DNA of 64,000 bases from Rhodospirillales bacterium (GTDB lineage Bacteria > Pseudomonadota > Alphaproteobacteria > Acetobacterales > Acetobacteraceae). Positions 1 through 64,000 of the stretch are shown in pieces. The stretch spans positions 1 to 64,000 of the forward strand of contig JANXTF010000099.1 in the NCBI GenBank assembly GCA_025352565.1, given 5' to 3'. Each line of letters opens with the position of its first letter. Within the stretch, counting starts at the first letter, position 1. The position numbers were made by a program, and so were the translations under genes. The notes beneath the pieces were generated by a model, which searched no databases, was not told the origin of the DNA, and saw only the letters and a program-made list of their open reading frames with translations.

Positions 1-1
1 G

Positions 2-637
2 GTCGGCGCCACCGCCATCGTGGTGTCCACCCAGCACGTCGAGGGCATGGAGCAAGCCGAGATCAAGCGGAAACTCTGGCCGCTGGTCGAATCGATCATG
101 CCGCGCGGCTGGATGCCGCCGGAATCGGAATTCCACTGCAACCCGACGGGCAAGTTCGTGATCGGTGGACCGGACGGCGATTGCGGCCTGACCGGGCGCA
201 AGATCATCGTCGATACCTACGGCGGTGCGGCCCCGCACGGCGGCGGCGCGTTCAGCGGCAAGGACCCCACCAAGGTCGACCGCAGCGCGGCCTACGCCTG
301 CCGCTATCTGGCGAAGAACGTGGTGGCCGCTGGCCTTGCGGATAAATGCACACTCCAGATCAGCTACGCGATCGGCGTGTCGCATCCGCTGTCGGTTTAT
401 GTCGATCTCCAGGGCAGCGGCCATGACGTGGACGAGGACAAGCTGGCCGCGACGTTGCGCGAATTGATGAACCTCTCGCCGCGCGGCATTCGCGAGCACC
501 TGAAGCTGAACAACCCGATCTATGCCATCACCTCCGCCTACGGCCATTTCGGCCGCGAGCCCGATGCGGCGAAGGGCACGTTCACGTGGGAGAAGACCGA
601 CCTCGTTCCGGCGCTGAAATCGGCGTTCAACCGCTGA
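2..637 (+). CDS. metK: S-adenosylmethionine synthetase, C-terminal part
   Basis: This enzyme makes S-adenosylmethionine from methionine and ATP in the cytosol. Only the last 211 codons are present; the start lies left of the window. The visible part carries family signatures: VVSTQH near the left edge, then the glycine-rich GGGAFSGKD loop followed by KVDRSAAY, which binds triphosphate and metal. It ends at TGA 635-637. The next gene, trmB, overlaps its 3' end, so a SAM producer and a SAM-using tRNA methyltransferase are probably cotranscribed. No riboswitch can be judged because the upstream region is missing. Confidence 0.95.
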
Positions 638-1326
638 GCGACGGGCGGCGGCTGAAGCCGCCGCCCGTCCGCCTGTATGGCCGCAGCCGCGGCCATACGT
701 TGCGCCCGCGCCAGGCGGCGCTGCTCGCGGCAACCCTGCCGCGCCTGCGGTTGGCGGATTCCGAGATCGCCTCGCCCCCCCGGCCGCTCTGGCTCGAGAT
801 CGGCTTCGGCGGCGGCGAGCACGCGGTGGCGCTGGTGGCGGGGAACCCCGGCGTGACGTTGATCGCGTGCGAGGTGTTCGAAAACGGCATCTGCTCGCTG
901 CTCTCGCATCTGCTGCCGCAAGGCGACCCCGCGACCGCGAAGCTGCCGCCCAATCTGCGCGTTTGGCCCGACGACGCGCGGCCTTTGCTGAAGCGCCTGC
1001 CGGATGGGTCCGTGGACCGGCTGTTCCTGATGTTCCCGGACCCGTGGCCGAAATCCCGCCACGAAAAGCGCCGCTTCGTGCATCCCGCGATGCTGCCGGA
1101 GGTGGCGCGCGTGCTGCGGCCGGGGGGCGAGTGGCGGGTCGCGAGCGATGACCCGACGTATCAGGAGTGGGTGGCCAAAGTGCTGGCCTCGCAGGATCTG
1201 TTCGACGTGAAGCCGCCCGCGGAGGTTCGGCCGGACGGATGGCCGGGGACGCGGTATGAGGCGAAGGCGATCCGGGCCGGACGAACGCCGCGCTATTGGT
1301 GCCTGGCCAGGAAACGGCGGGACTGA
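586..1326 (+). CDS. trmB: tRNA (guanine-N7-)-methyltransferase TrmB
   Basis: TrmB methylates N7 of G46 in the tRNA variable loop, using SAM. The protein carries the family opening [15 protein letters not shown] (about residues 29-43), the SAM-binding EIGFGGGEH (71-79) and the hallmark [10 protein letters not shown] near residue 149. The start is uncertain. GTG at 586 is preceded by a GAAGGG-like ribosome site and overlaps metK by 52 bases. No other standard start lies before the conserved RLYG segment; CTG at 634 would be the only closer option. The overlap suggests translational coupling to metK. The product is 246 residues from GTG, normal for the family. Confidence 0.93.
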
Positions 1327-1369
1327 GCGCGCTGGCCGACAAGACGCGTCCCTCGCGCCAACGCCACAC

Positions 1370-2056
1370 TCAAACTCGCCCCGCCCCCAACATGCCCACC
1401 ACCTCCCCGCTTCCCCGCACATCCCCGAACGCCTGCAGAAACGTCGCCAGCGCCGCAAGATGCGCGGCATCGGTGCGGGCCGCGTTCGCGTCCTCCACCA
1501 TCACGGTGCGGAAATCGGTCATGATCGCGTCGCGGGCCGAGCTGTCGCAGCACACATTCGTCATGCACCCCGCGATCAGCACCGTGTCGATGCCGCGGTC
1601 GCGCAATATCAGCGGCAGCGGGCTGGCGCCGGGCAGGAACGCCGACAGCCGGTATTTCGGCACCACCACATCCGACGCGGAAACATCGAGCCCCGGCCAC
1701 AGCGCATGCAGCGCGGCGCCCGGCTGAAGGGCTGCCAGGATGCGCACCGAATGTTCCGGCGTCACCATGTGATCGAAGAACATCGGCCACCCGCGCTTGT
1801 CGAAACTCGCCTGCACCCACGCGACCGTCCCGCCGGCCGCGCGCATGGCGGCCGCGAGGCGGTTCACATTCGGCACGATCGCCCGCGCCTGCGCGCATTC
1901 CGACGGCGCCCCCTCGTCCATGAACGCGCGTTGCAGATCGATCACCACCAGCGCCGTGCGTGCCGGCGCCAATGCGTCGTACACATGCGGCCGGCCCCGG
2001 CGATCGGCCGCGGCGGATGTGATCTCGTCCCCCAGCCTGGGGTGCGGCCCGGTCAT
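1370..2056 (-). CDS. Isochorismatase-like cysteine hydrolase
   Basis: A 228-residue cytosolic hydrolase of the isochorismatase/nicotinamidase superfamily. The expected catalytic triad is visible: Asp40 in VVIDLQ, Lys134 in VVPKYRLSAF and Cys169 in the TNVCC segment. Family members hydrolyse amides, carbamates or enol ethers; the substrate here cannot be read from sequence. It is the last gene of a seven-gene minus-strand run and starts 2 bases after the stop of the DMSP-lyase-like cupin. That spacing implies coupled translation and a later step in the same catabolic route. A biuret, N-carbamoyl or other small-amide substrate is equally possible. Confidence 0.85.
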   Translation of the reverse strand: MTGPHPRLGDEITSAAADRRGRPHVYDALAPARTALVVIDLQRAFMDEGAPSECAQARAIVPNVNRLAAAMRAAGGTVAWVQASFDKRGWPMFFDHMVTPEHSVRILAALQPGAALHALWPGLDVSASDVVVPKYRLSAFLPGASPLPLILRDRGIDTVLIAGCMTNVCCDSSARDAIMTDFRTVMVEDANAARTDAAHLAALATFLQAFGDVRGSGEVVGMLGAGRV

Positions 2057-2058
2057 GC

Positions 2059-2724
2059 TCACAGCAGCTCCGATTTGGCGTCGAGCCCCGCGCCGCGCCA
2101 CACATAGAGTGCCAGCAGAGGCTCGGCACCGGTGCGGGTCGCGTGCGGCAGCCAGGGGGGATGGTGCAGCACGCCGCCCGGCGGGACCGCGTGCCATCCG
2201 CCATCCTCCCGGAACCACTCCGCCGTTCCGGAAAGCGGCACATACAGCTCCTCCGCCGCGTGGCGATGGCGCCGATACAGCGTCTTCGGCCCGAGCAGCA
2301 GGAAACCGCACAGCATGTTCATGCTCGCGATCGGGCCGCGCCGGCCGATCAGCTCCGCCCAGCCGTAATTGTCGAGGAACGCCTGTCCCATTTCCGCCAC
2401 GCCGTAGGTCTGCCGCCATTCGAGGCAGAGCAGCTCCGGCGAAGCGGTCAAATGCCGCAACACGGGCAGACGCGACGGCCGCACCGCACGCGTGGGCTCC
2501 GGCGGCCAGTCATGCAGCCAATCCGCCCGATCCGGCGCAAGCACCCCACCCAGCCGTCGCCTGACCGAAATCAACAGGCCGCGCGCCGCATCCGCCGTCG
2601 CCGTGTTCAACAGATCGGCCTCGCCTTCTGGGGACTTCGCGTGCGGCGCCGCTTTCGCCTGCGCGAAGGGTGGATGGTCGACGAAACGCGCCCGGCCCGT
2701 CAAGGCCGCCGCCGGCACCCACAT
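2059..2724 (-). CDS. DMSP-lyase-like cupin (DddQ/DddL-type fold)
   Basis: A 221-residue single-domain cupin resembling the dimethylsulfoniopropionate lyase family, which cleaves DMSP to acrylate and dimethyl sulfide. The metal-site residues known from DddQ (His, Glu at +4, Tyr at +6, and a further His about 38 on, recalled from memory) are matched by His155, Glu159, Tyr161 and His194. The core motif reads RHRHAAEELY. The N-terminal half (residues 40-130) is helical, as in the family, and there is no signal peptide. It lies 4 bases after the amidohydrolase stop and 2 bases before the cysteine hydrolase start. Non-marine relatives may act on other substrates, so the fold and metal site are better supported than DMSP itself. 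Confidence 0.75.
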   Translation of the reverse strand: MWVPAAALTGRARFVDHPPFAQAKAAPHAKSPEGEADLLNTATADAARGLLISVRRRLGGVLAPDRADWLHDWPPEPTRAVRPSRLPVLRHLTASPELLCLEWRQTYGVAEMGQAFLDNYGWAELIGRRGPIASMNMLCGFLLLGPKTLYRRHRHAAEELYVPLSGTAEWFREDGGWHAVPPGGVLHHPPWLPHATRTGAEPLLALYVWRGAGLDAKSELL

Positions 2725-2728
2725 CCAC

Positions 2729-3844
2729 CTACCGGATGACCGGGTCGTGCGTGAACAGGCGCAGCGCGTTCTCGCGGAAGATCAGCCGCCGGCCGGCATC
2801 CGTCAGATAGGCGAAATGCTCGAACGCATAGGTGAGCGACTGCCGATAGGTGCAGAACCGCTCTACGTTCGGCATGTCGGACCCCCAGATGAAGCGGTCG
2901 GGGCCGAACGCATCGTGCAGGTGGCGGAATTGCCGGGCGGCGTGGCTGTAGGGATAGTCGTGCCGCCCGCCCCACGAGATCGGATAGAGCAGCTCCGGAT
3001 AGACCTGCCCGCTTCGCAGCAGCCGCACGATGACCTCCGGCAGGACCACCTTGTCGTCGGCATCCGCGTAAAGCGCGGTCGGCAGGCCATGGACCAACAC
3101 GTGGCGCAACCGCGGGTGGCGCTCCACGATCCGCTCGAGGCACGCCATCTCGTCCTCGTAGGTGCCCACTGGCGAGGCGCCGAACTGTACCCAGAAAATC
3201 GGCACGTCGAGCCGCGCCACCTCGGTCCAGAGCGGATCATAGGCAAGGTCGTCATGCAGCGGGCGATATCCGCTCGGCGACAGGCCCGCCGTGGTGAAAT
3301 ACAGCCCCGCCATGCCGAGTTGGCCGACCTGATGGCGCAGCGCGGCAAGCTGCCCGTCGTGATAGGCGTGCGCCTCGTCCAGCTGCGCCAACCCGATGAA
3401 GCGGCCGGGATGGCGTTTGCCCGCCGCCGCGAAGTCGGGTGCGAGATTGCCGTAGATGTGGTCGTTCTGCAGGATTGCCGTGGCGATCCCGGCATAGTCC
3501 ATGGCGGCGATGATCGTCTCCGCGGGCGCCGCCATGTCGGCCATGTGCGGCGGCAGGAACTGCACAAAGGTGCTCTCCCCGGCGGTCTCCCACTCGAAGC
3601 GCCCGTGCTGCCCGACGCGGAAGCCGGCCGTCTTGGCGCGTCCCGCCTCCGAAGGGTCGTCGGCGCTCCACAACGCACGCGCCGCCACGCGCGCGCCGTC
3701 GCGCAGCCGCCGGTAGGGCTGGTTGCCATGCACGTGCATGGCGCGCTGCATGTAGCGCAGATGCGTGTCCGCATCGGCGAAGCCACAGGCGCCGGCGAGG
3801 GGTGGGAAGATGTGGCAATGCCCGTCGATGATCGGAAAATCCAT
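2729..3844 (-). CDS. Amidohydrolase (PF04909-type metal hydrolase)
   Basis: A 371-residue TIM-barrel metal-dependent hydrolase or decarboxylase of the amidohydrolase-2 group. The N-terminal HxH metal motif is IIDGHCH (His9, His11). A conserved His in VLVHGLP and an Asp in WGSDMP supply the remaining ligands. Family members hydrolyse lactones and amides or decarboxylate aromatic acids; the substrate is not deducible. ATG 3844 was chosen because the protein then begins directly with the metal motif. It sits 11 bases after the permease gene and 4 bases before the cupin, within the seven-gene operon. Confidence 0.85.
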   Translation of the reverse strand: MDFPIIDGHCHIFPPLAGACGFADADTHLRYMQRAMHVHGNQPYRRLRDGARVAARALWSADDPSEAGRAKTAGFRVGQHGRFEWETAGESTFVQFLPPHMADMAAPAETIIAAMDYAGIATAILQNDHIYGNLAPDFAAAGKRHPGRFIGLAQLDEAHAYHDGQLAALRHQVGQLGMAGLYFTTAGLSPSGYRPLHDDLAYDPLWTEVARLDVPIFWVQFGASPVGTYEDEMACLERIVERHPRLRHVLVHGLPTALYADADDKVVLPEVIVRLLRSGQVYPELLYPISWGGRHDYPYSHAARQFRHLHDAFGPDRFIWGSDMPNVERFCTYRQSLTYAFEHFAYLTDAGRRLIFRENALRLFTHDPVIR

Positions 3845-3855
3845 CGGCCGCGCTC

Positions 3856-4689
3856 CTACGATGTGATGGTGTTCGGATCGAAATAGTCCCGCAGCCCGTC
3901 GCCCAGCAGGTTGAACGCCAGTACCAGCAGTGAAATCGCGATGCCCGGCGCCAGCACCAGATGCGGGGCAATCTCGATCGATTCGCGGGCCGAGGCGAGC
4001 ATGGCGCCCCATTCCGGCGCGGGCGGTTGTACGCCGAGGCCGAGGAAGCCCAGCGCCGAGCCCACCAGCACCGCCTGCCCCGCCAACAGGCTCGCCTCGA
4101 TGACGATCACGCTGACGGCGTTCGGCAGGATGTGCCGCACCATCACCCGCGAGGCGCGCATGCCGACCGCATCAGCCGCGACCACGAAATCCTCGCCGCG
4201 GAGTTCCATCACCCGCCCACGCACCAGGCGCGCCACCGGCGGGACGAAGCTCACCGTGATCGCGAATGTGAGTCCGGTGGCACTCGCTCCCACCGCCGAA
4301 GCGATCGCCACCGCCAACACGAGGCCGGGGATCGTGAGCATGAGGTCCACGAAGCCGGTGACGACCCGGTCCACCATGCCGGCGAAGCGGCCCGCGATGG
4401 CGCCGAGTGCCACGCCGCAGGACACCGCCATCGTCACCGCCGCGAGCGCGATCGCGAGCGTCGTGCGCGTGCCCACGACGATGCGCGACAGGATGTCGCG
4501 TCCCACCTGGTCGGCACCGAACCAGTGCGCGGCGGAAGGCGGTTCCATCGTTGCGAACAGGTCCTGGCCGGCCGGGTCGTACGGCGCGATCAGCGGGCCG
4601 AACAGGCCGAGCAGAACGAACAGCCCGACCAGCACGCCGCCCACGCGAAGCTGCGCGCTCGCATGTCCGGCGCGGACCCGCTCAGCCAT
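3856..4689 (-). CDS. ABC transporter permease, DppC/OppC type
   Basis: A 277-residue inner-membrane subunit of a dipeptide/nickel-class importer. It has an N-terminal membrane segment, the typical FGADQVGRDILSR stretch of DppC proteins after it, then about five more hydrophobic helices with the cytoplasmic coupling loop around RVMELRGEDFVVAA. It overlaps the upstream DppB-type gene by 8 bases, so the pair is cotranslated and should form the heterodimeric channel. No DppD/DppF ATPase gene follows, which is unusual; the ATPases must be encoded elsewhere or shared. Confidence 0.9.
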   Translation of the reverse strand: MAERVRAGHASAQLRVGGVLVGLFVLLGLFGPLIAPYDPAGQDLFATMEPPSAAHWFGADQVGRDILSRIVVGTRTTLAIALAAVTMAVSCGVALGAIAGRFAGMVDRVVTGFVDLMLTIPGLVLAVAIASAVGASATGLTFAITVSFVPPVARLVRGRVMELRGEDFVVAADAVGMRASRVMVRHILPNAVSVIVIEASLLAGQAVLVGSALGFLGLGVQPPAPEWGAMLASARESIEIAPHLVLAPGIAISLLVLAFNLLGDGLRDYFDPNTITS

Positions 4690-5602
4690 GGCGCAGTCGC
4701 GGATTCACGAACCGGTAGAGCAACTCGACGCCGAGGTTCAGCAGCAGGAAGCCGAACACGAAGAATAGCGTCACGCCCTGGATCAGCGGGTAGTCGCGCA
4801 CCGACACGCCGGTGAGCATCAGGTCACCCACGCCCGGCCAGGCGCAAAGCCGCTCGATCACGATCGAGCCGCCGAGCAGATAGCCGGCCTGCAGCCCGAT
4901 CACCGTCACGATCGGTATGGCCGCGTTGCGCAGCACGTGCCGCAGCAGCACGGTGCGCCCGCGCAGACCCTTGGCCCGCGCGGTCCGCACGTAGGCCTTG
5001 CGCAATTCCTCGATTACCAGCCCGCGCGTGAGCCGCGCCACCAGCGCGATGAGCCGGGCCGCGAGCGCCGCGGTCGGGATGACCAGCGAGAGCCCGCCCG
5101 AGAAGCCGAAGCTCGGCAGCCAGCCGAGCCGGACCGAGAACAGCGAGATCAGGATCAGCCCGAGCCAGAAATTCGGCACCGCGAGCAATGCCACTACAAC
5201 CCCCGACACGATGTGGTCCGCTGGGCCGCCCTGGCCTGCCCCGGCCACGATCCCCGCCGGAACGCCGAGCAGGATCGTCACGCCGATCGCGGACGCCATC
5301 AGCGCCAACGTCGCCGGCACCCGATCCAGCACCGGCCAGAGCGCGTTGCCGCGAAAGGTGGAGGAGTAGCCGAAATCGCCGCGCAGCAGCCCCAGCACGT
5401 GCCCGGCATATTGCGTGAGCAGCGGCTGATCCAGGCCGAGCCGGTGGCGCATCGCCTCGATCTCGGCCTGGTTGGCCATGGCACCCGCGGCCATGGCCGC
5501 CTCATCGCCGGGCACCGACTTGAAGATCACGAACAGGATCGTGACCACGCCGAGAGCGACCAGCGGCATCGCCGCCAGGCGTTCAAGCAAGAGTCGGAGC
5601 AT
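4682..5602 (-). CDS. ABC transporter permease, DppB/OppB type
   Basis: A 306-residue membrane protein with the classic DppB start: a short basic end, a long hydrophobic helix, then SVPGDEA. Further helices and the coupling-loop segment EELRKAYVRTARAKGL follow. It forms the import channel with the DppC-type protein encoded immediately downstream. The gene follows the periplasmic binding protein by 16 bases, giving the usual A-B-C order of dipeptide-type transporters. In this operon the cargo is probably the compound attacked by the neighbouring enzymes; dipeptides as such are less likely. Confidence 0.92.
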   Translation of the reverse strand: MLRLLLERLAAMPLVALGVVTILFVIFKSVPGDEAAMAAGAMANQAEIEAMRHRLGLDQPLLTQYAGHVLGLLRGDFGYSSTFRGNALWPVLDRVPATLALMASAIGVTILLGVPAGIVAGAGQGGPADHIVSGVVVALLAVPNFWLGLILISLFSVRLGWLPSFGFSGGLSLVIPTAALAARLIALVARLTRGLVIEELRKAYVRTARAKGLRGRTVLLRHVLRNAAIPIVTVIGLQAGYLLGGSIVIERLCAWPGVGDLMLTGVSVRDYPLIQGVTLFFVFGFLLLNLGVELLYRFVNPRLRHG

Positions 5603-5618
5603 CGGCCCGGGCCGTCGG

Positions 5619-7205
5619 CTACACCTTGGCGTGGCGCAGCGAGGTGAACACGATCGGCCACAATTCGACGCCGCTCACGCCCTTGCGCACCGCGGTGACG
5701 TTCTCGTTGACCTGAAGCCACAGGTAGGGCGCGTCCGCCCAGATCAGCCGCTGCGCCTGCGCGAGCGCCTCCAGGCGGCCGGCTTCGTCGGGGTTGGTGT
5801 TCGCGTCGCGCAGCGCCGCGTCGACGCGGTCGTTGCGGTAGCGTCCGATGTTCCACACGTCAGGCCGCGCCGCATCGTCCCGGTTGGACTTGAACAGCGA
5901 TTCCAGATGGTAAAGTGCCGCGGCGTTCGACGGGTTGAAGCCGAACATCGCAAGGTCCCAGCTCGCCTTCGCGCGGTCCTGGCGCAGCACGTCGAAATAC
6001 GCGCCGCGCTCGACCTTCTGGATCGCGACGTCGACACCGACCTGCTTGAGCGAGGCCGCGACGATCTCGGCGGTCGCGATGTCGCCCGGGAACAGGCCGT
6101 CGGGCACGATCAGGCTGAGCCTGAGCGCGCTGCCGTCTTTCGCCAGCATCCCGCCGGCATCCGGTTTGTATCCAGCCTCGGCCAGCAGCGCCCGCGCCTT
6201 TACCTGATCGAACACCGACGCCCCGACGCTGACATGGGCGGCGGTGTCGAAGGCGAGCGGCGAGTCCGGCGCCTTGGCGAAGCCGAAGAACACGCGACTC
6301 GCGATCGCCTCGACCGGCACTGCGAGGTTGAGCGCCTGGCGGACCCTCACATCGCCCAACCGCTCATGGACGAAATTCATGGCGATCCCGATCGGGCGCA
6401 GACCGGCGCGCCTGAGGATCTGGATGTTGGGCTCGCGGGCGAGAGACTGCACCAGTTGCACGGGCACCGCGTCGATGACGTCGACGGCGCCGGTGCGCAA
6501 CGCGCTGATCCGCGTCGCCGCCTCGGGGATGGAGCGGAACACCAGGCGCTCCGCGCCCGGCTTGGCGCCCCAATACCGGTCGAACCGTTTCAGCACCAGC
6601 TCCTGCCCGGGCCTGAAACTTTCCAGCATGTACGGGCCGGCGCCCACGGGATTCTGCACGACGCCCGCCTCGCCGTATTTGGCGATCGCCGCCGGCGAGA
6701 CGATGGCGCCCGAGCCGTGGGCGAGCGAGTTCGGAAGCTGCGCGAAGGGCGCCTCGGTGCGGAGCACGACGGTGCCCGCATCGGGTGTTTCGACAGCCGC
6801 GATCGGGTCCCAAAGCGGCCGATTCGTCGTGTTGCGCTTCTTGTCCATCATCCGCTCGATGCTGAACCGGACCGCCGCGGCATCCACCGGCGTGCCGTCG
6901 TGGAACATCACGCCCGGCCGCAGCTTCAGCACCATCGACTTCAGATCGCGGGCCATCTCGAACGAGACCGCCAGCTCCGGCACGATCTTCATGTCGGCGT
7001 CGAAATCGAGCAGCCGGTCGTAGATGCACAGGGCAGCCTCGTAGCCGGCCGGGTAGCCCGAGAACGCTCCGGACGCGGAATCCAGCGTCAGGACCGCGGT
7101 GCTCTGCCCGAAGGTGATGGTGTCGGACGGGGCCTGGGCTTGTGCGCCGCCGCCGCCCACCGCGGAGATGGCGGCCGCGGCGATCAGGAATTCTCGGCGA
7201 TCCAT
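5619..7205 (-). CDS. Extracellular solute-binding protein, family 5 (dipeptide/nickel type)
   Basis: A 528-residue periplasmic binding protein for the adjacent DppBC-type permease. The N-terminus MDRREFLIAAAAIS has the RR-x-F-L pattern of a Tat signal, followed by an alanine/glycine-rich stretch and an AQA cleavage site near residue 23. The mature part shows the family-5 pattern: MVLKLRPGVMFHDGTPVDA, VQNPVGAGPYMLES and FVHERLGDVRVRQALNLAV. Start ATG 7205 was preferred over an upstream in-frame start because the signal peptide begins there. It lies 11 bases after the desulfhydrase-like gene. The ligand is unknown. Confidence 0.92.
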   Translation of the reverse strand: MDRREFLIAAAAISAVGGGGAQAQAPSDTITFGQSTAVLTLDSASGAFSGYPAGYEAALCIYDRLLDFDADMKIVPELAVSFEMARDLKSMVLKLRPGVMFHDGTPVDAAAVRFSIERMMDKKRNTTNRPLWDPIAAVETPDAGTVVLRTEAPFAQLPNSLAHGSGAIVSPAAIAKYGEAGVVQNPVGAGPYMLESFRPGQELVLKRFDRYWGAKPGAERLVFRSIPEAATRISALRTGAVDVIDAVPVQLVQSLAREPNIQILRRAGLRPIGIAMNFVHERLGDVRVRQALNLAVPVEAIASRVFFGFAKAPDSPLAFDTAAHVSVGASVFDQVKARALLAEAGYKPDAGGMLAKDGSALRLSLIVPDGLFPGDIATAEIVAASLKQVGVDVAIQKVERGAYFDVLRQDRAKASWDLAMFGFNPSNAAALYHLESLFKSNRDDAARPDVWNIGRYRNDRVDAALRDANTNPDEAGRLEALAQAQRLIWADAPYLWLQVNENVTAVRKGVSGVELWPIVFTSLRHAKV

Positions 7206-7216
7206 GGCAGGCTCCC

Positions 7217-8254
7217 TCAAATGGCACGGGCGACGAGCGGCGCTTCGCCGACCCACAGATCGCCCCAGGTGAAGTTGGCGGGGCTACCCCCGGTATGCAC
7301 GAAGACGACGACATCTTCCTTGCCGAACCGGCCCTCGCGCAGATGCGCGACCATCCCGGCCGCCGCCTTGCCGGTGTACACGGGATCGAGGATCACGCCC
7401 TCCTGTCGCGCGAACAGCCGGACGGCTTCGGTTCCGGCGTCGGATGGCACGCCGTAGCGTTCTCCCACAAAGCCACCGAAATTGACGATGTCGGCCTCGG
7501 ACACACGCAGATCGAGGCCGAGCGCCTCGGCGGAGGCGTTGGCGATGGCAGCGGCGCGCGACGGCACGTCGAACTCGTTCGTCGCGGTGACGCAATGCAC
7601 CGCGAAGTCCAGGCCGGTGAGCTTTTGCGCGAGGACGAGCCCCGCCTGTCCCTTGCCGCTGGACGACATGTAGAAGCAGGTCGGCTCCGCGCCTTCGGCC
7701 TCGAGCTGCTCCAGCATTTCGAGCGTGGTCTCGAGGTAGGCCACCGCCGAGGCGATGTCGAACATGGGGTTGTCGTTGAGGATGTGCGGACGGCCGCCCT
7801 CCGCGCGAACCTGTGCCGCCAGCGCGTCGAGCATCGACCGCTGCTCGTGCCGGTTGGGCGCAAAATGAACCTCGGCGCCAAGCAGGTAATCCATCAGCAG
7901 ATTGCCCTGGATGACGTTCGGCTTGGCGCCTTCGAGCACAAGGATGGTCCGCAGCCCGAGTTTGTTGCAGGCACCGACGGTCTGGCGTGCCGAGTTGGAT
8001 TGCAGGTCCAGCCCGACGATGACCGTGTCGGGATTCTCCGCCATCGTCCGCGCCAGGCGGAATTCGAGGTTGCGCAGCTTGTTGCCGCCGAGTGCCAGGC
8101 TGGTGAGGTCGTCTCGCTTGATGAAGATTTGCGGCCCCTCGTCGCCGCACAGCGCGCGGGCGAGGTTCGGTGCCGACGTCATCGGGGTCGGCTTGACGAT
8201 GAGATCCACGCGGGGAATGCGGGCGATATGCTCGCGAATGAGGTCGAAATTCAT
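7217..8254 (-). CDS. D-cysteine desulfhydrase-like PLP enzyme (ACC deaminase family)
   Basis: A 345-residue fold-type II PLP enzyme. Lys59 in LGGNKLRNLEF is the expected PLP lysine. Two positions separate ACC deaminases from D-cysteine desulfhydrases. Where deaminases carry Glu after the active-site Tyr, this protein has Thr294 (PVYTGKA). Where they carry Leu, it has Thr321 (VHTGGSP). Both favour desulfhydrase-type chemistry: release of sulfide, pyruvate and ammonia from D-cysteine or a related S-amino acid. Cysteate sulfo-lyase CuyA belongs to the same superfamily and cannot be excluded. It is the first gene of the seven-gene operon. ATG 8254 is preferred; 8290 and 8272 are in-frame alternatives. 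Confidence 0.82.
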   Translation of the reverse strand: MNFDLIREHIARIPRVDLIVKPTPMTSAPNLARALCGDEGPQIFIKRDDLTSLALGGNKLRNLEFRLARTMAENPDTVIVGLDLQSNSARQTVGACNKLGLRTILVLEGAKPNVIQGNLLMDYLLGAEVHFAPNRHEQRSMLDALAAQVRAEGGRPHILNDNPMFDIASAVAYLETTLEMLEQLEAEGAEPTCFYMSSSGKGQAGLVLAQKLTGLDFAVHCVTATNEFDVPSRAAAIANASAEALGLDLRVSEADIVNFGGFVGERYGVPSDAGTEAVRLFARQEGVILDPVYTGKAAAGMVAHLREGRFGKEDVVVFVHTGGSPANFTWGDLWVGEAPLVARAI

Positions 8255-8522
8255 GCCCCGGCCGCCTGCCATTTTACCGCGCGAGACCACTTTCCCGCAG
8301 GTTCACTCAGCTGACCCCACTACAGCGAGCAGACCGACCGGCTGTCAACCGATGCGCCCTGGGCCGGCGGCATCGACGCATCAAAATCGTTGACACGTTC
8401 CAAATCCACGCGGTCAATCGACATCGACCCGCGGCCATCTGGAATTTTATGCGCGGCGAAGCGCTGGCGGCGCTGCGAGACGAAATGCCCGATCAGGCCG
8501 AAACGATCTCTGGGGAGCGAAC

Positions 8523-9725
8523 ATGCACACGAACACGAACCTGCTGCCGCGCCGCGCCGTCCTGGCCGCCGCTGCGGCCCTGCCCATACTGCGCGCCTCG
8601 CCGTCGCTCGCCGCCGCCGTCAAGGCGACCGTGGGCGTAGGTCTCGTCACGGAGGGCGGAGCGATTGTAGGGGCCATGCAGTCCGGCGATCTCGCCACGA
8701 AGGCTGCGACGGAGCTCAAGACTTCGCTCGACCTCGAATTCCTCGATTTCCAGGTGCTGCTGCGGATGGTGCAAGGCATCGTGGCCGGACAAATCCAGAT
8801 CGGCATGCTCGGGTCCACGCCGATGATCCGCATGCTCGCGACGTCCAATCCGGCGATCCCGATTGCCCTCGCCGGCGGCGGCGTCAATTTTCCGCTGATG
8901 GTCAATCCCGGCTCGCCGATCCGCACATTGCAGGACCTGCCTGGCAAGGCCGTGCTGACACTGGTCGGTTCGGACCTGCATCTCGTGCTGTTGCTGATGC
9001 TGCGCGCCGAGTTCGGCCACGACGACACGAAGAAGCTTGGGATCGCAATACGCAACGCGCAGGCGATCACCGAAGTCGGCCGGCGCCAGAGCGGGATCGA
9101 TGCCATCGCCGGCAGCGAGCCGTTCGGATATGCCGCCGAGCGCACCGGCGAACTCGTGACGCTGCTGCGCGATGACGGGACCACCGGCGCGGCCTGGGAC
9201 GGGCCCGAGGGCAAGGGCGCGGGCCACAAGGTCGCCAGCTTCAAGAACACGCCGCTGGCACCCGAGGCGTACTACCCGCACCGCATTTGGTGGGCCGCCC
9301 GACGCGACTTCATCGAGCAACACCCCGACGAGGTGGCAGCCTTTCTCGCGGCCAATGCCCGCGCCGCCGAGCAGATGGCGGCGGCGCCGGTCGATAAGGT
9401 CATCGAGGTCGGAGGCTCCAAATGGGCCGGCGAGCGCGAGGACCATCGCCGCTTTGTCGAGCGTATCCTATGGCGTCGGCGCGGCTGGGCATGGGCCACC
9501 GAAGGCGATATCCGATCGCTGATCGTTCTGTCGTCCGTCAAGACGATCTACGAGACCGAGTTGAAGGCGGCCGACGTGCAACGCCTCGTCCGGATAGCGG
9601 CGCCAGCGGTGCGAAAAGCGTGGGAGCTGATCGGCCAAAGGCCGGCGCTCGCGGTGTTCAACGATCCCGCGGCCCCCGACGTGCGCGGCCTGCCGCTGTG
9701 GGAGGTGGACAATTGGAAACTGTGA
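8523..9725 (+). CDS. NitT/TauT-type ABC transporter substrate-binding protein
   Basis: A 400-residue periplasmic binding protein of the SsuA/TauA/NrtA class, which captures sulfonates, taurine, nitrate or similar small molecules. The N-terminus has two arginines before an alanine-rich helix (LPRRAVLAAAAALP), a Tat-like or Sec signal ending near SLAAA. The family pattern follows: FQVLLRMVQGIVAGQIQIG, then MLGSTPMI and the DLPGKAVL segment. ATG 8523 has GGGGAG 8 bases upstream. No permease or ATPase is next to it; the nearest pair of this class is at 54.0-55.7 kb. It is divergent from the sulfur-type operon and 26 bases ahead of an arylsulfatase, suggesting capture of sulfur compounds. TTGACA at 8390-8395 is a possible -35, but no convincing -10 follows. 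Confidence 0.85.
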   Translation: MHTNTNLLPRRAVLAAAAALPILRASPSLAAAVKATVGVGLVTEGGAIVGAMQSGDLATKAATELKTSLDLEFLDFQVLLRMVQGIVAGQIQIGMLGSTPMIRMLATSNPAIPIALAGGGVNFPLMVNPGSPIRTLQDLPGKAVLTLVGSDLHLVLLLMLRAEFGHDDTKKLGIAIRNAQAITEVGRRQSGIDAIAGSEPFGYAAERTGELVTLLRDDGTTGAAWDGPEGKGAGHKVASFKNTPLAPEAYYPHRIWWAARRDFIEQHPDEVAAFLAANARAAEQMAAAPVDKVIEVGGSKWAGEREDHRRFVERILWRRRGWAWATEGDIRSLIVLSSVKTIYETELKAADVQRLVRIAAPAVRKAWELIGQRPALAVFNDPAAPDVRGLPLWEVDNWKL

Positions 9726-9751
9726 CGCCGGCATCGCCCGGGGCGGCCACG

Positions 9752-11380
9752 ATGAGCGAAGCCCCGCGCGGCACAGGCGATCGCCCGAATGTGGTCCTGA
9801 TACTGGCCGACGACATGGGCTTTTCCGACCTTGGCTGTTATGGGGGCGAAATATCGACTCCGAATTTGGACGCGCTCGGGCGGTCAGGGGTCCGTTTCTC
9901 GCACTTCTACAACACGGCACGGTGCAGTCCCTCGCGTGCCTCGCTGCTCACGGGATTGCATCCTCATCAGACCGGCATTGGTGTGTTGACCAGCGACGAT
10001 CGGCCGGACGGCTATCGGGGCAACCTCAATCGGCAATGCGTCACGCTCGCGGAAATCTTGCGCGATCAGGGCTACGCCACCTGTCTTTCCGGGAAATGGC
10101 ATCTTGCGTCCGACATCCATACTCCGAACGACGCGTGGCCGACGCGCCGTGGCTTCGACACCTTCTTCGGAACCCTGGCCGGGTGCTGCAGCTATTACCA
10201 GCCCGGCACCCTCGTTCGCGGCGAACAGGACGCCTCCGCTGAAATGGCGGCGCCGGAGTTTTTCTACACCGACGCTATCGCGACCGAAGCGACCAATTTC
10301 GTCGAGGCGCATCGGCTCCCAGGGTCGCCGCCGTTCTTCCTGTATGTCGCGTTCACCGCGCCACACTGGCCGCTGCATTCTCCCGAGGCCGACATCCGCC
10401 GATATGATCACGCCTTCGACGAGGGCTGGGACGCGCTGAGGGTCGAGCGGCTGAAACGTCTGGTCGGCGAAGGCATCCTCCCGCCGGACACTGTTCTAAG
10501 CGATCGGGACCCGACGCAGCCGGCGTGGGATGAAGCCGCGGAAAAAGGCTGGCAGGCCCTGCGGATGCAAACCTACGCCGCGCAGGTCGAGCGCCTCGAC
10601 AGCGGGGTGGGCCAAATTATCGCGATGCTGAAAGAGACTGGCAAGTTCGAAAATACCTTGCTGATATTCCTCTCCGACAACGGAGCCTCGTCGGAGGACT
10701 TGCCACTATTCAGCCTGGAGAAATTCCGGGCTCGCGCGGATCTGGTGCCCGCCACAACGAAAAGCGGAGAGCCGGTTCGGATCGGCAATTCCCCCGACAT
10801 CGTTCCAGGACCAGCCGACACATATGGCAGTTACGGACGCGCCTGGGCGAACCTTTCGAACACACCGTTCCGTTTCTACAAGCGATGGGTGCACGAAGGG
10901 GGGATCGCGACGCCGCTCATCATTCACTGGCCGGGTGCCGGGCTCGATGCGGGTGCAATCGTGGACCAGCCCTTCCAACTTGTCGACGTGGTGCCGACCG
11001 TGCTCGAGGCGACCCGGTCGAGCTATCCTCTCAGATCCGTGGGCTGGCCGATCGACGACCTGGAGGGACGCAGCATGTTGGGCGCACTTCGGGGCGAGGT
11101 GTCCGATCCTGTCCCGCTATTCTGGGAACACACCGGGAATGCGGCGATCAGGCTTGGGAAATGGAAACTTGTCCGCGAATATCCAGGCGATTGGGAACTA
11201 TACGACCTTGAAAAGGACCGCACCGAGACGAGCGATCTTGCCACGGAGAAGCTTCACATCGTGGCGAGCCTGAGCAGGCAGTGGCAGGAATGGGCGGACC
11301 GGGTTGGCGTGGTGCCGTGGGAGACGATTTTGCGGATTTATCACGAGCGCGGCATGGAGGACATCGAAGCGGCCGGATAG
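9752..11380 (+). CDS. Arylsulfatase (type I, formylglycine class)
   Basis: A 542-residue sulfatase that hydrolyses sulfate esters. The diagnostic C-x-P-S-R is Cys58-Ser-Pro-Ser-Arg62, where the Cys is converted to formylglycine. The metal-binding ADD sits at residues 19-21, GKWHL and FLSDNG are present in order, and the C-terminal subdomain ends with WELYDLEKDRTE, as in bacterial arylsulfatases. ATG 9752 was chosen; GTG 9722, touching the stop of the preceding gene, would add ten residues. No signal peptide is evident, so it may be cytoplasmic, meaning the upstream binding protein would bring in the sulfate ester or a product. No formylglycine-generating enzyme is in view. Confidence 0.92.
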   Translation: MSEAPRGTGDRPNVVLILADDMGFSDLGCYGGEISTPNLDALGRSGVRFSHFYNTARCSPSRASLLTGLHPHQTGIGVLTSDDRPDGYRGNLNRQCVTLAEILRDQGYATCLSGKWHLASDIHTPNDAWPTRRGFDTFFGTLAGCCSYYQPGTLVRGEQDASAEMAAPEFFYTDAIATEATNFVEAHRLPGSPPFFLYVAFTAPHWPLHSPEADIRRYDHAFDEGWDALRVERLKRLVGEGILPPDTVLSDRDPTQPAWDEAAEKGWQALRMQTYAAQVERLDSGVGQIIAMLKETGKFENTLLIFLSDNGASSEDLPLFSLEKFRARADLVPATTKSGEPVRIGNSPDIVPGPADTYGSYGRAWANLSNTPFRFYKRWVHEGGIATPLIIHWPGAGLDAGAIVDQPFQLVDVVPTVLEATRSSYPLRSVGWPIDDLEGRSMLGALRGEVSDPVPLFWEHTGNAAIRLGKWKLVREYPGDWELYDLEKDRTETSDLATEKLHIVASLSRQWQEWADRVGVVPWETILRIYHERGMEDIEAAG

Positions 11381-11404
11381 GGCTTACCGGCGTGTGGTCC
11401 GCCG

Positions 11405-11422
11405 GGTCGGCCTCCGCCGACC
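11405..11422 (+). terminator. Hairpin after arylsulfatase gene
   Basis: GGTCGGC pairs perfectly with GCCGACC around a CTCC loop, 25 bases after the arylsulfatase stop. There is no T-run, so an intrinsic terminator is only tentative; it may merely protect the 3' end of the transcript. Confidence 0.35.
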
Positions 11423-11444
11423 AAGGCGGGATGAGACGACTGTG

Positions 11445-11478
11445 CGAATCTTGAAGCGATTAATTGCCATCAAACCCT
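11445..11478 (+). repeat. 34-bp inverted repeat, left copy
   Basis: This 34-base segment starts CGAATCTTGA and ends CATCAAACCCT. It recurs in inverted orientation at 23922-23955 with one mismatch. It lies between the arylsulfatase stop and the radC stop, 16 bases from the latter. The AT-rich core (GATTAATTGCC) contrasts with the GC-rich surroundings. No transposase is near either copy. Confidence 0.85.
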
Positions 11479-11494
11479 AAATCGCCGGCCGGCA

Positions 11495-12247
11495 TCACAG
11501 CAGCCCCTCGGCCGCGAAGCTGAACCAGCGCCCGTTGCCGACCACCACATGGTCGTGCAGCGTCACGCCCAGCACGCGCGCGGCCTCGCGGATTTCATGG
11601 GTCATGGCGATGTCCTCGCGGGACGGCGTGGGGTCTCCGCTCGGGTGATTATGGGCAAGCAGGATGGCGCTGGCATGGAGTTCCAGCGCGCGTTTGACCA
11701 CCTCGCGCGGATAGACCGGCGTGTGGTTGACGGTGCCGGTGGTCTGCGCCTCGTCGGCCAGCAGGCGGTTGCGGGCGTCGAGGAACAGCACGCGGAACTG
11801 TTCGATCCGCTCGCGCGCCATCACGGCGTTCAGGTAGTCCATCAGCTTCGCCCAGTTGTCGAGCAGCGGCCGATCGATCACTTCCGCGCGCGCCAGCCGC
11901 CACGCGGCCGCCTGCACGGTTTTCAGCGCCGCCGCCCCGGCCTCGCCAAGACCCTCGATGCCACGCAGTTCGGCCATGGGGGCGGCGATGGCGCCCGCGA
12001 AGCTGCCGAAGCGAGCCAGAAGCAGGCGGGCGATCGGCTTGGTGTCGCGGCGCGGCAGCCCGAGGAACAGGACCATCTCGAGCAATTCATGGTCGGCCAA
12101 CGCTGTTGGCCCCGCGGTCAGGAGACGGGTGCGCATACGCGCCCGGTGCCCCTCGCCGCCCAACGCCACCAAGTCGGGCGTGGCGGGGTCGGGCGCGGCC
12201 AGCTCCAGTAATCCGGGCAACTCGGCGAAACCGCGCTTTTTGGCCAT
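11495..12247 (-). CDS. radC: RadC-family JAB/MPN domain protein, copy 1
   Basis: A 250-residue RadC protein: N-terminal helix-hairpin-helix-like part (residues 35-120, with LRGIEGLGEAGAAALK) and a C-terminal MPN/JAMM metalloprotease-like domain. The metal motif is intact: HNHPSGDPTPSREDI, with an upstream Glu in REVVKRALELHA. The exact role of RadC is unsettled; the old DNA-repair link is weak. It is third in a minus-strand run map-thioesterase-radC (47-base gap), an arrangement common in alphaproteobacteria, so this is probably the ancestral copy. A second radC lies at 23995-24870, and the two share long identical stretches in the MPN domain. Confidence 0.93.
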   Translation of the reverse strand: MAKKRGFAELPGLLELAAPDPATPDLVALGGEGHRARMRTRLLTAGPTALADHELLEMVLFLGLPRRDTKPIARLLLARFGSFAGAIAAPMAELRGIEGLGEAGAAALKTVQAAAWRLARAEVIDRPLLDNWAKLMDYLNAVMARERIEQFRVLFLDARNRLLADEAQTTGTVNHTPVYPREVVKRALELHASAILLAHNHPSGDPTPSREDIAMTHEIREAARVLGVTLHDHVVVGNGRWFSFAAEGLL

Positions 12248-12294
12248 CCGCCCAGACTGGCATCGGATCGCCGGGCGCCGAAGTGAATCCGCCG

Positions 12295-12720
12295 TTACCG
12301 GCCGGGTTGATGGTCGAAGTCAGGCACGGTCCATGCCTCCATCCTGGCCCGCCAGCCATCCTCGATCGGCACGGCGCGACGAGCGACCGTGTCGATCACC
12401 GCCAGCACGGATAGTCCGCGCGAGACGATGACGCCGTCCACCAGAAGGCGCTGGCGAACGTGGATCGACTTCGTGCCGACCCGCGCGATGGCGGATTCGA
12501 TCGACACCGTGCCCGGCCAGTTCATCTCACGCAGGAAATCGACCTCCAGCCGCGCGATCACCACGCCGCGATTCTCGGCTTCGGCCAGCAAACCGAGCCG
12601 CTCCATCAGCTCCGACCGCCCGGCCTCGTACATCACCGCATAGATCGCGTTGTTGACGTGGCCGAGTTGGTCGGTGTCGCAGAACCGGAGGTTCTGCGAG
12701 GTCACGAACGGGGCGCCCAT
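12295..12720 (-). CDS. Acyl-CoA thioesterase, 4HBT (YbgC-like) hotdog fold
   Basis: A 141-residue hotdog-fold thioesterase that hydrolyses acyl-CoA or related thioesters. The active-site segment RFCDTDQLGHVNNAIY (about residues 12-27) carries the Asp of 4-hydroxybenzoyl-CoA thioesterases. A single hotdog domain fills the protein, with no signal peptide. ATG 12720 lies 4 bases after the map stop, so it is probably translated from the same message. The physiological acyl group is unknown. Confidence 0.88.
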   Translation of the reverse strand: MGAPFVTSQNLRFCDTDQLGHVNNAIYAVMYEAGRSELMERLGLLAEAENRGVVIARLEVDFLREMNWPGTVSIESAIARVGTKSIHVRQRLLVDGVIVSRGLSVLAVIDTVARRAVPIEDGWRARMEAWTVPDFDHQPGR

Positions 12721-12724
12721 GGTG

Positions 12725-13531
12725 TCAATCCTTCGGGTAGGGCGGCTTGTCGAGGCCGGCGGGGGACAGGGTGAACACTTCGCAGCCTTCGGCGGTGATG
12801 CCCACCATGTGCTCGAACTGGGCCGACAGGCTGCGGTCGCGCGTGACCGCCGTCCAGCCGTCATCCAGCACCTTCACCTCGGGGCGCCCGGCGTTGACCA
12901 TCGGCTCGATGGTAAAGAACATGCCGGGGCGCAGTTCAGGCCCCTCCCCACGCTTGCCGAAATGCAGCACGTTGGGCGCCTCGTGGAAGTGCCGGCCGAT
13001 GCCATGGCCACAGAAATCGCGCACCACGCTGAAGCGGTTGCTCTCCACGTAGCTCTGGATCGCGTGGCCGATGTCGCCCAGCCTGGCACCGGGCCGCGCG
13101 GCGGCGACGCCGCGCAGCAGCGATTCGTAGGTGACGTCGATCAGGTTGCGCGCCTTGGTCGAGGGCGGCCCGGCGGCATACATGCGGCTGCAGTCGCCGT
13201 GCCAACCGTCCAGGATCACGGTCACGTCGATGTTCAGCACGTCGCCGCTGTCAAGCCGGCGCTCGCCAGGGATGCCGTGGCAGACCACATGGTTGATCGA
13301 GGTGCAGACCGATTTCGGGTAGCCGCGATAATTGAGCGAGGCGGAGACGGCGCCGTGGGCGGTCATGAAATCGTGGCACAGACGGTCGATCTGGGCGGTC
13401 GAGACGCCGGGGCGCACATGGGGCACGATCATGTCGAGCGTTTCGGCCGCAAGCCGGCCCGCCGCCCGCATTCCGATGAAGTCTGCCGGGGCGTGGATCG
13501 TGATCCGTCGTGTGTCGCTGCTGCCGTCCAT
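12725..13531 (-). CDS. map: Methionine aminopeptidase, type I
   Basis: Removes the initiator methionine from nascent proteins at the ribosome. The 268-residue protein shows the type Ia order of metal ligands: Asp in NIDVTVILDGWHGDCSRMY, His in GHGIGRHFHEAPNV, Glu in FTIEPMV and a final Glu in the C-terminal SAQFEHM. The substrate His is in NHVVCHGIP. The N-terminus is short, as usual for bacterial enzymes. It heads the run map-thioesterase-radC and is divergent from the ycgN-like gene across 89 bases. Confidence 0.96.
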   Translation of the reverse strand: MDGSSDTRRITIHAPADFIGMRAAGRLAAETLDMIVPHVRPGVSTAQIDRLCHDFMTAHGAVSASLNYRGYPKSVCTSINHVVCHGIPGERRLDSGDVLNIDVTVILDGWHGDCSRMYAAGPPSTKARNLIDVTYESLLRGVAAARPGARLGDIGHAIQSYVESNRFSVVRDFCGHGIGRHFHEAPNVLHFGKRGEGPELRPGMFFTIEPMVNAGRPEVKVLDDGWTAVTRDRSLSAQFEHMVGITAEGCEVFTLSPAGLDKPPYPKD

Positions 13532-13620
13532 CGCCCTAAAATGCGCAAGCGGGACGGCTCATGCAAGGTTCGGCTGCCATGAAGCTGGCTTGCAGGCACG
13601 GGCGGGGCTAGATCAGGCGC

Positions 13621-14121
13621 ATGGCGGAGCCCGAGAAATTCTGGAAGACCAAGCGCCTCGACCAGATGACGCAGGCCGAATGGGAGTCGCTGTGCGACGG
13701 CTGCGGGCGATGCTGCCTGCACAAATTGCGGCACGAGGACGATGATTCGCTGTCCCATACGAACGTCGCGTGCCGCCTGCTCGACCTGCAGAGCTGCCGC
13801 TGCGGGGACTATGCCAACCGCCGCCGCCGCATCCCCGACTGCATCAGCCTGACCCCGGCGGCGATCGACGAGATCGACTGGCTGCCGCCCAGCTGCGCCT
13901 ATCGGCGGCTGTCCGAAGGCCAGGGATTGTCGTGGTGGCACCCGCTGGTGTCGGGCGACCCGGACACGGTCCACACCGCCGGCATCTCGGTGCGCGGGCG
14001 GGCGATCAGCGAGCGCCACGCGGGGCCGCTGGAGTATCACACGGTGGATTGGCCGGGGCGGGTGCCACGGCCGCGGCGGCCGAAGGGTTCTGGCACGCCG
14101 GATGGTTCTGGCACGGCGTGA
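13621..14121 (+). CDS. YcgN/UPF0260-type cysteine-cluster protein
   Basis: A 166-residue small cytosolic protein with the UPF0260 pattern: an N-terminal [21 protein letters not shown] start, then [28 protein letters not shown] and IPDCISL. Together they give a cysteine array likely to bind iron-sulfur or zinc. The C-terminal WWHPLVSGD and ISERHAG segments are also family-typical. The last 20 residues are low complexity (Arg/Pro/Gly) and unlike the family core. Function is unknown. It is divergent from map. Confidence 0.87.
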
Positions 14122-14148
14122 TCGCGGGAGGCATCGTGCTGGGCGCGA

Positions 14149-14200
14149 CCCCCACCCCGGCCCTCCCCACAAGGGGGGGGCACAAGGGGGGAGGGGGAAG
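14149..14200 (+). repeat. GC-rich palindromic intergenic repeat, copy A
   Basis: About 52 bases made of C-runs and G-runs around two CACAA blocks, able to fold into a hairpin. A near-identical copy lies inverted at 25023-25072. Such C/G-run palindromes are scattered in many alphaproteobacterial genomes. Here it fills the gap after the ycgN-like gene and could end transcription from either side. Confidence 0.75.
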
Positions 14201-14201
14201 A

Positions 14202-14306
14202 TCAGTCGTACAGCCCTGCCGCCCGCGCGCGCTGCGTGACCAGCGCCACCAGCAGGTCGGGCACCGGCGTCGCCACACCTATGGCGCGTGAAACGCACAT
14301 ACGCAT
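14202..14306 (-). pseudogene. 3' fragment resembling ketopantoate reductase
   Basis: Directly after the dehydrogenase stop, an open frame of about 34 codons reads IGVATPVPDLLVALV and ends ARAAGLYD. This resembles the last helix and tail of the 2-dehydropantoate 2-reductase family, whose members end with a GxPTPxxDxxxAL pattern. Nothing upstream encodes the rest of such a protein; that space is taken by the dehydrogenase. It is probably a decayed remnant. The similarity is judged by eye only. Confidence 0.35.
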
Positions 14307-15199
14307 CAGGCGGGCGTCCCGCCCGGCAGCGTGATGCCGGTGAGAGCCTCGTAGACGCGGATGACGAAGGCGTCGTCCTTGGCGCCATGCCCGGCGGCGG
14401 CGGCGGCGAGAAACAGTTGGTGGGCGGCGGAGGCCATGGGCAGCGGAAAGCTCAGCGCGCGCGCCTGGTCGAGCACGATGCCGAGATCCTTGACGAAGAT
14501 GTTGACCGCGGAGTGCGGCGTGTCGTCGCCAGCCAGGATGTGCGGCACCCGGTTCTGCCACATCCAGGAGCTGCCGGCCGATCCGCTGACGACCTCGAAC
14601 AGCGTGGCCGGGTCGGCGCCCGCGCGGATGCCGAGAGCCAGCGCCTCGGCGGCGGTCGCGATGTGCACGCCGGCGAGAAGCTGGTTGACCATCTTAACAG
14701 TGCTGCCGATGCCCGCGGCATCGCCGAGGCGCCAGACCTTCGCGGCGATCGCATCCAGCACGGGTTGCGCCCGCGCGAAGGCCGCATCCGGCCCGGAGCC
14801 CATTACCGTCATGGTGCCGGCGCGGGCCGCGACCGAGCCGCCGGAGACCGGGGTGTCCAGCATGGTCACGCCGGCCTCGGCCAGCCGGCCGGCGATCGAG
14901 CGGGCGAGTTCGGGGGCGAGCGTCGTGCATCCCATGACGATGGCGCCCTGGGGCAGGCTGACGCTGTCCGGTCCGAACAGCACGGATTCCGCCTGGGCGC
15001 CGTTGACCACGAACACGATGCAGATTTCGAGATCGGCAGGCAGTTTCGCGGCCTGGCCAACCGCCTGGCCGCCGGCTGCGAGCAATTCGGCCCGGATCGC
15101 CTCGCGCGGCTCGCAGCCGACCACGTCGAAGCCTTTCGCCGCAAGGTTGAGGGCGGCACCCATGCCCATGGAGCCCAGCCCGATCACGCCGACTTTCAT
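14306..15199 (-). CDS. NAD(P)-dependent beta-hydroxyacid dehydrogenase
   Basis: A 297-residue member of the 3-hydroxyisobutyrate / tartronate semialdehyde / threonate dehydrogenase family. The Rossmann motif GVIGLGSMGMGAALNL is at the start. The substrate-binding DTPVSGGSVAARAGTM (about residues 117-132) and the catalytic Lys in GSTVKMVNQLL (about 170) are intact. ATG 15199 is chosen because GGAGG sits 8 bases upstream; the upstream in-frame ATG 15214 would place that site inside the gene. The natural hydroxyacid is unknown. The gene is followed by a reductase-like fragment, hinting at past rearrangement. Confidence 0.88.
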   Translation of the reverse strand: MKVGVIGLGSMGMGAALNLAAKGFDVVGCEPREAIRAELLAAGGQAVGQAAKLPADLEICIVFVVNGAQAESVLFGPDSVSLPQGAIVMGCTTLAPELARSIAGRLAEAGVTMLDTPVSGGSVAARAGTMTVMGSGPDAAFARAQPVLDAIAAKVWRLGDAAGIGSTVKMVNQLLAGVHIATAAEALALGIRAGADPATLFEVVSGSAGSSWMWQNRVPHILAGDDTPHSAVNIFVKDLGIVLDQARALSFPLPMASAAHQLFLAAAAAGHGAKDDAFVIRVYEALTGITLPGGTPA

Positions 15200-15266
15200 C
15201 CGGTCATCCTCCAATCCCCTCCCTTGGCCTCGGCGGGCCGAAGCGCGCCACCGCCAGGATAGCGGC

Positions 15267-15812
15267 TCAGCGGCTCGGCGCCATCCGCTTCGCCAAGGCG
15301 AGATGCTGCCGCATCATCGGCAGGGCCTGGGCCGCGAAGGCCTTCACGTCAGGATCGGTGCCTTGCCGGGCCTCGTCCTGGAACATCGACACCAGGGTCG
15401 CGTGGTCGGCGACCTGGGCGTCCATGTAACCCTGGTCGAAGGCGCGGCCCTTCACGTTCCGCAACGCGCCTGCCATGGAGATATGGGCATCGTCAGGCGC
15501 GGTCGGCGGCGTGACCATCTTGGACTGGGCCAGTGCCGCCAGTCTGGTGGCTGCCAGCTGGTGGTCGGTGACCATCTGGGTCGCGAATGTGCGGATGGCC
15601 GGGGTGGCGTTGGTCTGGGCGAGCAGGCCGGCGGCGATCTCGGCCGCGTTGGCCATCGCCACGTTGGCGATGAAGGTCGCGTCTCGCGGCGGCAGCATCG
15701 GCATGGCCGGGGCGGCGGCCGCCGGCTCGGGGGCCTTGCTCGACGAGCAGGCGGCGAGCGGCAGCACGGCAATCGCGGCGAACAGGAGGGCACGGGGGCG
15801 AAGCAGGGTCAT
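15267..15812 (-). CDS. DUF4142 lipoprotein
   Basis: A secreted lipoprotein of about 181 residues. The N-terminus has basic residues, a hydrophobic core and the lipobox LAAC (Cys22 from ATG 15812), followed by a Ser/Ala/Pro linker. The rest is the helical DUF4142 domain: DATFIANVAMANAAEI, FATQMVTDHQLAA and a C-terminal helix ending LPMMRQHL. These proteins resemble ferritin-like bundles and are often linked to stress, but no activity is established. An upstream ATG at 15824 is possible; neither start has a clear ribosome site. Confidence 0.85.
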   Translation of the reverse strand: MTLLRPRALLFAAIAVLPLAACSSSKAPEPAAAAPAMPMLPPRDATFIANVAMANAAEIAAGLLAQTNATPAIRTFATQMVTDHQLAATRLAALAQSKMVTPPTAPDDAHISMAGALRNVKGRAFDQGYMDAQVADHATLVSMFQDEARQGTDPDVKAFAAQALPMMRQHLALAKRMAPSR

Positions 15813-15936
15813 TCGGGGGTACATCCGGGTTCACGGCGCGCGCTCTGGGTCGCATTGGGAGGGCGTTGACGCGCGTGAAACACCCCGCGGGCGGCATTTT
15901 CGCAACATGGAAACTGCGGATTTCCCCGAAAAAACC

Positions 15937-17228
15937 TCACCCCTCCGCCAGTACCTCGCGGCTGGCCCGTACCTTGTCCACCCGCCTGCCGTCGGTCGCG
16001 ATCACCTCGAACAGCCAGCCGGCGAACACGATGCGGTCGCCCTGCGCGGGCACCCGACGCAGCAGCGCCAGCAACAGGCCCGCGAGCGTGTGGTAACTGC
16101 CCTCGGCGGGCAACGCGGGCAGGTTCATGCGGGCCTTCAACTCGTCGACCGGCGTCATGCCGTCGAGCAGCAGCACGCCGGCTTCCTGCGGCGCGTCGGT
16201 GGCGGACGGCGCCGGTTCGGCGTCGCCCACGATGGCCTGGAGCACGTCGGCCGCCGTGACCACGCCCTCGAAGCTGCCGTACTCGTCCATCACGAGCGCG
16301 ATGCCGAGCGGATCGCCCTTGAGGCGTTCCAGCGCATCGAGCGCGGTCACCGTGTCGGGCACCACGATGGGCTGGCGCAGCGAGGCCGCGATGGAGAGCT
16401 CCTTGCCGTCGAGCACGCGGTCGAGGATGTCCTTCGCCTGGACCACGCCCACCACGTTGTCGATCGAGCCGTCGCACACCACGAAGCGGGAATGCGGCTC
16501 CGAGCGGAGGGTGGCGATGATCTCGCGCGTGGGGTCGGTGCGGTCGATCCAGGCGAGGTTGGTGCGCGGCGTCATGATGGCGCGGACCGGCTTGTCGGCG
16601 AGGCGCAGCACACGCTCGATGATGTCGCGCTCCTCGCTCTCGAGCATTCCGGTCTGCTCGCCCTCGGCCAGGATCGCCTTCAGCTCCTCCTCCGTCACGG
16701 ACCGCGACACGCCGCTGTGGTCGCCGAACAGGCGCAGGATGAGGGCCGAGGAGTGGCCGAGCACCCAGACGGCCGGGGTGCTGGCGCGCATCACCCAGGT
16801 GAGCGGCCCCGCGATGGCGGCGGCGACGCGTTCGGGGTGGCGCAAAGCGAGTTGCTTGGGCACCAGTTCGCCCACCACCAGTGTAAGGTAGGTGATGAGC
16901 AGCACCACGATGAACAGCGACAGGCTTTCGGCGAACGGGCCGACATAGGGCAGGTCGGCCAGCAGCGGCGACAGCCGGGCGGCCACGCGGGCGCCGCCGA
17001 ACACGCCGGCAGGATGCCGATAAGGGTGATGCCGACCTGGAGCGCGGGCAGGAACCGCCGCGGGTCCTCCGCCAGGATGCGCGCCTGCCGGGCGCCCTTC
17101 ACGCCCTTGCGCTCCAGCACCGCGAGGCGGGCGCGATTGGAGGACACGAGCGCCAGCTCGCTCATGGCGAACATGCCGTTCAGCACGATCAGCAGCAGCA
17201 CGACGCCCAGTTCGAAGGCGATACCCAT
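15937..17228 (-). pseudogene. CNNM/CBS-domain (CorC/HlyC-type) protein, frameshifted
   Basis: A membrane protein of the hemolysin-C/CorC/CNNM family: N-terminal DUF21 membrane domain (start ATG 17228, MGIAFELGVVLLLIVLNGMF), paired CBS domains (IMTPRTNLAWID, then VVQAKDILDRVL and LVMDEYGSFEGVVT) and a C-terminal CorC/HlyC domain. The reading frame breaks near 17004-17012. The first frame reads GITLIGIL and then turns to nonsense, while the correct continuation GVFGGARVAARLSPLL lies in the next frame. One G appears missing: CTGCCGGC where CTGGCCGGC is expected. With that base restored the protein is about 431 residues and complete. It is either a recent pseudogene or a sequencing error. Confidence 0.85.
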
Positions 17229-17425
17229 CAACCCGTCCGTTTCGGCCGGTTCGTTCCAGCTTGGGCGGCACCATAGCGGGCTTGCGGGTTTGGGGCATCT
17301 CTGGTCAATGATGCGTGTTTGCCTACGGCACGCCTTGTTTCGGCCACAGAGCGGCCGGGTGCTTGCCCCACTGGCGTGTTGATAAGGTGCAGCAGGCGGC
17401 CATTCCGGCCTCTCGCGCGATCGGG

Positions 17426-20146
17426 ATGACCACGATGGACCAGGGCAGCTGCGCGATGCCGACGACGCCCCCGCGCGCGGGATTCTGGCGGGCGGTCGCG
17501 CACCCGACAACGCTGGCTTCGGTGGCGCTCGCCGCCGTTTTGACGCTCGGCTTGTGGGCGGTGGTGGAACGGCCGGTGGCTGTGCCCGATTTCACCGGCC
17601 CCGACTCCACTGGCAATGTGGCCGGCCTGGCCTTTTCGCCGTTCCATCGCGGCCAAAGCCCGGAGACGCAGACATGGCCGAGCAAGGCCGAGATCAAGTC
17701 CGATCTCGTCCAGGCCGCCGAGATGACCGAGCGGGTGCGGACCTACACCGTGCAGGGCGTGTTCGCCGATATCCCGCTTCTGGCGCGCGGGCTGCCGTTG
17801 AAGGTGACACTGGGTGCCTGGCTCGACCGCGATCTGGCTGGCGACGCCCGTGAGATGGCCCGGCTGATCGAGACGGCGAAAGCCAGCCGCAACGTCGACC
17901 GCGTGCTGGTGGGCAACGAGGCCGCCTTGCGCGGCGACCTGACGCCCGCGCAGCTGATCGGGTTCATCGAGCAGGCCAGACGTGGCCTGCGCGTGCCGGT
18001 CTCGACCGCCGAGCCATGGCATGTGTGGCTCGATCACCCCGAATTGGCCCGCGCGGTGGACTACATCACCATCCATCTGCTGCCCTACTGGGAGGGCCTG
18101 CCGGTCGATGACGCGCTGCGCTTCACCATGGAGAAGCTGGACGCGGTGCAGGCGGCCAATCCGGACAAGCACATCGTGATCGGCGAGGTGGGCTGGCCGT
18201 CCAACGGCGTCGATATCGGGGCGGCGCGGGCGAGCCGGGTGAACCAGGCGCTGTTTCTGCGCCGCTTCTTCGTCGAGGCGCAGACGCGCAAGCTCGACTA
18301 TTTCGTGATGGAGGCGTTCGACCAGCCCTGGAAGACCAGCTTCGAGGGACGCGCCGCCGGCTATTGGGGCATGGCCGATCTGGACCGCCACGCAAAATGG
18401 GGCATGACCGGCACCGTGGTCGAGGTGCCGAACTGGCCGGTATGGGCCGGCGGCAGCATCGGCATCGCTGCGCTGCTGACGGCGCTGCTGCTGAGCCGCC
18501 GGCCGGATATCCGCCTGCCGGGCAAGCTGATGCTGGCGGGGCTGGCGCAGATGTTCTGCGCCACGCTGGCCTGCGTGCTGCTGGCGATGTCGGGCAAATA
18601 CCTGTCGGGGTTCGCGGCTCTGGTGTGGGGCACGCTGGCGGCCGGGCAGGGGGTGCTGCTGGTGCTGCTGCTGGCGGACAGCTTCGAGCTGGCGGAGACG
18701 CTCTTCGGCCGGGTGCGGCGGCGGGATGCGGCCGCCCTGCTCCCGGCCGCCCTGCTCCCGGCCGGGGGCGCGCTTCCGCCGAAAGTATCGATCCATGTGC
18801 CGATCTGCAACGAGCCGCCGCTGATGGTGCGCCGCACGCTCGATGCGCTCGCCGCGCTCGACTACCCGGATTTCGAGGTGCTGGTGATCGACAACAACAC
18901 CATGGACCCGGAATTATGGGAGCCGGTGGCCGAGCATTGCGCGCGGCTGGGGGCGCGGTTCCGCTTCTTCCACCTTGGATGCTGGCCGGGCTTCAAGGCC
19001 GGGGCGCTGAATTTCGCGCTGAGCCAGACCGCCCCGGATGCCGAGATCGTCGGCGTGCTCGACAGCGACTACGTGGTGTCGCCCGACTGGTTGCGCGCCA
19101 TGGTGCCGCATTTCGGCCGGGCGGAGGTCGGCTTCGTGCAGTCGCCGCAGGATTACCGCGACAACGACGGCAGCTTCTTCAAGCGGCTGATGTTCTGGGA
19201 ATACGCGGGCTTCTTCCAGCTCGGCATGGTGACCCGCAACGAGCGCAATGCCATCATTCAGCATGGGACGATGACGCTGATCCGGCGCGAGGCGCTGGAG
19301 AACGCGGGCGCATGGGCCGAGTGGTGCATCTGCGAGGATGCCGAACTGGGGCTGAAATTGTTCCGCCAGGGGTGGGAGGCGGTGTATTCCGAGCGCAGCT
19401 ACGGGCGCGGCGTGATGCCCGACGATTTCTGCGCCTTCCGCAAGCAGCGTTTCCGCTGGGCCTATGGCGCCATGCAGATCTGCCGCCGCCATGCCGGCGC
19501 CTTGTTGTCGCCGGCCAACGGCGACCTGACGCTGGGCCAGCGCTGGCATTTCGTGACCGGCTGGCTGCCCTGGCTGGGCGATGCGCTGGGGCTCGCGTTC
19601 CTGCTGATGGGCCTCGTGTGGTCGGTCGGGCTGATCGTGGCGCCGATGCGGTTCGAGTTCCCGGTGGTGCTGTTCATGGTGCCGTCGATCGGGCTGTTCG
19701 TGTTCAAGATCGTGCAGATCCTCGCGCTGTATGGCGCGCGGGTGCCCTGCGGATTTCGCGACCGGGTGGGCGCGGCGGTGGCCGGATTGGCGCTGTCGCA
19801 CACCATCGGCAAGGCGGTGTGGAAGGGGTTGCTGGTGCGGCATGCCCCGTTCATGCGGACGCCCAAGATGCGGGACGCGCCTGCTTTCGTGCAGGGATTG
19901 GTGATGGCGCGGGAGGAACTTCTGCTTCTGACACTCACCTGGTCCGCGCTGATCGGCGTGGGCATCGCGCACAAGATGGCGACATGGGAGGCGGTGCTGT
20001 GGTGCGCGGTGCTGTTCACGCAGTCGCTGCCTTACGCGGCCTCGGTGCTGGTTTCGGTGGTCGCCGCCCTGCCCGCGCAACGCAGGGTCGTGGTGGCGGC
20101 CCCGGTGCCGGTCGCGGATTGGTCACGTTCGGCGGCGGGCGATTGA
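17426..20146 (+). CDS. GH17-GT2 beta-(1,3)-glucan synthase, NdvB-like
   Basis: A 906-residue inner-membrane protein joining a glycoside hydrolase 17 domain to a family 2 glycosyltransferase. Order: one N-terminal membrane helix (about 25-45); GH17 domain with both catalytic acids (VGNEAALRGD about 162, IGEVGWPSNG about 251); a membrane block (about 335-430); GT2 domain with DSD (about 546), CEDAELG (about 635) and QRFRWAYG (about 674); a final membrane block. This layout is known from Pseudomonas NdvB, which makes glucose-based periplasmic or matrix glucans. The GT part polymerises UDP-glucose and the GH17 part probably trims or cyclises. The start could also be ATG 17435. DUF3429 overlaps its stop by one base. 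Confidence 0.88.
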   Translation: MTTMDQGSCAMPTTPPRAGFWRAVAHPTTLASVALAAVLTLGLWAVVERPVAVPDFTGPDSTGNVAGLAFSPFHRGQSPETQTWPSKAEIKSDLVQAAEMTERVRTYTVQGVFADIPLLARGLPLKVTLGAWLDRDLAGDAREMARLIETAKASRNVDRVLVGNEAALRGDLTPAQLIGFIEQARRGLRVPVSTAEPWHVWLDHPELARAVDYITIHLLPYWEGLPVDDALRFTMEKLDAVQAANPDKHIVIGEVGWPSNGVDIGAARASRVNQALFLRRFFVEAQTRKLDYFVMEAFDQPWKTSFEGRAAGYWGMADLDRHAKWGMTGTVVEVPNWPVWAGGSIGIAALLTALLLSRRPDIRLPGKLMLAGLAQMFCATLACVLLAMSGKYLSGFAALVWGTLAAGQGVLLVLLLADSFELAETLFGRVRRRDAAALLPAALLPAGGALPPKVSIHVPICNEPPLMVRRTLDALAALDYPDFEVLVIDNNTMDPELWEPVAEHCARLGARFRFFHLGCWPGFKAGALNFALSQTAPDAEIVGVLDSDYVVSPDWLRAMVPHFGRAEVGFVQSPQDYRDNDGSFFKRLMFWEYAGFFQLGMVTRNERNAIIQHGTMTLIRREALENAGAWAEWCICEDAELGLKLFRQGWEAVYSERSYGRGVMPDDFCAFRKQRFRWAYGAMQICRRHAGALLSPANGDLTLGQRWHFVTGWLPWLGDALGLAFLLMGLVWSVGLIVAPMRFEFPVVLFMVPSIGLFVFKIVQILALYGARVPCGFRDRVGAAVAGLALSHTIGKAVWKGLLVRHAPFMRTPKMRDAPAFVQGLVMAREELLLLTLTWSALIGVGIAHKMATWEAVLWCAVLFTQSLPYAASVLVSVVAALPAQRRVVVAAPVPVADWSRSAAGD

Positions 20147-20637
20147 TGCGCCGTCTGCCGCCTGTTGCCGTGGCACTCGGCATCGCCGGGCTGCTGCCGT
20201 TCATCGGCTGCGGTTTGGGGGCGATCGCCATGCCAAGCCCTGACGCCGAACGGTTTCTCGCGGCATTGCTCGCCTATGGTGCGGTCGTTCTCGCCTTCCT
20301 CGGCGCCGTGCATTGGGGTTTCGTGCTCGAAAGCCCCGAACCCGACGCCATGGCGTCGCTCACCCGCCAGGACCGGCCGCGTTTGATCCTGGGGGTGGTG
20401 CCTGCCCTGATCGGCTGGGTGGCGCTGCTGATGCCGCTGGTGCTGAGCGCCGAGGCCGGCATCGCGGTGCTGATCGCGGGCCATGTGGCGACGGTGGCGA
20501 TGGAGGCGCAACTGCGCCGCCGCGCCCTGGTTCCGCCCGGCTACATGTGGCTGCGCTGGGGATTGTCGGTGGCGTTGGTCGTGGTGCTCGCGACCGTGCT
20601 GGTGTTGCGGCTGATGGGGGCCAAGGTGGTTTTCTGA
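20146..20637 (+). CDS. DUF3429 membrane protein
   Basis: A 163-residue integral membrane protein with about four or five hydrophobic helices. It has the DUF3429 features: the FLGAVHWGF motif near residue 50 and the basic segment RRRALVPPGYMWLR before the last helix. Function is unknown. The ATG shares one base with the TGA of the beta-glucan synthase gene, so the two are translationally coupled, and this protein may assist glucan export or membrane assembly. That link is inferred only from the overlap. Confidence 0.82.
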   Translation: MRRLPPVAVALGIAGLLPFIGCGLGAIAMPSPDAERFLAALLAYGAVVLAFLGAVHWGFVLESPEPDAMASLTRQDRPRLILGVVPALIGWVALLMPLVLSAEAGIAVLIAGHVATVAMEAQLRRRALVPPGYMWLRWGLSVALVVVLATVLVLRLMGAKVVF

Positions 20638-20704
20638 GGCGTTGCGAAGGGGCTGCGAACCTGCTTCCTTTGGCGCAGGAATCGCCGTTTTCCGGGAGCA
20701 AAAC

Positions 20705-21904
20705 ATGGATTTCGCGACAGTTTCGCCAAGCTCCGACGCCGACCCGTTCTCCCGTGGGTTCTTCGCCGACCCATTCCCCACCCATGCCGCCTTGCGCGAT
20801 GCCGGTCCGGTGGTGCGCCTGTCGCGATACGGCATCTGGGCGGTGGCGCGCTACGACGAGGTGTATCGGGTGTTGAACGACTGGGAGACCTTCTCGTCGG
20901 CCCGCGGCGTTGGACTGTCGGATTTCGCCAAAGAAAAACCCTGGCGCCTGCCCAGCCTCGTGCTCGAGACCGACCCGCCGTTTCATGACCGCACCCGCAA
21001 GGTGTTGAATCGGGTGCTTTCTCCCGCCGCGATGAAGACGCTGCGGGAGAAATTCGCCGCCGCCGCCGATGCGCTGGTCGACGCATTGCTCGAACGCGAG
21101 AGCTTCGACGCCGTGCCGGAACTCTCGGAAGCCTTCCCGCTCGCGGTGTTTCCGGACGCGATCGGCATGCCTCCGGGCGACCGGCACAACCTGCTGCCCT
21201 ACGGCAACATGGTGTTCAATTCCTTTGGTCCCCGCAACGACCTCTTCAACGACGCGGTGCGGGATGCGGCTCCCGTCATGGCCTGGGTGCAGCTCCAGTC
21301 CCAACGCGACCAGTTGAGCGATGACGGCTTCGGCGCCCAGATCCACGCGGCCGTCGCCACCGGGGAACTCACCGCCGGTGAGGCGCCCATGGTGGTGCGG
21401 TCGCTGTTGACCGCGGGCGTGGACACCACGGTCAGCGGCCTGGGTGCGGCCTTGTTCTGCCTTGCGCGGTTTCCCGAGCAGTTTCAAATACTTCGAGAAA
21501 ACCCCGGCCTCGCCCGCGCCGCCTTCGAGGAGGCGGTGCGCTTCGAGACCCCGGTGCAGACCTTCTTTCGCACCACCACGCGCCCGGTGGAAATCGGTGG
21601 GGTGCATCTCGACGAGGGCGAGAAGGTGCTGATGTTCCTGGGTGCCGCCAACCGCGACCCGCGAAAATGGGACCTGCCGGAGGAATACGACATCGCCCGC
21701 AAGACCGTGGGCCATGTCGGCTTCGGCTTCGGCGTGCATGCCTGCGTGGGCCAGCTTCTGGCGCGGCTGGAAGGCGAGGTCGTCTTGCAGGCCCTGGCCC
21801 GCAAGGTCGCGCGTCTCGAAATCGTCGGTGCGCCGCGCCGGCGGTTCAACAACACGTTGCGCGGGCTCGAAAGCCTGCCTCTTAAGCTGCACAAGGTCCA
21901 CTGA
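20705..21904 (+). CDS. Cytochrome P450, CYP199-like
   Basis: A soluble 399-residue class I P450. Heme-binding FGFGVHACVG places the thiolate at Cys347. The ExxR pair is Glu276/Arg279, and the I-helix acid-alcohol pair is Asp240/Thr241. Several stretches closely match CYP199A enzymes as recalled: RGVGLSDF, KEKPWR, VRFETPVQTFFRTTTR and RRFNNTLRGLESLP. Those enzymes bind para-substituted benzoates and O-demethylate or hydroxylate the para group. Arg232-Ser233, which in CYP199A4 help hold the carboxylate, are kept, so an aromatic acid substrate is likely. ATG 20705 has GGGAG 7 bases upstream. The ferredoxin gene begins right after its stop. Confidence 0.92.
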   Translation: MDFATVSPSSDADPFSRGFFADPFPTHAALRDAGPVVRLSRYGIWAVARYDEVYRVLNDWETFSSARGVGLSDFAKEKPWRLPSLVLETDPPFHDRTRKVLNRVLSPAAMKTLREKFAAAADALVDALLERESFDAVPELSEAFPLAVFPDAIGMPPGDRHNLLPYGNMVFNSFGPRNDLFNDAVRDAAPVMAWVQLQSQRDQLSDDGFGAQIHAAVATGELTAGEAPMVVRSLLTAGVDTTVSGLGAALFCLARFPEQFQILRENPGLARAAFEEAVRFETPVQTFFRTTTRPVEIGGVHLDEGEKVLMFLGAANRDPRKWDLPEEYDIARKTVGHVGFGFGVHACVGQLLARLEGEVVLQALARKVARLEIVGAPRRRFNNTLRGLESLPLKLHKVH

Positions 21905-22228
21905 ATGCCACACATCACCTACATCCAGCCCGACGGCGCCGCCGAGACGCTGGATGTGGCGGACGGCGATTCCGTCATGCTCGCCGCCACCTCCCACGGG
22001 ATCGACGGCATCGTCGGCGAATGCGGCGGCAACGCGATGTGCGCGACCTGCCACGTGTTCGTGCAGCCCGATCAGTTGCACCGGCTGCCGCCGATGACCG
22101 ACGACGAGGACGCGCTGCTGGACGGGACCGCGGTGGATCGTCGACCGAACAGCCGCCTCGCCTGCCAGATACGCGTGACCCCGGCCCTCGATGGCCTCGC
22201 GGTGCATCTGCCGGAGCGGCAGATTTGA
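21905..22228 (+). CDS. [2Fe-2S] ferredoxin, putidaredoxin type
   Basis: A 107-residue electron carrier. The cluster cysteines follow the adrenodoxin/putidaredoxin pattern: Cys40, Cys46, Cys49 and Cys87 (CGGNAMCATC, then LACQI). An aromatic or basic C-terminal tail is missing, as in bacterial members. The ATG follows the P450 stop with no gap, and the reductase start overlaps its stop by 4 bases. It should pass electrons from that reductase to the P450, like palustrisredoxin for CYP199A2. Confidence 0.95.
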   Translation: MPHITYIQPDGAAETLDVADGDSVMLAATSHGIDGIVGECGGNAMCATCHVFVQPDQLHRLPPMTDDEDALLDGTAVDRRPNSRLACQIRVTPALDGLAVHLPERQI

Positions 22229-23460
22229 CCGATGCCGGCGTGCTGATCGTGGGTGCCGGCCAAGCCGGCTATCAGCTCGCGGCCTCGCTGCGGGAGGGCG
22301 GCTACGCGGGTCCAGTGCGGCTGGTGGGCGACGAGCCAGAGCTGCCGTACCAGCGCCCGCCGCTGTCGAAAGCCTATCTGGAGGGCGATGGCAGTGGCCA
22401 GAACCTGCCGTTCCGGCCGCAGGCTTTCTTCGCCACGCATGCCATCGAGGTGCGGCCGGACACCCATGTCGCCGCGATCGACCGCAACGCGCGTCGCGTC
22501 GTGACGGCCACCGACGAGATGCTCGATTACCGCCACCTGGTGCTCGCCACCGGCACTCGCAACCGCCCGCTGCTGGTGCCCGGCCATGACCTTCGGGGCG
22601 TCCATGGGCTGCGGACCCATGCCGAGGCCGAGGCGCTGCGCGTGGGGATGCAGGCCGCCCGCGCCATCGTGGTGGTCGGCGCCGGGTTCCTCGGCCTCGA
22701 AGCCGCCGCCGTGGCGGCCGCCCGTGGCGCCCGCGTCGAGGTGGTGGAAACCACGCGCCAGCCGATGGGCCGCGCCGTCAGCCCGATGGTGTCCGATGCC
22801 TTCACCCGCCAGCATCAGCGCCATGGCATCGTCTTTCACCTTGGCGCCGGCGTGGTCCGGCTGCACGGCGAAGCCGGGCATGTGACCGGCGTGGAACTGA
22901 GCGATGGCACGCTGCTCCCCGCCGCCCTCGTCCTCGTGTGCATCGGCGTGATCCCCAACGCCGAACTCGCCGCCGACGCCGGCCTCCCGGTCGCCAACGG
23001 CGTGGTGGTGGACGAGTACCTCGCCACGCCGGACCCCGCCATCTCCGCCATCGGCGACTGCGCCGCCTACCCGAACCGCTACGCTGGCGGCGTGGTGCGC
23101 CTGGAATCGGTGCAGAACGCCGTCGATCACGCCCGCTGCGTGGCAGCCCGGCTGCTCGGCAGGCCCACGCCCTACCACGCCGTGCCGTGGTTCTGGAGCG
23201 ACCAGGGCGACTGGAAGCTGCAGATCGCAGGCTTCACCGCCGGCTGCCAGCAATTCGTGCCGCGCGGCGACACCGACTCCCGCGATTTCACCGTCTACGC
23301 CTTCCGCGACGGCCGCCTTGCCGGCGTCGAGACGGTGAACCGCCCCGGCGACCACGTCGCCGCCCGCCGCCTGCTGGCCACCGATGCGCTGGTGACCCCC
23401 GAGATGGTCGCGGCACCGGATTTCGACCTCCGCAAAGCGGCCAAGGCCGCGCAATCCTGA
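22225..23460 (+). CDS. FAD-dependent NADH-ferredoxin reductase
   Basis: A 411-residue putidaredoxin-reductase-type flavoprotein. The N-terminal FAD motif is VLIVGAGQAGYQLA, the central NADH motif VVVGAGFLGLEAA (about residue 150), and the C-terminal FAD contact AIGDCAAYPN. The substrate-side PYQRPPLSKAYL is also typical. The start is TTG 22225, overlapping the ferredoxin stop as TTGA; no ATG or GTG fits before the nucleotide-binding motif. It completes the three-component class I P450 system (NADH to FAD reductase to [2Fe-2S] ferredoxin to P450). Confidence 0.93.
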   Translation: MTDAGVLIVGAGQAGYQLAASLREGGYAGPVRLVGDEPELPYQRPPLSKAYLEGDGSGQNLPFRPQAFFATHAIEVRPDTHVAAIDRNARRVVTATDEMLDYRHLVLATGTRNRPLLVPGHDLRGVHGLRTHAEAEALRVGMQAARAIVVVGAGFLGLEAAAVAAARGARVEVVETTRQPMGRAVSPMVSDAFTRQHQRHGIVFHLGAGVVRLHGEAGHVTGVELSDGTLLPAALVLVCIGVIPNAELAADAGLPVANGVVVDEYLATPDPAISAIGDCAAYPNRYAGGVVRLESVQNAVDHARCVAARLLGRPTPYHAVPWFWSDQGDWKLQIAGFTAGCQQFVPRGDTDSRDFTVYAFRDGRLAGVETVNRPGDHVAARRLLATDALVTPEMVAAPDFDLRKAAKAAQS

Positions 23461-23468
23461 TCCGGCGG

Positions 23469-23930
23469 ATGCGCGCGGCCGATCTTCCGGCGCTGGTCGA
23501 ATTATGGGTGGCAAGCTGGAACGCGACCATGCCGGAGATCGATTTCATGGCCCGCGCCGACTGGCTGCGCGATCGCCTCGCCGCGCATGCGGCCGCAGGC
23601 GTCGCGATCCTGTGCGCGGTTGACCGGACGGATCGGCCGACCGGCTTCATCACGGTGGACCCCACCTGCGGCCATATCGACCAGCTCGCAATCCGTCTGG
23701 CGGATTTCGGCACCGGCCTGGCCGCCTCTCTCCTCGCCGCCGCGCGCGACCTCGCGCCGGGGCGGCTGGCCTTGGAGGTGAACCAGGAAAATCCCCGCGC
23801 GGTCCGCTTCTACGAGCGCGAGGGCTTCACGATCGCGGGCGAGGGGACGATCGGGGCGAATCGGCGAAAGACCTATCTGATGCGCTGGAGCGAGCCACGC
23901 GGACAAGGCGGGAATTGCCTAAGGGTTTGA
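23469..23930 (+). CDS. GNAT-family N-acetyltransferase
   Basis: A 153-residue single-domain acetyltransferase. It starts with the common MRAADLPALVELW pattern. Later it has LALEVNQENPRAVRFYEREGF, the last motif of many GNAT enzymes, where the acceptor site meets CoA. The canonical Q/RxxGxG/A motif is degenerate (FGTGLAASLL). It follows the ferredoxin reductase stop by 8 bases, so it may ride on the P450 operon. Its last codons lie inside the right copy of the 34-bp inverted repeat. Substrate unknown. Confidence 0.82.
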   Translation: MRAADLPALVELWVASWNATMPEIDFMARADWLRDRLAAHAAAGVAILCAVDRTDRPTGFITVDPTCGHIDQLAIRLADFGTGLAASLLAAARDLAPGRLALEVNQENPRAVRFYEREGFTIAGEGTIGANRRKTYLMRWSEPRGQGGNCLRV

Positions 23931-23955
23931 TGGCAATTAATCGCGTCAAGATTCG
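23922..23955 (-). repeat. 34-bp inverted repeat, right copy
   Basis: Reverse-complement match (33 of 34 bases) to 11445-11478. It covers the last codons and stop of the acetyltransferase gene and ends 39 bases before the radC copy 2 stop. The pair encloses about 12.4 kb. The repeats point in opposite directions although both radC genes point the same way, so they did not arise by simple radC duplication. Confidence 0.85.
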
Positions 23956-23994
23956 TACGCGATTCCAACCGATTCAGTTATTTACCAACGGACA

Positions 23995-24870
23995 CTAACT
24001 CAGCAACCCTAACGCCCGGAAGCTGAAGGACTCTCCGTTGCCGATGATCAGATGGTCGTGCAGATGCACCGACAACAGGTTCCCCGCCTCGCGGATCTCC
24101 CGCGTCATCGCCACGTCGTCGGCCGAGGGAGTCGGGTCGCCGCTTGGGTGGTTATGGACCAGGATGATCGCCGTCGCGTGCAGTTCCAGCGCGCGCTTGA
24201 CGATCTCGCGCGGATAGACGGGCGTGTGGTCCACCGTGCCGCGCGCCTGTGCCTCGTCGGCGATCAGCCGGTTGCGCGGGTTCAGGAACAGCACGCGGAA
24301 CTGCTCCACCGTCTCACGCGCCATCACGATATGCAGATAGGCCACCAGCTTCTCGGACGTGTTCAATATCGGCTGGTCGGCCAGCTCCGCGCGCGCCAGG
24401 CGAATGGCGGATGCCCGGACGATCTTGAGCGCGGTGACGCTGTGCGGGCCCAGGCCTCTTATGTCGAGAAGCTGCTGCTGGGGCGCCGACAGCACGCCCG
24501 CGAAGCTGCCGAAGCGGTTGATGAGCGACTTCGCCAGCGGCTTGGTGTCGCCTTCCTTGAATGCCAGGAACAGCAGCATCTCGAGCAGCTCGTAATCCGC
24601 CAGCGCGTCGGTGCCCCGGGTGAGCACCTTGTCGCGCATCCGGCTCCGATGGCCGGTGGGGCCGGTGCTGGCGAAGGGCAGGCCGCGCTCCTCCGGCGCG
24701 GCGCCACCATCGCGCGCCCAAGCCGGCGGCCGCCGATCGAAGCTCGCTTGCGTGTCCGTCGGGCGGAAATTGGCAAGGTTGCCCGCTGCGTCCGAGAATC
24801 CCCGCCGGCGGCGGCCGCTGGCCAGCGGCGCATCGCTCCCGCGCCAGGCGTCGAGCCATTTCCGAAACAC
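23995..24870 (-). CDS. radC: RadC-family JAB/MPN domain protein, copy 2
   Basis: A 291-residue RadC protein with the same plan as the copy at 11495: a helix-hairpin-helix-like segment (LLDIRGLGPHSVTALK) and an MPN domain with intact HNHPSGDPTPSADDV. It differs by an N-terminal extension of about 85 residues, rich in Arg/Ala/Gly, before the conserved GHRSRMRDKVL. GTG 24870 is preferred because GGGAG lies 7 bases upstream; TTG 24894 would add eight residues but has no ribosome site. It is a lone gene next to the right 34-bp repeat. Being outside the map operon suggests it is the extra, possibly acquired, paralogue. Confidence 0.9.
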   Translation of the reverse strand: MFRKWLDAWRGSDAPLASGRRRRGFSDAAGNLANFRPTDTQASFDRRPPAWARDGGAAPEERGLPFASTGPTGHRSRMRDKVLTRGTDALADYELLEMLLFLAFKEGDTKPLAKSLINRFGSFAGVLSAPQQQLLDIRGLGPHSVTALKIVRASAIRLARAELADQPILNTSEKLVAYLHIVMARETVEQFRVLFLNPRNRLIADEAQARGTVDHTPVYPREIVKRALELHATAIILVHNHPSGDPTPSADDVAMTREIREAGNLLSVHLHDHLIIGNGESFSFRALGLLS

Positions 24871-24997
24871 CGCTGGTCTCCCAAACGCTGACAAAAAACT
24901 TAACCGGCCGACGGAAGGTTACAAAATTATTAGCGCGTCAATAGGTGCGTTGACGAGACGGCTTGGCCTTGCGGTCTTTCAATTTCATGCACGCCTC

Positions 24998-26586
24998 TCA
25001 CCTGGAATCGGCCACGCGCTTGCTTCCCCCTCCCCCTTGTGGGCCCCTTTGTGGGGAGGGCCGGGGTGGGGGAAGTGCCGCATCCCAAACCGATTGGTTC
25101 GTTTCGATGTTGGTCTCAGCGATCACCCCAAGCACCTGCGCCAGCCGGTCCAGTCGCCGCGTTACGCTTTCGCCGGCGAACACGCCGCTGCCTTCGGACA
25201 GCCGCAGCGTCAGCACCGCGCCCACGAGCAACCGCGTGCCCGCGAGCAAATCCGGCGTCCCGGCAGACAACGTGTACGCCAGCCGCAGCCCCAGGCCCAA
25301 CACCGTGGCGGTGGCCCACGCATCCGCCGTCAACAGCGCCTTTGCCGGCGCCATGAACGCGGCATCGGGCTCGGCGTCATATCGAAGCGCCACCACGCTT
25401 GCCAGGAAGGCCCTCGTCGGATGGTCGAAGCCGCTGTCGGCCTGGCGCAGCACGCGCAGAAAACTTTGCTCGGCGCGGTATTCGGGATGGTCGTGGCTGC
25501 CGACATCCGACATCCAGCACGCCGCCTGCCGCAGCCGCCGCGCGGGGGCGGGCTCGTTAGGAAACAGGCTCGCCGTCCAGCCGATCAGCGCCTCGGGCAT
25601 CGCCTGATCGCGGCCCAGCCTCCGCGAAAGGCCTTGCGCCGCCGAGAGCAGCGGGTTTTCCGCGCGCGTCTGTTCGGAAAGGCGTTGCATGTACCACCCC
25701 TCTCGCAGGCCCAGCGCGCTGAACACCACGCGCCTTGCTCCGGTGGAACGTAACAGGCGGCGCAGCACGACGGCGGCGTAAGGCAGGTCCTCCACCCGCC
25801 GGCGCGGCATTCCCGCCATCTTCTCAGGATGCGGCGCGGCGAACCGGCGACGGCGCTGGCGAGTTCGCGCGCGGCCTGGGGGGTCAGCGTGTAGGCCTGG
25901 ATCATGTTCAGCGGATAACCCGACTGCGCCATATGGACCCGCGCAAGCGCCCGCCACGCGCCGCCCACCAGATACAGGTCGCGCCCCGCGATGTCGCCGA
26001 GGTTCGGCACCGCGTCCAAGTCGGCGTCCGCGACCAGCCGCGCCCGCTCCACATCCCCTTGGGCGCGATCCGCCAGCCGGATCACGCCCAAGGGGAGCGT
26101 GCGCGCGATCCCGCGCGCGCCAGACTCCAGATGCACCAGTTCCAGCGATCCGCCGCCGATATCGGCCAGCAATCCGTCCGCGTCCGGGATGCCGCACAGC
26201 AGCCCGTCGGCGGAAAGGCCCGCCTCCTGCCCACCGGACAATATGCGGATCGGAACGCCCGGCATCCGCGCCCGCAGATCATCGACAAAGGCGGGGCCGT
26301 TGCTGGCGTCGCGCACGGCCGCCGTCGCCAGCACCTCGAACGGCGCGGCCCGCATCGCCCGTGCGATCGCGGCATAGCGCGTCATCACCATGAGTGCCTG
26401 CGCCACCCCATCGGCGTTCAGCCGCCCGGTGTCCTGCAGGCCCCGCCCGAGCCGCAGCACCGCCTTCTCGTTGAAGATCAAGGTCGGGTTGCGGTCGAGC
26501 CCCTCGAACACCACCAGGCGCACGGAGTTCGAGCCGAGATCGACCACCGCGCAACGCGGGCGGGTATTGGCTGCGAAATGCGGCAT
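24998..26586 (-). pseudogene. Exopolyphosphatase Ppx/GppA, frameshifted
   Basis: Ppx/GppA-type ASKHA phosphatase that degrades polyphosphate or pppGpp. The N-terminal half is clear: AVVDLGSNSVRLVVFEG, VLATAAVRDASNG, ILSGGQEAGLSADGLL and LADIGGGSLELVHL. Near 25825-25832 the frame breaks. The correct continuation KMAGMPRRRVEDLPYAAVVL lies in another frame, as if one G were missing (CTGAGAAG for CTGGAGAAG). The C-terminal half carries the HD-like helical part. The final 20 or so residues (PPPRPSPQRGPQ) are encoded by the GC-rich intergenic repeat, so the stop has shifted downstream. ATG 26586 abuts the ppk1 stop, pairing polyphosphate synthesis and breakdown. Confidence 0.85.
25023..25072 (-). 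repeat. GC-rich palindromic intergenic repeat, copy B
   Basis: Inverted copy of the repeat at 14149-14200, with a few mismatches in the central G/C block. It lies inside the 3' end of the ppx frame and encodes the proline/glycine-rich tail of that protein. Confidence 0.75.
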
Positions 26587-28800
26587 TCAGTCCCGCGAGA
26601 GACGGTCGGAGCGGCTGGTATGGGGCGTCACGGGCACCAGCGGCTTGTGCAGGGCCGAGCCTCGGCCCGACAGCGAGGGGTTGGTCATGAAATAGTCATG
26701 CGCGGAAACCCGCTTCTTGCCGGTGCCGGCAGGCACGCGCTTCCAGCCGCCATCGGGGCGCAACTCCCACGACTGCATGGTGTCCTTCAGGTTCACCACC
26801 ATGATCTGGTCGAGCACCTGGGCGTGGACGGTGGGGTTGTGGATCGGCACGAGAGTCTCGACCCGCCAGTCCATGTTGCGGGCCATCCAGTCGGCCGAAC
26901 TGATGTAGATGCGCGCGTGGCGGCTGGGCAGCGCGTGGCCGTTGCCAAACACGCAGATGCGGCTGTGTTCGAGGAACCGTCCCACGATTGATTTCACCCG
27001 GATGTTGTCCGACAGGCCGGCAATGCCGGGCCGCAGGCAACAGATGCCGCGGATGATGCAGTTGATCTTCACGCCAGCCCGCGACGCGGCATACAGCCGG
27101 TCGATCAGCTTGTCGTCGACCAGGCTGTTCATCTTGAGCCAGATGTTCGCCGGTTTGCCCTCGTTGGCGAACACGATCTCGCGGTCGATCAGCTCGTTCA
27201 GCACGGCGCGGATGGTCAGCGGGCTGAACGCCAGCGCGTCCATCCGCTCGGGCCGCGCATAGCCGGTCATGTAGTTGAACAGGCGCGAGGCGTCGCGCAC
27301 GAGGTCGGGGTCGCAGGTGAAGAAGCTGATGTCGGTGTAGATGCGCGCCGTGATCGGATGATAGTTGCCGGTGCCGAAATGCGCGTAGCTCCGCATGGTG
27401 CCGCCCTCGCGGCGCACCACGAGGCTGAGCTTGGCGTGCGTCTTCAGCTCGGTGAAGCCGTACACCACCTGCACGCCGGCGGCTTCCAGCGTGCGGGAGA
27501 GGCGGATATTGGCCTCCTCGTCGAAGCGCGCGCGCAATTCCACCATGGCGGTGACGGATTTGCCCGCCTCCGACGCCTCGATCAGCGCCTTCACGATCGG
27601 GCTGTCGCGGCTGGTGCGGTACAGCGTCTGCTTGACCGCCACCACGGCCGGGTCGCCGGCCGCCTGGCGGAGAAACTGCACCACCACGTCGAAGCTCTCG
27701 AACGGGTGATGCACCACGATGTCTTTCGCGCGGATGGCCGCGAAGCAATCGCCCGCGAAGTCGCGGATGCGCTCCGGGAAGCGCGGGGTGTAGGGCGCGA
27801 ACTGCAAATCCGGCCGGTCGTCCACGATCAGCTGGCGCACGTCGGTGATGCCGAGGATGCCGTCCTGGACCTGGATTTCCTGCGGGGCCGCCTCCAACTC
27901 GTCGATCACCAGTTCGCGCAGGTCGAGCGGCATGTCGGCGCTGATGGAAAGGTGGATCGCGATGCCGCGCCGGCGCCGCTTCAGCGCGGTCTCGTAGGAA
28001 CGCACGAGGTCCTCGGCCTCCTCCTCGAATTCCACGTCGGTGTCGCGGATCAGGCGGAACATGCCTTGGCCGCGCAGCCGGAAGCCTGGAAACATGCGGC
28101 CGAGGAACAGCCCGATCAGTTCCTCCAGCAACACGAACCGGATCGGTGCCTGCGGAGCGCCCTCCGGGGCCGGCAGCCGGATGAAGCGTTCCACCTGGGC
28201 AGGCAGCGGGATCAGCGCGCTCATCGCGTGCGAATCCTCGTCTCGCATCAGGTCGAACGCCATCACCAGGCCCATGTTCGGGATGAACGGGAACGGGTGG
28301 GCCGGGTCGATCGCTAGCGGCGTCAGGATCGGGAACACGCGCTCCATGAACCAGTCGTCGAGCCACAGCCGGTCCGCGTCCGACAGGGTCGCGGCGATGG
28401 CGACCTCGATGCCGGAGGCGCGCAGCAGGTCGGACAGCTCGCGCCACGCGCGCTGCTGCACCACCATCAGAGCCATCGCGCGGCTCTCGACCTCCAGCAA
28501 TTGCTGGGCCGCCGTGCGTCCGTCCGCCGAACGAACGGTGACCCCGGCCTTGGCCTGGCCGATCAGGCCGGCCACGCGCACCGAGTAGAACTCGTCGAGG
28601 TTGCTGGCGCTGATCGAGATGAAGCGCAGCCGCTCCAGCAGCGGATGGTTGGCGTTGTCCGCCTCCTCCAGCACGCGGCCGTTGAAATCGAGCCAGGAGA
28701 GTTCGCGGTTGATGAAGCGGTCCGGGCTGTCGGACGCGATCAAGGGTGCCGAGCCCGCTTCGGTCTCGATCAGGATTTCTGTCGGGGCGCGATCGTTCAT
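26587..28800 (-). CDS. ppk1: Polyphosphate kinase 1
   Basis: A 737-residue enzyme that makes polyphosphate from ATP reversibly. The four PPK1 domains are in order: N domain ([19 protein letters not shown]), head domain (FYSVRVAGL onward), and C1/C2 catalytic domains. Catalytic histidines are in [14 protein letters not shown] and [17 protein letters not shown], the former carrying the phospho-His equivalent. ATP contacts around [13 protein letters not shown] are kept. The gene starts 9 bases after the hdaA stop and directly abuts ppx, giving a perM-like/hdaA-ppk1-ppx order common in alphaproteobacteria. Confidence 0.97.
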
Positions 28801-28809
28801 GGCGCGACC

Positions 28810-29505
28810 TTACAGGAGCGAGGGGCCGGCCGGCGAGAGACCGTCGGCAGACTCGATGAAATCGTCATCGAGCACCAGTGCCGCGATCTGGCGCGTCACC
28901 GGGCGGCGCGCGGCCAGCGACACGCGGTCGATCCGCGCGGCGGCCTCGCGCATGGCGCCCGCGGTTCGGGGCAGGCGGGTCAACAGCCACTCCTGAACCG
29001 CCTCCGGCACCGCCACCTGCCGCTCTGCCAGCAGGCGCGCGAGCAGCGCCCGCAGCATGTGCTCGTCGGGCTCGCACAGTTCCACCGCATGGGTGGCGCG
29101 AAGCCGGCTCGCAAGATCGGGCAGCCGCGTGGCCCAGCGCGCGGGCGGGGCGCGGCCGGTCAGCAGCACCGGCCATCCCGCCTCGGCGGCGGCGTTCAGC
29201 ATGTGGAACAGGGCGACCTCGGCGGCGGCGTCCGCGTCGTCGATGGCGATGGCCCCGCTGGGCGGGCGGAGGGCCAGGTCGGGGCCGGGGATGATCCTGG
29301 CCCTGTTGCGCGCGGCCCACAGGTGCAGCAGGTGCGATTTGCCGCTCCCCGCGTCGCCCCACAGCGCCAGACGCCCCAGCGGCCAGTCCGCCACCCGATC
29401 CAGCCATGCCAGCGCCTCGGCGTTGGACTTGCCTTCCAGGAAGTCGGGCGTGAACAGCGCCGCCTGCACGAAGGGGAGCCCAAGCTGGCGCGGGCTATAG
29501 GTCAT
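28810..29505 (-). CDS. hdaA: HdaA-type DnaA paralogue (regulatory inactivation of DnaA)
   Basis: A 231-residue AAA+ protein. The N-terminal RQLGLPF matches the sliding-clamp binding motif of Hda proteins. A Walker A motif [14 protein letters not shown] and a Walker B motif AIAIDDADA follow; the DNA-binding domain IV of DnaA is absent. With the clamp it stimulates ATP hydrolysis on DnaA after initiation. ATG 29505 overlaps the stop of the AI-2E-type permease (ATGA). It lies between that gene and ppk1, the standard order in this class. Confidence 0.9.
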
Positions 29506-30629
29506 CCTTGCGCCGGCGGATCGAGATAGAGCGGGCTGCCGAGATAGCGCCGCAGCCAGAAGCGCGACAGCACGCCGATCGCGGCCGCCACCGGCACCGC
29601 CAGCAGCACGCCGACGAAGCCAAATGCGGCCGCCCCCGCGAACAGCGCGAAGATCACCCACACCGCGTGCAATTCCACCCGGTCCCCGAGGAAGCGCGGG
29701 TAGATCACGTAGCCCTCCAGCGTCTGGCCCAGGATGAACACGCCGATCACCATGAACACGCCGGTCCACGTCGGGAACTGCGCCAGCGCGAGGCCGATCG
29801 AACTCACGCCGCCGGTGATGGTGCCGACATAGGGGATGAACGAAAGCAGCCCGGCCGAGAGGCCCACGATCAGCCCCAGATCGAGCCCGACCGCCGAGAG
29901 GGCCGTGGCGTAGAACAGGGCCAGGATGATGCAGCAGATCGCCTGCCCGCGCAGCCAGGCGGCCAGTATGCGGTCCACCTCGCGGAACTGCGCCCGCAGC
30001 ACGCCGGCGTACCGGCGCGGCAGCCACGAATCGATACGGGCGATCACGCGCGGCCAGTCCCGCAGCAGATAGAACGCCACCACCGGCGTCACCACCACGA
30101 GGCTCAGCACGTTGAACAGCGCGAACCCCCCGCCGATCACCCGACTCAGCGCGCCGATCAGGAACGACAGCATGGCGCTGGCCTGCCCAGCCACCAGATC
30201 GCGCAGCTTCTCGTCCACGAACTCGGGGCCCAGGCGCTGCTGCAGATTGGCGATGACCTCGGCGGAGAAGGCGCGGATGGCCGCGATGTAGCTCGGCAGC
30301 CGGCCGATCAGCAGGCCGATCTGGGAGATCACCAGCGGATACAGCAGCAGCGCCGACAGCAGGGCAGCGGCGATCAGGCCGAACACCAGCAGCAAGGCCG
30401 CGGCGCCCCGCGGCATCCCGTGGCGCGTCAGGCGGGTCGCCACCGGGTCCAGGAAATAGGCGATGCCGGCGGCGGCGACGAAGGGCAGCAGGATCGACGC
30501 GAACAGCTGGAGCGCCAGGTAGGCGCCGATCAGCAGCCCGGCCAGCAGGGCGAAACGCTGGGCGCGGGTGCTCTGGCGCTCGGCCTGCGCCACAAAAATC
30601 GGATCGGGCTGTGTCGCCGCGTCGTTCAT
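29502..30629 (-). CDS. AI-2E transporter family (PerM-like) membrane protein
   Basis: A 375-residue integral membrane protein with about eight helices. Family segments include [19 protein letters not shown] (residues 50-68), [11 protein letters not shown], and the C-terminal [10 protein letters not shown] and [15 protein letters not shown]. Proposed roles range from autoinducer-2 export to ion exchange; none can be chosen here. ATG 30629 was selected over an ATG 9 bases earlier. It is divergent from purM across 90 bases and overlaps hdaA by 4 bases. Confidence 0.88.
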
Positions 30630-30719
30630 GCCATGTATCCGGCCCGGTTGCCTGAAACCGAGCCCTATGGTTCCTTCCCCACCCGCCCGCCCGCCGGGCA
30701 ACACCAGATCGAGGGCCGC

Positions 30720-31769
30720 ATGGCCAGCATGACTTATCGCGCCGCGGGCGTCGATATCGACGCGGGCGACGCGCTCGTCGAGCGCATCAAGCCGCTGGCG
30801 CGCGCCACCTCGCGCGCCGGCGTGCTCGGCGGCCTCGGCGGCTTCGGCGCGCTGTTCGATCTTCGCGCGGCCGGCTTCGCCGACCCCATCCTGGTGTCCA
30901 CCACCGACGGCGTCGGCACCAAGCTCAAGATCGCCATCGAGACCGGCCTGCACGACCATGTCGGCATCGACCTCGTGGCCATGTGCGTGAACGACCTCGT
31001 GGTGCAGGGCGCCGAGCCGCTGTTTTTCCTCGACTATTTCGCGACGGGCAAACTGGACGTGGAACAGGCCGGGCGCGTGGTCGCCGGCATTGCCGAGGGG
31101 TGCCGCCAGGCTGGCTGCGCGTTGGTCGGCGGCGAGACCGCCGAGATGCCGGGCATGTATTCCGGCGAGGATTACGACCTCGCGGGGTTTTCCGTGGGGG
31201 CGGCCGAACGCGGCACGCTGCTGCCGCGGGGCGTGGCGCCGGGCGACACCGTGCTCGGGCTGGCCAGCAGCGGCGTTCATTCCAACGGTTTTTCGCTCGT
31301 CCGCCGCGTGGTCGAGGCCGGCAACGCGGGCTGGTCCGCCCCGGCACCGTTCATGGCCGGGGCCACGCTCGGCGAGGCGCTGATGACGCCCACCCGTATC
31401 TATGTGAAGCCGGTGCTGGCCCTGCATCGCGCCGGATTGCTGAAGGCGGCCGCCCACATCACCGGCGGCGGTCTGCCCGGCAATCTCCCGCGCGTGTTGC
31501 CCGCTGGGGTGGTGGCGAAACTCGACGCGCGCGGCTGGCAACCGCCCGGCGTCTATGCCTGGCTCGCCCGCCAGGGCGGCATCGCCGCCGACGAGATGCT
31601 CCGCGTGTTCAATTGCGGCATCGGCATGGCGTTGGTGGTGGCGGACGCGCCCGCCGCACGGGCGCTGCTCGAAGCCGCCGGAGAAACCGTGTTCGAGATC
31701 GGACGCATCGCGGCGGGCGAGGGTGGCGCCAGCGTCGAGATCGCGCTGCCGGGCGGGTGGCCCGCGTGA
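30720..31769 (+). CDS. purM: Phosphoribosylformylglycinamidine cyclo-ligase
   Basis: Fifth step of purine synthesis: FGAM plus ATP to AIR. The 349-residue protein has the PurM signatures [12 protein letters not shown] (residues about 59-70), [28 protein letters not shown] and [21 protein letters not shown] 30720 has GAGGG 4 bases upstream. Its stop overlaps the GTG of purN by 4 bases, the usual coupled purMN pair. Confidence 0.97.
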
Positions 31770-32407
31770 AACGGCGTGTCGCGGTCCTCATCAGCGGCCG
31801 GGGCTCCAATCTCGCCGCCTTGCTGCGCGCCGCCCGCAAGCCCGAATTCCCGGCCGAGATCGTGCTGGTGATCTCCAACAACGCCGACGCCAGCGGGCTG
31901 AAAATCGCCGAGGCCGCCGGCATCACCAGCGCCGTTATCGATCACCGCCCCTACCGCAAGGACCGCGCCGCCCACGAGACCGCCGTGATCGCGGCGCTCG
32001 ACGCGGCGAAAATCGATCTCCTGTGCCTCGCCGGCTACATGCGCCTGTTCACGCCGATGATCGTGCACAAATACAAAAATCGCATCCTCAACATCCACCC
32101 CAGCCTGCTGCCCGCCTTCCCGGGCCTCGACACCCACGCCCGCGCGCTGGCCTCGGGGGTGAAGCTGCATGGCTGCACGGTCCATCTGGTCACCGACAAA
32201 ACCGATGACGGCCCGATCCTGGCGCAGGCCGCCGTGCCCGTCCTGCCCGGTGACACGGAGGCATCGCTCGCCGAGCGGGTGCTGGCGCAGGAGCATGCGA
32301 TCTATGCCCGCGCCCTGGCCCTGTTCGCCGCCGGCGAGGCCGGCACGCCGCCGGATGCCGCCGCCGCGTTGGTCAGCCCCTTGCCCGCCCCGCCTTCCGC
32401 CGCCTAA
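31766..32407 (+). CDS. purN: Phosphoribosylglycinamide formyltransferase
   Basis: Third step of purine synthesis: transfers formyl from 10-formyl-THF to GAR. The 213-residue protein opens with [15 protein letters not shown], the phosphate-binding loop. The catalytic Asn/His/Asp set is visible in [14 protein letters not shown] and [13 protein letters not shown] 31766 overlaps the purM stop as GTGA. The C-terminal tail is Ala/Pro-rich. Supply of 10-formyl-THF could come from the Fhs encoded at 37916-39586. Confidence 0.96.
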
Positions 32408-32443
32408 GAACCAGATCAACCACCAGCACAACGAGACGGGACC

Positions 32444-32599
32444 ATGGCCCTACCCACCACCACCACCGATGCCCCGCTGACCGAGGACGCCTTCCTGGCC
32501 GACCGCCAGAAATTCTGGGGCTCGTTCACCAGCTTCACCGCCGGCTCGGTCATCGTCATGGTGATTCTGCTCGCGCTGATGGCGTATTTCCTGGTGTGA
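32444..32599 (+). CDS. aa3-type cytochrome c oxidase subunit IV-like peptide
   Basis: A 51-residue protein: a hydrophilic N-terminus (MALPTTTTDAPLTEDAFLAD), the segment RQKFWGSFTSFT, then one C-terminal membrane helix ending LALMAYFLV. That layout matches the short alphaproteobacterial aa3-oxidase subunit IV family, where a W-x-x-F element precedes one helix. No other oxidase genes are nearby, as is common for this subunit. ATG 32444 lies 36 bases after purN. The assignment is by pattern, not alignment. Confidence 0.65.
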   Translation: MALPTTTTDAPLTEDAFLADRQKFWGSFTSFTAGSVIVMVILLALMAYFLV

Positions 32600-32604
32600 C
32601 AAGT

Positions 32605-32628
32605 GACGTAATGACGCCGACGTTACGA
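32605..32628 (+). promoter_or_regulatory. Candidate operator of the toxin-antitoxin pair
   Basis: Direct repeats GACGTAATGA (32605-32614) and GACGTTACGA (32619-32628) lie 14 bases apart and contain the inverted halves CGTAA and TTACG. They sit just before the antitoxin gene, where RHH antitoxins usually bind to repress their own operon. No other copy was seen nearby. Confidence 0.4.
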
Positions 32629-32655
32629 TGGGGTAGTGTCGATATCGGAGGTGTA

Positions 32656-32937
32656 ATGACCGCATCGCCTCAACCCATCCGTCTCGACACGCTAAATTTG
32701 CGGATCAAGCCCGAGATCAGGGGGCTGATCGATGAAGCGGCGCTCGTCGCCGGCAAGTCCCGCACTGAGTTCGTGCTGGATGCCGCGCGTCGCGCCGCGG
32801 AGGACATGTTGCTCGACCGCACGCAGATACTCGTCAGCCCCGAGGCTCATGCCGCTTTTCTGGAGCGCCTCGATGCGCCGCCCCAGCCCAATGACCGTTT
32901 GCGCCGAACCATGCGGAAGGTCACCGCCTGGGAGTAG
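32656..32937 (+). CDS. DUF1778/TacA-type RHH antitoxin
   Basis: A 93-residue protein. The N-terminal half (IRLDTLNLRIKPEIRGLIDEAA) fits a ribbon-helix-helix DNA-binding domain. The C-terminal part (FVLDAARRAAEDMLLDRT, then AFLERLDAPP) is typical of DUF1778 antitoxins, which neutralise GNAT toxins by wrapping their acetyl-CoA side. ATG 32656 has GGAGG 5 bases upstream. The toxin gene starts 2 bases after its stop. Autoregulation through the repeats just upstream is likely. Confidence 0.88.
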   Translation: MTASPQPIRLDTLNLRIKPEIRGLIDEAALVAGKSRTEFVLDAARRAAEDMLLDRTQILVSPEAHAAFLERLDAPPQPNDRLRRTMRKVTAWE

Positions 32938-32939
32938 GC

Positions 32940-33437
32940 ATGGCGCTATCGCCGCCGGAGCCGCTTGCCGCCGCGCACGCGTTGGGCGGTTTCAATTCCG
33001 GGGTGCCATCCCTCGACGAGTGGCTCATCCGACGAGCCCGCTCCAACCAGGTCAGCGGCGCGTCCCGTACTTTTGTCATGGCTGAAGGTCAGCGCGTCAT
33101 CGCCCATTACGCGCTTGCCTCGGGCGTCGTCGCTGCCGCGCAAACCCCTGGCCGGTTCCGTCGGAACATGCCGGACCCGATTTCTGTCGCAATACTCGGC
33201 CGCCTCGCGATCGACCGAGATTTTCAGGGGCGAGGCCTTGGCCGAGATCTGTTTCAGGGTTGCGCCCGACGTGTGGCACATGCCGCTGCCACGCTCGGCA
33301 TTCGTGGGATCGTGGTTCACGCTATCTCGGCGGAGGCCAAGGCGTTCTACCAGGCCATCGGTTTTGATGCGTCGTCGCAGGAACCCATGACCCTGATGGT
33401 CACGCTCGGCGATATCGCGGCTCTGCGCGAAAGCTAG
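32940..33437 (+). CDS. TacT/AtaT-type GNAT toxin
   Basis: A 165-residue GNAT acetyltransferase paired with a DUF1778 antitoxin. The conserved start is AAHALGGFNSGVPSLDEWL. The acetyl-CoA motif is LAIDRDFQGRGLGRDL (about residue 88-103), and AKAFYQAIGF lies near the end, including the Tyr used as general acid. Known members acetylate the amino group of aminoacyl-tRNA and stop translation. Which tRNA is targeted cannot be read from sequence. It ends 67 bases before the convergent ndk gene. Confidence 0.88.
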   Translation: MALSPPEPLAAAHALGGFNSGVPSLDEWLIRRARSNQVSGASRTFVMAEGQRVIAHYALASGVVAAAQTPGRFRRNMPDPISVAILGRLAIDRDFQGRGLGRDLFQGCARRVAHAAATLGIRGIVVHAISAEAKAFYQAIGFDASSQEPMTLMVTLGDIAALRES

Positions 33438-33504
33438 CGCGATATCAGCTCGGACGGCTGCGTCCGAGCTGAAGCTCAGCCGTGGTCGTCGCGGGAGACG
33501 GCGA

Positions 33505-33927
33505 TCAGCCGACCAGTTCGATGCCCGCGAAGAAGAACGCGATCTCGGTGGCCGCGTTCTCGGCGCTGTCGCTGCCATGGACGGAGTTGGCCTCGATGCT
33601 CTCGGCCAGTTCCGCGCGGATGGTGCCGGCGGCGGCCTTCTTGGGGTCGGTGGCGCCCATGATGTCGCGGTGTTTCAGCACCGCACCCTCGCCCTGAAGC
33701 ACCTGCACCACGACGGGTCCGGAGATCATGAAGGTCACCAGATCGCTGAAGAAGCCGCGTTCGCGGTGGACGCCGTAGAATTCCTCGGCCATCGCGCGAG
33801 TCATGTGAAGGCGCTTCTGCGCCACGATCCGCAGGCCGGCGGCCTCGATCATCGCGTTCACGCGGCCGGTGAGGTTGCGACGCGTGGCGTCCGGCTTGAT
33901 GATCGAAAACGTGCGCTCGGTCGCCAT
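33505..33927 (-). CDS. ndk: Nucleoside diphosphate kinase
   Basis: A 140-residue enzyme that moves the gamma-phosphate between nucleoside di- and triphosphates. It has the family start [16 protein letters not shown] and the active-site NSVHGSDS with phospho-His117. The length is normal. ATG 33927 has an AAGGGA ribosome site 9 bases upstream. It is divergent from the ABC-F gene across 108 bases, a neighbourhood seen in other alphaproteobacteria. Confidence 0.97.
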
Positions 33928-34035
33928 GGCGGGTATCCCTTGTGTGTCTTTGCTACTCGCGCGGGGCTTTAGAGCAGGGGACCTATGCCAGCAACCCCTT
34001 CCACCCAGGGGGGGCCACCCTGTAAACCTCCACCC

Positions 34036-35907
34036 ATGAGCCTCCTCACCATCACCGACATCACGATCCGCATCGGCGGCCGCACCCTGCTGGACCATGC
34101 CGACCTCATGGTGGAGCCCGGCCGCCGCATCGGCCTCGTCGGCCGCAACGGCGTCGGCAAATCCACGCTGCTGCGCGCGATCTGGGGCGACCTTCCCCTC
34201 GATGGCGGCGAAATCCGGCTCAACGCCCGCTCCCGCATGGGCCAGGTGAAGCAGGAGGCGCCGGCGGGCGAGTCCAGCCTGCTCGAAATCGTGCTGGAAG
34301 GCGACGTCGAGCGGCTTGCGCTGCTGTCCGAGCTCGAGACCGCCGACCCCACGCGCATGGCCGAGATCCACGAGCGCCTGCGCGCCATCGGCGCCGAAAC
34401 GGCGCCCGCCCGCGCCGGCGTCATCCTGGCCGGCCTCGGCTTCGACGCCGCCGCCCAGGCGCGGCCCGTCAACTCCTTCTCCGGCGGCTGGCGGATGCGC
34501 GTGGCGCTGGCCACGGCCCTGTTCTCGGCGCCCGACCTGCTGCTGCTCGACGAGCCGACCAACCATCTGGACCTCGAAGCGACCATGTGGCTCGAGAACT
34601 GGCTGGCGAAGTATCCCGGTGCCGCACTCATCGTCTCGCATGATCGCGGGATGCTGGATCGCTGCGTGGAGGCGATCGCGCATCTGGACAACGGCAAGAT
34701 CAGCCTGACCCCCGGCGGCTACGAGGAGTTCGTGCGCATCCGCACCGAGCGCGCCGCCCAGCTTGCCAGTGCCGCGGCCAGGATCGCCGACCAGAAGGCG
34801 CATATGCAGGCCTTCGTGGACCGTTTCCGCGCCAAGGCCAGCAAGGCGCGCCAGGCGCAGGCGCGCATCAAGGCCATCGCCAAGCTGCCGCAGATCGACA
34901 CCGTGATCGACGATTCGCCGACTCGCTTCAACTTCCCCGAGCCCGCCGAGTTGGCGCCGCCGATCCTGACCATGGACCATGCCTGCATCGGCTATGACGG
35001 GCACGTGATCCTGCGCGACCTCGACCTGCGCATCGACATGGACGACCGCATCGCCCTGCTGGGCGCCAACGGCAACGGCAAGTCCACGCTGGCGAAGTTC
35101 ATCGCGGGAAAGCTGCCGGCCATCTCGGGCAAGATGTTCCGCAACGGCAAATTGCGCGTCGGCTATTTCGCGCAGCACCAGACCGACGAGCTGACGATGA
35201 ACGAGACGCCGGTGGACCACATGCAGCGCGCACTGCCCAAGGCCACGGCGCAGCAGGTGCGCGGCCAGCTCGCCCGCTTCGGCCTCGACGTGGACCGCGC
35301 GCTGACCCCGGTGGAGAAACTGTCCGGTGGCGAGAAGGCGCGGCTGCTGCTGGCGCTGGCCACCCGCGACGCGCCGCAACTGCTCATTCTCGACGAGCCG
35401 ACCAACCATCTGGACCTCGACGCCCGCGACGCGCTGGTGCGGGCATTGGCCGCCTTCGGGGGCGCGGTGCTGCTCATCACCCATGACCCGAACCTGGTCG
35501 ATCTCGTGGCCGACCGCCTGCTGCTGGTGGGCGACGGCATGGTGAAGCCCTACGAGGGCGACCTCGACGATTACCGCAAGCTGCTGCTGGAACGCGCGCG
35601 CCCAGCCTCGAAGGCGGACCGTGAGCAGGCCAGGCGCGGCGACGACCGCAAGGACCGCGCCGACGCCCGCGCGGCCGTGGCGCCGCTGCGCAAGCAGGCC
35701 AAGGACGCCGAGACGCTGCTGACCCGTCTGGGCGGCGAGCGGACCAGGATCGAGGGGGAACTGGCCGACCCGCGCCTGTACGCCAAGGGCCGCGCGCAGG
35801 ACATCATCACGGCGCGGATGCGGCTGTCGGTGGTGGTGCGCGAGGCGAAGGTGGCCGAGGCGAAGTGGCTGGAGGCCGAGGAGGCGCTGGAGGCGGCTTC
35901 GGTTTAG
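34036..35907 (+). CDS. ABC-F family ATPase (Uup/YheS-like)
   Basis: A 623-residue soluble protein with two ABC domains and no membrane segment. Walker A motifs are GRNGVGKST (about 36-44) and GANGNGKST (about 346-354). Signature motifs are [10 protein letters not shown] and [12 protein letters not shown], and both Walker B stretches read [11 protein letters not shown] or [13 protein letters not shown]. The linker between domains is charged ([15 protein letters not shown]) and the C-terminal 90 residues form a charged coiled coil, as in translation-factor-type ABC-F proteins acting on the ribosome. The exact subgroup is not certain. Confidence 0.92.
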
Positions 35908-36110
35908 GGGGCGGTTGGGAAATTCGTGTTTGAGGGTGCGGGCGAGGTTGAGCTGCGGCTCGTGATCGCGCGACGCCTTGCCGGCTGTATCCTCGACCGG
36001 CGGGCTCCTGGTCGCAACCTCGCGGCCTTCGCGCCCATCCGCGACCCGGTCGGGCCGCTGCTGTCGGGGCGCGAGCGGATGCGGGCCGATGCGACGGCGT
36101 GCAAGGCGGC

Positions 36111-37085
36111 CTACCAGCCCTGTGTCGCGATATCGCGGGCGAAATAGGTCAGGATCAAATCCGCCCCCGCCCGCTTGAACGCGCCCAGGGTCTCGCGCAC
36201 CACCGGCCGCTCGTCGATCGCACCCGCCGCCGCCGCCAGCTTGATCATCGCGTACTCTCCGCTCACCTGGTACACCGCCAGCGGCAGCAAAGTGCGTTCG
36301 CGGATGCGGGCGAGCACGTCGAGATAGGGCAGGCCGGGCTTGACCATCAGCATGTCGGCCCCCTCCGCCTCGTCGAGCATCGACTCGCGGATCGCCTCGC
36401 GGCCGTTCATCGGGTCCATCTGGTAGGTCTTGCGGTCGCTGCCTTTCAAATCGCAGCCGCTGGCGGCGCGGAACGGGCCGTAGAACGCCGACGCGAACTT
36501 GGTGGAATAGGCCATCACCGGCGTGTGGGCATGGCCGCCGCCGTCCAGCGCCGCGCGGATGGCGGCGATCTGGCCGTCCATCATGGCCGAGGGCGCAATG
36601 ATGTCGGCCCCGGCATTGGCGGTATTCACGGCCTGGCGCGCGAGGTTCGCCACCGTCGCGTCGTTGTCCACACGCCCGTGCGCGATCACGCCGCAATGGC
36701 CGTGGTCGGTGTATTCGCAGAAACAAATGTCCGGGATCACCACCAGCTCGGGCGCCGCGCGCTTGGCGGCACGCACCATCCGCGCCACCAGCCCGTCCTC
36801 GCGCCATGCATCGCTGCCGGTGTCGTCCTTGCGGTGGGAGATGCCGAACAGCATCAGAGCCTTCACGCCGTCGCGCGCGATCGCCGCCACCGCGCGTTCG
36901 AGGTCGCGTTCGGGGATGCGCGACACGCCCGGCATGGACGAAATCGGGACCGGCGCGTCAATCGCCTCCTCGACGAAGATCGGGTAGATCAGGTCGTCCA
37001 TCGTCACGCGCGTCTCGCACACCAGCCCGCGCAGGGCTTCGGTGCCGCGGAGGCGGCGCAGTCTCGTGGCGGGAAAGGCTTGCAT
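36111..37085 (-). CDS. hemB: Delta-aminolevulinic acid dehydratase
   Basis: Condenses two 5-aminolevulinates to porphobilinogen in heme synthesis. The 324-residue protein has both active-site lysines, in [14 protein letters not shown] and [10 protein letters not shown]. The metal region reads [14 protein letters not shown] with three cysteines, the zinc-binding form; many alphaproteobacteria instead have Asp-rich magnesium forms. ATG 37085 begins [13 protein letters not shown], typical of the family. It is divergent from a cytochrome c gene across 230 bases holding a strong hairpin. Confidence 0.95.
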
Positions 37086-37199
37086 CGGGCGACCTCCGGT
37101 TGCGGCACGCGGCGATGGTAGCGGCAACCAACCTCGACAGAAACCGCGCGCGCTGCCCCTCAGCTCAGCCGCGCCGCCGCGGCCCGCCGGGAAACCTGC

Positions 37200-37232
37200 G
37201 GCCCCGGCCCGGTGAAAAGCCGGGTCGGGGCC
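37200..37232. other. Strong 13-bp hairpin between hemB and cytochrome c gene
   Basis: GGCCCCGGCCCGG (37200-37212) pairs with CCGGGTCGGGGCC (37220-37232) through 13 pairs including one G-T, closing a 7-base loop. The 12-mer GACAGAAACCGC occurs on each side, at 37136-37147 and 37255-37266. It lies upstream of both divergent genes, so it could act in either 5' leader. Confidence 0.6.
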
Positions 37233-37315
37233 ATACCCCGAGCGAGAGATCGTTGACAGAAACCGCTCCTGCCGCCATGTGCCGATGACGGGATGCACTT
37301 GCGATCGGAGACTTC

Positions 37316-37861
37316 ATGGATAGCTTGGAACTCAACAAGGCATGTGCCGCCGTGCTCGTGGCGGGGATCGCCTTCATGGGAGCCAGCCTGATCGGTGACG
37401 CTCTGGTCAGCCCCCACAAGCTCGCCAAGACCGCCTATCAGGTCGAACTGCCTGAAGCCGCCAAGCCGGGCGGCGAGGCGGCGGCGCCGGAGCCTCCGGT
37501 GGCGCTCTTGCTCGCCTCGGCCGATCCGGCACGCGGCGAGGCCGGCGTGAAGGCGCAAGGCTGCGTTGCGTGCCACAGCTTCAACGAGGGCGGCAAGGCG
37601 GGCGTGGGGCCGAATTTGTATGGCGTCGTCGGACAGGCCCATGGCCGTATGGCCGGCTATGCCTACTCGGCCGCGCTGAAGGGCAAGGCCGGCGCCTGGA
37701 CCTACGAGGCGCTGAACGAGTGGCTCAAGAAGCCAAGCGCCTATGCCCCCGGCACCAAGATGAGCTACGCGGGCCTCGCCGATCCCAAGAAGCGCGCGGA
37801 CATCATCGACTATCTGCACACACTGGCCGCCAAGCCCGAGCCGCTGCCGCCCGCGCCGTAA
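37316..37861 (+). CDS. Membrane-anchored class I cytochrome c (CycM/c552-like)
   Basis: A 181-residue c-type cytochrome. The N-terminus (residues 8-30) is an uncleaved signal anchor, followed by an Ala/Pro/Glu linker (about 45-65) and a heme domain. The heme site is GCVACHSF (about residues 82-88), with distal Met in PGTKMSYAGL. It probably shuttles electrons from the bc1 complex to the aa3 oxidase, as CycM does. ATG 37316 has CGGAG 5 bases upstream. It is divergent from hemB. Confidence 0.92.
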   Translation: MDSLELNKACAAVLVAGIAFMGASLIGDALVSPHKLAKTAYQVELPEAAKPGGEAAAPEPPVALLLASADPARGEAGVKAQGCVACHSFNEGGKAGVGPNLYGVVGQAHGRMAGYAYSAALKGKAGAWTYEALNEWLKKPSAYAPGTKMSYAGLADPKKRADIIDYLHTLAAKPEPLPPAP

Positions 37862-37915
37862 CACGCGTCTCGCCGGCGCGCCGCGTCGGCGATGCCGCGT
37901 TGTGTCGCGCGGGGC

Positions 37916-39586
37916 TCAGAAAAGCCCGTCGATCTCGCCGGCCTGGTTGAGGCCGATCGAGTCGGCGGCCGGGACGCGGGGCAGGCCGGGCATGGTCATG
38001 ATGTCGCCGGTGACCACCACGACGAAGCCGGCGCCGGCCGAGAGCCGCACGTCGCGGACCGGCAGCACATGGCCCTCGGGCGCGCCGAGCAGCGCCGGGT
38101 CCGCACTGAAGCTGTACTGGGTTTTGGCGATGCAGATCGGCAGATGACCGAAGCCGGCCTCGGTGAAGCGTTGCAGCTTCTTGGCGGCGGCGGCCGGGAT
38201 CGATACCGAGCCCGCGCCGTATATTTCAGTGGCGATCGTGCGGATTTTGGCGGCCAGCGGCATCGCGTCGGGATAGAGCGGGCGGAAGGCGGCGGTTTTG
38301 TCGGCGATCTTGCGGCGGACGGCCTGCGCCAGGTCGGCCGCGCCGGCCGCGCCGTCGGACCAGTGGGTGCACAGGAACACCTCGACGCCCTGGTCGGCCA
38401 TGGCCGCGCGCACGACCCCGATCTCGGCATCGGTGTCGGAGGTGAAGCGGTTCATCGCCACCAGCACGGGCAGGCCGAACTTCGCCATGTTGGCGGCGTG
38501 ACGGCGTAAATTCGCGACGCCCCGGCGCACCGCCTCGGTGTCCTCGCGGCCGAGATCGGCTTTCGCGACGCCACCATGCATCTTCAGCGCCCGTGCGGTG
38601 GCGACGATGACGGCGCAGGAGGGGGCCAGGCCGGCGGAGCGGCATTTGATGTTGAGGAACTTCTCGCCGCCGAGATCGGCGCCGAAGCCTGCCTCGGTCA
38701 CCACGATGTCGGCGAGCTTGAGCCCGAGGCGGGTCGCCATGACGGAGTTGCAGCCATGGGCGATGTTGGCGAACGGCCCGCCATGGACCAGGGCGGGCGA
38801 GCCTTCCAACGTCTGCACGATGTTGGGCATCAGCGCGTCGCGCAGCAGCGCGGCCATGGCGCCGTTCGCCTTCAGGTCGCGCGCGGTGACCAGCGAGTGG
38901 TCGCGCCGCGACCCCACGACCATGCGGCCGAGGCGGTCCTGGAGATCGGCCGGGTCGCGTGCCAGGCAGAATACCGCCATCACCTCGGAGGCCACCGTGA
39001 TGTCAAAGCCCGCCTCGCGCGGGGAGCCGTTGGTGCCGCCGCCGAGGCCGATGACGATTTCGCGCAGCGCGCGGTCGTTCATGTCGAGCGCCCGGCGCCA
39101 AGTGACGCGGCGCGGGTCGAGCCCGATGGCGTTGCCCCAGAACAGATGGTTGTCGAGCAGCGCCGAGAGCAGGTTGTTGGCCGAGGTGATGGCGTGGAAA
39201 TCGCCGGTGAAATGCAGATTGATCTCGTCCATCGGCGCCACCTGCGCCCGCCCCCCCCCGGTCGCGCCGCCCTTCATGCCGAAGCAGGGTCCGAGGCTCG
39301 GTTCGCGCAGGCAGATCATGGTGTCGGCGCCGGATGCGCGCAGGGCGTCGCCGAGGCCGATGGTGGTGGTGGTTTTCCCCTCGCCGGCGGCGGTGGGGCT
39401 GATGCCGGTGACCAGCACGAGCGCGCCGTCCGGGCGGCTTTCCAGCGAGTCGATGAACGGGAAGCCGATCTTGGCCTTGAAGCGGCCGTATGGCTCCAGC
39501 GCGTCCGCCGGGATGCCGGCGCTGGCGGCGATCTCGGCGATCGGGCGCAGCGTGGCGGCGCGGGCGATCTCCAGGTCCGACGCCAT
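37916..39586 (-). CDS. fhs: Formate-tetrahydrofolate ligase
   Basis: Makes 10-formyl-THF from formate, THF and ATP. The 556-residue protein has the P-loop [51 protein letters not shown] and [11 protein letters not shown] in family order. A run of nine G on the coding strand (39251-39259) lies in frame and does not disrupt it. ATG 39586 shares one base with the stop of the PhnW-like aminotransferase, so expression is coupled. The product feeds purine synthesis and one-carbon pools. Confidence 0.97.
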
Positions 39587-40713
39587 TATGCGGCAACCCG
39601 GATGGGGGCGCGGTTTCGGATGCCCATTTCTCGCAACGCGGCGTCGGCGGCAGCCACAAACCCCGCCATGTCGGCGGGTGTGACGGCGCCGATGCAGCCG
39701 ACGCGGAAGCTCGGGGCCGCCGTGTTGTGGAAATTGCTGATGAGGAAGCCGCGCGCCTTCAGGGCGTCCACGAAACGCTGGAGGTTCCAGGCCGCATCGG
39801 CGGGCGATGCGACGTTGAGCACGATGGGCCCCTGGGCCTGGAGCGGCAGACAGGGCTCGAGGCCGAGGCCGATCATGCCTTGGTGGAGCGTATCGGCATT
39901 GGCGCGGTAGCGGGCGAGGCGGGCTGCCTGGCCGCCCTCGGCGTCGAACAGGTCGAGCGCCACATCGAGGCTGGCAAGCACCTGGGCGGCGGGCGTGAAG
40001 CGGAACGTCCCCGCGCCGGCGCGCTGCGTGTGCGCGTGGATGTCGGAGAGATCGAACGACCAGCTGCCGGCATTGCCGGCCGATGCGACGAGCCGGGCGA
40101 TGTTGGCGACCGCGAACGACATGCCGGGCATACCTTCTAAGCATTTGTTCGCGGTGAACACGACGGCGTCGAGTTCGGGGTGGTCCGACACATCGAGGGG
40201 CAGGGCGCCGAAGGCGGAGACGGCATCGAGGATCATGCGGCGGCCGGCTTCACGCACCACGGCGCCGATCGCCGCCGGGTCGTGGATCATGCCGGAGCTG
40301 GTCTCGCTGTACACCAGGCCGAGATGGCTGATGGCAGGGTTGGCGGCGAGCGCCGCGGCAACCGATCCGGGCGAGGCATGGGCACCGTCGGCCACCGGCA
40401 ATTCGATCGCGATGCGGCCGGCCTCGCGCGCAAGGCGTACCATGCGCTCGGCGTAGCTGCCGGTAAGGGGCACCAGGATGGTGCCGCCCGGGGGCACGAA
40501 GGTGCGGAGCGCCGCTTCGGTCGCGAAATGGCCGCAGCCTTGCAGGGCCAGGGTGGCATGGGTGTCCGGGTCGCCATGCGCCACGGCCAGCAGGCGCTGC
40601 TTGACGCGGGCGTTCAGGGCGCGAAATTCGAGGTCCCACGGCGCGAGGTCCTGCGCCATGGCGGCGCGGACGAGCGGGCTGGTGGTGACCGGGCCGGGGA
40701 TCAGCAGTTTCAT
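39586..40713 (-). CDS. PhnW-like aminotransferase (2-aminoethylphosphonate-pyruvate type)
   Basis: A 375-residue fold-type I PLP aminotransferase of class V. It resembles PhnW along its length: [16 protein letters not shown] at the start, [41 protein letters not shown], and the PLP lysine in [16 protein letters not shown]. PhnW converts 2-aminoethylphosphonate and pyruvate to phosphonoacetaldehyde and alanine, but no phnX follows. Instead fhs overlaps it, so a serine, glycine or other one-carbon-linked amine is conceivable. ATG 40713 is preferred because GAGG lies 6 bases upstream. Confidence 0.75.
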
Positions 40714-40805
40714 CATGGACCTCACGAACGAGGCGCAGCAATCGCATGGCGGGCCGAGCGAATCCAGGGTCTGGAAGGCAGCCGCCGTGCTGCTATGCTG
40801 CGGCG

Positions 40806-41207
40806 ATGCAGTCGATCCTCTCCTTGCCCGCGTGGATGCCCTGGTGGGTGCCGCTGATTGTCGCCGTGCCGGTCCTGCTGTGGGGCGTGGTGTTCCTGCT
40901 GATGCCGTTCAGCGTGTTCGGCCTGAAGGCGCGGCTGGAAAGCGTGGAGGCGCGGCTGGATGAAATTCAAGGCGAAATCCGCGGCTTGGCGCTGCGCCTG
41001 CCCGAGCCTGGGCTGCCCGAGCCTGGGCGACCGGAGTTTGCCCGACCGGCGCTTTCACCCGAGGATGCCTATGGGACGCCGCCGCGCCCGCGCGGCGAGC
41101 CGGGCAGGCCGCCCATTCCGCCGGCGCCGATCGCCGTACCCATGCAAGGCGGGGCGGCGCCGCGCTTTTCCGGGCGGGCGGAGCCGCGGCTCGATTGGCC
41201 GCGTTGA
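40806..41207 (+). CDS. Membrane-anchored coiled-coil, proline-rich hypothetical protein
   Basis: A 133-residue protein. One hydrophobic helix (residues about 12-36, [20 protein letters not shown]) is followed by a charged coiled coil ([19 protein letters not shown]) and then a Pro/Gly/Arg-rich tail with a short repeat, [14 protein letters not shown] do not recognise the family. It lies 40 bases upstream of nadK on the same strand, and both may be read from one promoter. The tail would face the cytoplasm or periplasm depending on topology, which is unclear. Confidence 0.65.
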
Positions 41208-41247
41208 ACTCGGGCGGAACCCGCATCGCTATCCAGGACATGCGGGC

Positions 41248-42045
41248 ATGATCGAGGAACGCGAAGAGGAGACGGCGTTCGGCACCGAGCGCATCGCGTT
41301 CGTGGCGGCGGCCACGGAGCTCGCCACCGGCACGCGCGCCCGGCTGGCCGCGACCTACGGGGATTGTCCGGTCGAGGAGGCGCAGATCGTGGTGTCGCTG
41401 GGTGGCGACGGCTTTATGCTGGAGACGATGCACCGGCTGCTGGGAACCGGCACGCCGGTCTACGGCCTGAATTGCGGTTCGGTCGGGTTCCTGATGAACG
41501 AATTCCTGGAAGGCGACCTGCGCGCGCGGCTCGGCCAGGCGAAGGCCGCGATGCTGCATCCGCTACGGATGCACGCGGTGACCGTGACGGGGCGGGTGGA
41601 GGAGGCGCTGGCGCTGAACGAGGTGGCGCTGCTGCGGCAATTCCGCCAGACCGCCAAGATCCGCATCAGCGTCGATGGGAGAGTTCGGCTGCCGGAGCTG
41701 ATCTGCGATGGCATCCTGGTCTCCACGCCGGCCGGCTCGACAGCCTATAATCTGTCGGCGCACGGCCCGATCGTGCCGCTTTCGGCTAATCTGCTGCCCA
41801 TGACCCCGATCAGCGCGTTCCGTCCGCGCCGGTGGCGGGGGGCCTTGCTGCCGAGCGGGGCCGACGTGCTGTTCGAGGTGCTGGAGACCGAGAAGCGGCC
41901 GGTGGCCGCGGTGGCGGACTTCACCGAGGTGCGCGACGTGGTTTCGGTGGCGATCAGCGAGGATCGGTCGTTGCGGGCGGTGGTGCTGTTCGACCCCGAT
42001 CATGGGCTGTCGGAGCGCATCCTGGCCGAACAATTCACCGTCTGA
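41248..42045 (+). CDS. nadK: NAD kinase
   Basis: Phosphorylates NAD to NADP. The 265-residue protein has the core motifs [12 protein letters not shown] (catalytic Asp), the NE-containing segment [10 protein letters not shown], and [25 protein letters not shown]. The length is on the short side but normal for alphaproteobacteria, which lack an N-terminal extension. ATG 41248 is used. Its 3' end overlaps the convergent enoyl-CoA hydratase gene by 11 bases. Confidence 0.95.
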
Positions 42046-42817
42046 CGCGCGCGGCGGCGACCGCGTGGCCCACGGCCGGCGAGCGGCGCGTGGCATGCCA
42101 TGCCGCATCCGCCTCGGCAGGATCGAAATCGCCGGCCGCGATGCGGTCGAGCGCCCGCTTCATGCTGTCGATGACCGGGGCGGAGGCGGCCGAGAGCAGG
42201 ACGGCCGCCATGTCGCGGGTGCGGGTCTCGAGGGCCGCGAGGTCTGGCACGATCTCGTCGAGATAGCCGATCCGCAGCATTTCCTGGGCGTCGATCGGCT
42301 GACCGAGCAGGAACAGGCGCTTGGCGGCGCCAAGTCCGAGCCGGGCGACGTAGCGGCGCAGACCGGAGTGGTAGTAATGCAGGCCGAATGTGGCGGCGGG
42401 CATGAGCATGCGGATGCCGCCGACGCCCACCCGGAAGTCGCAGGCGAGGGCGAGGTCGGTGCCGCCGCCGAACACCGGGCCGTTCAGCGCGCAGATGGTG
42501 GGGACCCGGCAGCGCTCCAGCGCGTCGATCATGCGGTCGAGCGCCCCCAGGCCGGCCTCGTCCACGCCCGGTGGCAAGGGGCGGCCGAGGTCGGCGAGGT
42601 CATAGCCGGCGCAGAACGATTTCCCGTCGGCGCGCAGGATGACGGCGCGGATGGTCGCGTCGGACTCGATCGCGGCGAGATGCGCCCCAAGACGGGGAAT
42701 GTCCTCGGGCTCGAGGCGGTTATGGTGGTGCGGCCGGTTGAGCTGGATGGTCGCGAGGCCGTGCGCGACAAGCAGGGTGGGTGGGCCGGGCTGGGCCGTG
42801 GGGGCGGGATCGCTCAA
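42035..42817 (-). CDS. Enoyl-CoA hydratase/isomerase family protein
   Basis: A 260-residue crotonase-fold protein. The first oxyanion-hole region is [11 protein letters not shown] (about residues 66-76) and the second is [19 protein letters not shown] (about 111-129). The usual hydratase Glu after the second glycine block is replaced (GTDLALA), so the exact reaction is unclear; isomerase or other CoA chemistry is possible. The start is TTG 42817 with GGAG 8 bases upstream. It lies between nadK (convergent) and ctrA (same strand, upstream). Confidence 0.85.
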
Positions 42818-42861
42818 AATTGGACTCCGGCGAGGGATGAGGCGGCGCCAGACGTGCCGCC

Positions 42862-42917
42862 GACCGGGTCACGACGCAAGCATCATCGTGACCGGGTCAC
42901 GACGCAAGCATCATCGG
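42862..42917. repeat. 28-bp tandem duplication at the ctrA stop
   Basis: Two head-to-tail 28-base copies (42862-42889 and 42890-42917) differ at one base. The right copy includes the last codons and the TGA of ctrA; the left copy repeats them just beyond the stop. Confidence 0.9.
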
Positions 42918-43658
42918 ATCGACGGCGCCGAAATCCTTGGCGGCCAGCGGCAGGTCGAACTCGGCACTCGGATAGCCCTGCGCCATGTGCGCGTCGCGGA
43001 TCATGTAGCCCCTTCCCCACACCGTGCCGATCAGATTGTCGGCGCCGGCCTGGGCCAGTTTCTTGCGCAGCTTGCAGATGAAGACGTCGATGATCTTCAT
43101 CTCGGGCTCGTCCATGCCGCCATAAAGGTGATTGAGGAACACCTCCTTGGTCAGCACCATGCCCTTGCGCAGCACGAGCAGTTCGAGGATCGAATATTCC
43201 TTGCCGGTCAGATGCACCTCGCGCCCCGCCACGCTGACTTCACGACTTTCGAGGTTCAGCGCCAGCTCGCCGACCCGCAGCGTCGGCTGGCTGAAGCCTT
43301 TGCTGCGGCGGACGATGGCCTGCATGCGGGCGAGCAACTCCGCGTTGTCGAACGGCTTGCACACGAAATCGTCGGCGCCGGCGCCCAGCGCCCGCACCTT
43401 CGCCTGGGCGCGGGTCAGGCCGGAAAGAATCAGCACCGGCACCTCGACACGGGAGGCGCGCATGCGACGCACGACCTCGTACCCCTCCATGTCCGGCAGC
43501 ATCAGGTCGAGCACGATGAAGTCGTAATCGTAGTGCCGCACCAGTTCGAGGGCTTCCCCGCCGGTATCGGCGTGATCGACGACCGTTCCCCCGACGCGAA
43601 GCACCTGCGCAATCGCCCGAGACGCGATCCGATCGTCTTCGATAAGGAGAACCCGCAT
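42897..43658 (-). CDS. ctrA: Cell-cycle response regulator CtrA
   Basis: A 253-residue OmpR-type regulator. The receiver domain has Asp51 as phospho-acceptor (VLDLMLPDMEGYEV). The winged-helix domain matches CtrA strongly: HLTGKEYSILELL, NHLYGGMDEPEMKIIDVFICKLRKKL (read in parts) and TVWGRGYMIRD. CtrA controls flagellar, cell-cycle and motility genes in alphaproteobacteria. Its tail is longer than in Caulobacter and ends MMLAS instead of the hydrophobic Ala-Ala degradation end, so ClpXP control may differ. It is divergent from fliI across 111 bases. A 28-bp duplication sits at its stop. Confidence 0.95.
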   Translation of the reverse strand: MRVLLIEDDRIASRAIAQVLRVGGTVVDHADTGGEALELVRHYDYDFIVLDLMLPDMEGYEVVRRMRASRVEVPVLILSGLTRAQAKVRALGAGADDFVCKPFDNAELLARMQAIVRRSKGFSQPTLRVGELALNLESREVSVAGREVHLTGKEYSILELLVLRKGMVLTKEVFLNHLYGGMDEPEMKIIDVFICKLRKKLAQAGADNLIGTVWGRGYMIRDAHMAQGYPSAEFDLPLAAKDFGAVDPMMLAS

Positions 43659-43675
43659 TTTCGTGATCCCTATTC

Positions 43676-43690
43676 ACAACCTTGGGTTGT
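43676..43690. promoter_or_regulatory. Palindrome in the ctrA-fliI promoter region
   Basis: ACAACC, a TTG spacer and GGTTGT form a perfect 15-base palindrome 17 bases ahead of the ctrA start. The AT-rich stretch beside it (to about 43735) contains TTGTCA and TACGTT, 17 bases apart in the ctrA direction, a possible promoter. Confidence 0.45.
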
Positions 43691-43769
43691 AACGTAACTC
43701 TCTTTAAACTTTTTGACAACAGAATTAAATGATTCGCGTGCAGGTTGTAGGGCAGGATCGGGTGCGGCC

Positions 43770-45152
43770 ATGGTGATGCAGACGCGAAGCCTAGCGCGAA
43801 GATTGGCCCGCGGGCTGGCCGGGGCGGTGCCGGCGCTGGGGACCTTGCGGGGCAAGGTCACGGCGGTTTCCGGGCTTCGGGTGGAGGTGGCGGGCCTTGG
43901 CCATCATCTGGTGGTGGGCGATCGGGCCTCGCTGCTGTCGCGGGAGGGATGCCCGATCCTGGCCGAAATCGTCGGCGTTTCCGGCGACACCGTGCAAATG
44001 CTGGGGTTCGCCCCGCTTGATGGGCTTGGGCGCGGCAGCGTCGCGGAAATCCAGTTGCTCGGCGCCGCCGTCCGCCAAACCGGGCTGCCCGTCTCGGACG
44101 GATGGATCGGGCGCATCGTGAACCCGCTCGGAGCACCGCTCGACGGGCTCGGCGCGGTGCCGTCCGGTCCCCGGCGCGACCTGCGCGCGGAGCCGCCGCC
44201 CGCGACGCTGCGGGCGCGGCTGGGACCGCGGCTCGATCTGGGGGTGCGGGTGCTCGACACGTTCGCCACCTGCCGCGACGGGCAGCGGCTGGGCCTGTTC
44301 GCGGGCTCGGGCGTCGGCAAGTCCACGCTGCTGGCCATGCTGGCACGCCATACCGCCTGCGACGTGGTGGTGCTGGCGCTGGTGGGCGAGCGCGGGCGCG
44401 AGGTGCGCGAGTTCATCGAGGATGATCTGGGGCCTGACGGGTTGGCCCGTGCCGTCGTGGTGGTGGCAACGTCGGACACGCCGCCGCTGATGCGCCGCGA
44501 GGCGGCCTATGCGGCAATGACCATCGCCGAGCATTTCCGCGACCAGGGACGCAGCGTGCTGCTGCTGATGGACAGCGTCACGCGGTTCTGCTTCGCGCTG
44601 CGCGAGATCGGGCTGTCGGCCGGTGAGCCGCCGGCGACGCGGGGCTATCCGCCCAGCGTGTTCGCCGAATTGCCGCGCCTGCTGGAACGCGCCGGGCCCG
44701 GCCTGGAGCCGTCCACGCCGGATCGCGGCGCGGGCCAGATCACCGGCCTGTTCACCGTGCTGGTGGAGGGCGACGATCACAACGAGCCGGTGGCCGACGC
44801 GGTGCGCGGCATCCTGGACGGGCACATCATCCTGGACCGCCAGATCGCGGAACGGGGCCGCTATCCAGCGGTGGACGTGCTGCGCTCGCTGTCGCGCGTG
44901 GTGCCGGGGTGCAACACGCCCGAGGAGAATGCGCTGACCCGGCGCGCCCGTGCGCTGCTGGCGATGGGTGCGGAGATGGCGGAACTGGTTCGCCTCGGCG
45001 CCTATCAGCCGGGCAGCGACAAGGCGGTGGACGAGGCGATCCGGGTGGCGCCGCGCATCGAGGCGTTCCTGCGCCAGGAGCGCGACGAGCGCACGTCGCG
45101 CGTGGACAGCTTCGCGCTGCTCCGGCGCGCCCTGGACGAGCGCGATGCGTGA
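43770..45152 (+). CDS. fliI: Flagellar export ATPase FliI
   Basis: A 460-residue ATPase that powers flagellar type III export. The Walker A is [16 protein letters not shown] (about residues 182-197), and the Walker B area is SVLLLMDSVTRFCFALREIG. The family start LRGKVTAVSGLRVEV and the IGRIVNPLGAPLDG loop are present. ATG 43770 is used; ATG 43776 is an option. The next gene (fliJ-like) overlaps by 8 bases. Divergent placement from ctrA suggests control by CtrA, although no canonical TTAA-N7-TTAA box was found. Confidence 0.94.
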   Translation: MVMQTRSLARRLARGLAGAVPALGTLRGKVTAVSGLRVEVAGLGHHLVVGDRASLLSREGCPILAEIVGVSGDTVQMLGFAPLDGLGRGSVAEIQLLGAAVRQTGLPVSDGWIGRIVNPLGAPLDGLGAVPSGPRRDLRAEPPPATLRARLGPRLDLGVRVLDTFATCRDGQRLGLFAGSGVGKSTLLAMLARHTACDVVVLALVGERGREVREFIEDDLGPDGLARAVVVVATSDTPPLMRREAAYAAMTIAEHFRDQGRSVLLLMDSVTRFCFALREIGLSAGEPPATRGYPPSVFAELPRLLERAGPGLEPSTPDRGAGQITGLFTVLVEGDDHNEPVADAVRGILDGHIILDRQIAERGRYPAVDVLRSLSRVVPGCNTPEENALTRRARALLAMGAEMAELVRLGAYQPGSDKAVDEAIRVAPRIEAFLRQERDERTSRVDSFALLRRALDERDA

Positions 45153-45570
45153 TCCGCTCAGCTCCCTGCTGCGGTTGCGCCAGATCCGCCTGGACGCCGC
45201 CAGGCTGGCGCTCGCGAACGACACGGCGGCGGAGCGGCGCTGCATCGAAGCGGAGGCCGACGCCCGCGGCGCGATCCGGCGGGAGGAGGCGGCGGCGATG
45301 GCACTCTCGGCGGGCGACGCCGTGGCGGAGGCCTACGCCGCGTGGCTCCCCCACGGACGGCTCGCGGTGCGCCGCGCCGTCGAGGCGCGGGATGTCAGCG
45401 CCGCCGCCCTGGTCACCGCGCGGGCGAAACTGGCGCTTGCCCGCGCCGACATGGAAGCGATCGCATCGGTGATCGAAGGTCGCGTCGCCGGCGCGCGCGC
45501 CATCGTCGAGCGCCGGGCACAGGCGGAAATCGACGAGGTCGCACGTTCGCGGCGAAGCCTCCCTGGCTAG
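45145..45570 (+). CDS. fliJ: FliJ-like coiled-coil flagellar export protein
   Basis: A 141-residue alanine- and arginine-rich protein predicted to be almost all helix. The layout of two long antiparallel helices (residues about 1-60 and 70-135) fits FliJ, the stalk-like partner of FliI. Sequence motifs are weak, as usual for FliJ, so the name rests on its 8-base overlap with fliI and its size. It is followed after 71 bases by ugd. Confidence 0.65.
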   Translation: MRDPLSSLLRLRQIRLDAARLALANDTAAERRCIEAEADARGAIRREEAAAMALSAGDAVAEAYAAWLPHGRLAVRRAVEARDVSAAALVTARAKLALARADMEAIASVIEGRVAGARAIVERRAQAEIDEVARSRRSLPG

Positions 45571-45641
45571 GCCGCGCGACCGGCGGCTGTGGCCAGATCG
45601 GCGGCTTTGTGCTGAAACCGACGCAAAGCCTGGAGGCATTC

Positions 45642-46958
45642 TTGCGTATCGCGATGATCGGCGGCGGTTATGTGGGGCTGGTATCGGGCGCCTGCTTCGC
45701 GGAATTCGGCATCGACGTCGCGTTGGTGGAGGCCGACGCGGCCAGGCTCGCCGCACTTCGCGATGGCCGCATCCCGATCTACGAACCGGGCCTGGACCGG
45801 CTGGTGGCCGAGAACGTCGCGGCCGGAAGGCTCTCGTTCGGCAACGATCTCGCCGAGGCGGTCAACGGCGCCGAGGCGGTGTTCATCGCGGTCGGCACGC
45901 CGACGCGGCGGGGCGACGGCCATGCCGATCTGACCTATGTGTACGCGGCGGCCGCGCAGGTGGCCAAGGTGTTGACCGGCTACACGGTGATCGTCACCAA
46001 ATCCACCGTGCCGGTCGGCACCGGCGAGCGCATCCACGAGATCGTTCGCGACGTGCGCCCCGACCTCGATTTCGATGTCGCGTCCAACCCGGAATTCCTG
46101 CGCGAGGGCAGCGCCATCAACGACTTCATGCGGCCCGACCGGGTGGTGATCGGCTGCACCAGCGCGCGCGCCCAGGCGGTGATGCGGAGCCTGTACCGCC
46201 CGCTTTATCTGATCGAGGCGCCGATCCTGTTCACCAGCGTGCAGACGGCGGAGCTGACGAAATACGCGGCGAACGCATTTCTCGCCATGAAGGTCACGTT
46301 CATCAACGAGATGGCCGACCTTTGCGAGAAGGTCGATGCCGACGTGCACGACATCGCGCGCGGCATCGGGCTCGACGGGCGGATCGGCCGCAAGTTCCTC
46401 CATCCCGGTCCGGGCTTCGGCGGTTCGTGTTTCCCCAAGGACACGCTGGCGCTGGCGCGCATCGCGCAGGACGCGGGCGCCCCGAGCCGGCTGGTGGAGA
46501 CCGTGGTGGCGGTGAACGACGCGCGCAAGGCGGGCATGGCGGCGCGGGTGATTGCGGCGTGCGGCGGCTCGGTTCGGGGCAAGACGATCGCGGTGATGGG
46601 CCTCACCTTCAAGCCGGAGACCGACGACATGCGCGACGCGCCCTCGATCCCGATCGTGTCGCGCCTGGTGGCGGACGGGGCGCGGCTGCGCGTGTTCGAT
46701 CCCGAGGGCATGGACGCGGCACGCAAGCTGCTGCCGCCCGATGTGGTGTATTGCAAGGACGCTATGGATGCCGTGGCGGGTGCCGACGCGCTGGTGGTGG
46801 TGACGGAATGGAACGAGTTCCGTGCCCTGTCCCCCGCGCGGCTGCGGCGCAGCATGGTGGGCAAGATCGTCGTTGATCTGAGGAATATCTATGACCCGAT
46901 CGCCATGCGGCAAGCCGGGTTTGTGTATCACGGCATCGGGCGGCCTTTGGCTGCCTGA
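45642..46958 (+). CDS. ugd: UDP-glucose 6-dehydrogenase
   Basis: Oxidises UDP-glucose to UDP-glucuronate for envelope polysaccharides. The 438-residue protein has the Rossmann start RIAMIGGGYVGLVSGACFAEF, VTKSTVPVGTG, NPEFLREGSAI and the catalytic Cys in PGPGFGGSCFPKDTLAL. The C-terminal UDP-binding domain (IAVMGLTFKPETDDMRDAPS) is complete. The start is TTG 45642, with GGAGG 5 bases upstream; the downstream ATG 45654 would cut the first strand. The methyltransferase/glycosyltransferase fusion follows by 47 bases. Confidence 0.95.
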   Translation: MRIAMIGGGYVGLVSGACFAEFGIDVALVEADAARLAALRDGRIPIYEPGLDRLVAENVAAGRLSFGNDLAEAVNGAEAVFIAVGTPTRRGDGHADLTYVYAAAAQVAKVLTGYTVIVTKSTVPVGTGERIHEIVRDVRPDLDFDVASNPEFLREGSAINDFMRPDRVVIGCTSARAQAVMRSLYRPLYLIEAPILFTSVQTAELTKYAANAFLAMKVTFINEMADLCEKVDADVHDIARGIGLDGRIGRKFLHPGPGFGGSCFPKDTLALARIAQDAGAPSRLVETVVAVNDARKAGMAARVIAACGGSVRGKTIAVMGLTFKPETDDMRDAPSIPIVSRLVADGARLRVFDPEGMDAARKLLPPDVVYCKDAMDAVAGADALVVVTEWNEFRALSPARLRRSMVGKIVVDLRNIYDPIAMRQAGFVYHGIGRPLAA

Positions 46959-47005
46959 GACGCCGCCGGGCCGCACCTGCAACCGCCAATTTTCGCGAGA
47001 GCGCA

Positions 47006-48709
47006 TTGTCCTATCCCGATTTCCCGAACCCCGATCTCCTGGACCGCATTCCGCTGAGCGCCCGGACCGTGCTCGATGTCGGCTGCGCCACGGGCGCGCT
47101 CGGCGTCGCCTACAAGCAGCGCAACCCGGCGGCGCGCGTGCTGGGGATCGACGCCGACCCCGAGGCGGGACGTATGGCAGGCCAGCGCCTCGACCGCGTG
47201 GCGGTCGTGGACGTGGAACAGAACCTGTTCCCGTTCGGCGCGCAGATGTTCGACTGCATCGTCTATGGCGACGTGCTGGAGCACCTGCGCAACCCTTGGG
47301 CGGTTCTGGAGGCCCATGCCCGCGTGCTGAATCCGGACGGCCTCATCCTGATCTGCATGCCGAACGCCGAGCACTGGAGCTTCGCCTCGCAATTGCTGCA
47401 GGGCACATGGGGGTATCAGGACAGCGGCCTGTTCGACCGCACCCATCTGCGCTGGTTCACCTATGCGAGCACCCAGGCCGCGCTGCTGGATGCCGGGCTG
47501 CATCCGTTCGACGTCGCGCCGCGCATCTTCGATGCCGCCGCCGCCGAGGCGTTCACGCGGACCGCCGCACCGACGCTGGAGGCGCTCGGCGTCGATCCGG
47601 CGGAATACCTGCGCCGGGCGCGGCCGCTGCAATATGTGTGGCGGGCGCGGCATACCAAGACGCCGGTCATGCAGATCATCTCGACCATGCTCTCGCCGGT
47701 GGGCGGCGTCAGCGACGTGCGCGTGCTCGAGCCCATGAGGGCGTTGGCGAGCGAGCCCGGCTTCCTGACGCATGTGTTGGGCGTGCATGAGGGCGAGCCG
47801 CCCCGGATCGACGGGGTGCCGCGGATTTTCGTGCTGCATCGCCCGCTGCTCGCCGGCGAGGAGGGCCTGGCCGTGGTGCGCGGGCTGGTCAATGACGGTT
47901 TCCTTGTGGTGTGCGAATTCGACGACCACCCGGCCGGCATCCCGGTTCTGCAACGGCCGGACATCCACAATTTTCGCGCCGTCCACGCGGTGCAGACGAG
48001 CACGGAGCCGCTGGCCGACGTGCTTCGGCAGGACAATCCCGAGGTCGCGGTGTTCCCGAACGCGGCAAGCGCGATCCCGCCGGCGCGCAACTTCCTCGAT
48101 CCCGCGCGGATGACCATGTTCTTCGGCGGGCTGAACCGGGAGCAGGATTGGCCGCCCTACATTGCGGCGCTCAATGCCGTCGCCGGCTTTATGGGGGATC
48201 GGCTGCATTTCGAGATCGTCAACGATCGCGCGTTGTTCGAGGCGCTCCAGACGCCGCACAAGCGGTTCACGCCGCTGTGCGACTATGCGACCTATCGCGA
48301 CCTGCTGAGCCGGTCCGAAATCTCGTTCATGCCGCTGGGCGACACGGCGTTCAACCGCTGCAAATCGGACCTCAAGTTCATTGAGGCGTCAGCCCATCGC
48401 GTCGCGTCGCTGGCCAGCACGATCGTCTACGGCGGCAGCATCGAGGATGGGCGGACGGGCTTTCTGTTTGACGACGCGAGCGCGCTGCAGCAGCGTTTGG
48501 CGCGCATGGTGGCGCAGCCGGACCTGACCCGCGAGATGGCCGACAAGGCCCGCCTCTATGTCACCAGAAACCGGATGCTCGCCACCCAGGTGGCGACACG
48601 GGGCGCGTGGTACTGGTCGCTCTGGAATCGCCGAGAGGAACTCACGCGCGCGCTGTACGACCGCGTGCCGGAGCTCGCGGCCGCACAGCCGCCGGCCGAG
48701 AGGAGCTAG
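47006..48709 (+). CDS. Methyltransferase-glycosyltransferase-like fusion protein
   Basis: A 567-residue two-domain protein. Residues 1-215 form a class I SAM methyltransferase (VLDVGCATGALG, GDVLEHLRNP, FDRTHLRWFT). Residues about 215-540 look like a GT-B-type glycosyltransferase: QIISTMLSPVGGVSDVRVLEP, then a C-terminal half with SEISFMPLGDT, KFIEASAHRVASLAS and DGRTGFLFDD, which resembles the nucleotide-sugar binding region. Substrates are unknown. It sits downstream of ugd, so glycan building and modification is plausible, perhaps of flagellin or capsule. The start is TTG 47006. Its stop overlaps the convergent nusG stop by 4 bases. Confidence 0.72.
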   Translation: MSYPDFPNPDLLDRIPLSARTVLDVGCATGALGVAYKQRNPAARVLGIDADPEAGRMAGQRLDRVAVVDVEQNLFPFGAQMFDCIVYGDVLEHLRNPWAVLEAHARVLNPDGLILICMPNAEHWSFASQLLQGTWGYQDSGLFDRTHLRWFTYASTQAALLDAGLHPFDVAPRIFDAAAAEAFTRTAAPTLEALGVDPAEYLRRARPLQYVWRARHTKTPVMQIISTMLSPVGGVSDVRVLEPMRALASEPGFLTHVLGVHEGEPPRIDGVPRIFVLHRPLLAGEEGLAVVRGLVNDGFLVVCEFDDHPAGIPVLQRPDIHNFRAVHAVQTSTEPLADVLRQDNPEVAVFPNAASAIPPARNFLDPARMTMFFGGLNREQDWPPYIAALNAVAGFMGDRLHFEIVNDRALFEALQTPHKRFTPLCDYATYRDLLSRSEISFMPLGDTAFNRCKSDLKFIEASAHRVASLASTIVYGGSIEDGRTGFLFDDASALQQRLARMVAQPDLTREMADKARLYVTRNRMLATQVATRGAWYWSLWNRREELTRALYDRVPELAAAQPPAERS

Positions 48710-49236
48710 ACCTTCTCGACCTGGCTGTATTCCAGTTCCACCGGCGTCGAGCGGCCGAAGATGGAGACGCTGACCTTCACGCGGCCCTTCTCCTCGTCGA
48801 CTTCCTCGACCGTGCCGTTGAAGCTGGTGAATGGGCCGTCGGCCACACGCACCTGCTCGCCGATGTCGAACAGGACGGCGGGGCGCGGACGCTCCACGCC
48901 TTCCTGCGCCTGCTTCATGATCCGCTCGGCCTCGGCCTCGCTGATCGGGCTCGGGCGCAATTTCGTCCCCAGGAAGCCGGTGACCTTGGGCGTGTCCTTG
49001 ACCAGGTGCCACGCGTCGTCGGTGAGTTCCATTTTCACCAGCACGTAGCCGGGGAAGAACTTCCGCTCGGCGTTGACCTTCTGGCCGCGGCGCATCTCGA
49101 CCACATCCTCGGACGGGACCAGCACTTCCTCGAACTGGTCAGCGAGGCCGTGCTGCGCGGCCTGCTCCTTGATCTGCTGGGCGATCTTTTTCTCGAAACC
49201 GGAATAGACGTGAACCACGTACCAACGTTTTGCCAT
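48706..49236 (-). CDS. nusG: Transcription termination/antitermination factor NusG
   Basis: A 176-residue NusG. The NGN domain has KRWYVVHVYSGFEKK at its start and FFPGYVLVKMEL; the KOW domain has IGEQVRVADGPFTSFNG. It binds RNA polymerase and links it to Rho or ribosomes. ATG 49236 is preferred because GAGGG lies 9 bases upstream; ATG 49242 leaves only 3. It follows secE by 12 bases. The usual rplK-rplA genes do not follow; a convergent unrelated gene does. Confidence 0.95.
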   Translation of the reverse strand: MAKRWYVVHVYSGFEKKIAQQIKEQAAQHGLADQFEEVLVPSEDVVEMRRGQKVNAERKFFPGYVLVKMELTDDAWHLVKDTPKVTGFLGTKLRPSPISEAEAERIMKQAQEGVERPRPAVLFDIGEQVRVADGPFTSFNGTVEEVDEEKGRVKVSVSIFGRSTPVELEYSQVEKV

Positions 49237-49248
49237 TGCCATATTCCC

Positions 49249-49452
49249 TCAGATGCCGACGCCGAAGAGCGCACGGACGGCAATGCCGATGATCTGGTCC
49301 GCGATGAAGAAGAATGCCGCGGCCAGGGCGGCCATGACGAAGACAAGGCCGGTGGTGATGAGCGTCTCCTTGCGGGACGGCCAGGTCACCTTGGTCATCT
49401 CGACGCGAACCTCGCGCAGGAACCTTGCCGGATGGAACGCCACGCCACTCAT
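49249..49452 (-). CDS. secE: Preprotein translocase subunit SecE
   Basis: A 67-residue single-span protein of the SecYEG channel. It has an amphipathic N-terminal helix with FLREVRVEMTKVTWPSRKET, the conserved SecE hinge, and one membrane helix (residues about 34-58). ATG 49452 gives a typical length; GTG 49476 would add eight residues without a clear ribosome site. It lies between tRNA-Trp and nusG, a conserved arrangement. Confidence 0.93.
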   Translation of the reverse strand: MSGVAFHPARFLREVRVEMTKVTWPSRKETLITTGLVFVMAALAAAFFFIADQIIGIAVRALFGVGI

Positions 49453-49546
49453 TGCTTCTCGTAGCCTTTCAAACACGCGCCGGGCGAAATCGACCGGCGT
49501 CTCGAATCCCGCCGCGTGGCGCGGCGTCGCAAGGCACGGGAGGGCT

Positions 49547-49623
49547 TGGCAGGGGTGGAGGGTCTCGAACTCTCAACCTCCGGTTTTGGAGACCGGCGCT
49601 CTAGCCAATTGAGCTACACCCCT
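49547..49623 (-). tRNA. tRNA-Trp (CCA anticodon)
   Basis: Read on the minus strand, a full cloverleaf forms. The 7-bp acceptor stem is AGGGGTG with CACCCCT, the D arm contains AGCTCAATTGGCTAGAGC, the anticodon loop is CTCCAAA giving CCA, and the T arm contains GTTCGAGAC. Discriminator G and an encoded CCA tail follow. It precedes secE-nusG, as in many bacteria. Confidence 0.97.
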
Positions 49624-50092
49624 GCATCGCCAAGCACCCGGGCGGGCCCCAGGATGCGTGAAGCATTGCGCTGCCTGAAACCCGGGTCTGGGTCGGCTAG
49701 AAAGATCGCCGGGGCGCGGATGTCAAGTCTGGTGGCCTCGCGCGCGTGCGGTGAACCGCCGCGGGCGGTCGGCCGCCGGGCGGCTCGGAGCGGCGCTTTC
49801 CAGGAGCAGTGGGGAGGCGAACCACGACGGGGCACCGGTCGGATCACATTAACTTTCGTGCAAAAACTCAATAAACCAATGTATTTCCTACTCAATATCC
49901 CATTATGTGCAACTTTAATTGATCAAATTTTTTACTTGGCATGAAGTCAGCCGCGACATACCACAAAACTACATGGATTAAAAAAAACATATTGACGCGT
50001 TATTAACGCTATATTGACAGTAATGATATTGCGCCACCATCTCATCATGGGGTAACTGTTTTCTCAGGCAATCATGCCATGGAGTATCTCCC
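49624..50092. other. Intergenic region with an AT-rich block
   Basis: The left part (to about 49850) is GC-rich and shows no gene. From about 49850 to 50070 the composition turns clearly AT-rich, unlike the rest of the window. It holds A- and T-runs, the palindrome at 49997-50009 and the ATATTGAC repeats. No convincing open frame was found; it is probably the promoter region of the peptide gene at 50093. Confidence 0.6.
49989..50018. promoter_or_regulatory. Palindrome framed by direct repeats, candidate operator
   Basis: GCGTTATTAACGC (49997-50009) is a perfect 13-base palindrome. The octamer ATATTGAC occurs on both sides, at 49989-49996 and 50011-50018, 22 bases apart, about two helix turns. 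The site is 75 bases before the peptide start codon. Confidence 0.5.
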
Positions 50093-50248
50093 ATGTCTCA
50101 GGTGAATTCTTCCGTCGCGACCCAGGCTGCGACGACCGAAATGCGCGCCACCCCTGTTATCTCTGCGCCGACTGCCCAGACGACGTCGCGCGACAGCGTG
50201 AAGGATCAAGGCCGGGTGCATGTTGGCGGCGCGTTCATTCGTTTCTGA
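50093..50248 (+). CDS. 51-residue peptide of unknown function
   Basis: An open frame of 51 codons with GGAG 8 bases before its ATG. The peptide is rich in Ser, Thr, Ala and Gln up to residue 31, then charged (SRDSVKDQGR), and ends VHVGGAFIRF. It has no Cys, no hydrophobic signal and no lysine-rich part. I do not recognise it. A modest-size leader-plus-core layout is imaginable, with the last ten residues as core, but nothing proves this. It is 55 bases ahead of the DUF6065-like gene on the same strand, so the two probably share a transcript. Confidence 0.55.
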   Translation: MSQVNSSVATQAATTEMRATPVISAPTAQTTSRDSVKDQGRVHVGGAFIRF

Positions 50249-50303
50249 GCATTGCGGTCGGCCGCCTCTTGTGTGATGCGTTGCAGGCGCGCAAGGGGCG
50301 GAC

Positions 50304-51089
50304 ATGACCCACGCGAACATCGTTGAGTTTTGTCGTCTGATCCCGCAGGCGAGGCAGCCAAAACGAGCGGAGCGGTCGGCCGCTGGATACCTGCCAAGTC
50401 GCGGCATGCGTTATTGCGATGCTTTGACGTCGGCCACCGGGTATGGCTACTGGGTGTTTCCGCCAATAGATCTCCGCCTCCTTTGGGATGGCGAGCAGAT
50501 CATTTGGTCGTACGGCGAAGATGAAACATGGATTCCACTGAGCGGCACCGGCAGCGGCGCCGCTCAGTTTCCCAACTATGCTGCTATTTTTGACGAGGCG
50601 GTCCCAGAAAACCTTCGCGGTTTCTCTCCCCCCTTTATAACAGCGATGCCGGAGTTGGGCGGGGTTCAAATATGGACAGGCCTTCTCGCAAGAACCCGTC
50701 CGGGATGGAGCTTGACCGTGCGTGCGCCGGTAAATCTGCCAGCCATCCCGGGCCTGTCGGGTTGGGAGGGGATCATTGAGACCGACATATGGTTCGGCCC
50801 CTTGTTCACGAACGTCCGACTCACGAGAACCAACGTGCCCGTCCATATCCGGGCGCATACCCCATTTCTCCAGGTCCAGCCGATTCCGCAGGTGGCTTAC
50901 CGCGAGGAAACCTTGGCGGCGTTCTCCTGCATCGAGGCCGCAGCGCTCACAACTCACGACTGGGATCGGCTGGGCGAAGTGCTTCTTCCGCATCCCGATC
51001 AGGAGGTTCGTCAAGGCGCCTACGCGGTTGCAGTGCGAAAGCGTCGGCTGTGTCCCGTCCATCCGGCGGCGCTGTTCGACGCTCCTTGA
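50304..51089 (+). CDS. DUF6065-like protein
   Basis: A 261-residue soluble protein without signal or membrane segments, unusually rich in Trp, Pro and aromatic residues. Features include the N-terminal RLIPQARQPKRAERSAAG, GYGYWVFPPIDLRLLWDG, FSPPFITAMPELGGVQIWTG, IIETDIWFGPLFTNVRLTRT and HTPFLQVQPIPQV. From memory this pattern fits the uncharacterised DUF6065 family; a profile search would confirm it. No catalytic motif is obvious. ATG 50304 has AAGGGG 6 bases upstream. Base use is less GC-rich than in neighbours, suggesting transfer. It follows a peptide gene and is convergent with a TolB/TPR protein. Confidence 0.6.
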   Translation: MTHANIVEFCRLIPQARQPKRAERSAAGYLPSRGMRYCDALTSATGYGYWVFPPIDLRLLWDGEQIIWSYGEDETWIPLSGTGSGAAQFPNYAAIFDEAVPENLRGFSPPFITAMPELGGVQIWTGLLARTRPGWSLTVRAPVNLPAIPGLSGWEGIIETDIWFGPLFTNVRLTRTNVPVHIRAHTPFLQVQPIPQVAYREETLAAFSCIEAAALTTHDWDRLGEVLLPHPDQEVRQGAYAVAVRKRRLCPVHPAALFDAP

Positions 51090-51110
51090 GGCAGCGCCAA
51101 GCCTCATTGC

Positions 51111-52532
51111 TTACCCCCACGGAGTGCCCGCACGTTTCAGGCCCTCAACGTAAAAATCGTGGTCGCGAGGCCGCAGAGGCGCGCGCGACACGATTTTGGC
51201 CACCGTCACATCAGATTCGATCGTCCGCAGCATTGCCAGACACTCTTCGGCTTCCGCCGGTCGATTCAGATGCCCGAGGATGGCCAGGCGGATGTTAAGC
51301 GCAGAGGCATGGCCCGCGTTGCGGGCCAGGACAATCTCCGAAAGCAGCTCCGCTTCGTCGAGGCGTCGGTCAAAGAAATACGCCGACATCAGGACGTGCT
51401 CGGTGAAGAAAATGTGGGGATCCCGAGGCGACAATGACTGGGACATGAGCGCATGATGGATCGCCGTCGCGTGCTCACCATTGTAAATCTTTGAAGCGCA
51501 GCTCAATGTCCACGCGATCGGTAGATTTGGATTCAGCTTGATGGCTTGCGCGTGCATGATGATCGCGCTCGGTACATCGTGAAACAGATACGCCTTGACG
51601 TGTCCCGCGATGGCGATTGCGCGCGCGTCCAGCGGGTCCAGTTCCACCGCGCGCGCCGCAGCGGCGCCGGCCAGGGTGGTGACGTCGCGCGGACGCTCCA
51701 CCCAGCCTTGCCCCACGGCCATGATGCACCAATAGGCCATCCAGGTGTGCGCGGCGGCATAATTGCGGTCGAGTTCGATCGCGCGCGCCAGCAGGTCCCG
51801 TGCCCGCATGAACTGCAGCCGGTCGAGCCGGAAAATGCTGTGGATCGCGGTCAGCACGGAGTGATGCGCCGCCGCGACCTCCGTTGTGGCCGGTGGCTCG
51901 AACGCCGAGATGCGTTGGAACAGCTCCGGATCGACCTGGGCCACCGTTTCCGAGGCGATGCGGCTTTGCAGGGAGAACAGGTCGTTCATCGAGCCGTCGA
52001 ACCGCCCCGACCAGATCACCTCGAAATCCAGCACCACGTCGAGCAGGGTGACGCTCACCCGGATCGCGTCGCCGATGACCTGGATCGTGCCGTCGATGAT
52101 GTAGTCGAGCGCGTAGGTCCGGCTGCGCCCGAGGGCGTCGGCGGCTTGGCCGGTGCCGTCCCAGAACGTGGCCGAGGCGACCAGCCGGGGCGCGCGGAAG
52201 CGGGACAGCGCGCCGGAGATTTCCTCGGCCATCCCGAGTGCCATTCCGTAGCCGACCGGCGCGCCGGTGTTGCGGAACGGCAGCACCGCCATCCGCCAGC
52301 CCAGCTGATGCATCGGGATTTCGGCGCCGGCCGAGAGCACCTGCGGGAAACGCCCCAGCCGCGCGGCCTCGATCGTGCTGAGACTTTCCTTGATCGCGCG
52401 CAGAGCCCGCGGCTCGCGGCTGTCCGGCGGCGGGTTCATCCGCGCGTCACCAGACCACGGCGGCCGTGCGGCGGGGGGCGATGCGATGGCGGATTTGGAG
52501 CCTCCACTGAGTTTTGCCTGCCGGCCTGTCAC
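51111..52532 (-). CDS. TolB-N-like and TPR-repeat protein
   Basis: A protein of up to 473 residues. The first part (about 75-200) resembles the TolB N-terminal-like domain found before TPR repeats in adenylate-cyclase and regulator proteins: MAVLPFRNTG, GMAEEISGALSRF and DYIIDGTIQVIGDAIRVSV. The rest is helical repeats of TPR type (LLARAIELDRNYAAAHTWMAYW, AVELDPLDARAIAIAGHV, AIKLNPNLPIAWTLSCA). The DNA-binding or cyclase domain that usually precedes TolB-N is missing, so it may be a truncated or adaptor form. The start is uncertain: GTG 52532 or ATG 52439. It is convergent with the DUF6065-like gene at 22 bases. Confidence 0.7.
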   Translation of the reverse strand: MTGRQAKLSGGSKSAIASPPAARPPWSGDARMNPPPDSREPRALRAIKESLSTIEAARLGRFPQVLSAGAEIPMHQLGWRMAVLPFRNTGAPVGYGMALGMAEEISGALSRFRAPRLVASATFWDGTGQAADALGRSRTYALDYIIDGTIQVIGDAIRVSVTLLDVVLDFEVIWSGRFDGSMNDLFSLQSRIASETVAQVDPELFQRISAFEPPATTEVAAAHHSVLTAIHSIFRLDRLQFMRARDLLARAIELDRNYAAAHTWMAYWCIMAVGQGWVERPRDVTTLAGAAAARAVELDPLDARAIAIAGHVKAYLFHDVPSAIIMHAQAIKLNPNLPIAWTLSCASKIYNGEHATAIHHALMSQSLSPRDPHIFFTEHVLMSAYFFDRRLDEAELLSEIVLARNAGHASALNIRLAILGHLNRPAEAEECLAMLRTIESDVTVAKIVSRAPLRPRDHDFYVEGLKRAGTPWG

Positions 52533-52630
52533 GCTACTGCAATCGCACGTTCTTCACCAGCCTCCACCGGCAGGCGGCCTCCCATGCGCCATGCCGAACC
52601 GGCGGGCGACCGTGACGGTCCGATCCCGTC

Positions 52631-53818
52631 TTGACGATCCCGCCCGCGTCTCGCCGGTTCACCGTGGTGCTGGGCCTGTTCGCGGCGCTGCCGGCGCTGT
52701 CGATCGACATCAGCGCGCCCTCGCTGGTGCTGCTGCCGGCCGCGTTGGGCACGACGGCGATGGTGGCCGGCCTCACCTTGTCGCTGTTCATGGCGGGTTT
52801 CGCGCTGGGCCAGCTCGGCGGCGGGCTCCTGTCGGACCGCCACGGACGGCGGCCGGTGCTGCTGGCGGGCCTCGCCTGCTATTCGCTCGCCGGAATCGCC
52901 TGCGCGCTCGCCCCCACCGGGGGGATGCTGGTGCTCGCGCGCTGCGTGCAGGGCATCGGCGCGGGGGCGTGCTCGGTTCAGGCGTTCGCGATGGTGCAGG
53001 ATCTGTTCGAGGGGGGGGCCGCGCGCAGCAAGCGGTCCTATGTCACGGTCGTGTTCGGCGTCGTGCCGATGTTCGCGCCCGCGCTCGGGTCGGTGCTGTC
53101 CGATTTGGCCGGCTGGCGGGCCGTGCATGCCAGCCTGGCCATCGCGGGCGGCCTGCTGCTGGCGGTGGCCCACGCGGGCGTCGCCGAAAGCCGGCGCGCG
53201 CGGCCCCCTGCTTCGCACCCTCAGGGCGAGCCCCGTCGGACGGTGATGCGGCGGGATGCCGCGTTCGTCGGTTTGACCGCGGCGAACGCGCTCAGCTATG
53301 CGTGCGTGTTCGCCTATGTCGCGGGCGCGCCGATCGTCATTATCGGCCAACTCGGCTGGTCGCCCGCGGTGTTCGCCGGGGTCTTTGCCGTGATTGCCGC
53401 GTCCCTGACGGCCGGGGCCTGGACCAGCGGCCGGCTCGGCCGCCGGGGCGTCGGCGCGGCGGCGCTGCTCGGCCCGGCCCTCGCCGGCTCGGCCGCCGGG
53501 GCCGGCCTGTTGGCGGCCGCCAGCGTCATGGGGGTGGCCTCCGGCGCCGTGCTGGTCCCGTTGATGCTCGTGGTCGCGTTCGCGCGCGGTATCATCGCGC
53601 CGAACCTGCAGCATCTCGCGATCGAAAGGCGGCGGGAACAGGCGGGTGTCGCCTCGGCCGTGGTGGGCGTGTCGCAACTCCTGGCCGGTGCGGCGGCAAG
53701 TGCCATCGTGGCAGCACTCCTGGCCCCCCTCGGCGCCACGGCGGTCGCGCTGCCGATGGCGATCCTCTCGGCCGCCGCGCTGGTGGTGGGGCGGGCCAGC
53801 CTCCGCCGCAGAGTATAG
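52631..53818 (+). CDS. MFS drug-efflux transporter, Bcr/CflA type
   Basis: A 395-residue major facilitator with 12 predicted helices. The loop 2-3 motif GGLLSDRHGRRPVLLAG and the motif C-like GVVPMFAPALGSVL mark a drug/H+ antiporter of the 12-helix class. The opening ALPALSIDISAPSL is typical of Bcr/CflA proteins. The likely role is export of small amphipathic compounds. The start is TTG 52631 without a strong ribosome site; no better in-frame start was found. It is divergent from the TPR protein. Confidence 0.88.
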   Translation: MTIPPASRRFTVVLGLFAALPALSIDISAPSLVLLPAALGTTAMVAGLTLSLFMAGFALGQLGGGLLSDRHGRRPVLLAGLACYSLAGIACALAPTGGMLVLARCVQGIGAGACSVQAFAMVQDLFEGGAARSKRSYVTVVFGVVPMFAPALGSVLSDLAGWRAVHASLAIAGGLLLAVAHAGVAESRRARPPASHPQGEPRRTVMRRDAAFVGLTAANALSYACVFAYVAGAPIVIIGQLGWSPAVFAGVFAVIAASLTAGAWTSGRLGRRGVGAAALLGPALAGSAAGAGLLAAASVMGVASGAVLVPLMLVVAFARGIIAPNLQHLAIERRREQAGVASAVVGVSQLLAGAAASAIVAALLAPLGATAVALPMAILSAAALVVGRASLRRRV

Positions 53819-54027
53819 AGGGGTTTCGTGTTCCCGTTGGCACATCTGACGTCGATCGCAACGGCGAATTCGCGAATGCACTATGGTGGTATATTTCACG
53901 ACTTTTGACCCCCAAAAGCCGTTCCGCAATCGCGCCAATGTCTACGCCGATACATCCGGCTTGTCTTGCTTCATGGACGAACACTTTTCCACAGACACCT
54001 TCACGCTGGCCCGGTCCAGTCGGTCAT

Positions 54028-54870
54028 TCAACGTTCCCTTCTGGCCGCGCTCTCGTGCCATTTGTGCAGCAGCAGCCACGACAACCCACTCAGCAGCGTG
54101 AAGATCAGCACGCCCGTCATCGAGAGCAGGGCCAGCCCCGCATACATGCGCGGAATGTCCAGCCGGTAGCCGCTCTCCAGAATCCGGTACGCCAGCCCCG
54201 AGCCCGCTGCCGCCGTGCCGGCGGTGAACTCGGCCACCACCGCCCCGATGAGGGAAAGCCCGCCCGCGATCTTCAGGCCGCCCAGGAAATAGGGCAACGC
54301 GCCCGGCAGCCGCAGATACCACAGCACCTGCCACCGCTTCGCCCGGTACATTTGCATGAGGTCGATGAAATTGTGGTCCACCGAGTTCAGCCCGAGCGTG
54401 GTGTTCGACAGCACCGGGAAAAACGCCACCAGCCAGGCGCAGAACAGCAAGGCCAGCTCGGTGTCGCGGATATAGATGAGAATGAGCGGCGCGATCGCCA
54501 CGATCGGCGTCACCTGCAGGATCACCGCGTAGGGGAAAAAGCTCGCCTCGATCCATTTGGACTGCGCGAACAGGATCGCGAGCCCGCCGCCGCCGATCAC
54601 GGCCGCCAGCAGCGCCAGCAGCGTCACCCGAACCGTCACCAGAAGCGAACCTGACAGCGTGTCCCAGTCGCTCGCCAGCCGGGCGGCGATCCGCAGCGGG
54701 CCGGGCAGCACATAGACCGGGATGCCCTGGATGCGGACCAGCGCCTCCCACGACACGAGCACGACGATCCCCACCAGCAGCGGCAACGCCAGCCGCAGCA
54801 CCCGGCCCCATCCCAGCCGGAATCGAGGGAATCCCGGCAACGGCTCCGGCAGCGCGACCTCAGTGGCCAT
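54028..54870 (-). CDS. ABC transporter permease, NitT/TauT (SsuC) type
   Basis: A 280-residue inner-membrane permease with about six helices. The family signature around the coupling loop is DHNFIDLMQMYRAKRWQVLWYLRLPGALPYFLGGL, followed by SLIGAVVAEF. Importers of this class move sulfonates, taurine, nitrate or pyrimidine precursors. ATG 54870 overlaps the ATPase stop by 11 bases. No binding protein is adjacent; the only one of this class in the window is at 8523-9725. Confidence 0.9.
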   Translation of the reverse strand: MATEVALPEPLPGFPRFRLGWGRVLRLALPLLVGIVVLVSWEALVRIQGIPVYVLPGPLRIAARLASDWDTLSGSLLVTVRVTLLALLAAVIGGGGLAILFAQSKWIEASFFPYAVILQVTPIVAIAPLILIYIRDTELALLFCAWLVAFFPVLSNTTLGLNSVDHNFIDLMQMYRAKRWQVLWYLRLPGALPYFLGGLKIAGGLSLIGAVVAEFTAGTAAAGSGLAYRILESGYRLDIPRMYAGLALLSMTGVLIFTLLSGLSWLLLHKWHESAARRER

Positions 54871-55654
54871 CGGCCGCCTCCGCCATGGCCGCGTGCAGCG
54901 CCTCGGAAGCAAGGCGGCAATGGCGGTTGTAGGTCTCGCTGGTGCGGTACTCGCGGTCACGGGGATAGGGCGCGTCCACGGGAATATCGGCCACGATCCG
55001 CCCGGGCCGCGCCGCCATCACCATGATGCGGTTCGACAGGAACACCGACTCGAACACGCTGTGCGTCACGAACACGATGGTCAGCCTCTCGCGCTGATAC
55101 AACGTCAGCAGGTCGTCGTTCAGCCGCCCCCGCGTGATCTCGTCGAGTGCCGCGAACGGCTCATCCATGAGCAGAAGGGCCGGATTCGTGACCAGCGCGC
55201 GGGCGATGGAAACCCGCATCTTCATGCCGCCCGAAAGCTGCCGCGGATAGGCATCGGCGAATTTCGCCAGACCCACCCCGGCCAGCGCCGCCATCACACG
55301 CGGCCTTGCCTCGGCCTTGCCCATCCCCCGCAGGCGCAGCGGAAGATAGGTGTTGCCGAACACCGTGCGCCACGGCATCAGGGTCGGCTCCTGGAACACG
55401 AAGCTGAGCGTCGGGTCGCCGGCCCAGGCGAGTTCCCCGGTGGTGGGCGATCCCAACCCTGCCAGCAGACGCAGCGCGGTCGATTTGCCGCAGCCCGACG
55501 GCCCGAGCAGGCTGATGAACTCGCCCGGCCGCACCGCGAGGTTCAGGTCCCGCAGCGCCAGCGTGCCATTCGCGAACGCCTTGCCGACATGGGACAGGCG
55601 CACGAGGGGGGGCGATGCCTGAAAAAAACTGCAAGGTGGGTTTGCGTCCGTCAT
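54860..55654 (-). CDS. ABC transporter ATPase, NitT/TauT (SsuB) type
   Basis: A 264-residue ATPase. Walker A LLGPSGCGKSTALRLLAG (about 52-69), the Q-loop FVFQEPTLMPW, signature LSGGMKMRVSIARAL, Walker B LLLMDEPFAALDE and the switch His in VFVTHSVFES are all intact. The C-terminal RPGRIVADIPVDAPYPRDREYR is typical of the taurine/nitrate class. It energises the permease encoded just downstream. ATG 55654 is used. Confidence 0.93.
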   Translation of the reverse strand: MTDANPPCSFFQASPPLVRLSHVGKAFANGTLALRDLNLAVRPGEFISLLGPSGCGKSTALRLLAGLGSPTTGELAWAGDPTLSFVFQEPTLMPWRTVFGNTYLPLRLRGMGKAEARPRVMAALAGVGLAKFADAYPRQLSGGMKMRVSIARALVTNPALLLMDEPFAALDEITRGRLNDDLLTLYQRERLTIVFVTHSVFESVFLSNRIMVMAARPGRIVADIPVDAPYPRDREYRTSETYNRHCRLASEALHAAMAEAADGH

Positions 55655-55808
55655 GGCCCGGATGATGATGCCAGCCCCGCCAGCGGTAAAGGCACGGCAA
55701 TGGCTGCGCGCGACGCACGCGAACTGGTCTGTCTCGGCGCCAACCCCTCCCATAGCTGGCGCGCGGGAGCCGGCCGCGTGGGTGCGACGATAGAGGGGTT
55801 CTGACCCG

Positions 55809-56411
55809 ATGGACTTCCCCTGGCTCGCCTTCGCCGCCTTCGCTTTCGCCGCCTCGGTCACTCCGGGGCCGAACAACGTCATGATCGCGGCGTCGGCCGC
55901 CAATCACGGTGTCGCCCGCACAGTGCCGCATATGGTGGGCATCGCGTTCGGTTTCGGACTGATGCTGCTCGCCGCCGGGTTCGGGCTGGCGGCCCCGCTC
56001 ACCGCGTTTAGGGCCGTGCAATCGGTGCTGCGCTGGGTCGGCGCCGTCTGGCTGCTCGTGCTGGCCTGGCGGATCGCCACGGCGGCCCCGCCCGGCGAGG
56101 GCGGCGGCGGGCCGCCCCTCGGCTTCGTCGGTGGCGCCATGTTTCAGTTGGTGAACCCCAAGGCCTGGCTGCTGACCTTGGGCGTGGCCACCGCCTGGAT
56201 CGCCGCCGACCGGCCGGTGGCGCCGCAGGTGTTGGCGGCCGTCATGGTGTTCGTGGCGGTCACGGTGCCGTGCTGCCTTATCTGGGCCAGCCTCGGCGCC
56301 GCCTCGTCACGGCTGTTGAACTCGCCCGGCCGGCTGCGCGCCTTCAACGTCGCGATGGCCGTCCTGCTGGTGGTCTCGATGATCCCGGTTTTGTTCGAGA
56401 CCGGCCGCTGA
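55809..56411 (+). CDS. LysE-family amino-acid exporter
   Basis: A 200-residue membrane protein with about six helices. The family motif SVTPGPNNVMIAASAANHG lies at residues 16-34, and FQLVNPKAWLLTLGVA marks the middle (about 114-129). These proteins export amino acids or homoserine lactones. It is divergent from the ABC ATPase gene and ends 3 bases before the convergent CHAP-protein stop. Confidence 0.9.
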   Translation: MDFPWLAFAAFAFAASVTPGPNNVMIAASAANHGVARTVPHMVGIAFGFGLMLLAAGFGLAAPLTAFRAVQSVLRWVGAVWLLVLAWRIATAAPPGEGGGGPPLGFVGGAMFQLVNPKAWLLTLGVATAWIAADRPVAPQVLAAVMVFVAVTVPCCLIWASLGAASSRLLNSPGRLRAFNVAMAVLLVVSMIPVLFETGR

Positions 56412-56414
56412 AGA

Positions 56415-57335
56415 CTACTGGCTGTTGCGCTCGTAGACGTCGCCATTGTCGCGCCGCGCCGTCACCTGCTGGACCTTAGGCGCCTCGGCCACTTCCTCGG
56501 TCTGCGCCTCGTCACGCGCGGCCATGTGCGTGCGGGTCATGCGGCGGCCGTCATCCGGGCGGTTGTAGATGAAGCCGAAGGTGGGGTAGGTGCTGCCGTA
56601 CTCCCCCCGGCCGCCCAGGCTCACGCGGACCTCGGACCAGTCATTGGACGGCGAAACGTCGATCACAGTCACGCCACGCGCCACGCCGCCGCCGTTCGAG
56701 CCGGGGCCGCCCCAATGGGCATGGTCGACCACGATCTCGCGCGATCCCGAGACGCTCGACACCACCGACACATGGCCCAGCGGCATGTGGCCGGTGGCGC
56801 GGAAGTTCAGGATGGAGCCAAGCTCCGGGCGGCTGCCGCGCGCATAGCGGCCGGTGGCGTTGCCCCACCAGTTGACCGCGTTGCCGGACAGTTCGATGCC
56901 GGTGTCGGAGCGTGCGAAGGCCACGCACTGGATCACGCCATAGCCGCCGCCACGATAGCTACCGGAGAACACCCGGGCGGTGTCACGCCCCACGAAGCGC
57001 GACGAGCCGCCGAACCGGCCCATGGTGAAGGACGCGTGCTGGACGCCGTGGCGTCCCGACTGCGTGAAAGTAGTGTCACTCAGCACGGCGCCCGACTTGA
57101 GGCCGCCATTGCGGCTGGCCTTGGACCCGCCGCCGCGATGGGCGTTGTTGCCGCGATCGGCGCTGCTGGCACTGGCCGAGGCCGTCTTCATCTGCGCGGG
57201 GGCGGCGTGGGCCTGCGCCGCATGGGCGCCGCCGCGATCGGGGGAGCGTGCCGCCTGCGCCTTGTCGGAGAGCAGCGAAGCCGCCGCTACCGACCCAAGA
57301 AGGAGCAGTCTGCAACCCATCATCCCAACCCGCAT
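56415..57335 (-). CDS. Secreted CHAP-domain peptidoglycan hydrolase-like protein
   Basis: A 306-residue exported protein. The N-terminal signal (about residues 1-28, ending KAQA) is followed by a low-complexity Ala/Ser/Gly/His linker (30-80). The CHAP domain has Cys137 in GVIQCVAFARSDTG, His188 in MPLGHVSVV and a polar third residue near Asp204. Such domains cleave peptide crosslinks in peptidoglycan or amides. The C-terminal 40 residues are charged. It likely acts in the periplasm or at the cell surface during division or remodelling. Confidence 0.85.
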   Translation of the reverse strand: MRVGMMGCRLLLLGSVAAASLLSDKAQAARSPDRGGAHAAQAHAAPAQMKTASASASSADRGNNAHRGGGSKASRNGGLKSGAVLSDTTFTQSGRHGVQHASFTMGRFGGSSRFVGRDTARVFSGSYRGGGYGVIQCVAFARSDTGIELSGNAVNWWGNATGRYARGSRPELGSILNFRATGHMPLGHVSVVSSVSGSREIVVDHAHWGGPGSNGGGVARGVTVIDVSPSNDWSEVRVSLGGRGEYGSTYPTFGFIYNRPDDGRRMTRTHMAARDEAQTEEVAEAPKVQQVTARRDNGDVYERNSQ

Positions 57336-57668
57336 GCGCCAATCCTGTCGATTCTGTTACCAGCGAGGGATTGGGTAGCCTCCGTGCTCCGCGCCTGACA
57401 ATCCTGAAATCACGAATTGTAGCGAAACCTTTCAATTCTCGCGGATCGGGCACCGGTTGGCCCGAACAATACGGAACTTCTTCCTAATAACGCGTCCGTG
57501 ATACGTGGGTGTTGCAAACACATCAACCGATTGTTGCCTCAATACAACAGGCAAATCGTAATGAGCTGTAAGTCAATTGATGTAATGAATTGTCTGCGTG
57601 ACAAAAAGCCCGCGCGAACGGCCCCTTCCACCTTCGCAAAAGGGACCGATGCTGCCGGCGTACGGTCG
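57336..57668. other. Intergenic region upstream of the CHAP gene
   Basis: A 333-base gap, AT-rich between about 57440 and 57610. It probably contains the promoter of the CHAP gene (read leftwards) and the 3' end of the ridA message. No open frame with coding character, RNA gene or clear terminator was seen. Confidence 0.6.
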
Positions 57669-58019
57669 CTACTTGCAGCAGGTGACCATGATCTCCACCA
57701 GATGCCGCGGATCGGCCATGTTCGCCTGCACGCAGGCCCGCGCCGGCGCACCGCCCTCGGGCAGCCAGGCAGACCACAATTCGTTCATCGCGTCGCGGTC
57801 ACGGATGTCTTTCAGCCATATCTGCGCTTGCAGCAGCCGCGTCTTGTCGGTGCCGTGGGTCTCCAGGATGGCGTCGATCGCGGCCAGCACCTCGGCGGTC
57901 TGGCCCTTGATGTCCTTGGACAGGGTGGCAGCCGTGCAGCCCTGCAGATAGACGAAGCCGTGATACTCGACGGCCTTGGCGAGCACCTTGTTGGGCTCGG
58001 TGCGGATGATCTTGCTCAT
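57669..58019 (-). CDS. ridA: RidA/YjgF-family protein
   Basis: A 116-residue trimeric RidA-type protein that hydrolyses reactive enamine/imine intermediates formed by PLP enzymes. The substrate Arg is present in PARACVQANM, and the later conserved Glu in VEIMVTC. Family segments VYLQGCTAATLSKDIKGQT and LDxI-like IDAILETHG are recognisable. The subgroup is uncertain (RidA versus Rid2-7). It stands alone, downstream of the truncated MFS remnant. Confidence 0.85.
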   Translation of the reverse strand: MSKIIRTEPNKVLAKAVEYHGFVYLQGCTAATLSKDIKGQTAEVLAAIDAILETHGTDKTRLLQAQIWLKDIRDRDAMNELWSAWLPEGGAPARACVQANMADPRHLVEIMVTCCK

Positions 58020-58071
58020 ATGCGTGCCTTTGCTTGAGAGGGACGCATGCTTTTAGGGCGGGCGCGCTGTA

Positions 58072-58287
58072 TCAGGAAGACCGCTCGAGCACCCGCGCCA
58101 TGCCCTCCATGCGGCGCAAGGCCCAGGCAAAAGCCACCAGGCACAGCGCGCAGCCCGCCAGAACCGGGACCCGCAGGCTCACGAACTCCGACGCCACGCC
58201 GAACGCGATGGCGCCCAGCGCCGGGCCGGCCCGCATGACCATGCCCCACAGGCTCAGCACCCGCCCGACGGCGGCGAAGCCCGCCAT
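58072..58287 (-). pseudogene. C-terminal remnant of an MFS transporter
   Basis: The 71 residues read RVLSLWGMVMRAGPALGAIAFGVASEF, then a second hydrophobic helix and ALRRMEGMARVLERSS (given in parts). This is the usual ending of EntS/MFS_3-type transporters: the last loop RVMSLYGM-like, two helices and a basic tail. The remaining ten helices are missing; upstream lies the lipoprotein gene 6 bases away. So it is a 5'-truncated leftover. Its first ATG (58287) may allow translation, but no function is expected. Confidence 0.7.
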
Positions 58288-58293
58288 CGCCGG

Positions 58294-58692
58294 TCAGCGC
58301 GCGGGCGGCGCGATCCTCGGTGGCAGCGGGGCGGCCGCCGGAGCGGGGGCCAAAGCAGCGGCCGGATCGGAGGACACGCTGCCCGGCGGGCTGGTATTGT
58401 TGAGGCATGCCTCCTGGATGTTGTCCCGCGCGTAGCGGCCCGACAGCCCGGCGCTGGTAATGCCGGATTGGCCGTAGCCCGCGAACGGCGAGTCGCGCGT
58501 GCTGCCAACATAGGTGTCGGCGCGATAGATCTCGTCGCGATTCTGCCGCAGGTACACGTCGTCGGCGCGCTGGCGGCACGCGGCCAGGGTGGCGGCGCTG
58601 GCCCGCGCGCGGCCTCCGCTCGATTGCGGCGGGCTGGAGCAGGCGGCGAGCGCCAGCAGCGCCGCGAGCGGCAGAACACGAGCGGGGATCAT
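58294..58692 (-). CDS. Small lipoprotein of unknown function
   Basis: A 132-residue exported lipoprotein. A hydrophobic signal leads to lipobox LAAC with Cys18. The mature part has CRQRADDVYLRQNRDEIYRAD and a short Gly-rich stretch (STRDSPFAGYGQSG), then a second Cys in NIQEACLNN, and ends in an Ala/Pro tail. Two mature cysteines could form a disulfide. I do not know the family name. Its ATG overlaps the stop of the upstream gene (ATGA), so the two are coupled. Confidence 0.8.
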   Translation of the reverse strand: MIPARVLPLAALLALAACSSPPQSSGGRARASAATLAACRQRADDVYLRQNRDEIYRADTYVGSTRDSPFAGYGQSGITSAGLSGRYARDNIQEACLNNTSPPGSVSSDPAAALAPAPAAAPLPPRIAPPAR

Positions 58693-59237
58693 GCGAAGGC
58701 TCCTGATGGATCGGGAAGGGGGGAGGGGAGGCAGGCGCGCGTCACCTGGCTACGGAAACCGGCCTCGTCGAATCGCGCCTCGGGCGTGAGCGGTGTGCGG
58801 GCCGCGGCGCGCAGCACGGCGGGGTCGATCACCGCCCCGTCGCGCTTCACCGTGAACAGGTTTGCGGCCCAGCGGGCATGGGCCAGCAGATCGACCAGCG
58901 CCAGCAGGCGAAGGCACAGCGACAGGCCGTACGACGTGGTCATGCCCACCGTGGTATCCACCGCCCCCGCCCAGCAGCAGGCATCGGGATCGGCGAGCGT
59001 CAGATCGGTGCAGGTGCCATCCTCGCGGCGAAAACGGAACATCCGCGCCGCGCCCCAACCGCCATCGTCTCGCGAGTCGGCCGCGATGGCACGATCCCGT
59101 GCCGCGTCCCAGGCCGCCGCGAGGTCGCGGAAGCGCACGGGCGGCAGCGCCTCGGGCGGCAGATCCACCAGATAGGTCAGCGTGCCGTCGGGGGCCGCGC
59201 CGACCCGCACCGGGGAGGCTGAATTGGTGTCGGACAT
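58689..59237 (-). CDS. Conserved-looking protein of unknown function
   Basis: A 182-residue soluble protein without signal peptide. It contains TYLVDLPPEALPPVRFRDL, an Asp/Arg-rich middle and DPDACCWAGAVDTTVGM, then a hydrophobic stretch SLCLRLLALVDLLAHA. No family was recognised. It overlaps the lipoprotein gene by 4 bases. Good coding character, the start at ATG 59237 and the coupling support a real gene. It is divergent from the amidase gene across 65 bases. Confidence 0.65.
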   Translation of the reverse strand: MSDTNSASPVRVGAAPDGTLTYLVDLPPEALPPVRFRDLAAAWDAARDRAIAADSRDDGGWGAARMFRFRREDGTCTDLTLADPDACCWAGAVDTTVGMTTSYGLSLCLRLLALVDLLAHARWAANLFTVKRDGAVIDPAVLRAAARTPLTPEARFDEAGFRSQVTRACLPSPLPDPSGAFA

Positions 59238-59302
59238 GACGGCAGGATGGACCCGGCGGCCGTGCCGCGCCACCCTTGCCGCAACGCAAGGGAGACATTC
59301 CG

Positions 59303-60565
59303 TTGATTGAACTGGCCGACCTGACCGCGACCGATATGGCAAGCCGCCTCCGCGCCGGATCGCTGCGCCCCGAAGCAGTGCTGGAAGCTTGCCTCGACCG
59401 CATTTCCGCGCGGGACGGCACCGTCCATGCCTTCGCGCATTTCGACCCCGCACAGGCCCGCGCCGCGCCGAAGCGGCCCGGCCCGCTCCACGGCCTGCCG
59501 GTCGGCGTGAAGGATGTGCTCGACACGGCGGACATGCCGAGCCAGTACGGGTCGTCCATCTGGAAAGGCCATCGCCCGCGCGCCGACGCGGCGGCTGTCG
59601 CCTGGGCACGCGCGGCCGGCGCCGTGATCGTCGGGAAAACCGTCACCACCGAATTCGCCACGCGCACCCCCGGCCCCACCACCAACCCGCACCACGCGGG
59701 CCGCACACCTGGCGGTTCCTCGAGCGGTTCGGCCGCCGGCGTCGCCGCCGGCTTCTTCCCGCTCGCTTTCGCCACGCAGACCGCCGGCAGCATCATCCGC
59801 CCGGCGGCGTTTTGCGGCGTGGTCGGCTACAAGCCGAGCTTCGGCACCATCGCGCGCCAGGGCATGAAGGTGATGTCCGAAAGCCTCGACACCATCGGCG
59901 TCATGGCGAGAAGCGTCGCCGATTGCGCCCTGTTCGTCGGCGCCGTGGCGCGGCGGGATCTCGGCGACCCCGCGCGCCGCCCCGAACGCGCGCCGCGCGT
60001 CGGCCTGTGCCGCTCCCCCGCCTGGGCGCGCGCGGCACCCGAGACCACGGCGCTGTTATCCGACACCGCCGACCGCCTCGCCCGCGCGGGTGCCGTGGTG
60101 ACGCCCCGCGAACTCCCCGAACTCTTTCACGCCCTCGACGACGCGCATCCGCTGGTGATGCAGGCCGAGAGCGCCGCTTCCATGGGGTGGGAGATGCTGG
60201 TCGCCCGCGACCAACTCAGCGGCCTGCTCCGCGAACGCCTCGAATGGGGCCTGTCGCACGACGCGGCTTCCCTCGACACGGCGCGGGCGGTGTTCGTCGC
60301 GTGCCAGGATGCGTTTGCCGGCGTCACGGACGGCGTGGACATCCTGCTCACCCCGTCCGCCATCGGCGAAGCGCCGGAGGGGCTCCACTCAACCGGCGAA
60401 CCCGTATTCAATGGCATCTGGACCGCGCTCCACGTCCCCTGCGTGACGGTGCCGGCGGGCAAGGGGCCGAACGCGATGCCGCTTGGTATCCAGATCGTGG
60501 GGTCGCGCGGACGGGACCGCGAGACTTTGGCGTGGGCCGCATGGGTGGAGGCCGAACTCGCATAG
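59303..60565 (+). CDS. Amidase signature-family enzyme
   Basis: A 420-residue amidase with the Ser-cisSer-Lys triad: Lys70 in GVKDVLDT, cis-Ser139 in PGGSSSGSAAGVAAG and nucleophile Ser163 in TQTAGSIIRPA. Family enzymes hydrolyse amides such as indoleacetamide, aryl amides or allophanate. The substrate is unknown; no partner gene is nearby. TTG 59303 is preferred because GGGAG lies 8 bases upstream; an earlier TTG at 59276 is weaker. The protein is shorter than GatA, making a tRNA role unlikely. Confidence 0.9.
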   Translation: MIELADLTATDMASRLRAGSLRPEAVLEACLDRISARDGTVHAFAHFDPAQARAAPKRPGPLHGLPVGVKDVLDTADMPSQYGSSIWKGHRPRADAAAVAWARAAGAVIVGKTVTTEFATRTPGPTTNPHHAGRTPGGSSSGSAAGVAAGFFPLAFATQTAGSIIRPAAFCGVVGYKPSFGTIARQGMKVMSESLDTIGVMARSVADCALFVGAVARRDLGDPARRPERAPRVGLCRSPAWARAAPETTALLSDTADRLARAGAVVTPRELPELFHALDDAHPLVMQAESAASMGWEMLVARDQLSGLLRERLEWGLSHDAASLDTARAVFVACQDAFAGVTDGVDILLTPSAIGEAPEGLHSTGEPVFNGIWTALHVPCVTVPAGKGPNAMPLGIQIVGSRGRDRETLAWAAWVEAELA

Positions 60566-60628
60566 ACATCCACCGGTCGCACGCCCCAACCGTCCTGCGC
60601 TGCTGATCCAGAACGTGAACCCGCACCC

Positions 60629-61081
60629 CTACCGCCGCGCCGCCTGCAAAGCCGTATCCAGCACCGACAGAAACCGCGACCGATCCGCCTTGGTGATCGG
60701 CGCGGGCCCGCCGGTCACCAATCCCACCTCCCGCATGTGCTGCGCCACGCTGCGGCCGGCCAGCGCCGAACCGATATTGTCCCCCGTCCACACACGCCCG
60801 TAAGGCGCCACCGCCCGCGCTCCCTTGGCCAGGCACCGCGACGCCAGCGGGATATCGCTCGTCACGCACACATCGGCAGGCCCGATCCGGTCAGCGATCC
60901 AGTCATCCGCCACGTCCGCCCCTTCGCCCACCACGACCATCCGGACATTGGGCAAACCCGGCGGGCGGATCGGGCGGGAGCCGTTGGATACCACATGCAC
61001 GATGAGGTTCAGCCGGCTCGCCACCTTGAACACCTCGTCGCGCACCGGGCACGCATCGCCATCGACATAGATTTCGGTCAC
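60629..61081 (-). CDS. YaiI/YqxD family (DUF188) protein
   Basis: A 150-residue protein of the YaiI/YqxD family. The start [15 protein letters not shown] resembles a PIN-like acidic site, followed by [28 protein letters not shown] and [18 protein letters not shown] nuclease-like fold is suspected but activity is unproven. GTG 61081 overlaps the phosphoketolase stop as GTGA, so it is coupled to a metabolic operon of no obvious relation. Confidence 0.9.
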
Positions 61082-63438
61082 GAATCTCCAGGGGTCCAAA
61101 GCCAGTCGCGGATCATCGGCATATCCTCGCCATGCGCGCGGATATAGTGGAAATGATCCACCAGATGCCCGCGCATCGCCTGCGCCACCGAGGCCGCCGC
61201 CGCCCTGAGCGAAGGCACGCGCTCGATCACGTCCAGCACCAGATGGAAGCGGTCCAGCTTGTTCCGCACCGCCATGTCGAACGGCGTGGTGGTCGAGCCC
61301 TCCTCCTGAAAGCCGCGCGCGTGGATGTTGTCGTGGCCGGGGCGCTTGTAGGCGAGGCGGTGGATCAGCCACGGATAGCCGTGATAGGCAAAAATGATCG
61401 GCTTGGTGCTGGTGAACAGCGCCTCGAACTCCGCGTCGCGCAGCCCGTGCGGGTGCAGCGCCGGGCTCGCCAGCCGCATCAGATCCACCACGTTCACCAC
61501 GCGCACTCGCAATTCCGGCAGGTGCTCGCGCAGCAATCCCGCCGCGGCCACCGCCTCGAGCGTCGGCACGTCGCCGGCACAGCCCAGCACCACATCGGGC
61601 TCGCCGAAGCCGCTCGCGCTCGCCCACTCGAAGATGCCGATGCCGGCGCTCACGTGCCTGACCGCCGTCGCCATGTCCAACCACTGCGGCGCGGGCGCCT
61701 TGCCGGCCACCATCACGTTCACCTGGTCGAAGCTGCGCAGGCAATGGTCGGCCACCACCAGGAGGCTGTTCGCGTCCGGCGGAAAATAGACGTTGATCGT
61801 CTCGGGCTTCTTGTTGACCACCACGTCCACGAAGCCTGGGTCCTGATGGCTGAAGCCGTTATGGTCCTGCTGCCACACATGCGACGTCAGCAGGTAGTTC
61901 AGCGACGCGATCGGCCGCCGCCATGGGATTTTCCGGCTGCTCTCCAGCCACTTGGCGTGCTGGTTGAACATGGAATCCACGATGTGGATGAACGCCTCGT
62001 AGCACGAGAACAGCCCGTGCCGCCCGGTCAGCAGGTAGCCTTCCAGCCAGCCCTGGCAGGTGTGTTCGCTTAATATCTCCATCACCCGGCCGCCGCGCGC
62101 GAGATGCGTGTCGTAGGGGAACGTCTCCGCTTCCCAGGCCCGATCCGTGGCGTCGAGCACATCGCCGAGCCGGTTGCTCTCGGTCTCGTCCGGGCCGAAC
62201 AGCCGGAAGTTCCGCCGCTCGCCACTGGCCCGCATGACGCCTTCGAGAAATTTCCCGAGCGTCCGCGTCGCCTCGCCGCACACCTGCCCCGGCTGCGCCA
62301 CTTCCACCGCGAAATCACGAAAATCGGGAATTTTAAGCGGCTTGAGCCGCAACCCTCCATTGGCGTGCGGGCTGGCGCTCATCCGCCGCTCGCCCTTCGG
62401 CGCCAGTGCCGCGATCTCGGGCAACAGCGCCCCCGCCGGGTCGAACAGCTCCTGGGGCCGATAGCCCCGCATCCATGTGTCGAGCAGCGCCAGGTGGGCC
62501 TGCGTCGTCACTTCCGGGATCGGCACCTGATGGGCGCGCCAGAACCCCTCCACCTTCTTGCCGTCCACCTCCTTCGGCCCGGTCCATCCCTTCGGCGTCT
62601 TCAACACGATCATCGGCCAACACGGATGGTCCGGCCCCGTCTTGCCTGATCGCGCTGCCGCCTGGATCGCGCGGATGTCGTCGAACACACGGTCCATCGT
62701 CTCGGCCATCAGCCGATGCATCGTCGCCGGGTCGTCGCCCTCGACCACATGCGGCACATACCCGTAGCCGCGCACCAGGCTTTCCAGTTCCGCCATCGGG
62801 ATGCGCGCGAGCACCGTCGGGTTGGCGATCTTGTAGCCGTTCAAATGCAATATCGGCAGCACCGCCCCGTCATGCACAGGGTCCAGGAATTTGTTGGAAT
62901 GCCATGAGGTTGCGAGCGGTCCCGTCTCGGCTTCGCCGTCGCCGATCACGCAGGCCGCGATCAGGCCCGGATTGTCGAACACCGCGCCATAGGCATGGGA
63001 GAGCGAGTAGCCCAGCTCGCCGCCCTCATGGATCGAGCCCGGCGTGTCCGGGGCCGCATGGCTCGGGATGCCGCCTGGGAACGAGAACTGCCGGAACAGC
63101 TTGCGGATGCCGTCCGCGTCCTGGCCCACGTCGGGATAGATCTCGCTGTAGGTCCCCTCCAGATAGGTGTTCGCCACCACGCCCGGCGCCCCATGGCCCG
63201 GCCCGGCGATGTAGATCATCTCCAGATCGCGCTTCCGGATGATGCGATTGAGATGCACGTACAGGAAGTTGAGACCCGGAACCGTGCCGAAATGCCCAAG
63301 CAGCCGTTTCTTCACATGGGCGCTGGAAATCGGCGTCGCCAGCAGCGGGTTGTCGAGCAGATACACCTGCCCCACCGACAGGTAATTCGCGGCCCGCCAC
63401 CACGCATCCATGCGGGCGAGTTCGAGAGCATCAGCCAT
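61078..63438 (-). CDS. xfp: Xylulose-5-phosphate/fructose-6-phosphate phosphoketolase
   Basis: A 786-residue TPP enzyme that splits xylulose 5-phosphate or fructose 6-phosphate into acetyl phosphate and an aldose phosphate. It has [16 protein letters not shown], the TPP motif [48 protein letters not shown] and [14 protein letters not shown]. Length and motifs are complete. It overlaps ackA by 8 bases and yaiI by 4. Acetyl phosphate goes to acetate kinase encoded next to it, giving ATP, a bifid-shunt-like bypass. Confidence 0.97.
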
Positions 63439-64000
63439 GTTGGTTTTCCTCGCGGAGCAGGTCCCGCGTATGCCGTGCGATCATGGCCTCTTCATCGGTC
63501 GGAATCACGCGCACATCTATGCCATCGAGCCAGCCCAGCCCCGCCACGATGCGCTCGCGGATCGGCGCTGCGTGCTCGCCGATGCCCCCGGTGAAGACCA
63601 GGCCGTCGAGCCCCCCCAGCACGGCCACCAGCCCGCCGATCTGCTGGACCACGCGATAGACGAACAGGTCGAGCGCGGCACGGGCGCGCGGATCGTCGCT
63701 GGAGAGCAGCGCGCGCGTGTCCCCGCCGATGCCGGAAACGCCGCTCAATCCGGCATGGTGATACAGCAGGTCCTCGATCTCGCCCACGCTCAGGCCGCGC
63801 GCCTGCTGCAAGTATAATATTATACCCGCATCCAACGCGCCCGGCCGCGTTGCCATCACCAGCCCGTCGAGGGTGGTCATCGACATCGTGGTCTCGACGC
63901 TGCGCCTGGCCCGCATGGCGCACAGGCTGGCGCCGCTCCCTAAATGCGCCACGATCACCCGAGCCTCCGCGAGCGGGGTTTCGGCGAGGCATCCAGCGAT
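63431..64000 (-). CDS. ackA: Acetate kinase, C-terminal part (runs off the window)
   Basis: Interconverts acetyl phosphate plus ADP and acetate plus ATP. The 189 visible codons start inside the gene: [17 protein letters not shown], then [34 protein letters not shown] and the ATP-site [15 protein letters not shown]. The N-terminal third lies right of the window edge. Its stop overlaps the phosphoketolase start by 8 bases, so the two are translated together. Confidence 0.95.

Follow-up and report, generated by a model that had tools for sequence, protein, structure and literature searches.

A family of tandem-bead peptides encoded upstream of divergent DUF6065 proteins with a predicted dUTPase fold

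Why should an unannotated 51-residue open reading frame (ORF) lie directly in front of a DUF6065 gene, at the end of an AT-rich stretch of an alphaproteobacterial contig? The window, by which we mean the whole 64,000-nucleotide stretch of DNA analysed, carries the peptide gene at 50093..50248 on the forward strand, with a Shine-Dalgarno GGAG read from the sequence at 50081..50084. The DUF6065 gene (50304..51089, forward strand, 261 aa) begins after a gap of exactly 55 bases, and a TPR gene (51111..52532) faces it from the reverse strand. This is the arrangement given in the preliminary description, save that the gap between the last two genes measured 21 bases and not 22. An MFS transporter gene of the Bcr/CflA type follows at 52631..53818 on the forward strand (TIGR00710 above cut-off); it clusters with, and holds the same place as, a gene in a same-genus genome. 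A tRNA (49550-49623) lies beside the module.

The leader, the bead peptide and its pairing with DUF6065

The promoter-like leader of the peptide gene (49850..50092, forward strand) has 36.6% G+C, as against 68.3% over the whole window. Of all 200-base windows in the 64 kb, the eight poorest in G+C begin within 49801-49941, so that the leader was rightly singled out as the clear AT-rich stretch. Its composition had also been taken as foreign and the locus as a transferred island. The AT-rich part is merely the ~240 bases before the peptide, and such a leader is common to relatives: it is equally low in the same-genus relative (37.4% G+C over 350 nt), and at 83 of 93 loci (window included) the G+C of the 250 bases that precede the bead ORF falls below that of the whole locus. 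Since, in addition, the same-genus genome keeps this gene order as far as the MFS gene and DUF6065 occurs widely across the host's family, we have dropped the island reading. Insertion at a tRNA was rejected as well, because a tRNA of any kind occurred in only 8 of the 60 related loci scanned and adjacency is thus not a rule. No match to the sigma-70 consensus, which leaves other promoter types uncovered, was observed in the leader, and Rfam at gathering scores returned tRNA only.

The peptide of the window ends in a single bead, DQGRVHVGGAFIRF (50204..50245, forward strand), of 14 residues up to the stop, which fits the motif D..x[VIL]..G[GA]. The same-genus relative has a homologue at the matching place, with two beads (KDSGRVHVGGLAIRYDSIKDAGRVHVGGLAIKF). 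The peptide of the window belongs to a large and conserved family of bacterial peptides that has no name so far. An ORF with the motif DxxxVxxG[GA] was observed just upstream of divergent DUF6065 at 104 of 127 loci, these being the unique divergent loci whose upstream sequence reached 400 nt or more (of 141 unique loci, 14 fell short and were dropped). The same motif turned up on the reverse strand at 14/127, downstream at 5/119 and ahead of canonical DUF6065 at 6/58. Two or more copies were present at 81/127 divergent loci vs 11/127 on the reverse strand, 0/119 downstream and 1/58 before canonical DUF6065, the 11 reverse-strand cases with the strict motif being partly the antisense of the bead arrays themselves. 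The strict motif fails at 23 of the 127 divergent loci, most of which were explained. Among the 60 canonical DUF6065 loci scanned for repeated motifs, none showed a paired bead peptide. A similar small ORF near other DUF6065 genes, the check proposed in the preliminary description, is therefore found for the divergent subfamily and not for canonical DUF6065. At the level of genomes, over the 60 common to both searches, the bead profile matched exactly the 16 with a full-length divergent DUF6065 and none of the 44 others (Fisher 7e-15). One genome has the peptide and the regulator on one contig and the DUF6065 gene on another. An SD-like start was observed for 72 of the 90 bead ORFs, that of the window among them. 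The pairing and the translation signals fit a short, translated precursor encoded next to a conserved gene for an enzyme-like protein, an arrangement looked for in ribosomally synthesised, modified peptides (RiPPs), and the proposal that peptide and DUF6065 form a genuine system is borne out for the divergent subfamily by this family-wide evidence.

Beads often stand in tandem, at ~14 residues each (e.g. DAGKVRLGGFAPTL), in 1 to at least 19 copies per peptide, joined by linkers that vary in length and number; the peptide is nearly leaderless. The commonest distance from the motif Asp to the end of the ORF was 14 residues (42/104 loci). Comparison of adjacent units in 77 arrays gave pN 0.099 vs pS 0.316, which shows selection on the bead. 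Between adjacent beads of an array, positions 8, 9, 10 and 11 differ in 0, 2, 6 and 12% of pairs, whereas between loci they differ in 50, 74, 86 and 60%. Being uniform within an array yet diverse between loci, these four positions make up a locus-specific core, and follow an evolutionary regime of their own as a RiPP core might, a pattern that gene conversion could also explain. Elsewhere in the bead there is more variation within arrays, at 28-41% for positions 1 and 3 and the linker and at 29 and 27% for positions 12 and 13. The bead tail is not hypervariable, and SPAF/APTL-like tails recur across several groups. Bead type tracks the DUF6065 tree (9 changes vs a shuffled mean of 34.1), and the core differs even between close relatives. 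Gene conversion is an alternative origin for homogeneous arrays in general.

The DUF6065 protein, the regulator and the neighbouring genes

The DUF6065 protein of the window scored 40 bits against Pfam PF19541 (cut-off 26.6), with the match confined to residues 122-199. In the divergent subfamily C38, G48, W124, R140, N144, G156 and G165 are strictly conserved (134/134 proteins) and E159 is Glu in 132/134. An AlphaFold model of the window protein reached a mean pLDDT of 79.7 and a pTM of 0.72. When predicted models from two loci were compared with the PDB, the best 50 rows listed by Foldseek and by VIA were all dUTPases; VIA placed first a match with Z 11.7 and rmsd 5.4 over 129 residues, and second one with Z 11.6 and rmsd 2.9 over 119, in a list occupied by one fold that leaves room for other folds. 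The best matches in BFVD were uncharacterised phage proteins and unnamed entries, followed by named dUTPases. A profile comparison with 12 true dUTPases was weak (probability 0.8%, E 0.068), with motifs II-IV in register; the kinship therefore rests on the predicted fold. PF00692 gave no match to the window protein at E up to 1, and the DUF6065 profile found no dUTPase among PDB sequences, its three matches being noise (best E 0.15).

The signature residues of dUTPases are mostly missing. Motif I ([AS][AG].D[LFVI]) was found in 3 of 134 divergent proteins vs 12/12 true dUTPases, and motif II (RSG/RSS), by a loose pattern, in 35/134 vs 12/12; at the place of motif II, Arg140 is kept in 134/134 and the aligned Ser is replaced. 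Motif III with the catalytic Asp (G.[IV]D.[DG][YFW].G) occurs in 0/134, an acidic variant, G..[ED].[DS].[WY]FG, being present in 131/134, and the C-terminal motif V (GFGST-like) in 0/134 vs 12/12. Divergent DUF6065 is thus predicted, on the strength of these models, to be a dUTPase-fold protein, and it lacks motif I, the catalytic Asp of motif III and motif V.

A SARP/BTAD-TPR regulator is the usual third gene of the module. Of the 76 loci flanked by 3 kb of sequence on each side, 62 have it within 5 kb, in 49 cases divergent upstream, and 14 have none within that distance. BTAD was above cut-off in the three full-length relatives scanned and was not found in the TPR proteins of the window or of the same-genus relative. 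In the window protein the profile match begins at 206 of 669, the N-terminal ~200 profile positions being absent, and the protein clusters with full-length regulators. On this comparison it is a remnant of the usual regulator, minus the DNA-binding half, and not as an unrelated neighbour. Of its first naming as a TolB-N/TPR protein, the TPR ORF stands; its TPR matches lie below the Pfam cut-offs, and a match of TolB/FlgO type, always under the cut-off, came up in just two of the four relatives scanned.

The system was found in Acetobacteraceae, in two further alphaproteobacterial families and on Rhizobium plasmids. Cultivated carriers include Rhodopila globiformis DSM 161 and Rhizobium sp. SRDI969. 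On one of the Rhizobium plasmids, peptide, DUF6065 and MFS genes, in this order, form an operon with a 4-base overlap. The MFS protein of the window may be an exporter for the system. No protease, exporter, importer or known maturase was a constant neighbour among the neighbour clusters. TldD/E is known to mature the RiPP microcin B17, and a TldD metallopeptidase gene lies upstream on the same strand at 10 of the 102 loci that extend 2 kb in that direction. One further locus, which is cut, has it as well. We rejected TldD as a dedicated protease: matches in 36 of 40 relatives mark a general gene, and neither the window's own genome nor the same-genus genome has a TldD/E match, which means that the system in these two cannot depend on it. 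In Sinorhizobium, the neighbourhood of a diverged DUF6065 includes an amidohydrolase, an S8 peptidase and a protein resembling NHLP-clan precursors (36.9 bits, cut-off 40).

Possible roles of the bead peptide

Of the roles floated in the preliminary description (signalling, modified peptide or defence) we favour a modified peptide. We hypothesise that the dUTPase-fold DUF6065 protein binds and works on the bead peptide, as its dedicated substrate or ligand, within a RiPP-like module of three genes, namely the SARP/BTAD-TPR regulator, the peptide of ~14-residue beads and divergent DUF6065; we hold this reading to fall only a little short of probable. DUF6065 would recognise the constant half of the bead, DxG[KR]V[RH]xG, and positions 8-11 would form the locus-specific core of a nearly leaderless, multi-core precursor. 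The former nucleotide pocket would serve peptide chemistry, the product would be exported (by the MFS protein in Rhizobium), and the regulator would govern production. In a bolder form, which we offer more tentatively, an enzyme of dUTPase fold that has lost nucleotide catalysis modifies or assembles the tandem 14-residue beads, giving a new class of ribosomal peptide system in which the locus-specific core shifts in step along the whole array from one close species to the next. Docking of the bead on DUF6065 was unsupported in the one model tried. This was an AlphaFold monomer of a natural peptide-DUF6065 read-through, built from an alignment of 54 rows (8 of 16 prepared read-through loci and 46 DUF6065-only), in which the beads had no confident structure (block pLDDT 34-47). 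Also weighing against our reading are the near absence of a leader, the inconstancy of any protease, exporter or known maturase nearby, the recurrent bead tails, the genome with peptide and DUF6065 on separate contigs and the loci that fail the strict motif; the Rhizobium operon, the TldD neighbours and the Sinorhizobium neighbourhood speak for it.

It is rather unlikely that the bead is instead a linear binding motif, the peptide acting as a multivalent scaffold or inhibitor that clusters a trimeric DUF6065 or gates its pocket in the manner of Stl. Linkers of variable length and number would suit such a role, as would the best fold matches, which are trimeric dUTPases, and dUTPase-binding inhibitor proteins such as Stl are known, as far as the excerpts available to us describe them. 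The tracking of the DUF6065 tree by bead type fits too, but co-inheritance alone would give the same. Against this stand the read-through model, the one tried, which supports no docking, and a copy number that falls to one, as in the window; a scaffold by itself also leaves the core differences between close relatives unexplained.

RRNPP receptors are peptide receptors, and multicopy pheromone precursors exist; by analogy, the TPR part of the regulator could be sensing the bead as a signal, with DUF6065 helping to make or destroy it. The frequent regulator gene and the homogeneous arrays, whose cores differ between close species as in such pheromone precursors, lend this some appeal. We nevertheless regard it as improbable, given the 14 loci without a regulator in reach, a regulator that has lost its DNA-binding half both in the window and in its same-genus relative, the commonness of TPRs and the inconstancy of any exporter or importer. 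A toxin-antitoxin or phage-defence pair would account for a small protein beside a partner with a nucleotide-enzyme fold, but is highly improbable: PADLOC (2023 library) gave noise-level matches only (E 0.027 and 0.05), tblastn found no relative in phage records, no mobile-element gene family was seen, judged by eye, among the neighbour clusters common to at least 4 of 81 loci, and repeat arrays are unusual in antitoxins. That the peptide ORF is a chance frame of coincidental resemblance has next to no likelihood, for although it holds a single bead and missed E 0.001 in the bead-profile search of its own genome, the two-bead homologue in the same place, the SD site and the family-wide controls argue that it is more than chance.

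Comparison with known systems

A 51-residue ORF that had no annotation and an uncharacterised domain can now be treated as one widespread, well-defined system of peptide and partner that lends itself to testing. To our knowledge, pairing with a repeat peptide would put the dUTPase fold to a use not seen before. The arrays, with 1 to at least 19 copies and a core locked within each array and changing between species, offer a natural experiment on peptide-partner specificity. Among the papers available to us none names DUF6065, and further searches brought up nothing recognised as a bead-DUF6065 system, judging by titles and the openings of abstracts. One published cluster of Acetobacteraceae includes, by its description, a radical SAM enzyme; the part of that report available to us shows no link to the system (PMC12350317).

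The window protein is above cut-off for canonical DUF6065 (PF19541) and has R-x-C, GW and G..E.DW in common, by eye, with four of its members; unlike these, the divergent subfamily is matched over 78 residues only and is bead-paired. With trimeric dUTPases (PF00692) DUF6065 shares the predicted fold and, in a weak alignment, the register of motifs II-IV, but it lacks motif I, the catalytic Asp and motif V, and its chain is longer. Searches for a RiPP maturase family returned DUF6065 only in Pfam and nothing in NCBIfam, and we know of no dUTPase fold among RiPP enzymes, nor of any peptide-modifying enzyme with this fold. The full-length relatives of the regulator resemble SARP/BTAD and HilA-like TPR regulators in a BTAD above cut-off, a weak Trans_reg_C and TPRs, from which the window copy departs by its absent N-terminal ~200 profile positions. 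Stl and other dUTPase-binding proteins, in the excerpts available to us, offer the precedent of a protein partner for a dUTPase-fold protein; Stl itself represses by binding DNA and contains no beads, and is set apart here by description. Closest in layout are the multi-core RiPP precursors of cyanobactins, graspetides and dikaritins, which likewise have tandem, near-identical units in a short ORF beside an enzyme-like gene, and from which the bead peptide differs in having hardly any leader and no constant maturase or protease.

The peptide gene and its repeat family

In the window, an AT-rich leader (49850-50092; 36.6% G+C) is followed by a 51-aa peptide ORF, which starts with ATG and carries GGAG 8 bases ahead of the start. 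After 55 bases comes a 261-aa DUF6065 ORF and, 21 bases further on, a TPR ORF on the opposite strand. The gene trio and the 55-base gap agree with the preliminary description, but the gap between the DUF6065 and TPR genes, noted there as 22 bases, is one base shorter. A second, weaker low-G+C pocket lies at 57401-57600 (45.5% over 200 bases), and a tRNA and nusG/secE-like genes, named by eye, were also seen within the window. The window DUF6065 protein scores above the Pfam cut-off and has its nearest named relatives in Rhodospirillales/Acetobacteraceae assemblies, while the peptide found no match in Pfam or NCBIfam.

Using the window DUF6065 protein as query against 60 relatives, we found 16 genomes with full-length matches, among them the window's own, which carries a paralogue, and 2 others in which the matches were short and weak. 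The DNA upstream of the matched genes contained short ORFs sharing one repeat, here called the bead, which upstream of the paralogue reads MNKINTAIDLATLDAGRVRVGAGYKLLPSVPASVKDAGRVKVGAGYNLLPRA. The same-genus genome carries two beads at the place of the window's one, locus L115 has a complete ORF of fourteen units, and 17 to 19 units were counted at L221, L110 and L246, where contig ends or N runs truncate the arrays.

In order to determine how regularly the two genes are paired, we pooled 161 loci (the window, 20 from the search of 60 relatives, 60 from a PF19541 family search and 80 named relatives); removal of duplicates left 141, and of 14 with less than 400 nt upstream, 127. An upstream ORF with the motif D..x[VIL]..G[GA] was present in 104 of the 127 loci with divergent DUF6065 (the PF19541 subfamily that includes the window protein), as against 14/127 on the reverse strand, 5/119 downstream and 6/58 upstream of canonical DUF6065, where five of the six matches lay in frames of at least 129 residues and one was a 16-residue ORF. 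The small ORF expected beside other DUF6065 genes is thus found with the divergent genes but not with the canonical ones, and no repeated bead motif was found alongside the canonical loci L041-L100. With at least two motif copies and no start codon required, the counts were 81/127 upstream, 11/127 reverse, 0/119 downstream and 1/58 canonical; with at least two copies of a relaxed motif, 80/127, 2/127, 0/119 and 0/58. When the proteins were clustered, the motif accompanied 77 of the 93 testable clusters at a 90% identity threshold, and 31 of 36 at 70%. The same-genus locus L022 is counted among the 104 through a spurious frame, yet its peptide is really there. Among the 23 loci missed by the strict motif, 13 were seen by eye to carry a relaxed form (GS, GN, Asp-less, masked, or with a cut start: L119, L122, L140, L152, L195, L197, L218, L232, L236, L238, L239, L242, L245) and two, L023 and L116, have bead profile matches upstream on the same strand; L025, L105, L120, L136, L139, L142, L153 and L156 had neither motif nor a profile match upstream.

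The bead profile, built from 26 two-bead stretches, was found in 18 of 80 genomes. For the 60 genomes common to both searches, those with the profile and those with full-length divergent DUF6065 were the same 16, and the remaining 44 gave no profile match. G065 and G069, the other two carriers, each have a PF19541 match, and in G065 this gene adjoins the peptide. Three apparent orphan peptides (G014:C50, G020:C183, G033:C36) lie on contigs that end inside the array; contig ends within bead arrays were recorded at L296, L298 and L299. Since assemblies break in the arrays, neighbouring pairs are probably undercounted. The pair can also be split: in G014 the peptide and regulator lie on one contig (L297), of which the 13 kb taken yielded no DUF6065, and DUF6065 on another (L025). 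The window's one-bead peptide misses E 0.001 in the profile search, and its family membership rests on synteny and likeness to the same-genus copy (12/17 bead residues, by eye).

Bead anatomy and selection

SD-like starts were observed in 72 of 90 usable bead ORFs, and the signal preceded 69/127 in-frame ATGs against 77/862 nearby out-of-frame start codons. Adjacent units in 77 arrays gave pS 0.316 and pN 0.099. Between the window and its same-genus copy, DUF6065 gave pS 0.81 and pN 0.15 (259 codons); the single short bead pair gave 7.0 synonymous differences over 12.7 sites and 9.0 non-synonymous over 38.3. The two peptides show no likeness in their N-terminal parts.

We analysed 360 units (283 distinct), in which D0, V/I/L4, G7 and G/A8 are imposed by the search motif; outside it, the residues that stood out among the distinct units were R5 (83%) and G2 (79%). 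The commonest spacing was 17 residues (107), followed by 18 and 19, and in 42/104 loci the last motif began 14 residues before the ORF end; the bead therefore comprises about 14 residues and the remainder is linker. Counting only motif-matching units, 0, 2, 6 and 12% of adjacent pairs in the 77 arrays differed at positions 8, 9, 10 and 11, whereas between loci 50, 74, 86 and 60% differed. Within arrays, the linker and positions 1 and 3 showed 28-41% differences, and positions 12 and 13 showed 29 and 27%. An array therefore tends to change its core as a whole, as in one clade of eight close relatives, several named Neoroseomonas or Roseomonas, with cores GAGMR, GAGIR, GAGVR and GAGLR. Such uniformity could arise if identity is selected for, or if gene conversion acts on the core alone; the variable linkers favour selection. 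Classed by position 11 as P, R or other, the bead type requires 9 changes on the DUF6065 tree (94 rows) against 34.1 when shuffled; linkage by itself would give the same.

Predicted DUF6065 fold and neighbouring genes

The AlphaFold model of the window protein (19-row alignment) had a mean pLDDT of 79.7 and a pTM of 0.72. Foldseek returned 70 PDB matches at E <=0.001, of which the best 50 were all dUTPases (top E 2.9e-5); the best 50 rows of a VIA-align search, again all dUTPases, ranged in Z from 11.7 (rmsd 5.4 over 129) to 10.9. A model from a second locus (54 rows; DUF6065 part mostly >90) again matched dUTPases. In BFVD (model ma723e0e4cb2a), the closest entries were uncharacterised Caudovirales proteins and unnamed entries of 200-290 aa, ahead of named dUTPases, and phage relatives of the predicted fold are possible.

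We compared 134 divergent DUF6065 proteins with 12 true dUTPases. Motif I was present in 3/134, and catalytic-Asp motif III and motif V in none, against 12/12 dUTPases for each; an acidic variant of motif III occurred in 131/134 and a loose motif II pattern in 35/134. C38, G48, W124, G126, R140, N144, G156, G165 and P187 are invariant in all 134, and N170 and R172 (133), E155 and E159 (132), E117 (131), D161 (129) and Q190 (124) nearly so. With these residues conserved and the dUTPase motifs gone, the pocket is probably retained in rebuilt form. Judged from the motifs, dUTP hydrolysis is unlikely; an ordinary dUTPase was additionally present in 24 of 25 genomes searched. R-x-C, GW and G..E.DW also occur in canonical DUF6065 (L041-L100; four read by eye), and from these shared residues the whole of PF19541 may have the dUTPase fold.

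Among 76 loci with 3 kb of flanking sequence on each side, 62 encode a wHTH-BTAD-TPR family protein no more than 5 kb away (49 upstream and divergent, 13 downstream), and BTAD scored above cut-off in all three full-length regulators scanned (L021, L038, L027). In the window and L022 the regulator is reduced to its TPR half, convergent to DUF6065; matches in L189, L192, L195, L197, L198 and L119 likewise start at 222-232 of 669. Besides the regulator, no gene family occurred in more than 9/81 loci, except array antisense frames (14). One family in 9/81 is TldD (identified by Pfam at L033 and L034). Once more loci were added, 10 of the 102 that extend 2 kb upstream, and one cut locus besides, carried this gene ahead of the array in the same orientation (L033, L034, L035, L115, L118, L149, L159, L217, L221, L248, L252). 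At L299, another TldD locus, the next gene is the housekeeping CtaA. Microcin B17 is matured by TldD/E, and TldD beside the arrays hints faintly at a RiPP; against this, TldD/E matched in 36 of 40 relatives, with no match in the window's own or the same-genus genome. In 9/81 loci (L021, at 9260-9835, L024, L027, L028, L030, L038, L114, L133, L146), the region downstream of DUF6065 encodes a protein that looks receiver-like by eye; the L021 copy has no Pfam match.

Distribution and possible function

PF19541, canonical and divergent together, was found in 144 of 397 Acetobacteraceae genomes and in 46 of the 385 genomes of a class-wide sample. A phylum sample of 398 genomes yielded a full-length divergent match in the window's own genome alone, with weak matches (<=38.6 bits) in 13 more. 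Nine weak matches of the class sample were examined further. Three genomes of another family, f41, encode full-length divergent DUF6065 scoring 369-376 bits, and their peptides have 2-4 beads like KVRLGNMSPAF; f41 may be Sneathiella's family, since the Sneathiella-labelled L218 carries the same bead. One genome of a third family, f66, has a 364-bit protein and ten units like KVKLGMMAPAF, and no full-length relative was found in the remaining five. Two Rhizobium plasmids encode a 36.6% identical DUF6065 relative, with an annotated hypothetical protein of three beads (D[AD]G[NKR]VHIANKSP[AM]F) 16 bases upstream; directly downstream, SRDI969 has an MFS transporter gene (4-base overlap), where WSM4643 has two hypothetical ORFs. 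Alike beads in four groups point to an old pair or repeated transfer. On the Sinorhizobium medicae plasmid pMl1 (L330, 501-8865), typed conjugative, a diverged DUF6065 gene overlaps that of a 169-aa hypothetical protein. About 3 kb away lies an NHLP-clan (Os1348/Frankia-peptide-like) precursor-like protein, below cut-off, with amidohydrolase, SAM methyltransferase and S8 peptidase genes nearby; this is possibly a separate peptide cluster.

We tentatively favour, at somewhat less than even chances, a RiPP-like scheme in which the bead peptide would be acted on as a substrate by the dUTPase-fold DUF6065. The dedicated pairing, enzyme-like invariance, locus-specific cores, Rhizobium transporter and TldD at some loci point this way, as does the Sinorhizobium gene near a precursor-like protein, amidohydrolase and S8 peptidase. 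Against it count the near lack of a leader, the lack of constant maturation genes, a TldD-less window genome and beads without confident structure in the AlphaFold model. From co-inheritance we infer contact and chemistry, both putative. That the peptide is instead a multivalent binding partner of DUF6065 ranks lower and seems rather unlikely to us; that it is a signal sensed by the regulator's TPR ranks below both and is improbable.

Bead peptides tried were covered by no Pfam or NCBIfam family, an eight-bead peptide giving NCBIfam matches far under cut-offs, on its repeats. No paper naming DUF6065 was found in a search whose scope excluded most subscription journals and the bioRxiv collection. 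Divergent DUF6065 proteins are alike dUTPases in predicted fold, but the motifs I, catalytic-Asp III and V of those enzymes are largely gone. Precursors with tandem cores are a known kind; to our knowledge, none has a dUTPase-fold partner.
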